A DNA stretch of 26,627 nt, from the IMG/VR virus record IMGVR_UViG_3300021368_001271, positions 1 through 26,627 of that record; one strand, written 5' to 3'. The notes under the pieces were generated by a model. That model was given only the letters and a program-made list of their open reading frames with translations, ran no database searches and had not been told where the DNA came from. Numbering within the stretch: the stretch's first letter is position 1; each line of letters opens with the position of its first letter. Made by a program: the position numbers and the translations under genes. This document shows, piece after piece, positions 1 through 26,627 of this stretch. The stretch comes from a virus.

Positions 1-846
1 ACCTTTGTAGAGGGTTTTACTATAAACGGTGGGTCAACAGTTGGTCTGAATTCAATTTTGCTCATCCCAGCAACGAGCGAACGTCACGATGGCACTGCTG
101 ACACAGGCGTTAAAGTACAAACCCTTTCCTATGGTGGTGGTAATGATAGGTATAATTTGGGTTCAACAACACCAACACTAGAGTTGAGATATATAGAAAT
201 AGAGCGAAACGTAAATGCAGAACAACCATTGGTTGGTATCGGTAGTAATAATGTTTTTAATGCTGGCATAATACGGACATCCACTGGGGCGCCAAATAGA
301 GATTTTGTAAGCATGGGATTTGGTACAGGGTATTTATACAACTCTATACTATATGGCGTTACTGGAAAAGGTGTTGAGACGCAACCTTTGTACAGTGCGA
401 CTCCAGAGATTATCAACAATACAATTGTTTCTCCAAGTTCATATTGTTTATACGTTCGCGATAGAGCTAATGGTCAAGCCAACGCAAAGATTAAAAACAA
501 TATACTGATAGCGAATGGTACAAGTGTTGCTGTTAACCCCGGAGGAACTACACCGACATCATTTCCTGACTATGCAAATAATATAACTAACTATTCTAGT
601 TTTCCTAATGGTTTAGCCAGTCTGTCGGACCATATTACAGACATAGATGAAACTCAGCAGTTTGTTTCTACTGTTTCTGGATCTGAGGATTATCATTTAG
701 CTTCTACTTCTAATGCTATTGGGGCTGGTGAAGACATTGTAGCGACAAAATCTTCTACCACTAATTCTTATTACTTAGAAAACACGCAGTATGACATAGA
801 CGGAAGCAATAGAGACGCCCTAACTGGAACCGTTTGGGACATTGGG
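1..846 (+). repeat. Module 1 of tandem intragenic duplication (partial)
   Basis: First visible copy of a roughly 320-330 residue module. It shares NGGSTVGL and SERHDGT near its start and QFVSTVSGSED plus YDIDGSNRD...WDIGADQ at its end with the next copy. The distance between equivalent positions is about 990 bases at the NGGSTVGL site and 978 at the QFVST site. The beginning of the copy lies outside the window. Confidence 0.7.
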
Positions 847-1842
847 GCAGACCAATACGCAATAACGGCGAGTATTGGCACTTCCAGCCGTGACTACAGC
901 ACTATTGCGGCGTGGGAAGCAGACCTAGACGATACTACGATATATGTAAATGGAGACAATGCTACTGGAGAATGTTATAATGATAGTACTTTTACCGCTG
1001 CTGGGATTAACATTAATGGCGGATCAACAGTAGGACTATCTTCTGTAAAATTATCAGTAGCAGAAAGCGAAAGACATGATGGAACTCTTTTTACTGGGGT
1101 TCATATTAATCCAACGTACAGTCTTAGTTATATAATAACAACGAAACGAAGCAATACTATTATAGAATGGCTAACCTTAAAAACAAATGGAACATCTTCA
1201 TATGCTCACGGTCCTTTGATTATTCATGACATATATTCAAGTAATACTATTTCTAGATATATGGTTTTAAAAGGAGAGGATCAAGTATACCCGTCGCAGA
1301 CACCTATTGGGATTAGAACTGGAGGACACGAAAATATAGCTCATAATAATATTATTTATGGAATTGCTAATGGTAGCGTGGGCGGTGGAATATACGATCA
1401 CTATCGTAGGTGTAACGCTTATAACAATACAATATATGGGTGTAATTATGGATATTACGCATCACAACAAGGTAGTGACACGCGAAACGTTAAAAACAAT
1501 TTGAATATTGGAAACAATTACGATTTTTATGCCGTTGGAACAGGCGGTTATGTCTCTAGTAACAATGCTTCTTCGGATTCAACGGCAACGGTGCTTGGTG
1601 GGTCAAATCATGTCACAGGAGCGCGCACGTCAAAACAATTCGTGTCCACACTGAGCGGTAGCGAAGACCTCCACCTTAAATTTATATCCGACGCTATTGA
1701 CGCTGGTGTAGATTTAGGCACAACTCCAGACGGTGTTCAATACGACATAAACGGAAAAGATAGAGACGCAGAGAATAGCATTTGGGACATCGGCGCTCAT
1801 GAGTTTGGCGACAATGTTGTTTACGGTTTATTTACAGTTTAA
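1..1842 (+). CDS. Beta-helix/adhesin-like repeat protein, 3' part (5' end outside window)
   Basis: The reading frame is open from base 1, so this is the C-terminal 613 residues of a longer protein; the first in-window start-like codon (TTG at 58) falls in the middle of a repeat and is not a real start. The sequence is rich in Asn, Thr, Ser and Gly with recurring short strand-turn units such as NNIIYG, NNTIYG and KNNIL, typical of right-handed parallel beta-helices. Two modules end alike, with QFVST.SGSED.HL followed by a DI.G..RD....WDIGA motif. That ending resembles the surface-anchor 'WDIGA' tails of bacterial beta-helix proteins. In a phage the likely role is a tail, fibre or other virion surface protein that binds or degrades glycans. 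No catalytic residues can be assigned. It is followed 12 bases later by the dUTPase gene. Confidence 0.75.
   Translation, partial: TFVEGFTINGGSTVGLNSILLIPATSERHDGTADTGVKVQTLSYGGGNDRYNLGSTTPTLELRYIEIERNVNAEQPLVGIGSNNVFNAGIIRTSTGAPNRDFVSMGFGTGYLYNSILYGVTGKGVETQPLYSATPEIINNTIVSPSSYCLYVRDRANGQANAKIKNNILIANGTSVAVNPGGTTPTSFPDYANNITNYSSFPNGLASLSDHITDIDETQQFVSTVSGSEDYHLASTSNAIGAGEDIVATKSSTTNSYYLENTQYDIDGSNRDALTGTVWDIGADQYAITASIGTSSRDYSTIAAWEADLDDTTIYVNGDNATGECYNDSTFTAAGININGGSTVGLSSVKLSVAESERHDGTLFTGVHINPTYSLSYIITTKRSNTIIEWLTLKTNGTSSYAHGPLIIHDIYSSNTISRYMVLKGEDQVYPSQTPIGIRTGGHENIAHNNIIYGIANGSVGGGIYDHYRRCNAYNNTIYGCNYGYYASQQGSDTRNVKNNLNIGNNYDFYAVGTGGYVSSNNASSDSTATVLGGSNHVTGARTSKQFVSTLSGSEDLHLKFISDAIDAGVDLGTTPDGVQYDINGKDRDAENSIWDIGAHEFGDNVVYGLFTV
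867..1842 (+). repeat. Module 2 of tandem intragenic duplication
   Basis: Second, complete copy. It opens with ASIGTSSRDYSTIAAWEADL, runs through NGGSTVGL and SERHDGT, and closes with QFVSTLSGSED, YDINGKDRD and WDIGAHE. The DNA of the two copies has diverged strongly, so this is an old duplication visible mainly at protein level. The opening sequence suggests at least one more equivalent unit boundary lies upstream of the window. Confidence 0.7.
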
Positions 1843-1854
1843 TAAGGAATAAAA

Positions 1855-2418
1855 ATGGAAATACATCCAGATGAACAAGCGAGACTAAAACAGCTAGAGG
1901 CAATGAAACCAAAAGCAAAGTCTCCGCCGTTTCCCTACTACGACGAGACTCACACAACGAGTTCTTTACCTCAAGGCATAAAACCTTGGGTTGGTCCGAT
2001 TTTAAAAGTTAAAAAATTAGACCCGACAGCCGTCATCCCAACAAGGGCAAACGCTAGCGATGCTGGTTTTGACTTGTATGCTGTAGAAGATTGCGAGATT
2101 GGTCCACATAATCAAAAGCTAGTAAAAACTGGTATCTCTATGGCAATACCAAAGGGTTATGTTGGGCTTATCTGGCCGCGATCTGGTCTTGCACATAAGT
2201 ATGGGCTAGATGTATTTGCTGGAGTTATTGACTCTGGCTACAGAGGTGACATTGGCGTAATACTCTACAATACAAAGTTAGACCATTACAAAATTAAAAA
2301 AGGTGAAAGGATAGCTCAAATATTATTTCAAAAAATAGAAGACTTTGATTTAGTAGAGGTGGATGATTTAGACGACAGCCAAAGAGGGGTAGGAGGGTTT
2401 GGTAGTTCTGGCAAATAA
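1855..2418 (+). CDS. dut: dUTP diphosphatase (trimeric dUTPase)
   Basis: Hydrolyses dUTP to dUMP and pyrophosphate, which keeps uracil out of new phage DNA and supplies dUMP for thymidylate. All five motifs of the trimeric family are present in order: ASDAGFDLYA (67-76), PRSGLA (108-113), GVIDSGYRGD (123-132), GERIAQ (150-155) and the C-terminal RGVGGFGSSGK (177-187), the flexible arm that closes over the nucleotide. At 187 residues it is longer than a typical 140-150 residue enzyme because of a proline- and lysine-containing N-terminal extension of about 48 residues. The ATG at 1855 has an AAGGA sequence a few bases upstream, which supports the long form. It belongs functionally with the dNMP kinase at 10087. 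Confidence 0.95.
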   Translation: MEIHPDEQARLKQLEAMKPKAKSPPFPYYDETHTTSSLPQGIKPWVGPILKVKKLDPTAVIPTRANASDAGFDLYAVEDCEIGPHNQKLVKTGISMAIPKGYVGLIWPRSGLAHKYGLDVFAGVIDSGYRGDIGVILYNTKLDHYKIKKGERIAQILFQKIEDFDLVEVDDLDDSQRGVGGFGSSGK

Positions 2419-2439
2419 CACTAACAGAAGGTTTACTTA

Positions 2440-3105
2440 ATGACGAAAAGAAAAACCAGAAAAGACAGCACATCTCCACAAAAAGTAAAAACAGTAGAAG
2501 CAAAAACGTTAAAACAAAAAGATTACATAAGAGCTATTATAGAAAATGATGTAGTATTTTGCACAGGTCCGTCTGGCTGTGGTAAATCTTTTATTGCTTC
2601 TGGTATTGCTGCTGAACATTTACACCGTGGAGATATAGAACAAGTCATTGTAACTAGACCGCTGGTATGCACTGGCAAGGAGATAGGGTCGCTTCCTGGA
2701 GAACTTCTCGACAAGATTGCACCCTATCTCCTACCAATGCAAGAAAATTTCAAGTTTTTCCTTGGAAGAGCGTACTATGGACACTATTATAATGAGGGGA
2801 AGATAAGATATGCGCCACTTGAAGTTATGCGTGGATCTACATTTCATAATTCGTATATGATTTTAGACGAAGCGCAAAACTGTACGTGGGAACAAATTAA
2901 GATGTTTATAACCCGTATGGGGCAAGGAAGTAAGGTTATTATCAATGGTGACATCAGACAGACCGACCTTAACAGAAAAAGTGGGCTTGAAGAAATAATT
3001 GATAAACTAGAAGACATTGACGGCGTAGGACTTTGCCGTTTGGGATATAGTGATATACAAAGAAATGGCATATTAGGAAGAATACTTAACGCATTGGAGA
3101 ACTAA
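2440..3105 (+). CDS. phoH: PhoH-like P-loop ATPase
   Basis: A 221-residue PhoH-family ATPase, related to the ATPase domain of E. coli PhoH and common in marine phages. The Walker A motif is GPSGCGKS (43-50) and the Walker B motif is ILDEAQN (141-147), the latter diagnostic of PhoH. The segment VTRPLV (71-76) followed by LPG is also characteristic. The INGDIRQTD stretch (168-176) matches the sensor region of the family. PhoH proteins are often listed as phosphate-starvation genes, but their role in phages is unsettled and may involve RNA metabolism. The ATG at 2440 is preceded by AGAAGG. The stop overlaps the start of the next gene by one base (TAATG), which suggests translational coupling. 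Confidence 0.93.
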   Translation: MTKRKTRKDSTSPQKVKTVEAKTLKQKDYIRAIIENDVVFCTGPSGCGKSFIASGIAAEHLHRGDIEQVIVTRPLVCTGKEIGSLPGELLDKIAPYLLPMQENFKFFLGRAYYGHYYNEGKIRYAPLEVMRGSTFHNSYMILDEAQNCTWEQIKMFITRMGQGSKVIINGDIRQTDLNRKSGLEEIIDKLEDIDGVGLCRLGYSDIQRNGILGRILNALEN

Positions 3106-3458
3106 TGCCGATTTACGATTATGAATGTAGAGACTGTGGAGCAGAAGTTAGTGATGTGTTCCAAAAGGTTACAGATCCAGAGTTAAAGAGGTGCGAAGCT
3201 TGTGGCAAGGATTCTCTTTACAGGGTGGTTACAGGCGGGCTTCACAGTTTCATGGCGGGTAGCAATACAATAGGAAGCGTTGCAGACAGGAACACACGTC
3301 TTAATAAAAATCAAATCAACGAGATGGAAGCTATGAAACGAGAAGCTAACCCAACTCCTGATAAACCTTGGTATCAAAAGCAAGGTAGTAAATCTATGAA
3401 AGACATAAACAAGATGAACGAAAAACAAAAGGCTAAATATATTATGGAGGGAGATTGA
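3105..3458 (+). CDS. FmdB-type zinc ribbon protein
   Basis: The N-terminus MPIYDYEC with C8-x2-C11 and C30-x2-C33 is the signature of the FmdB/CxxC_CXXC_SSSS zinc ribbon family. These small proteins were first linked to regulation of formamidase and are widespread with mostly unknown roles. After the ribbon (1-40) the protein continues as a charged, probably partly disordered or helical tail of about 75 residues rich in Lys, Asn and Met. A regulatory or nucleic-acid-binding role is plausible but not shown. It is tightly packed between phoH and the next small gene, sharing one base with each, and GGAGA lies just before its start. Confidence 0.85.
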   Translation: MPIYDYECRDCGAEVSDVFQKVTDPELKRCEACGKDSLYRVVTGGLHSFMAGSNTIGSVADRNTRLNKNQINEMEAMKREANPTPDKPWYQKQGSKSMKDINKMNEKQKAKYIMEGD

Positions 3459-3787
3459 TGGACTTTATTAACGATGTACCGCAGATTGATGATGTTAAAC
3501 CTAAAAAAGAACATATCTATATCAATAAAAATGGCAAGGTGATAGCAAACGATAGAGACAAAGTTTATGCGCAAGTGTTGGTTGAGAACAACAGGGAAAC
3601 GCACTACATTGTCACCTATCAAAATTCACCACTAGACCCAATGGGTAGATATCAAAAAAGACAAGCATATTTAGAAACTAAGATGACAAGAGTCACTAAG
3701 AAAACATTTGATTTTTATGTCACATATTTACAAACAAACAATTCTATTTACTTAACTAGAACCAATAGGAGTTATCAGAATGGCTAA
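3458..3787 (+). CDS. Conserved-looking hypothetical protein
   Basis: A 109-residue protein that I do not recognise. The ATG at 3458 overlaps the previous stop (TGATG) and follows a strong GGAGGG ribosome site. An in-frame TTG three bases upstream is less likely. The sequence reads as an alpha/beta soluble protein: NKNGKVIANDRDKVYAQVL and THYIVTY look like beta strands, followed by a basic helix (RYQKRQAYLETK) and another strand pair (FDFYVTYLQ). There is no signal peptide, membrane segment or cysteine. Its place between the zinc ribbon and HTH genes suggests an early gene. Confidence 0.7.
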   Translation: MDFINDVPQIDDVKPKKEHIYINKNGKVIANDRDKVYAQVLVENNRETHYIVTYQNSPLDPMGRYQKRQAYLETKMTRVTKKTFDFYVTYLQTNNSIYLTRTNRSYQNG

Positions 3788-4079
3788 GACTGGACCTTTA
3801 GGAGATGTGGAAAAGTTCTATATTGAAAACAAACACCAAGAGCTTACGGTAGAAGAGCTTGCTAAGAAACTGAATAGGCCAAAAGCTACTGTAGAAAAGC
3901 ACGTTGCAAAAGCAAAGGAAAAAAGAATACATAAACAAGAAGAGGAAAAACCAAACCTCTTTGCCTCTCACAGAGGGTCTACAGTAATGACTCAAGCGGC
4001 ATCAGAACTTGGCGATGAAATCAGGAGACAAAACAGGGAACGAAAGCCGAGTGTAAGATGCACGACGAACATCAAATAA
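3780..4079 (+). CDS. Small helix-turn-helix protein
   Basis: A 99-residue basic protein. Residues 22-46 (LTVEELAKKLNRPKATVEKHV) have the spacing of a helix-turn-helix, similar to sigma-4 or LuxR-like DNA-binding segments. The C-terminal half holds a STVMTQAASELGDE segment (67-80) and ends in a short basic tail. This pairing of an N-terminal HTH and a VMT.AASELGDE motif resembles small proteins I recall from other environmental phages, whose role is unknown to me. A transcription factor or RNA polymerase adaptor is a reasonable guess. AGGAG lies about eight bases before the ATG. The gene overlaps its neighbours by 8 bases upstream and 22 downstream. Confidence 0.72.
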   Translation: MAKTGPLGDVEKFYIENKHQELTVEELAKKLNRPKATVEKHVAKAKEKRIHKQEEEKPNLFASHRGSTVMTQAASELGDEIRRQNRERKPSVRCTTNIK

Positions 4080-4492
4080 CCAACAAAGAAAAGTGGTCAC
4101 AGGTATTTAGAACAAACGTCAGGGCTACATGGCTTATTGTAACCCTGAAAGACGGCAGTGAATATTTCATTGATAACACTGACCGATGGCATGAGTTAAA
4201 AAGATACTGTGATAATAATAATGTTTTTCTAAGTAAGTTATCTATTCAGTTTAAATCTCATAGAGAAACAATTGACATAAGAGGTATTGACGGTATATAC
4301 TTTGCCAAGTCTGTTGTTGGTATGCTTGGCGCAGAAAGTAAGAATACATATACTATTGGCAAAATAAAAAACGGTATTGTACATAAAACACTATGGCTAA
4401 TACCAGAACTAATTGTTGAAAGAGAGTTTGAAGATTATGAGTCAGGTTGTTTTGAAGAATCCATCATCTATGACAAAGCGAAAAAGAACTGA
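4058..4492 (+). CDS. Hypothetical protein
   Basis: A 144-residue protein with no recognised family. It starts with a hydrophilic helix-like segment, then has strand-rich stretches (ATWLIVTLKDGSEYFIDN around 23-40; TIDIRGIDGIYFAKSV around 70-86) and ends acidic. No membrane segment or signal peptide is seen. The ATG at 4058 lies inside the end of the HTH gene (22-base overlap) and has only a weak ribosome site, so translation probably depends on the upstream gene. Its own end overlaps the next gene by 23 bases. Such long nested overlaps are typical of compressed phage operons. Confidence 0.65.
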   Translation: MHDEHQITNKEKWSQVFRTNVRATWLIVTLKDGSEYFIDNTDRWHELKRYCDNNNVFLSKLSIQFKSHRETIDIRGIDGIYFAKSVVGMLGAESKNTYTIGKIKNGIVHKTLWLIPELIVEREFEDYESGCFEESIIYDKAKKN

Positions 4493-4925
4493 AAAAAGTA
4501 AGTACAAGCACCAATCAACTGGTGATTACTGTACATGCGCTTCTTATCTTGCAGAATTAATGTGTTTAAGACTTGCAGAACACAAGAATGAAGGTAAACT
4601 AGGGTATAAGTTCTGGAACAAGAAACCTTGGGACTGGACTTTTAAGCAGCAATTGTTTACTGCAAATACTCTTATTAAAAAATATGGAGAGTTGGCTGTC
4701 GTTAAAGCAATCAATTCTCCGTATCTGTCTAAAGTGTTTTCCTTGAAAAACAAAAGAGTTGTGCCAGAAATAAACAGACAACTTAAATTAATTAAAGATA
4801 ATGAAGACAAGAAGCAAGAGCTAGATGTAAAAGAAGAAGCTAAAACAAGAAAAAAGACATACGGTAAAAAATCTAAATTAAATAAGTTGAGAGGATTAGA
4901 TGGCAAAAAAGAAAGCGAAAGCTAA
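4470..4925 (+). CDS. Conserved phage-type hypothetical, basic C-terminus
   Basis: I choose the ATG at 4470 (protein begins MTKRKRTEK, 151 residues) because it sits after a GAAGAA sequence and gives a typical basic leader. Two in-frame upstream candidates (TTG 4413, ATG 4437) would add residues inside the previous gene. The core has two cysteines in YCTCASYLAE, conserved-looking aromatic pairs (KFWNKKPWDW) and a helix-rich segment (QLFTANTLIKKYGELAVVKAI). The last 50 residues are very rich in Lys and Glu and probably form a coiled coil or disordered tail. Its position directly before recA, overlapping it by 26 bases, suggests a recombination or replication accessory, but no function can be named. 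Confidence 0.65.
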   Translation: MTKRKRTEKSKYKHQSTGDYCTCASYLAELMCLRLAEHKNEGKLGYKFWNKKPWDWTFKQQLFTANTLIKKYGELAVVKAINSPYLSKVFSLKNKRVVPEINRQLKLIKDNEDKKQELDVKEEAKTRKKTYGKKSKLNKLRGLDGKKESES

Positions 4926-6009
4926 GTTTGACGATGATATTGTAAGCAATCAAATCATTGGAAAGTATGGCGACATTGTAGAACAAGGCACAAAAGTTCT
5001 TGCTGACCTACAAAACTTTAAGACTATTGGTATTTCACCAGCGCTAGATTTGGCGACTGGCGGTGGTCTTAGAGAAGGTAGTGTTGTCGTGATGACTGGC
5101 GACCCTAAAACTGGCAAGACAACTACATCACTTTATTTTGCGGCAAAAGCTCAAGCCGCAGGTAAAAATGTATTCTATTTTAATACCGAGGGTAGACTTA
5201 CCAAAGAGAACTTTACAGGTATTAAAGGTCTTGATGCTAGTAAGATTAAAGTCATTCAAGCAACAGACAACCAGCCAGTTGTATCCGCCGAGACATTCCT
5301 AAATGCTATTGAAACATACGTCAAGAATACGCCAGACTTTGTGGCGATCATTGACTCTGTGTCTAATATGGTCCCACAGGATGAGCTTGACGGCGATGTT
5401 AGAGGTGGCGTTAGAGCGCAACTCCCAAGGCTTCTATCTATGTTCTTTAAACGTATAAGTAACGATGTGGCTAGAACCAAAGCTATTTTAATCTTTATCA
5501 CTCATAATATTGCTAATACTGGTGGATCAAGATGGTCTCCCGCTAAACTTGCTGACTGTGGTAATATGCTTCAGTATCAAGCTGGTACAAATATGGTTAT
5601 TACCCATAGAGGTAAGTGGGAAGAAACTGACGCTTCGGGTAATGATGTCGGACAGGTAGCCAACTGGGTAGTCAAAACATCTGCTGCTGGTGGTAGACCA
5701 AACTCTAACGCTGTGTCTTATATTAGGTATGGGACTGGTATTGATGAAGTTAGAGAGCTTTGTGAAATCGCAAATGAATTGACTTTTATTAAACAAGCTG
5801 GTGCGTGGTACACGATAACTACAGCTATAGATAACCAAAAAGATCCAGCCATTCAAGCACTACTAAAGAAAAACGATGTGGACGCAGATGACGCAGAAGC
5901 AGTAGAAAAATTCTTTAAGTTCCAAGGTATGTCAAAACTTGGTGACTTCATAGAAGAAAACATGGAGATCCAACAATTTTTATACGAAGAAATAAGAAAT
6001 GTGCTATGA
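4900..6009 (+). CDS. recA: RecA-family recombinase
   Basis: An ATP-dependent strand-exchange protein (369 residues) in the RecA/UvsX group, acting on single-stranded DNA in phage recombination and recombination-dependent replication. The Walker A motif is GDPKTGKTT (67-75). The catalytic glutamate is in NTEGRL (E97), the Walker B aspartate in AIIDSVSNM (D152), and FITHNI (199-204) corresponds to the ATP-sensing NQ loop of RecA. Near residue 270 the NAVSYIRYGTGIDEVREL segment matches the RecA YG.GI...EL region. A GAGAGGA site precedes the ATG at 4900. Compared with bacterial RecA it is of similar length but diverged, and the C-terminal domain is acidic. The following endonuclease gene overlaps its end by four bases (ATGA). 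Confidence 0.9.
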   Translation: MAKKKAKAKFDDDIVSNQIIGKYGDIVEQGTKVLADLQNFKTIGISPALDLATGGGLREGSVVVMTGDPKTGKTTTSLYFAAKAQAAGKNVFYFNTEGRLTKENFTGIKGLDASKIKVIQATDNQPVVSAETFLNAIETYVKNTPDFVAIIDSVSNMVPQDELDGDVRGGVRAQLPRLLSMFFKRISNDVARTKAILIFITHNIANTGGSRWSPAKLADCGNMLQYQAGTNMVITHRGKWEETDASGNDVGQVANWVVKTSAAGGRPNSNAVSYIRYGTGIDEVRELCEIANELTFIKQAGAWYTITTAIDNQKDPAIQALLKKNDVDADDAEAVEKFFKFQGMSKLGDFIEENMEIQQFLYEEIRNVL

Positions 6010-6428
6010 AAGTTCTCGGTTTAAATGGTCGTGAGTATAATTTAGATTTAAAGAAATACATTGTAAAAAAAGATGACAAGACCGTTAAATCAAAGTATCA
6101 TATGACGGCTAGAGAGTTATTACATGAAATGTTCTCTGGCTACAATATACTTGAAGAAGTTAAATTGCCGGGGTCAAGAGATCCAGCTAAGAAGTCTACT
6201 TTATTTCTAGACTTTTTTATTCCCAACTTACATCTAGGTGTTGAAGTTCATGGACAACAGCATTATGAATTTTGTAAGTTTTTTCATAAAACCAAAGCTG
6301 GATTCTTGACTTCGCGCAAAAGAGACTTTATAAAAGAAGACTGGTGTAAGTTAAACGACATAGAATTAGTAGTCCTTAAATATTCAGACAGCCTAGAAGA
6401 TTGGAGAAAACAAATTGACAGCCGCTGA
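6006..6428 (+). CDS. Vsr/DUF559-like PD-(D/E)XK endonuclease
   Basis: A 140-residue protein with the compact fold signature of Vsr-like and DUF559 nucleases: FLDFFIP (catalytic D69 candidate), then GVEVHGQQHY (E80, H82, Q84, H86), then a basic helix RKRDFIKEDWCKLN (104-117) and a closing strand IELVVLKYSD. In DUF559 proteins the equivalent core is IE.DG..H. It probably cuts or nicks DNA. Placed immediately after recA and overlapping it by four bases, it could process recombination intermediates as a resolvase equivalent or act as a nicking enzyme. A free-standing homing endonuclease is the main alternative; this is less likely because the gene is translationally coupled in the operon. Confidence 0.72.
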   Translation: MKVLGLNGREYNLDLKKYIVKKDDKTVKSKYHMTARELLHEMFSGYNILEEVKLPGSRDPAKKSTLFLDFFIPNLHLGVEVHGQQHYEFCKFFHKTKAGFLTSRKRDFIKEDWCKLNDIELVVLKYSDSLEDWRKQIDSR

Positions 6429-6879
6429 AAGATTGAAAGAGTTTCTTGATGGTATTGAAGCGTACATTACCGCTAAGAACATAACACCTACGAAATTCAA
6501 CCCAGAGTTCGCCATAGCAGAAACTTTATCTCTTGAAAATTTAGAAAAATTAACGCAAGATGAATGTTTTGGTTATGCCTACCAGCTTATGCAATATGTA
6601 GATCACGTTGGATCAGAACGCGCACAGTGCGAAAACGTAATACGCTGGTGCGAAAACTCACTACAAAGTATTATATCTGAGCAAATAACAAGTGGCGCGT
6701 GGGACACATACGCTAAACACGAAACAAAGGTTGCTACAATTTTAAGAAACGATGCGCTAGCAAAAAAAATAAATGAATGGAAATTAACTGCCCAAGGAAG
6801 ACTTGAAAATATTAAGTCTAGAGAGTACAATGTTAGAAGAAAAGCAGACATACTATTTGAAAAAGGTAAAAGGAAATGA
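6415..6879 (+). CDS. Hypothetical protein, TTG start
   Basis: A 154-residue, mainly helical protein of unknown family. The start is TTG at 6415 with a GGAG site about nine bases upstream. No in-frame ATG occurs until deep in the protein, so TTG is strongly preferred. The sequence has conserved-looking segments ECFGYAYQLMQYVDHV (around 60-75) and ERAQCENVIRWCENSL with two cysteines, followed by a long basic helix ending KADILFEKGKRK. Position in the recombination block, between the endonuclease and a zinc ribbon gene, suggests a DNA-processing accessory such as a recombination mediator, but nothing in the sequence proves this. Confidence 0.65.
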   Translation: MTAAERLKEFLDGIEAYITAKNITPTKFNPEFAIAETLSLENLEKLTQDECFGYAYQLMQYVDHVGSERAQCENVIRWCENSLQSIISEQITSGAWDTYAKHETKVATILRNDALAKKINEWKLTAQGRLENIKSREYNVRRKADILFEKGKRK

Positions 6880-7271
6880 TAGACAAAGACTTACTAAAAA
6901 ACCTAACCGATGAGCAAAAGCAAGCGCTGCTTAAACAACTGATGGCTAGCTTGTCAGAACCAAAACAAGAAGAGGTTGCTGTAGAAGAGCCTCAAGAAAC
7001 TACAGATGATAAAAATGATTTTACTATGCATAAGTCTAATTCTAAACCTAAAGGCAGGAGAGAACCCGTGAAATTCAAAAAGAACGCTTGGCAAGATGAT
7101 GGTCTTGAGTTTTCTGACATGGAGACACCTAAAGTTAAAAGGACTCCTAGAAACAGAAAGAAAAGTCAAAAGGTAAGTGTTGAGTGTCACGTTTGCGGAA
7201 AAGAGTTTCAGGTCAATGCTAACTTAGTTTACGGTGAATATCACAGGTGCAACCGATGCGGCGGTAGATAA
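6876..7271 (+). CDS. C-terminal zinc-ribbon protein
   Basis: A 131-residue protein with three visible parts: an N-terminal helical segment (LLKNLTDEQKQALLKQLM, 6-23), a long charged linker rich in Lys, Glu and Pro (30-100), and a C-terminal four-cysteine zinc ribbon (C104-x2-C107 and C125-x2-C128) close to the end. The layout of a short helical docking segment, linker and zinc ribbon suggests an adaptor that binds nucleic acid and a partner protein. It overlaps the previous stop as ATGA and is followed after one base by the helicase gene, so the two are probably made together. No specific family is recognised. Confidence 0.7.
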   Translation: MIDKDLLKNLTDEQKQALLKQLMASLSEPKQEEVAVEEPQETTDDKNDFTMHKSNSKPKGRREPVKFKKNAWQDDGLEFSDMETPKVKRTPRNRKKSQKVSVECHVCGKEFQVNANLVYGEYHRCNRCGGR

Positions 7272-7272
7272 C

Positions 7273-8715
7273 ATGACAAAAATATTACAAGACTTAGGTG
7301 CGGAAAGAGCAGTCCTTGCTGGTCTTTTTGCTCACGGTCTAGAATCATATATTGAAGTTTCAGATATTCTAGACCACAACAGCTTTGCTGCGCAAAACAA
7401 TCAAATTATCTACAAGTGTGTGGAAAAGATTTTTGCAAACGAAGCAGAAGTTGACATAGCTTCATTTATATCCGCCGCTGAACGCTTAGGGTTTGCTGAA
7501 ACCTTTAAGGACAAGCGCGAGTTAAATTACATTAAATCTCTCATGGACTTTCCAGTAAAGAGAGATAATATTCTACACTTCGCTGCGCAAATTAAGAAAT
7601 TTGAATTGGGCAGGAAGATACAGCGATTGGCAAAAAAGATATCTTTTGACGCAGAACAAATAACTGGGGATGAAGATGTAGACGAGATCGTATCCATAAT
7701 CGAAAATCCCATTGTAGAATTTCTAAAAGAAGATGACAACAACAAGAGACCCGAAAAGATTGGAGAGGGCGTAGAAGAATATATAGACTTCTTGCTTGAG
7801 AACAAATGCGATCAAATTGGAATACCTAGTGGGTTTGACAGATATGACGCAGCTATTGGTGGCGGTCTTCGACGTAAATGTGTAGACCTTATTTCTGCTA
7901 GACCAAAAGTTGGTAAGTCTGTATTTGGAGACAATGTGGCTATCAACGTAGCTAAGAAAGGCATACCAGTCTTAATGCTCGACACCGAGATGAGCAAAGA
8001 AGATCATCTCAACAGGATTATCGCAAGTATAAGCAAAGTTCCAATCAATGATATTTCTACTGGGTCTTTTGAGAACAATGAAGAACAATTTATTGCAGTT
8101 CAAGATGCCGTAAAAGAGATCAAAGAAATACCATATACCTACGCAACGGTTGCTGGTATGCCATTTGAGTCTATCTTAAATGTAATTAAGAGATGGGTTT
8201 TACAAGAAGTTGGTACAGATGAAAACGGTAGAACTAACGAGTGCTTGGTTGTTTATGATTATTTGAAACTGATGTCATCTACATCTATATCTAATAATAT
8301 ACAAGAATATCAAGCTCTTGGTTTTCAAATTACAAACCTCCATAACCTTGCGGTTAAGTATGACTTTGCCTGTCTGTCCTTTGTGCAGTTGAATAGAGAT
8401 GGTATCACCAAAGAATCTACGGACGCTGTAAGTGGATCTGATAGACTTATTTGGCTGTGTACGTCATTCTCTATCTTTAAAGAAAAGTCAGCAGAGGAAT
8501 TAGCAGAGGACGGCCCAAGGGCTGGAAATAGAAAGTTAGTGCCAATCGTTTCCCGTCATGGACCTGGGATGCAAGATGGAAACTACATAAACCTAAACAT
8601 GAGCGGGCAACACGCCTTGCTTACAGAATTAAGAACTAGAGATGAACTCGTAGCAACAGGTGGTGCAGACGCTATTGAAGGTGCTGAACTACCATTTGAG
8701 GAAAATGCAGAATGA
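7273..8715 (+). CDS. dnaB: Replicative DnaB-type helicase
   Basis: A hexameric 5'-3' replicative helicase of the DnaB/gp41 group, 480 residues from the ATG at 7273, one base after the previous stop. A GTG at 7234 would lengthen it within the zinc ribbon gene and is less likely. The N-terminal domain starts with the DnaB-like ERAVLAGLF segment (11-19), which interacts with primase in the family. The RecA-like motor domain has Walker A ARPKVGKS (209-216), the catalytic glutamate in DTEM (E239), Walker B VVYDYLKLM (D329) and the SFVQLNR motif (369-375) contacting DNA and sensing ATP. Its primase partner is encoded at 9068. No intein is seen, although phage dnaB genes often carry one. Confidence 0.93.
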   Translation: MTKILQDLGAERAVLAGLFAHGLESYIEVSDILDHNSFAAQNNQIIYKCVEKIFANEAEVDIASFISAAERLGFAETFKDKRELNYIKSLMDFPVKRDNILHFAAQIKKFELGRKIQRLAKKISFDAEQITGDEDVDEIVSIIENPIVEFLKEDDNNKRPEKIGEGVEEYIDFLLENKCDQIGIPSGFDRYDAAIGGGLRRKCVDLISARPKVGKSVFGDNVAINVAKKGIPVLMLDTEMSKEDHLNRIIASISKVPINDISTGSFENNEEQFIAVQDAVKEIKEIPYTYATVAGMPFESILNVIKRWVLQEVGTDENGRTNECLVVYDYLKLMSSTSISNNIQEYQALGFQITNLHNLAVKYDFACLSFVQLNRDGITKESTDAVSGSDRLIWLCTSFSIFKEKSAEELAEDGPRAGNRKLVPIVSRHGPGMQDGNYINLNMSGQHALLTELRTRDELVATGGADAIEGAELPFEENAE

Positions 8716-8933
8716 ATTATAAAGCACACTTTCAAGGTGGGCCAAAACATGGTGATGTAGACCCAACGCCACGCGCGCTAGAGGTTTACACTGTAACTAC
8801 AATTTATGATATAAGTGGATTTAGAACTGTGTCTAAATATAATTTAGTAGACCAAAAGGGTGATGATCTATACTACCATTTAGATGAAGAAAGATTTGAC
8901 GGAGTTAACCCAACTCCATTTCAGAGAAATTAA
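8712..8933 (+). CDS. Small hypothetical protein
   Basis: A 73-residue protein starting at the ATG that overlaps the helicase stop (ATGA), with GAGGA about ten bases upstream. It opens with YKAHFQGGPKHGDV and has strand-rich stretches (LEVYTVTTIYDISGFRTVSKYNL), suggesting a small beta-sheet domain; the ending is DGVNPTPFQRN. No cysteines, membrane segment or known motif are present. It lies between helicase and a tiny membrane protein and has no assignable function. Confidence 0.6.
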   Translation: MNYKAHFQGGPKHGDVDPTPRALEVYTVTTIYDISGFRTVSKYNLVDQKGDDLYYHLDEERFDGVNPTPFQRN

Positions 8934-8934
8934 T

Positions 8935-9093
8935 ATGAGTGTATACGCTTTAATTATTGCTACGTTGTGTTATATAGTTACGGCACTCAGCAATTTGAAA
9001 CAAAAAGATTACCCCCACGCGCTGGTGTGGTTTGCATACGCTGTCGCTAACTTTGGATTACTTTGGTATGAATGGAACAAAACAAAAGCTTGA
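8935..9093 (+). CDS. Tiny two-helix membrane protein
   Basis: A 52-residue protein from the ATG at 8935; a longer in-frame version from 8884 would lie inside the previous gene and is rejected. Two hydrophobic segments are visible: YALIIATLCYIVTALS (4-19) and ALVWFAYAVANFGLLWYEW (28-46), separated by a short charged turn (NLKQKDYPH). This hairpin topology fits a small inner-membrane protein. Holin-like activity is possible on size and topology alone, but the position inside the replication block rather than near a lysin argues for caution. The primase gene starts within its last 26 bases. Confidence 0.62.
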   Translation: MSVYALIIATLCYIVTALSNLKQKDYPHALVWFAYAVANFGLLWYEWNKTKA

Positions 9094-10087
9094 TCTGAAT
9101 AAAGTCAGAGATATTATCTTTAAAGACTTATTCTTACTACTAAACGATCTAGAGTTAGACTATCAAACTAAGAATAATAACGTGTTTATGAGATGTCCCA
9201 TACATCATGGCGACAACGATAACGGCGTGTCTATATCTCTAACGCATAAAAATTGGCGCTGCTGGACAAGGAGTTGCCATGAAGATAGTAGTACAAACAT
9301 ATTTGGATTTATACAATCTGTATTTACAGAAAGAGGACAAGACGCTTCTTTTTCTGATATCTTGCGATATGTATGCAAGTTGTACAAGATCAGAGAGACA
9401 GAGCCAAAGAAGGAAAAGATAGAAGACCCATACGAAGATTTTAGTGAAATTGTAAAAATCTTTAAGCATAATTCTCATTCCAAGGATATAATAATAGAGG
9501 ATGTAAAAACCTGCGGGAACTCACCTTATTTTGAATCCAGAGGTTTCTACACTAATACTCTTAAACACTTTGGGGTAGAAGATTGCTTAGGCAAAAACTC
9601 TGTAATGAGTAATAGGTCTATCATACCCGTGTTTTACAGAGAAGAAAAGGTTGGTTTCATAGCTAGAGCTACTAAGTCATGGCAAACGCCAAAGTATTTG
9701 TTTTCTGATGGATTTAAGAAAGCGAATTATTTATATAATTATGATAAAGCGCTAGATAGGTCGCTAGAAACCGCAACCCTTTTTCTCGTAGAAGGACAAG
9801 GTGATGTTTGGAGAATGTATGAAGCTGGGGTCACAAATTGTGTTGGGCTTTTTGGTAAAGACATTTCAAGCAGACAAAAAGATCTACTGTTAAAAAGCGG
9901 TGCAACTAAAATAGTCGTGCTTACGGACAACGACCAAGCTGGCAGAGAGTCAAAGATAAAGATACAAAGAGAGTTATTTAGGTCATTCAATTTAAAGTTC
10001 CCAAAGATTGTGGGTAAAGATATTGGTGACATGTCAATAGAGTCCATACAACAAAATATACTTTACGATTTAAAAGGTAGTTACTGA
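9068..10087 (+). CDS. dnaG: DnaG-type DNA primase
   Basis: Synthesises RNA primers for lagging-strand synthesis together with the DnaB-type helicase. From the ATG at 9068 the protein has 339 residues, short compared with about 580 in E. coli. The N-terminal zinc-binding module has C43-P-I-H46 and C65...C70-H71, a variant of the CHC2 pattern with four instead of two residues in the last pair. The Toprim domain follows: FLVEGQGD (E242), VVLTDNDQAG (D287, D289) and GKDIGDMS (316-323). The helicase-binding C-terminal domain of bacterial DnaG is missing, as in several phage primases. The start overlaps the tiny membrane gene by 26 bases and has a poor ribosome site; a TTG at 9032 is the alternative. 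Confidence 0.88.
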   Translation: MNGTKQKLDLNKVRDIIFKDLFLLLNDLELDYQTKNNNVFMRCPIHHGDNDNGVSISLTHKNWRCWTRSCHEDSSTNIFGFIQSVFTERGQDASFSDILRYVCKLYKIRETEPKKEKIEDPYEDFSEIVKIFKHNSHSKDIIIEDVKTCGNSPYFESRGFYTNTLKHFGVEDCLGKNSVMSNRSIIPVFYREEKVGFIARATKSWQTPKYLFSDGFKKANYLYNYDKALDRSLETATLFLVEGQGDVWRMYEAGVTNCVGLFGKDISSRQKDLLLKSGATKIVVLTDNDQAGRESKIKIQRELFRSFNLKFPKIVGKDIGDMSIESIQQNILYDLKGSY

Positions 10088-10836
10088 TGATTTTAGGTAT
10101 TTCTGGCAAGAAGCAGGCGGGTAAAACAACTATTGCCAATATTTTTCACGGGGCTGTTTTGAAAAAGAATGGCATGGTGAAAGATTACAACGTGAGCGAA
10201 ACTGGTAAATTAATTATCAAAACGGTAAACGCTCAGGGGCAAGAAGGGTGGGGCGAGTTTGACATTGAAAGAAAAGATGAACAGTTTATTGAATACGCGC
10301 ACTACAATATGTGGCCGCACGTCAAGTTATATAATTTTGCTGACTCCCTAAAAGACATGTGCATAAACTTGTTTGGATTTACATACGAACAGGCATATGG
10401 AACTAACGAACAAAAAGAAGAATTGATTCCACACTTACTGTGGAAAAATATGCCAAGAGGCAGAGTTGGCAAGAAACAACCAAAAAGAGAAATGACAGCG
10501 CGTGAATTCATGCAATTTTTTGGTACAGATGTTATGAGAAAGATGCACAACGACGTTTGGGCAAACGCCTGTTTAAATAAAATTACTAGAGAGGGTAGTG
10601 ATCTTGCTATTATAGCAGATGTCAGATTCCCAAATGAAGTTGAGGCTATCAATAAAGCTGGTGGCAAAGTATTGAGATTAGAGAGGGATGTTCATGAAGA
10701 TAACCATGATAGTGAAACTGCGTTAGACGTAAAGAAATACGATCATAGTAACTTCTGGCATGTGCTTGACAATAGAGAGATGACTATTCAGGATACTATA
10801 ACTGAAGTCAAATCTTTATTGGAGAAAATTGAATGA
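10087..10836 (+). CDS. Deoxynucleoside monophosphate kinase
   Basis: Resembles the phage T4 gp1 family of dNMP kinases, which phosphorylate deoxynucleoside monophosphates to feed phage DNA synthesis. The protein (249 residues) opens with the P-loop GKKQAGKTT (7-15). Further family marks are the YNFADSLKDMCINLFG segment (LID/substrate region), REFMQFFGTDVMRKMHNDVW in the middle, and IIADVRFPNEVEAI in the Walker B-like strand, followed by LRLERDVHEDNHDSE. It acts alongside the dUTPase. The ATG overlaps the primase stop and the gene end overlaps the next nuclease gene by four bases. Confidence 0.88.
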   Translation: MILGISGKKQAGKTTIANIFHGAVLKKNGMVKDYNVSETGKLIIKTVNAQGQEGWGEFDIERKDEQFIEYAHYNMWPHVKLYNFADSLKDMCINLFGFTYEQAYGTNEQKEELIPHLLWKNMPRGRVGKKQPKREMTAREFMQFFGTDVMRKMHNDVWANACLNKITREGSDLAIIADVRFPNEVEAINKAGGKVLRLERDVHEDNHDSETALDVKKYDHSNFWHVLDNREMTIQDTITEVKSLLEKIE

Positions 10837-11870
10837 TTGTTACCTACATCAGATCGTCAAGTTATAACAACTATGACTTCTGTCAAATGCAATACTTCCT
10901 GACCTATGTTTTGGGTCACAGATCGGATAGTAACAAAAAAGCTGACATGGGAACTATGGCGCACAAGGTCATGGAGATCTTAGCGGGTCTTAAAAAGTTT
11001 CAGCAAGACAATCCACGTAAAAAATATCTAGAGATTGTAGATGACAAGTGCGCTAAAATTAGAGTTCACAAAGATAGGTTGTATACGGACGACTTTGTTA
11101 GCGAGATGTGCGAGTTGGCTATTGACGCATACGCAAAAGATTCTATTCACAAGTTTTACCCAGCAGATAGGAAGGTTGTAGTTCAGACTGTTTTCACTTT
11201 CCTTACCCATTCTGACGGGTTGTTCGATCCACGACAGAGAAATATTTACCACCCAGAAGCGCAGTTTGATATACCAATTGAAGAAGACTGGGCTAAATTT
11301 GATTATGAAATCGACGGCAAAAAAGTCTCTGGACAGTTGGCAATTAAGGGGACTATTGACTTGACAACCCTTATTGCAGATGATACAATAGAAGTTATTG
11401 ACTGGAAGACTGGTCGAAGGATGGACTGGACAACTGGTCAAGTAAAAGATTACAAAAAACTAGAGAGTGACCCTCAACTATTACTGTATTTCTATGCTAT
11501 ATCTAAATTATATAAAGATTTCCCTAATAGAATTATGAGTATTTTCTTTTACAAAGATAAGGATGGTAAAGTAGATCCTATGCCATTTAGTATTTGCTTA
11601 GGGCCAGAAGATGAGAAGAGATTCTTAGGAATGTTGAAGAAAAGGTTTGAGGAGATACGTGACAACGTACTACCCCAACCACTAAGGTCGGATAGGTCTA
11701 GCTTTAAATGTCAGAAGCTGTGCCACTTTTACAAGAACAATTGGCCCGGAACTGATGAAAAAATGTGTATATTTATAGAGAAGAAGTTAAAAAAAGACGG
11801 GATGGACAAAACTATCCAAGACTGTACCAAAGAAGGGTTTTCAATAGGTTATTACGAGGCACCAGGATGA
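10833..11870 (+). CDS. RecB/Cas4-like PD-(D/E)XK nuclease with cysteine cluster
   Basis: A 345-residue nuclease of the RecB/Cas4 (PDDEXK_1) group. Motifs in order are the GTMAH segment (H44), GTIDL (D176), VIDWKTG (D190, K192) and a QLLLYFYA motif (215-222), the last being the family's conserved Q-x-x-x-Y helix. Cysteines C17, C293, C297 and C312 are placed like the four ligands of the iron-sulfur cluster in Cas4, AddB and Dna2-type nucleases, with one cysteine near the N-terminus and three near the C-terminus. It probably degrades or processes DNA ends during recombination. No CRISPR array or other cas gene is in the window. It overlaps both neighbours by four bases. Confidence 0.85.
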   Translation: MIVTYIRSSSYNNYDFCQMQYFLTYVLGHRSDSNKKADMGTMAHKVMEILAGLKKFQQDNPRKKYLEIVDDKCAKIRVHKDRLYTDDFVSEMCELAIDAYAKDSIHKFYPADRKVVVQTVFTFLTHSDGLFDPRQRNIYHPEAQFDIPIEEDWAKFDYEIDGKKVSGQLAIKGTIDLTTLIADDTIEVIDWKTGRRMDWTTGQVKDYKKLESDPQLLLYFYAISKLYKDFPNRIMSIFFYKDKDGKVDPMPFSICLGPEDEKRFLGMLKKRFEEIRDNVLPQPLRSDRSSFKCQKLCHFYKNNWPGTDEKMCIFIEKKLKKDGMDKTIQDCTKEGFSIGYYEAPG

Positions 11871-13096
11871 AAAGAAGAGATTTTATTAAGGTTGGCGCAA
11901 GCACCTTCGCAATCGGTAATGTTACAGCATCTTACGCTGATGAAAGCAAGAAGGATGATACAGCAGTATTATTCCTTTTTCTTGGGGGTGGCGCTAGCCA
12001 CATCGAAACCTTTAACCCCATACCACTTGCGCCTGCCGACAGAAGGTCTGTGACTGGAGCTATCAATACTAACGTAGCTGGTGTAGAAATCGGTGGTCTG
12101 TTCACAGAACTAGCGAAGCGTGCCGATAAGATTGCAATTCCTAGAGCGTTTGGTCACAGAGATCAAAATCACGCATCTGCTGTACACTGGGTTGTGACTG
12201 GTGAAGCTAACTTTGGCACTGGTTCTAGCTCAAAGTGGCCTAGTTTTGGAAGCATGATGAGCAAGCATCACGGGGTGAATACTGATGATGGCTTACCTAC
12301 CTATGTAAAATTAGGACAATACGACCATAATGGTGCGGCTTGGCTTGGCGGAAAGTACACAGGTTTTGATGCCACAAGGGAGGGTCGCAAAGACCTGCAA
12401 CTACTTGGCAAAAGCGAAGATTTTCAAAGAAGGCTACACGCCTTGAATGTTATTGACAACGGATTTATTGCTAAAGAACAGCAGATGGCAAAAGATTGGA
12501 GCGATCTTCGTAACCAGTCCGTAGATATTATTCTTGGTAACGGCTCTAAAGCTTTTCGCTTTGAAAACGATAAAGACTACGATAAGTTCAAGGATGCTAC
12601 ACTGGGGCAGGATGCCCTTACAGCAATTAGGCTACTAGAAGCTGGCTCTAAGTTTGTCTCATTGAGCTACGGAGGTTGGGATATGCACACTAATATCGCA
12701 ACTAGCCTACAAACCAGACAAGTAGAACTAGATCACTATCTAGCAAAAATTATGGACACATTAGAAGCCAGAGGTATGTATGAGCGAGTTATGCTTGTAG
12801 TCACTTCTGAGTTTGGACGTACACCAAAAGTTAACGCAAACCAAGGACGAGATCACTTTGGCAAATTATCGCCACTAATGATTAGCTGCGGCAGCTACGA
12901 GATGGGTAGGACAATCGGCACTTCTAGCCCAAATGCTGACGATTTTGACCAAGGAAGATCCACGCCAGAAGATTTAGCTTGGACTATTTACGATCACTTA
13001 AATATGCCAAGAAACGCAAGATACACCGCGACCGATGGTCGCCCACATAGTTTAGTTAAAGATGATTCTAAAAATATTTTAACGGAGATTGTATAA
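11867..13096 (+). CDS. DUF1501 protein with Tat-type leader
   Basis: A 409-residue member of DUF1501, a family related to the alkaline phosphatase/sulfatase superfamily and very abundant in Planctomycetes and Verrucomicrobia. Visible family marks are LFLGGGASHIETFNP (37-51), HRDQNHASAVHWVVTG (97-112), GGWDMH (269-274), EFGRTP (315-320) and GRDHF (327-331). Several of these hold the His/Asp/Glu residues expected to bind metal, although the usual HIDTFDP reads HIETFNP. The N-terminus MKRRDFIK has the twin-arginine motif, followed by a weakly hydrophobic stretch and a possible cleavage site after SYA (22-24), so export by Tat is predicted. I choose the ATG at 11867, overlapping the previous stop (ATGA) with GAGG upstream, over a GTG at 11765. 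The enzymatic activity of the family is not established. A periplasmic or surface role during infection is possible. Confidence 0.88.
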   Translation: MKRRDFIKVGASTFAIGNVTASYADESKKDDTAVLFLFLGGGASHIETFNPIPLAPADRRSVTGAINTNVAGVEIGGLFTELAKRADKIAIPRAFGHRDQNHASAVHWVVTGEANFGTGSSSKWPSFGSMMSKHHGVNTDDGLPTYVKLGQYDHNGAAWLGGKYTGFDATREGRKDLQLLGKSEDFQRRLHALNVIDNGFIAKEQQMAKDWSDLRNQSVDIILGNGSKAFRFENDKDYDKFKDATLGQDALTAIRLLEAGSKFVSLSYGGWDMHTNIATSLQTRQVELDHYLAKIMDTLEARGMYERVMLVVTSEFGRTPKVNANQGRDHFGKLSPLMISCGSYEMGRTIGTSSPNADDFDQGRSTPEDLAWTIYDHLNMPRNARYTATDGRPHSLVKDDSKNILTEIV

Positions 13097-14448
13097 TGCC
13101 GATTCCATCCAAGAAAGACGGTGAAGATAAAAGCGTGTTCATGAGTCGCTGCATGAGCGATCCAACTATGAAGTCTGAATATAAAGACGGGAAACAAAGA
13201 ACCGCCATTTGTATTAGTAAGGCTACTGAAGGTCTTGATTACCTTGAGGCTGGTGACTTTGCTCACTACTTTAATACCTACGGATACACAGAGGAAGTAA
13301 CTGAAGAAAATCTATACATACCAGAAGAATCTGAATATGAAGACTGGGGTGAAGAAACAGAAGAATGGGACTGGGCTTCAGAACGACCTGGGCTTTGGGA
13401 AAACATTCGTAGAAAGAAAGAGCGCGAAGGTAAAAACTATAAGCCTGCCAAAACAGAAAAAGAAGGCAGACCCACTCAAGAACAATTAAAAAGAGCGCAA
13501 TCTGCTACAGATGTATTTGACAATCCGGGAGAAGCTGCAAAAAGAGCAAAAGAACTTGGTCTTACGGGTGTTCACAAGCATGGCGATAAGCAGTTCATGC
13601 CTGGGAAAACACATGAAGAGTACATGGCAGCGATAAAGAAAAGTAAAGCTGAAGAAGCGGCCTCGTATGCAGATCACGCAGAAGCAGATGAACCGGGGCC
13701 AAAAGATCCCCGTAGAACTCCTGCGCCAAAAAAAGATCAGAAGAAAGGTTCTAAAAAGAATAAGCCAGACAGTGCAAAAGATGGTTCTGGCAAAATTACT
13801 TTTAGTAAAGAAGTTACCGCTCAACTGGCAGCAAAAGTCAAAGAGCATAATGCTAAAGGTAAAGGTTCTAAAGCTACACTGGGTATGCTAAAAGCTGTAT
13901 ATCGTAGAGGTGCTGGAGCGTTTTCAACTAGCCATGCGCCAAAGATGAGTCGTCACGGTTGGGCAATCGCTAGAGTAAACGCCTTCCTGAAGCTACTTAG
14001 AACGGGCAGGCCGTCTAACCCTAAGTACACTACAGATGATGACCTGCTACCAAAGGGTCATCCTAAGAAGAAATCTTCTGCAAACTTTGAGTATCAAGAC
14101 CCACAAACTGGTCAGATATATAAATTTGAAAGAAAGGGTATTTACAAAAAAGATGATAGATTTTTGGTCTACAAGGGTAGAGCAGAAGTAGAGTATGCTG
14201 AGTCTGCTGAATATCAAGGCCGTAAAGTAAAACTTGGTAAACCTTTTAGAACTCCAAATGGTCCAAAGAAAAGCTCAGTGTATGTAAAGAACGACAAAGG
14301 TAATGTTGTGAAGGTAAACTTTGGCGATCCAAATATGAAAATTAAGAAGAGTGACCCTGGTCGTCGCAAGAATTTTAGAGCAAGGCATAATTGTGACAAT
14401 CCGGGACCAAGATGGAAAGCAAGGTACTGGTCATGTAGAGCTTGGTGA
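13096..14448 (+). CDS. Multi-domain phage protein (head/packaging-type modules)
   Basis: A 450-residue protein built from modules I recall from phage head-protease, capsid-associated and uncharacterised phage proteins. Part one (1-45) has the repeated-type motif FMSRCMSDPTM...DGKQRTAIC. An acidic, Trp-rich linker (65-100) follows. Part two (133-180) carries AKRAKELGLTGVHKHGDKQ and MPGKTHEEY. A Lys-rich low-complexity spacer leads to part three (230-320) with MLKAVYRRGAGAFSTSH and HGWAIARVNAFL, resembling a DUF5824-type domain. Part four (330-450) ends in FRARHNCDNPG and ARYWSCRAW, a Cys/Arg-rich tail often found at the C-terminus of such proteins. The function is not known; binding of DNA or capsid is a guess. 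The gene begins on the last base of the DUF1501 gene. Confidence 0.7.
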   Translation: MPIPSKKDGEDKSVFMSRCMSDPTMKSEYKDGKQRTAICISKATEGLDYLEAGDFAHYFNTYGYTEEVTEENLYIPEESEYEDWGEETEEWDWASERPGLWENIRRKKEREGKNYKPAKTEKEGRPTQEQLKRAQSATDVFDNPGEAAKRAKELGLTGVHKHGDKQFMPGKTHEEYMAAIKKSKAEEAASYADHAEADEPGPKDPRRTPAPKKDQKKGSKKNKPDSAKDGSGKITFSKEVTAQLAAKVKEHNAKGKGSKATLGMLKAVYRRGAGAFSTSHAPKMSRHGWAIARVNAFLKLLRTGRPSNPKYTTDDDLLPKGHPKKKSSANFEYQDPQTGQIYKFERKGIYKKDDRFLVYKGRAEVEYAESAEYQGRKVKLGKPFRTPNGPKKSSVYVKNDKGNVVKVNFGDPNMKIKKSDPGRRKNFRARHNCDNPGPRWKARYWSCRAW

Positions 14449-14452
14449 TGTC

Positions 14453-14719
14453 ATGATACACGATGTAACTCCAGCAAAACTATATAAAATTAACGACAAG
14501 CATAATCTTATTGTTATTGAAGATAGAGATGGAGAGTTGCATAATTTAATTTTCTCTAATAGAGAAGTGTTGAAAGGCAGGTTTAGAGGGGCGAGAGACA
14601 AAGATAGAACACCAGAGTACAGGTTAAAATCATATTACGGTGTTGAAAATATTGTGACGTGCGCTCTCGTCTCTCTTGGGTTAGGAATTTTAATAGGATA
14701 TTTTTGTGGCAATCTATAA
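14453..14719 (+). CDS. Small C-terminally anchored membrane protein
   Basis: The frame is open from a GTG at 14351, but that start would lie within the conserved C-terminus of the previous gene. The ATG at 14453 leaves a four-base gap and follows a GGTGA sequence, so the 88-residue version is preferred. Residues 1-60 are a charged cytoplasmic-like domain with strands (KHNLIVIEDRDGELHNLIF). Residues 66-86 form a single hydrophobic segment (NIVTCALVSLGLGILIGYF), giving a tail-anchored topology. No family is recognised. It is the last gene before the promoter of the polymerase operon. Confidence 0.6.
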   Translation: MIHDVTPAKLYKINDKHNLIVIEDRDGELHNLIFSNREVLKGRFRGARDKDRTPEYRLKSYYGVENIVTCALVSLGLGILIGYFCGNL

Positions 14720-14726
14720 TTAGATT
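14711..14726. repeat. Short inverted repeat across stop codon and -35 region
   Basis: AATCTA and TAGATT form a perfect 6-base inverted repeat around TAAT. It covers the stop codon of the small membrane gene and touches the first two bases of the -35 box. It could be an operator half-site pair or a weak hairpin. With so few, AT-rich bases it could also be chance, and there is no T-run to make it a terminator. Confidence 0.3.
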
Positions 14727-14753
14727 GAAAAATCCTGCTACCCAGAATATAAT
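14725..14753 (+). promoter_or_regulatory. Near-consensus sigma70-type promoter for the polymerase operon
   Basis: TTGAAA (14725-14730) and TATAAT (14748-14753) are separated by exactly 17 bases. The -10 box is a perfect match and the -35 box matches at five of six positions to the bacterial housekeeping consensus. It lies in the longest non-coding gap of the window (14720-14785), 32 bases before the ATG of dnaE-N, with AGGAG at 14773-14777 as ribosome site. Transcription should start around 14760. This implies that host RNA polymerase can transcribe the polymerase, exonuclease and SSB genes independently of the upstream replication genes. Confidence 0.7.
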
Positions 14754-14785
14754 ATATTGAACTTAAATTGATAGGAGAATATTGA

Positions 14786-16336
14786 ATGACTTGGTTCCCG
14801 TTATGTAATTACACACATTACTCACTTCTTCGCGGCTTTTCTAAGCCAAACGAACTTGTAGCAGAATGTAAAAGTCGTGGCTATGTAGCTTGCGGCATTG
14901 CTGACTACAAAACTATCTCTGGTGCTGTATCATTCTACTCAGCTTGTAAAAAGAATGATATCATGCCAATCATTGGCTGTAGCTTTGATGGGTTTAGTCT
15001 ATTCGCTAAAAATAAGAATGGATGGTATGAACTTATTGAGCTTGTGTCATCTATCAAAGATGACGAAGTAGATAGCGCCCTGTTAAGTAAAGCCACTAAA
15101 AGTAAAAATTTATTCAAAGTAACACCCAGTAAAGACTTCCCAGAGTCCTACTACGTAAACAAAGAAGATGCCGAACTTCACAGAATACTTTTGTGTTCTA
15201 ACTTAAAATGTACAATGGCAAAAGCCAAAGATAAAGTCAAGGATACACCTCTGCAAAAGTTCTTTGACAAAGATGAATACTACCTTAAAAATAATTCTAC
15301 GAAAAATACATACTTTGATGACATACTAGAAGAGTGTGAAGAGTATAATATTCTTAATAATCCAATGCTACCCTCATTCCCTTGTCCCAACGGGCAATCA
15401 GAAGAAGATTATCTGCGCACGTTGGCTAGAAAAGGCTGGACCAAAAAGCTGGGCAAGAAATTTAAAAAGGGTAGTAAAGAGTGGGACATCTATGGCGACA
15501 GGTTTAAGAAAGAGTTTGAGGTTATCAAGGAAGCAAACCTATTTGGTTACTTTCTAATTGTTAGTGACATCATTAGACATGTAGAAAGCAAAGGCTGGAT
15601 GGCTGGGCCGGGACGTGGTTCTGCTGCTGGCTGTCTAATCTCTTACCTTATTGGCGTTACGCAGGTTGATCCTGTAGAGTTTGATTTAATTTTTGAGAGA
15701 TTCTATAACTCTGGTAGAAATACTGATGGTAATGTTTCTTTACCTGATATTGACATGGACGTTCCTGCTGGCAAAAGAGATGATGTTATTGATTATCTTC
15801 GCGAGACTTATGGAGCAGAGAGAGTTAGTCAGATGCTCACGTTTGGCAGACTGCAAGGAAGAAGCGCGGTTAAAGAAGTTCTTCGCACATATCAAGCCTG
15901 TGGTTTTTCAGAAATGAATGAAATTACAAAAGCAATCCCAGACGAAGCGGCCATCTCTGACCAACTATCACAGATGGACGATGACGAACGATCTATTATT
16001 AGGTGGGCGTTGATAAACAACCCAGAAGATTTACGTGGATATTGTTTTATAAATGATGACGGCGAGCTAGAAGGTGATTACGCTGACATGTTTGATAAAG
16101 CAATTAAGATAGAGGGAACATTTAAGACTCAAGGTAAACATGCCGCTGGCGTAGTTATCTCGGCAGAACCTTTGCACAAGGTCTGTCCGATGGCTACTCA
16201 GAAAAATGCTGACGAAAAGATAGCTGGACTAGAAATGTCAGATCTAGAATCTCTTGGTCATGTCAAGTTTGATGTGCTGGGGCTATCTACTCTTGATAAG
16301 GTTATGAAAATAAAGGAAATACTAAATGAATCGTGA
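14786..16336 (+). CDS. dnaE: DNA polymerase III alpha, N-terminal half (PHP and palm)
   Basis: The first half of a C-family replicative polymerase, 516 residues. Residues 1-65 match the start of the PHP domain (YSLLRGFSKPNELV, then GIADYKTISGAVSFYSACK, IMPIIG), and the rest of PHP is shortened. The metal-binding H-x-H of active PHP domains is replaced (CNY by my alignment), so PHP proofreading is probably lost. The palm has GPGRGSAAG (274-282), LPDIDMD (catalytic D321 and D323, equal to E. coli D401 and D403), GKHAAGVVIS (450-459) and KFDVLGL (D496, equal to E. coli D555). The protein ends 16 residues after LGL, where E. coli DnaE continues into the fingers. All three catalytic aspartates are therefore in this piece, and it should need the product of 16963-18540 to work. 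Confidence 0.92.
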   Translation: MTWFPLCNYTHYSLLRGFSKPNELVAECKSRGYVACGIADYKTISGAVSFYSACKKNDIMPIIGCSFDGFSLFAKNKNGWYELIELVSSIKDDEVDSALLSKATKSKNLFKVTPSKDFPESYYVNKEDAELHRILLCSNLKCTMAKAKDKVKDTPLQKFFDKDEYYLKNNSTKNTYFDDILEECEEYNILNNPMLPSFPCPNGQSEEDYLRTLARKGWTKKLGKKFKKGSKEWDIYGDRFKKEFEVIKEANLFGYFLIVSDIIRHVESKGWMAGPGRGSAAGCLISYLIGVTQVDPVEFDLIFERFYNSGRNTDGNVSLPDIDMDVPAGKRDDVIDYLRETYGAERVSQMLTFGRLQGRSAVKEVLRTYQACGFSEMNEITKAIPDEAAISDQLSQMDDDERSIIRWALINNPEDLRGYCFINDDGELEGDYADMFDKAIKIEGTFKTQGKHAAGVVISAEPLHKVCPMATQKNADEKIAGLEMSDLESLGHVKFDVLGLSTLDKVMKIKEILNES

Positions 16337-17000
16337 TATTATTGTCTTTGACTTTGAAACGGGCGGCAGAAATCCATTGACATGTCAACCTACACAGGTT
16401 GCTGCTCTGGCTCTTGATGGCAGAAACTTCAAGCTCAAGGGTACGTTTAACAGTGAGATTTGGGCTGAGACCGACGACGAGAAAGCTGTTGCCGCTGGGC
16501 TTGGTCCAATTGAAGATGGCGCACTCAAGGTCACTGGCAAAACGCGAGAAGGTATAGCTAAAGCGCCAAAGCCAAAAGCTGTATGGTCAAAGTTTTGTAA
16601 TTTTGTAAATAAATACAATTGGAAGGGTACATCCTTCTTTGCTCCTATTGCTGCTGGGTATAACATTCTTGGGTACGATATGATTATCGTAGATAGATTG
16701 TGTAAAGAGTATGGACCTTGGGACAAGGAGCGGCAAAGGCAAAAGCTATTCCACCAAATTTATAAAATTGATATGATGGATAACATGTTTATGTGGACAG
16801 AGGGAGATCCTAATGTAAGATCTATCAGTATGGATAACCTAAGAGAAAGAATGGGCTTGTCAAAAGACAACGCTCACGACGCTCTACAGGATGTTAAAGA
16901 TACCGCTAATATTATGATTAAATTTATGAAGACTCACAGAGCAGTCTACAGGAACTTGAAAATTGAGAAAGCATTTGCAGATGGAAACACTTACGTTTGA
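16326..17000 (+). CDS. DEDDh 3'-5' exonuclease between the polymerase halves
   Basis: A 224-residue DnaQ/exonuclease I-type nuclease. The catalytic set is visible: FDFETGG (D9, E11), GYNILGYDMIIVD (D118) and NAHDALQD (H184, D189), which defines the DEDDh group. It probably proofreads for the split polymerase, since the PHP domain of the latter looks inactive. Similar proteins act as the epsilon subunit in bacteria. The start ATG overlaps the end of dnaE-N by 11 bases and has AAGGAA about eight bases upstream. The end overlaps the beginning of dnaE-C by 20-38 bases depending on its start. It uses a third reading frame, different from both polymerase halves, so no fusion protein is encoded. Confidence 0.9.
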   Translation: MNRDIIVFDFETGGRNPLTCQPTQVAALALDGRNFKLKGTFNSEIWAETDDEKAVAAGLGPIEDGALKVTGKTREGIAKAPKPKAVWSKFCNFVNKYNWKGTSFFAPIAAGYNILGYDMIIVDRLCKEYGPWDKERQRQKLFHQIYKIDMMDNMFMWTEGDPNVRSISMDNLRERMGLSKDNAHDALQDVKDTANIMIKFMKTHRAVYRNLKIEKAFADGNTYV

Positions 17001-18540
17001 TTATGATGATGAAGGGGCTTGGGACTTATTTGAAGAGGGTAGAACCAAGGGCGTATTTCAACTAGAAAGCAACCTTGGTAGGTCTTGGTCAAAGAAAGTT
17101 AAGCCTAAAAACTTAGAAGAGCTTGCTGCGCTGATTAGTATTCTGCGTCCAGGTTGTCTTAAAGCAATCACTGACGGCAAATCTATGAGTCAGCACTACG
17201 TTGACAGGAAGCATAAAGTAGAGGAGGTCACATATCTACACGACTCTCTTAAAGATATTCTTGAACCCACTTATGGAGTTTTGATTTATCAAGAGCAGTG
17301 TATGCGCATTGCGCAAAAGATCGCTGGGTTTAATCTACAAGAAGCTGATGTGCTTCGTAAAGCTATTGGTAAGAAGAAAGCAGATCTTATGGCAAAAGTT
17401 CGCAAGGACTTTATCGAGGGATGCAAGAGACTCAAGACTGTTGACGAAGCAACTGCTGATGAAATCTTTGGTTGGATTGAGAAGTCTGCTAGATACTCGT
17501 TTAATAAAAGTCATGCCGTTGCATACGCTATGAACTCCTACCTTAGTGCGTGGTACAAAGCCAATTACACTAAAGAGTTTTTCTTGTCGTACTTGATACA
17601 CGCCAACGAGAAGCAAGATCCTCATCAAGAGATTTATGAGCTTGTTTCAGAGGCAAAGCTGTTTGACATCGAAGTTAAAATTCCAAAACTGTCTGGATGG
17701 GCAGAAGAGTTCTTTATTACAAAAAAAGGTATATACTTCGGTGTAAAAAATGTAAAGTCTCTAACGGGTGTTAATGGCGATAAAGTTATTGATGCTATTC
17801 AGAAAGTGTCGGAAGATATAAATAAGTCCCCAGGTAATCTTACTTGGATGGATATTCTTATACATCTGTCTACAAAGATTAACTCCACTGGCTTTAAAGC
17901 ATTATGTTCTATTGGTTTCTTTTCCACAAAGGTCACAGGTATTAGCAGAAACAAAGCGCTTTACGAATACTTAATCTTTAGGAATTTGACCAAGGCTGAA
18001 CTTAAATGGGTGACTGAGAATTATAAATCTAGAAAGTGGAAAACATTAACCGAGTGCTTTACACAATTAGCCCCTACTAAAAAAGAAGGTGGTGGCACAA
18101 GTAAAGCCTCTAGAAGTCAAGATATTCAGAATGAAATCTGCTTTTTAGAAAATCCACCGTATGAACTTACAGATGATCCGTCTTGGATTGTCGAGCAAGA
18201 AATTAAGTTTTTGGGCTGTCCAATCTCTATTTCTAGAATTGAGTCGTCCGACACTTCTTCTTCAAACACAAGCTGTAAAGAATTGCTGGATGGAAAGAAA
18301 GGTGAAAACCTTTGCGTTGCGGCTACAATCAACAGAGTGGCTGACCACAAGTGTAAGAATGGAAAGATGATGAGTTTTCTAACTATAGAAGATGAAACAT
18401 GCTCACTAGACAGTGTTGTTGTATTCCCTGAAACCAGAGAGAAATACCAATACGTACTATTTGAGAATAACAATTTATTGTTGTGCGGGAAGACAGATAA
18501 AAATAATTCATTTATTATTGATAAAATACATGAAATATAG
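16963..18540 (+). CDS. dnaE: DNA polymerase III alpha, C-terminal half (fingers, HhH, OB)
   Basis: The second half of the polymerase. It begins where the first half stops: AWDLFEEGRTKGVFQLES corresponds to the start of the fingers in E. coli DnaE. Further marks are LISILRPG, LEPTYGVLIYQEQCMRIAQ, VLRKAIGKKKADLM, and the diagnostic SFNKSHAVAYAMNSYLSAWYK. A helix-hairpin-helix-type region follows (IYFGVKNVKSLTG), and the last 90 residues form an OB-fold (LCVAATINRVADHK...MSFLTIEDET). Two starts are possible: TTG at 16963 with AGGA nine bases upstream (525 residues), or ATG at 16981 (519 residues) with no clear ribosome site; I favour the TTG. No tau-binding domain is evident. The protein should form a working enzyme only together with dnaE-N. 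Confidence 0.9.
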   Translation: MRKHLQMETLTFDYDDEGAWDLFEEGRTKGVFQLESNLGRSWSKKVKPKNLEELAALISILRPGCLKAITDGKSMSQHYVDRKHKVEEVTYLHDSLKDILEPTYGVLIYQEQCMRIAQKIAGFNLQEADVLRKAIGKKKADLMAKVRKDFIEGCKRLKTVDEATADEIFGWIEKSARYSFNKSHAVAYAMNSYLSAWYKANYTKEFFLSYLIHANEKQDPHQEIYELVSEAKLFDIEVKIPKLSGWAEEFFITKKGIYFGVKNVKSLTGVNGDKVIDAIQKVSEDINKSPGNLTWMDILIHLSTKINSTGFKALCSIGFFSTKVTGISRNKALYEYLIFRNLTKAELKWVTENYKSRKWKTLTECFTQLAPTKKEGGGTSKASRSQDIQNEICFLENPPYELTDDPSWIVEQEIKFLGCPISISRIESSDTSSSNTSCKELLDGKKGENLCVAATINRVADHKCKNGKMMSFLTIEDETCSLDSVVVFPETREKYQYVLFENNNLLLCGKTDKNNSFIIDKIHEI

Positions 18541-18589
18541 TTCTGACTAGAGTATAACAGGTAATACATATTTATTTTTGGAGGATCTG

Positions 18590-18916
18590 ATGAATAATTG
18601 TACATTTACGGGGTATGTTTTGCATGACCCACAAATTGAAACGGGAGAGCAAGACGGCGGTGCTAGCTGTTGCACGTTTAAAATGGTTACTTATGAATAT
18701 AGAAAAAACAAGATGGGTGAAAAAAAGAAAATACCAACGACGTTGACTTTCCAAGCTTGGGCGAGTGGCGCTGAAACCATTACAAAATTAGCCAAAAAAG
18801 GTACTAAAATGACTGTCTATGCATCCGCAAGAAATGGTGTCATGAAGACAGACGCTACTGACGATGTTGTATTTAGAGTTAATGAATTTGACTTCGGCTG
18901 TTTAAACAAGGAATAA
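18590..18916 (+). CDS. ssb: Single-stranded DNA-binding protein
   Basis: A 108-residue OB-fold protein starting at the ATG at 18590, with a strong GGAGG five bases upstream (18580-18584). An in-frame TTG at 18578 overlaps that site and is rejected. Strand pattern CTFTGYVLHDPQIE, CCTFKMVTYEYRK, PTTLTFQAWASGAETITKLAKKGTKMTVYASAR follows bacterial SSB/PriB-type proteins, where the W/F-rich strand and KKG turn are typical. It lacks the long acidic C-terminal tail of bacterial SSB; it ends FGCLNKE. It would coat single-stranded DNA at the fork. A 49-base AT-rich gap before it holds TATAAC and TAATAC but no convincing -35 partner, so I do not call a promoter there. Confidence 0.8.
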   Translation: MNNCTFTGYVLHDPQIETGEQDGGASCCTFKMVTYEYRKNKMGEKKKIPTTLTFQAWASGAETITKLAKKGTKMTVYASARNGVMKTDATDDVVFRVNEFDFGCLNKE

Positions 18917-18917
18917 A

Positions 18918-20609
18918 ATGAGAAAGAAAAGAATACTATTTTGCTCTGAGGCTACTTTTCTTAATACAGGGTACGCCACTTATGCTAGAGAAATATTGAA
19001 CTATCTACAATCTACAGGTAAGTATGAATTAGCGGAGATGGCGGCTTATGGAGAGAGAAATGACCCTAGAGCAGCTGGTATTCCTTGGAAGTACTACGGG
19101 GTAGTACCTAATCAAATCAATGAACCGAAAGCTTCTGAGCAAGAGCTACAAGCCTACAATGCAACTCCATCGGCCCAGTTTGGGGAATGGATTTTTGAGC
19201 ATGTTTGCTTGGACTTCATGCCAGACGTAGTATGTGATATCCGTGACTTTTGGATGCTTGACTTCGCAGAGCGATCCCCATTTAGACCTTACTTTAAGTG
19301 GGCCGTAATGCCAACGGTTGATGCTAGACCGCAAGCTCGTCAATGGGTGGCAACGTATGCTAGCGCCGATGCCTGCTTCACATACTCGGATTGGGCGGGA
19401 GGGATCTTAAAAGATCAGTCAGGCGACAAAATTAACTATTTAGGTAGCGCCCCTCCGTCTGCCCATCCTGCATACAAACCTGTGGAGGACAGGAGAAAGC
19501 ACAAACAGTTTATGGGTCTTGATCCAGATGCCAAAATTATTGGTACGGTTATGAGAAATCAAAGGCGCAAGCTGTACCCAGACTTGTTTGAGGCATTTAA
19601 AAAGTTTCTTGACAAAGCTGAAAATAAGAACTATTATCTATATTGTCATACATCATATCCAGATTTAGGTTGGGATATCCCTGAACTATTAAACGAATAC
19701 GGTATCTCATCTAGAGTATTATTTACGTATATTTGCCCTGAGACTAAAAAACCATTTGTGTCTGTATTTAAGGGGGCTATGGCTCAGTCGCCTTATACTG
19801 GCAGATTTGGCGCTACTTTGTCCAATGTAAAAAATGGACTAAGCTATGAAGAACTATCTAATGTGGTAAACTGCTTTGACCTATTTACGCAGTATGCAAA
19901 CTGCGAAGGTTTTGGTTTGCCACAGGTAGAAGCTGCCGCCTGCGGAGTACCTGTGTGCGGAACGGACTATTCAGCTATGGAGAGTGTGTTAAGAAAGCTG
20001 GAAGGCTACCCAATTAAGCCCAAGGCTCTATACAAGGAATTAGAAACTGGATGTCTACGTGCTGTACCAGATAACGATGCGGCGGCAGGTCTTTTCCTAG
20101 ACTTCTTTGAAAATAAGACAGAAAAAGAAAGGGTTGCAATTGGTGAAAATACAAGGAAGATGTTTGAGAAGTACTACCAGTGGCATTTAAGTGGATCTCA
20201 GTGGGAAAGTTATTTTGATAGCTTTGAACCTGTGCCGTTTGAGCAATCTTGGGGTTCACCACCAAGAATAACACAGCCATCGCAAAAGCTAGATCTATCA
20301 AAGACTGGAGGCGTTTCTAGTGTTCAGCTAGCGAAGCACTTGATCGTGGATGTGCTTGGTGAACCAGAAAAGCTAAACACATTTTTTGAGGCAAGACTGA
20401 CTAGGGACTTGACATACAAACAAGCAACCTCCTCTACTGGCGGTATGTATTTCAACGAGTCTTCTGCTGCCTTTGACGGAATTAATCGCAGACAACCGTT
20501 TGATTACGACATTGCATACGATCAAATGGCAGGACTGTGCAACAGAAGAAATCAATGGGAACAGAAAAGGGTTGAAGTTATAAAGGAAAGGCAACAAGCT
20601 AGTGTTTAA
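18918..20609 (+). CDS. GT-B glycosyltransferase (GT4-like) with C-terminal extension
   Basis: First gene of the sugar cassette, 563 residues. The N-terminal Rossmann domain opens RILFCSEATFLNTGYATYAREIL. The C-terminal donor-binding domain contains IGTVMRNQRRKLYPDLFEAFKK and the family's E-x7-E motif in NCEGFGLPQVEAAACG (E330, E338), which binds the nucleotide-sugar donor. The product should transfer a sugar from a nucleotide sugar; donor and acceptor are unknown. After the glycosyltransferase part (about residue 440) comes an extra region of about 120 residues with no recognised family, ending in a basic helix (RRNQWEQKRVEVIKERQ). It could bind an acceptor or partner. The gene starts one base after the ssb stop region and overlaps the methyltransferase gene by eight bases. 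Confidence 0.85.
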   Translation: MRKKRILFCSEATFLNTGYATYAREILNYLQSTGKYELAEMAAYGERNDPRAAGIPWKYYGVVPNQINEPKASEQELQAYNATPSAQFGEWIFEHVCLDFMPDVVCDIRDFWMLDFAERSPFRPYFKWAVMPTVDARPQARQWVATYASADACFTYSDWAGGILKDQSGDKINYLGSAPPSAHPAYKPVEDRRKHKQFMGLDPDAKIIGTVMRNQRRKLYPDLFEAFKKFLDKAENKNYYLYCHTSYPDLGWDIPELLNEYGISSRVLFTYICPETKKPFVSVFKGAMAQSPYTGRFGATLSNVKNGLSYEELSNVVNCFDLFTQYANCEGFGLPQVEAAACGVPVCGTDYSAMESVLRKLEGYPIKPKALYKELETGCLRAVPDNDAAAGLFLDFFENKTEKERVAIGENTRKMFEKYYQWHLSGSQWESYFDSFEPVPFEQSWGSPPRITQPSQKLDLSKTGGVSSVQLAKHLIVDVLGEPEKLNTFFEARLTRDLTYKQATSSTGGMYFNESSAAFDGINRRQPFDYDIAYDQMAGLCNRRNQWEQKRVEVIKERQQASV

Positions 20610-21261
20610 TGGTCAGGTAAAGCAAGATTTATTTGTAAATAAAATCTTACAAAAGAATCAAGGGTTTTTCTTGGACATAGGCGCTGGCACTGGCGGTCTA
20701 ACAGGACGACCAGTAGAGTTCTACAGCAATACTTATTTCTTTGAAAGATACAGAGGGTGGAAGGGTATTGCTATTGATTACGATCAAAACTGGTATAACA
20801 ACGTAAAAAATAAAAGAACTAGCACAGTTAGTTGCGTAGACCTATTAGAAGTAAATGTAAACCAGCATTTAGAATCACTAAATTGTCCAGAAGATATAGA
20901 TTATATTTCTCTAGATGTAGATGACGCTCAGTGGAAAGTGTTTAATGAATTTGATTGGGATAAATATAAATTTAAGATATTGACCTTAGAACATAATTTA
21001 TTTCAATCTCAAGACATAGAACTACAAAGTCATACTGACGAACATAAAAGCAGAATATTAAATGAATACAATGTATATAGAGATGTTCTTTCTAGCAAGG
21101 GATACAAGATATTGTGGGGCAATGTAGTCTTAGATGGCTATGGTCCCGTAGAAGACTGGTGGGTAAGTGAAGAAGTTTATAATAAATTTAAACATTACGA
21201 AAAACATGATATAAATTACAAAGAGGTTGATAATGCGGATTTTATACATAGCGCACTATAA
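20602..21261 (+). CDS. FkbM-like SAM-dependent methyltransferase
   Basis: A 219-residue class I methyltransferase. FFLDIGAGTGG (22-32) is the SAM-binding glycine loop. NTYFFERYRGWKGIAIDYD closely follows the FkbM pattern in which SNT.FFE..LGW.GI.IEP precedes the acidic residue that binds the SAM ribose. The segment DIDYISLDVDD is the later acidic strand. FkbM-type enzymes O-methylate sugars or related hydroxyl groups, which fits a glycan-modifying role among glycosyltransferase genes. The start is GTG at 20602, inside the end of the previous gene, with AAGGAAAGG upstream; an ATG at 20609 is out of frame. The end overlaps the next gene by 29 bases. Confidence 0.82.
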   Translation: MFNGQVKQDLFVNKILQKNQGFFLDIGAGTGGLTGRPVEFYSNTYFFERYRGWKGIAIDYDQNWYNNVKNKRTSTVSCVDLLEVNVNQHLESLNCPEDIDYISLDVDDAQWKVFNEFDWDKYKFKILTLEHNLFQSQDIELQSHTDEHKSRILNEYNVYRDVLSSKGYKILWGNVVLDGYGPVEDWWVSEEVYNKFKHYEKHDINYKEVDNADFIHSAL

Positions 21262-22366
21262 GGAATTTGGCGGTTGGTCGCAAGCTGCAACTGATAATAT
21301 TCTTGCATTAGATAGCGTAGGTGTTGACGTAGTTTGTAGAAACGTTACGTTGACTCAAGATAAACAGGATGTTCATCCAAGGCTTTTGCAGCTAGAGAAA
21401 AAAGACTCCAGAGATTGTGACATCTGTATTCAGCATGTTCTGCCACATCACTATGTTCGCTCTGACATGTTCAAGAAAAACATAGCGTTTATGGAAACAG
21501 AGACACTAAGTCTAAAGCATTTGAATTGGTTCTATCAATTAGAAATGATGGACGAGGTTTGGGTGGCAAACGAGACTTCTAAAAATGCGCTACAAGAAGA
21601 TGGATTTGAAACACCAATTAAAGTAATTCATCACACTTGCGATACGTCAAAGTACACTAAAAGATATCCAGATCTTGCCATAACACAAGCAGAAGGTACT
21701 TTTAAATTTTATTATGTGGGAGATTTCAACGACAGAAAAAATCTAGAATCTATAGTTACATGCTTCCACTCTGAATTTGAAGAAGACGAGAACGTTTCGC
21801 TTGTGCTGAAGTTTAATAAATTTGGCGTTAGCCCTCAAGAGTTACACAACAAAGTTGTCCAGTACCTAAGTGAAATTAAGCAAAGTCTAAGAATTAGAAA
21901 TGACTACAAACAAGAGGTTATAGTAACGGATAAAGTTTCTGAAGAAAACCTTTTGTCGCTACATCAGTATTGTGATTGCTTTGTCTGCCCGTCTCATGGG
22001 GAAGCTTGGAGTATACCTACACTAGAGGCTATGGCCTTTGGTAATACCCCGATAGCAAGCAACTTTGGCGGACCCTCAGAGTTCATTGACAAGTCTAACT
22101 GGCGCACTGGAACGCTGGTGAACGGCGTGTACTCTTGTTGCAAATCAAAAGATGCAGCCTTTCCAGATTTATTTTCTTCTAAAGAATACTGGTTTCAGCC
22201 ATGCGAAAAACAAATTAGACAGCAAATGAGAAAGTATTACGAGTCGTGGGAAAAAGATCCAATTTCATACAGTCAAAGAAATAGAGTTGCTGGACTAAAG
22301 CAAGCGGAGAAATTCTCTTATCAAAACATAGGAAAAATTTTAAAGGATCAATTAAATGACATATAG
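21233..22366 (+). CDS. GT4-family glycosyltransferase
   Basis: A 377-residue GT-B glycosyltransferase starting at the ATG at 21233 with AGAGG seven bases upstream; an in-frame TTG two codons earlier is not needed. It opens with MRILYIAHYKEFGGWSQA, includes the inter-domain segment DEVWVANETSKNALQEDGF and KVIHHTCDTSKY, and has the donor-binding HGEAWSIPTLEAMAFGNTPI with the E-x7-E glutamates E257 and E265. FYYVGDFNDRKNLESIV marks the start of the second domain. The architecture is a complete GT4 enzyme, likely retaining. Donor and acceptor sugars are unknown. It overlaps the methyltransferase upstream and the next glycosyltransferase downstream (11 bases). Confidence 0.85.
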   Translation: MRILYIAHYKEFGGWSQAATDNILALDSVGVDVVCRNVTLTQDKQDVHPRLLQLEKKDSRDCDICIQHVLPHHYVRSDMFKKNIAFMETETLSLKHLNWFYQLEMMDEVWVANETSKNALQEDGFETPIKVIHHTCDTSKYTKRYPDLAITQAEGTFKFYYVGDFNDRKNLESIVTCFHSEFEEDENVSLVLKFNKFGVSPQELHNKVVQYLSEIKQSLRIRNDYKQEVIVTDKVSEENLLSLHQYCDCFVCPSHGEAWSIPTLEAMAFGNTPIASNFGGPSEFIDKSNWRTGTLVNGVYSCCKSKDAAFPDLFSSKEYWFQPCEKQIRQQMRKYYESWEKDPISYSQRNRVAGLKQAEKFSYQNIGKILKDQLNDI

Positions 22367-23342
22367 TACACAGCCAATTATCCAACGAGCTATCAAGCCT
22401 AAAAATAAAGAAAGGCTAGACATCTTGTGCTTTGATACGCATGAACGCTGTCAGTCACAAATGGCAAAGACTGGGCATAACTTCTATGCCTTTAGATATA
22501 AAGACTGCAAGGTTTGGAATACAAACTTTGCTGAAATACCCAGTAACTACCATCCAATAGAAAACTTGTACGATGATATAGACTTTGATTTTATATTGTC
22601 TCAGAGTAAATTTGGGCAACTGCAAATCTCCAAACAGATTCAGCAGCAGTTGGGTTTGCCTATTATACACTTGGAGCATACCATTCCTACTTCAAACTAC
22701 ACTCCTGAGCAAGTAGAGATGTTTAAGAGTATATGGGGTGACTATAATATATTTATCAGTGAGTACGCCAGAGAGTCTTGGGGTTTTGACGAAAACGAGA
22801 CGGTTATTTGTAATTCTATTGACCATGAATTCTTTAAGCCAATCGACGTAGAGTCGGATGAAACTGTGTTTACAGTGCAGAATGATTTTATTAATAGGGA
22901 TTACTGCTTGAATTATCAAGGGTGGCAGCGTATAATTAATGGCTTTTCCGCAAAAGTGCTTGGTGAAACAGAGGGTTTATCTAAAGCTGCTGATTCTTTA
23001 GAGCATCTCAGAGAAGAGTACAACAAGTGCGCAGTGTATATCAACACGACCACAGAAAGTCAAATGCCAACAGCTATTCTAGAAGCTATGGCGTGCGGTA
23101 AGCCCGTTGTTAGTACAGCCACATGTTCTATACCAAGTTTTATTAAACACGGCGAGAACGGCTTTCTCACTAACGATGAAGAGGAGTTTAGGGGATATAT
23201 ACAGCAACTTCTAGACGACAAAGACCTTAGAGACAAAATTGGTCAGTCTGCTAGAGAAACTGTCTTAGATGTGTTTTCAGAACAAAAATATATAGACAGT
23301 TGGAATAAAGTTTTTAGAAACGTATACGAGGATTTAAAATGA
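22356..23342 (+). CDS. GT4-like glycosyltransferase, shortened and altered active site
   Basis: A 328-residue GT-B-like protein. The second domain is recognisable by MPTAILEAMACGKPVVSTATCSIPSFIKHGENGFL, a hallmark of GT4 enzymes. The usual first glutamate of the E-x7-E pair appears shifted or replaced: the local sequence is TTESQMPTAILE, so aligning on PTAILE puts Ser235 where Glu is expected, with Glu234 next to it. The segment between the domains is short, and the canonical phosphate-binding stretch (VGR..K or similar) is hard to find around residues 180-200. It may be a specialised or partly degenerate transferase. It overlaps the next gene by four bases (ATGA). Confidence 0.75.
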   Translation: MTYSTQPIIQRAIKPKNKERLDILCFDTHERCQSQMAKTGHNFYAFRYKDCKVWNTNFAEIPSNYHPIENLYDDIDFDFILSQSKFGQLQISKQIQQQLGLPIIHLEHTIPTSNYTPEQVEMFKSIWGDYNIFISEYARESWGFDENETVICNSIDHEFFKPIDVESDETVFTVQNDFINRDYCLNYQGWQRIINGFSAKVLGETEGLSKAADSLEHLREEYNKCAVYINTTTESQMPTAILEAMACGKPVVSTATCSIPSFIKHGENGFLTNDEEEFRGYIQQLLDDKDLRDKIGQSARETVLDVFSEQKYIDSWNKVFRNVYEDLK

Positions 23343-23758
23343 AAATAGATGTAGTGGGAAACCCAAGCGATGCTATCTCTGGATACAAAGCGGTAGTAAT
23401 TAATGACGACGGTTTTGTGGATATGTTCGACATTTCTGACTCTGAATGTACAGAGATTAGAGCTAATGGTATCTTAGATAAATTTAAAGCTAGTCAGTTT
23501 GAGGCCAGCTTGGTCTCGCTTCTGAAAAAGGTTAGACTGGGCGGAAAGGTTACTCTAAGCGGTCTTGATTGCAATATACTTTCTAGGCAACTTATTTCTG
23601 GCAAGTTAGATGAGGTGTCATTTAGCTCAATTGTTGAGCAGTGCAACTCTATTTCATCTCTAAAAACCGTGTCTAAAATTATTCAAACACAGGGATTAAA
23701 AATACAAACGCAAAAGCTTTCTGGGTACACGTATCAAATTGTAGCAACAAGAGGTTGA
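23339..23758 (+). CDS. Truncated methyltransferase-like protein
   Basis: A 139-residue protein that resembles only the second half of a class I SAM-dependent methyltransferase. CTEIRANGILDKF (37-49) and ASLVSLLKKVRLGGKVTLSG (56-75) follow the pattern seen after the SAM site in Methyltransf_11-type enzymes, where a strand, a helix and an LKPGG-like turn occur. The N-terminal glycine loop that binds SAM (DxGxGxG) is absent. It may be a non-enzymatic partner, for example of the FkbM-like enzyme, or a remnant. The start overlaps the upstream stop as ATGA, so it is still expressed as part of the operon. Confidence 0.55.
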   Translation: MKIDVVGNPSDAISGYKAVVINDDGFVDMFDISDSECTEIRANGILDKFKASQFEASLVSLLKKVRLGGKVTLSGLDCNILSRQLISGKLDEVSFSSIVEQCNSISSLKTVSKIIQTQGLKIQTQKLSGYTYQIVATRG

Positions 23759-23759
23759 T

Positions 23760-24479
23760 ATGTTTAACTGTGAGGGATGTTGTTTTGCTAAAGTAGAGAA
23801 TGGACAGCAAGAAAAATGCTTGGCAGATAAATATAAATACGTGAAAGGTGAAGATGCAAAAACTGAAAATGGAGTATTTGCATACGATAGACTGTGTTTA
23901 TATAAAAGAAAAGAAGATTGGAATAAAGATAAAACAAATGAAGAAAGGCTTGAGATCGCTAGGGATCAACTGTTTCCCAATATAGGTATCTGTTTAGATG
24001 ATGACAGCGCAGACCCAAATGATTTAGAGAACCTTGTTGACCAATTAATAAACATTGATTACCCCAAAAATAGAATTGGTGTTGTAATTTATTCTCAGTT
24101 TAGTAAAGCTGGCGCAAGAATACCAAAAATTTTAAACAAGATGAAATTAAACGGCATAGCCACATGTTCATCTGTTTTTATTATACAAGATAATGTTTTT
24201 GAGAATGAAACGTCTGTATTTAAAAAACTAGCAAATGCAACGTTCTTAACAAAACTATCTAGCAAGTCGAAGGTAAACTTTCAAAAGTCTTTTAATTTTA
24301 TGAACAAGACATTTAATGACGAATTGCAACAGGTGCTTGTATTTAAAAATGAAGACGCATTGTTTTTAGACAAGTCGTATGTTTCAAGGTCTTACTTAGA
24401 ATATTTAGACTACGGAAAAATGCAAAAGGCGATATACAACAAGGTTACTGACACTGAATTTTTACATATTATAACATGA
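23760..24479 (+). CDS. Cys-rich N-terminus fused to GT-A-like domain, hypothetical
   Basis: A 239-residue protein with two parts. The first 50 residues hold five cysteines (C4, C7, C8, C20, C46) in a FNCEGCCFAK...EKCLADKYKYV arrangement, a likely metal-binding module. From about residue 62 the sequence NEERLEIARDQLFPNIGICL, then DDDSADPNDLENLVDQL and YPKNRIGVVIYS, recalls the first half of a GT-A (GT2-like) fold: strand, D-rich turn, helix, strand. No clear DxD metal motif for sugar transfer follows, and the last third is unassigned. It may be a divergent glycosyltransferase or a regulatory relative. It starts one base after the previous stop and shares four bases with the next gene. Confidence 0.55.
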   Translation: MFNCEGCCFAKVENGQQEKCLADKYKYVKGEDAKTENGVFAYDRLCLYKRKEDWNKDKTNEERLEIARDQLFPNIGICLDDDSADPNDLENLVDQLINIDYPKNRIGVVIYSQFSKAGARIPKILNKMKLNGIATCSSVFIIQDNVFENETSVFKKLANATFLTKLSSKSKVNFQKSFNFMNKTFNDELQQVLVFKNEDALFLDKSYVSRSYLEYLDYGKMQKAIYNKVTDTEFLHIIT

Positions 24480-25213
24480 GAAATGTAACTGAATTTATAA
24501 CAAGCCCAAAAGACGGCAAAATTAAATTTGATTTAAATAAACATTATAGTATTATTTTGTTTACCGAAAGTCATGGATATAGAATGAAAAATCATGGCGC
24601 AGTTCAGTTGACAAAAATAAACGGAACGTGCCTTATAGACCATCAGATAAAAGCTATAAAGTCAAGGTTTAAAAACTTTAACATATTATTATCTTGCGGA
24701 TTTGAATCTAGTAGAATATGGAGGCACCTAAAGAGTAAGTATGATAAGCTAGACATAAGACTTATAGAAAACCCGCTTTTTAGAACCACTAATTCTTGTG
24801 AAAGCATTAGATTAGCCCTTATGAATACAAGCGCTAAAAATGTATTTATTTGCTCTTCATCTAATATTTTTGAAAAACGTCATTTAGATCAGTTGAGTTT
24901 TAGCGATACATCTATATTCTGCCAAAGATCAGAAAATAATAAAATGGATCTAAAGGTATATAAAGGTAACGATAACTACACTAAGTTAGACTTTGGCGTT
25001 GGCGATTTATCTTGGGTAGAAATGCTGTACCTCGATGGTGAAAAATCCGTAAGTGATTTGTATAACATAATCGACTGCGAAGAATATAAAAGTAAATTCT
25101 TGTTTGAGGCTATAAATAAATTAGCAGCAAAGCATGATGTAAATGTATACGAAAATAAATATAAAGAAATAGTAAAACTCGACTCAGCTTTAAAATTAAA
25201 GGAAGTAACCTAA
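24476..25213 (+). CDS. Sugar nucleotidyltransferase-like protein, probably degenerate
   Basis: A 245-residue protein whose layout matches the nucleotidyltransferase (GT-A-like) fold. QLTKINGTCLIDHQIKAIKS (43-62) resembles the PL..i.gkPlldh.i..l segment of sugar-1-phosphate nucleotidyltransferases. ILLSCGF and IRLIENPLFRTTNSCESIRL match the following strand and the N-P....N...S motif. The expected catalytic aspartate in the ...xxGDxxx strand is absent: the local sequence is VFICSSSNIF. The glycine-rich GxGTRL loop at the N-terminus is also replaced (TESHGYRMK). Catalysis is therefore doubtful. It could bind a sugar or nucleotide without activating it, or use another residue. Confidence 0.6.
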   Translation: MRNVTEFITSPKDGKIKFDLNKHYSIILFTESHGYRMKNHGAVQLTKINGTCLIDHQIKAIKSRFKNFNILLSCGFESSRIWRHLKSKYDKLDIRLIENPLFRTTNSCESIRLALMNTSAKNVFICSSSNIFEKRHLDQLSFSDTSIFCQRSENNKMDLKVYKGNDNYTKLDFGVGDLSWVEMLYLDGEKSVSDLYNIIDCEEYKSKFLFEAINKLAAKHDVNVYENKYKEIVKLDSALKLKEVT

Positions 25214-26067
25214 TGAGAATATTGATACAAAATTATTCGTCCGAATATACAACAGAGCCGTTGTATTTCATGGAGTGTTTTAAGCGAGTTGGCATAGACG
25301 CTCACCTATGGGCAGACTCTAACGTTTCTGCTTTTGACATGTTTGACACAGTAAGACCAGATGTTTTTGTTGGACACTTTGCATACCTTACGGAAGATGT
25401 CGTAAAATACCTGTCACAAAACAAGAATATCAAAACTGTCATCAATATAACGGGAACAAACTCGCAGCAACTAAAGGGCATAACAGATACCTTTATCGCA
25501 ATGGGTTTAGAAAATCCAGTTCTGTTCACTAACAATTTTGCGCACCCACATGGGGAATCTGTTCATAAGATTTTACCTTCGCTAGACGTATTCTTGCAAG
25601 CTGTCCAGCCGCAGTTTAAAATACCGCTGGCCGTAATTACTAACGATAAAAATGAAGTGGTAGATGATTTTGTCAAGGACAAAGAAGTATATCACTTAAT
25701 ATCTTATGGCAGCAAAGAGGCGTGGTCAGATTATCAAACGGATATCAGGAATTTTTGGGGCATGTCTGCGTGTTATGATGAAGTTACCCTGATTGACGAT
25801 GGTATGATCTCAACTTCACAATTCTTTTTTCAAGCGACAATGTTGTGTAATAAGTTTAGCGTTACAAGTCAAAGCGCAGAACAAAGAGATGCTTTTCAAG
25901 AAATACTTTCTATGCTATTCTCAGCAGAAGAAACTGAAGACAACGTAGAAACTGTGATAAAAAAACAAATCGTTAAAAATCACACATGCTTCAATAGAGC
26001 CTCGCAGCTTGCTGAAATTTTAGGTATGAAAGAAGAATCGCAAAAACTTTTAGAGATTGTTAAATGA
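25213..26067 (+). CDS. GT-B-like hypothetical protein
   Basis: A 284-residue protein that starts with MRILIQNYSSEYTTEPLYFM and then ...KRVGIDAHLWADSNVSAFDMF and RPDVFVGHFAYL, as in the N-terminal Rossmann domain of CgeB-like or GT4-like glycosyltransferases. A second Rossmann-like part is less certain: VYHLISYGSKEAWSDY and YDEVTLIDDGMISTSQFFFQATMLC occupy the place where such enzymes have the donor site, but no E-x7-E motif is visible. The assignment is weak and rests mainly on context. The start overlaps the previous stop by one base (TAATG) and the end overlaps the next gene by four. Confidence 0.5.
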   Translation: MRILIQNYSSEYTTEPLYFMECFKRVGIDAHLWADSNVSAFDMFDTVRPDVFVGHFAYLTEDVVKYLSQNKNIKTVINITGTNSQQLKGITDTFIAMGLENPVLFTNNFAHPHGESVHKILPSLDVFLQAVQPQFKIPLAVITNDKNEVVDDFVKDKEVYHLISYGSKEAWSDYQTDIRNFWGMSACYDEVTLIDDGMISTSQFFFQATMLCNKFSVTSQSAEQRDAFQEILSMLFSAEETEDNVETVIKKQIVKNHTCFNRASQLAEILGMKEESQKLLEIVK

Positions 26068-26627
26068 AATTTACACTATGTATAACTTGCTGGTCTCAAG
26101 ACGTTCACTTGTTAAATAAAACTCTTTCATGTTTTAGGGTTCAAGAAAGTCAGCCAGATGAAGTAATTATTGTCGGAAATGATCTAAGAGAAATAAAAGT
26201 TGACAATGACGCAATAAGAACGTTCACAGAACCAACTCGTCGGTCGCCCTCGTTTAATAGAAACAAAGGCGCAGAGATTGCTTCTGGTGATGTGATTATC
26301 TATCATGATGTAGATGACCTTCCACATCCACAGAAAATACACTTTATAAAAAAGGCTTTTCTAGAACATGACGTAGACGCATTTGTACATGGGTTTTCAG
26401 AGGGCATGATGTATCCATACAGGTATGGTGATTTAGAAATAGAGCGCATATCAAAAATCAAGCAAGACCAATACCTACACTCTGACATATGTACAGATGG
26501 CGACTTACATCACGGTCATCTATCTATCAAAAAAGATTTGGTGACTAAATACCAGTATAATGAAGATATATACTTTGGTGAAGATGCGGACTTTATTAAG
26601 CGAGTATTCTTGGCTGGGCATCATGTA
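26064..26627 (+). CDS. GT2-family glycosyltransferase, 5' part (runs off window)
   Basis: The first 188 residues of a GT-A glycosyltransferase, cut by the window edge with no stop. FTLCITCWSQDVHLLNKTL, then SQPDEVIIVGND, RNKGAEIASGDVIIYHDVDD (66-85) form the donor domain. The DVDD at 82-85 is the DxD-type metal-binding motif. FGEDADFIKRVFLAGHHV (171-188) carries the ED catalytic-base motif (E173, D174) of inverting GT2 enzymes. The ATG at 26064 overlaps the previous stop (ATGA). This shows that the sugar cassette continues beyond the window. Confidence 0.88.
   Translation, partial: MKFTLCITCWSQDVHLLNKTLSCFRVQESQPDEVIIVGNDLREIKVDNDAIRTFTEPTRRSPSFNRNKGAEIASGDVIIYHDVDDLPHPQKIHFIKKAFLEHDVDAFVHGFSEGMMYPYRYGDLEIERISKIKQDQYLHSDICTDGDLHHGHLSIKKDLVTKYQYNEDIYFGEDADFIKRVFLAGHHV

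Follow-up and report, generated by a model that had tools for sequence, protein, structure and literature searches.

A phage DnaE-type DNA polymerase encoded as two halves, with the gene of a probable proofreading exonuclease between them

Replicative DNA polymerases are among the most conserved of single-chain enzymes, and a single polypeptide is the usual state of the DnaE-type members of the C family, although catalysis does not require it. In cyanobacteria dnaE is split with an intein at the split, and the pieces of this DnaE, like those of 'fractured genes', come with split inteins. Among phages, group 2.2 jumbo phages encode a split minimal Pol III alpha whose two proteins are expected to reconstitute the enzyme; the NTP-binding and metal-binding parts of this minimal catalytic module are there encoded at distant loci, and a family B polymerase is present alongside (Iyer et al. 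2021, PMC7824862). Exonucleases have also become associated with C-family polymerases in several ways: the PHP domain of PolC contains an inserted exonuclease, in the DnaE1 of Bacteroidetes an exonuclease domain is fused at the N-terminus of the one chain, and in bacteria a lost PHP metal motif is associated with a separate epsilon (Timinskas 2013, PMC3919608).

The locus described here combines a divided alpha subunit with an exonuclease gene. The window, by which we mean the whole stretch of DNA analysed, is a 26.6-kb IMG/VR virus contig (IMGVR_UViG_3300021368_001271, positions 1 to 26,627), and its ORF listing places three adjoining ORFs on the plus strand in three different reading frames. 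The first (14786-16336, 516 aa) encodes the N-half of DnaE with PHP, palm and thumb; the second (16326-17000, 224 aa) is the complete ORF of a DEDDh 3'-5' exonuclease, probably the proofreading subunit, with its own ATG and an upstream AAGGA; and the third (16981-18540) encodes the C-half with fingers, a tandem HhH region and an OB fold, 519 aa long when read from the likelier start, ATG 16981, or 525 aa from an alternative TTG at 16963 (16963-18540). The exonuclease ORF overlaps the N-half by 11 nt (16326-16336) and the C-half, counted from ATG 16981, by 20 nt (16981-17000). The next gene on the same strand encodes a single-stranded DNA-binding protein (SSB; 18578-18916, probable start ATG 18590). 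The single polypeptide usual for DnaE is therefore not what the window encodes, alpha being spread over two ORFs in different frames with another ORF between them. The initial annotation had recognised this layout, with all three catalytic aspartates in the N-half and a complete exonuclease overlapping both halves in a third frame, and the ORFs, Pfam matches, residue invariance and structure models bear it out.

The N-half matches the Pfam families PHP (PF02811, 5.4e-15) and DNA_pol3_alpha (PF07733, 7.8e-67). In an alignment of 44 diverse relatives its catalytic residues D321, D323 and D496 are invariant, as are G274 and G276-S279 of the GPGRGS motif, P275 being nearly so. Its AlphaFold model (pLDDT 92.0) covers residues 4-575 of E. 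coli alpha (Z 24-27), and residues 1-187 match the PHP domain of the alpha-epsilon chimera 4gx8 (Z 14.6); this domain is uninterrupted in the predicted structure. The C-half matches DNA_pol3_finger (PF17657, 5.1e-48), and residues 1-519 of its model (pLDDT 92.5), which also supports the OB fold, cover residues 582-1073 of E. coli alpha (Z 22.9, with an rmsd of 8.5 as domains shift), with fingers, HhH and OB in DnaE order. The break thus falls between E. coli residues 575 and 582, in the linker of palm and fingers, and no part of alpha is missing there. The count of 41 residues between the LGL and FQLES landmarks, from which a break in a variable linker with almost no loss had been proposed, proved correct: 16 lie in the N-half and 25 in the C-half, against 49 in E. 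coli, where LGL occupies 557-559 and FQLES starts at 609. The OB fold, whose end corresponds to E. coli residue 1073, closes the C-half, and the tau-binding C-terminal domain is absent; in E. coli this domain spans about 1074-1160, and it is not universal in DnaE.

The exonuclease matches RNase_T (1.8e-10) and the PHROG family phrog_192, DNA polymerase exonuclease subunit (4e-24), and its DEDDh set (D9, E11, D118, H184, D189) is invariant among 42 relatives. The best PDB profile match is to a PolC-type exonuclease, and exonuclease I was matched as well. Only position, conservation and parallel divergence tie this probable proofreading subunit to the polymerase. The PHP metal motif of the N-half is degenerate in the window (PLCNYTHYSLL) and in the subclade to which the window belongs; of 128 relatives, 53 retain it and 75 have lost it.

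In the domain order from PHP to OB, the catalytic aspartates, the separate DEDDh proofreader and the degenerate PHP metal motif, the locus resembles the alpha-epsilon system of E. coli, from which it differs in that alpha is two proteins, ends before a tau-binding domain and has the exonuclease gene between its halves. The initial annotation had suggested a possibly PolC-like arrangement, and both systems do pair a C-family polymerase with a DEDDh exonuclease. This part did not hold: PolC is one chain, whereas here a separate ORF following the palm encodes the exonuclease, nothing interrupts the PHP domain, and both models fit DnaE (N-half Z 22-27, C-half Z 19-24) better than PolC (Z 21-22 and 11-14), so that membership in PolC was rejected. 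The DnaE1 of Bacteroidetes likewise ties an exonuclease to DnaE genetically, there by N-terminal fusion. With the jumbo-phage system the locus shares a phage C-family polymerase made as two proteins, yet it keeps the full PHP-to-OB set, is cut after the palm, and has mostly adjacent genes with the exonuclease between them, and no PolB (PF00136) was matched in 25 related contigs of up to 174 kb; it does not belong with the split minimal alpha. The nearest counterpart of the cut itself is in the cultured Rossellomorea phage phiT1 (PV767480, gp20-gp18), where dnaE occupies two genes divided at the same linker, but with a 49-aa ORF and no exonuclease between the halves. As phiT1 falls outside the clade described below, its fission is independent; in the other Bacillaceae phages checked dnaE is whole.

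Recurrence of the gene order, proposed in the initial annotation as a check, was found on a large scale. Every one of the 280 loci holding all three parts has the order N-half, exonuclease, C-half, and none is fused, in a test that rightly scored E. coli dnaE as fused; the loci comprise 197 distinct exonucleases and 128 dereplicated sets, on contigs of up to 205 kb. A further scan gave the same order in 77 of 79 cases, the N-half lying beyond the stretch fetched in the other two. The tripartite loci form one clade in the tree (SH-aLRT 100), and two scans with deeper alignments yielded no fused sister group, only tripartite members being present among the best 80 matches listed, below which fused relatives may occur. 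A single origin at the base of the clade, whether by the gene fission or by the insertion suggested earlier, fits the tree. A dN/dS of 0.025-0.08, where dS could be estimated, indicates strong purifying selection, and the pairwise distances of N-half, exonuclease and C-half correlate (r 0.82-0.91; none of 200 permutations as high). The cassette extends to SSB in 110 of 114 relatives.

The junctions are more variable. Exonuclease and C-half overlap or lie within 30 nt in 103 of 128 relatives, whereas the overlap of N-half and exonuclease is not conserved: some relatives share as many as 19 nt there, and in others the gap reaches 1.8 kb or beyond. Junction frames 0, 1 and 2 all occur. In contig G027 the N-half ends 6.1 kb upstream of the exonuclease with other, complete and unrelated genes between, and G026 has the same layout. 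A small protein of about 72 aa is encoded between N-half and exonuclease in 34 of 128 relatives; it has no PHROG match and no copy in the window or 55 window-like loci, and it leaves the full subunit list of the polymerase uncertain. The dnaE locus is often invaded by mobile endonuclease genes and inteins.

We consider it very likely that the locus encodes the replicase of a tailed phage with a large genome, belonging to an uncultured clade, in which DnaE is permanently two proteins that assemble in trans together with a dedicated proofreader. The DnaE-type alpha would be translated as two separate proteins divided at the palm/fingers linker; the N-half (PHP, palm and thumb, with the catalytic aspartates) and the C-half (fingers, HhH and OB), each modelled as a single chain, would dock non-covalently into the normal DnaE shape. 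The exonuclease would also bind, the simplest site being the PHP face used by epsilon in E. coli, and proofread in trans, with SSB encoded directly after the three polymerase genes. Separate synthesis and assembly in trans are suggested by the varying frames and spacings, by the lack of intein or intron matches at the break, and by the N-half lying some 6 kb away in two contigs. It is tempting to go further and propose an obligate three-subunit C-family replicase, in which the exonuclease would double as a nuclease and as a subunit for assembly or bridging, and the loss of the PHP motif and the smaller N-half of some subclades would mark that proofreading had passed to it entirely; taken whole, this extension is tentative and rather unlikely.

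A less favoured view accepts the two-piece polymerase and takes the exonuclease for a free nuclease, acting for example in host DNA degradation or recombination, that merely shares the operon. Its closest cultured relatives, in phages DAC19 and MA9V-3, do adjoin genes other than dnaE, and the profile match to exonuclease I could be read in the same way. Such an arrangement is nevertheless improbable, as the exonuclease is encoded between the halves wherever a relative shows all three parts, mostly adjoining or overlapping the C-half, diverges in step with both halves, and matches polymerase exonuclease subunits and PolC-type exonucleases, and the PHP metal motif has been lost in the window, a loss that among bacteria accompanies a separate epsilon (PMC3919608).

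Far less probable still is a covalent rejoining of the halves, by protein trans-splicing or RNA splicing, into a mature polymerase of one chain. Besides the cyanobacterial precedent, the clade itself contains split inteins with a Vsr-like endonuclease at two further dnaE sites (following FNK in the C-half of L057 and L029, and following GPGRG in the N-half of L029), and L074 carries a one-piece HNH intein. At the N/C break, however, an intein was rejected for want of room, as fragments of one would not fit in the 16 and 25 residues that separate the half ends from conserved motifs, and Pfam finds no intein domain in either half; in this the window departs from cyanobacterial DnaE, and its parts would stay unligated. 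No Rfam intron was matched in the window, a weak test given that Rfam also missed a probable intron in the dnaE of phage Jayan, and an intron was rejected mainly on the coding overlaps and on the 6-kb separation, with complete unrelated genes intervening. A programmed frameshift was rejected on the free variation of frames and spacers.

That the break reflects degeneration or damage of dnaE, as the invasions of the locus by mobile elements might suggest, or an assembly error, the host polymerase then copying the phage, is the most remote reading of all, since about 200 distinct relatives, assembled independently, share the order, which refutes an artefact and excludes the junction chimera that had been considered, and purifying selection is strong, all catalytic residues are invariant and both halves are confidently predicted as whole folds.

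Split phage Pol III alpha is thus already known (Iyer 2021; phiT1), and what is new, as far as we found, is the conserved form with an exonuclease gene inside it, for which the literature searched, many subscription papers being outside reach, held no description. Stable division of a catalytic subunit across a whole diverse clade is rare, and it offers natural experiments both on a C-family palm and fingers working without a covalent link and on the passage of proofreading from PHP to a DEDDh subunit. A natural split polymerase may also be of use in biotechnology, and annotating these phages by half-genes would leave their replicase overlooked or wrongly named.

A full-length dnaE elsewhere in the genome, which had been named as evidence against the split, was absent from 25 long relatives, and no second C-family polymerase was found, each of 25 + 11 contigs having a single PF07733 match; as the related contigs are mostly fragments, the search covers those stretches. 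Relatives of the window exonuclease in GTDB occur on one contig of a SAR202 MAG (152,655 b) and on a 3.6-kb contig of a Flavobacteriales MAG, but the binning does not suffice for naming a host. A search for a T4-type gp23 capsid gave no match, its control matching nowhere either, and in a 174-kb relative a terminase was recognised and a portal matched weakly.

Within the window, a virus record of 26,627 bases, the dnaE locus (14786-18540) was read as three overlapping open reading frames in three different frames of the plus strand, as the initial annotation had described: an N-half with PHP and Pol III alpha domains, from an ATG at 14786 preceded by AGGAG; a gene with an exonuclease domain, from an ATG at 16326 preceded by AAGGA; and a C-half with the Pol III fingers domain, which probably begins at ATG 16981, in preference to TTG 16963, and so overlaps the end of the exonuclease gene by 20 nt. 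The residue counts of that annotation were also correct, with catalytic aspartates at 321, 323 and 496 and a linker of 41 residues versus 49 in E. coli. Genes for a dUTPase, PhoH, a UvsX-like recombinase, DnaB helicase, primase, a dNMP kinase and a second exonuclease lie nearby, and SSB followed by glycosyltransferases lies beyond; these surroundings are a phage replication module. The glycosyltransferase cluster downstream of the replication genes (18918-23342) includes an FkbM-type methyltransferase, and a DUF1501 protein (11765-13096; 7.7e-56) is unexpected within a phage replication region.

The point at which alpha is cut was located with AlphaFold models of the halves, each folded separately as a single chain. 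The N-half (mean pLDDT 92.0) fits residues 4-575 of E. coli alpha over its full length (Z 24-27, rmsd 3.0-3.3), and the C-half (pLDDT 92.5) fits residues 582-1073 (Z 22.9) with an rmsd of 8.5 over 448 residues, a value that is high because domains shift, as the first 320 residues alone give 3.1-3.8. In these models the two halves make up a complete DnaE through the OB fold, divided between palm and fingers, and they would be expected to pair; aligned to E. coli alpha, the modelled C-half is without the C-terminal tau-binding domain.

The recurrence of this gene order, which the initial annotation had proposed to check, was confirmed by scanning IMG/VR with the three proteins, and then with more distant members, and ordering the genes at each locus by tblastn. 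All 280 loci having the three parts (several per contig in some cases, with 197 distinct exonuclease proteins and 128 dereplicated sets) showed N-exonuclease-C and none was fused, the E. coli dnaE control being scored as fused; a further scan gave the same order in 77 of 79, the remaining two having N beyond the fetched stretch. Relative to the window, identity goes as low as about 41-45% in N, 38-40% in C and 31% in the exonuclease. When fused polymerases of E. coli and phages were included in a tree, the 40 tripartite rows formed a single clade (SH-aLRT 100). SSB follows within 2 kb of C in 110 of 114 relatives, and each of 25 long contigs (up to 174 kb) has one Pol III alpha match. The binning of one tripartite contig (VFHP01000007.1, 152,655 b) with a SAR202 MAG is a weak hint of the host.

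These genes encode three proteins, not one. An intein at the break was rejected, as the 16 and 25 residues separating it from the nearest conserved motifs are too short for intein fragments; two relatives (L029 and L057) do have genuine split inteins, accompanied by a Vsr-like endonuclease, at other dnaE sites, and thus one at the N/C break would have been recognised. Joining at the RNA level is very unlikely and frameshifting is excluded, since the N/exonuclease spacing varies from overlaps of 4-19 nt to gaps that reach 1.8 kb or more, every kind of frame relation is seen, and on contig G027 the exonuclease begins 6.1 kb past the end of the N-half, a layout shared by G026. The roughly 6-kb insert of these two contigs holds metabolic genes, by eye aldehyde dehydrogenase-, amidinotransferase-, aminotransferase- and sugar-nucleotide dehydrogenase-like.

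The polymerase and exonuclease catalytic residues are all invariant among the aligned relatives, and dN/dS is 0.025-0.08 where estimable. The three proteins diverge in parallel (r 0.82-0.91), a pattern also expected from common descent alone. In PHROGs, the exonuclease has a match to a family of polymerase exonuclease subunits, and a PolC-type exonuclease ranks first among its PDB profile matches. The PolC-like arrangement once suggested for the locus was not borne out, because the exonuclease lies outside PHP. The PHP metal motif is intact in 53 of the 128 relatives and lost in 75, the window included; in bacteria, a disrupted PHP site accompanies proofreading by a separate epsilon (PMC3919608). 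Judged from sequence, the exonuclease is probably the proofreader of the split polymerase, for which docking on PHP would be the simplest placement.

A divided phage Pol III alpha is already known: Iyer et al. 2021 (PMC7824862) described minimal split forms at distant loci, beside PolB, and no PolB was found in the 25 long contigs. The cultured Rossellomorea phage phiT1 (L303 2977-6259) has a two-gene dnaE divided at the same palm/fingers linker, but with a 49-aa ORF where the tripartite clade has the exonuclease. It falls outside that clade in the tree, and its split is independent; the other phages checked from its group have a whole dnaE. A literature search for a conserved N-exonuclease-C replicase found no account. 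The locus is real and conserved; its chemistry is ordinary, its three-gene form unusual.

As to origin, it is plausible that a tolerant linker took up an ancient insertion, perhaps by way of a homing-endonuclease phase, and that the exonuclease then became fixed at that site; insertion of the gene directly is just as possible. Both junctions are insertion hotspots: many relatives have HNH, endonuclease-VII-like or other genes at N/X or X/C that are missing from close kin, and the 11-nt N/X overlap of the window compares with a 673-nt insert in L007. A conserved protein of about 72 aa (motif YKSV.FSGCAIE..S.CNL..YQVHSD..IDEAV.KFLELK) lies between N and the exonuclease in 34 of 128 relatives (for example L115 5780-5995, L150 5080-5307 and L114 5769-5996); it has no PHROG match, no copy was found in the window subclade, and it could be a fourth subunit. 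Two relatives (L195 2500-3075; L180 from 4479) have, by eye, a uracil-DNA-glycosylase-like gene in this position, and in phrog_4335 a C-terminal piece of DnaE is joined to a uracil-DNA-glycosylase-like domain.

Further breaks occur among the relatives. The split inteins, whose two halves flank the Vsr-like endonuclease ORF, lie in the C-half of L029 and L057 (FNK/C...N/SHS) and in the N-half of L029 (GPGRG/C...N/S), a 'fractured gene' pattern that leaves the already divided dnaE of L029 in four pieces; L074 (6682-9027) has a one-piece intein with an HNH_2 domain in the fingers (RPG/C...N/C). A second N-half break, immediately before the catalytic SLPDIDID motif, is found in L026 (4289-6225) and L028 (6001-7945), with a conserved added segment of about 90 aa and a frame change; no Rfam intron was found there. 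The dnaE of Bacillus phage Jayan (L309 2980-6387), whole in phage PS1, is broken exactly at MP/DID, ahead of the catalytic Asp, apparently by an intron that escapes detection with Rfam. In deep members (L115 6656-8311, L195 4164-5864 and others), the C-half opens with a leader of about 30 aa bearing a CGC motif (..YxFxCGCxF..), possibly a metal site that the window subclade no longer has.
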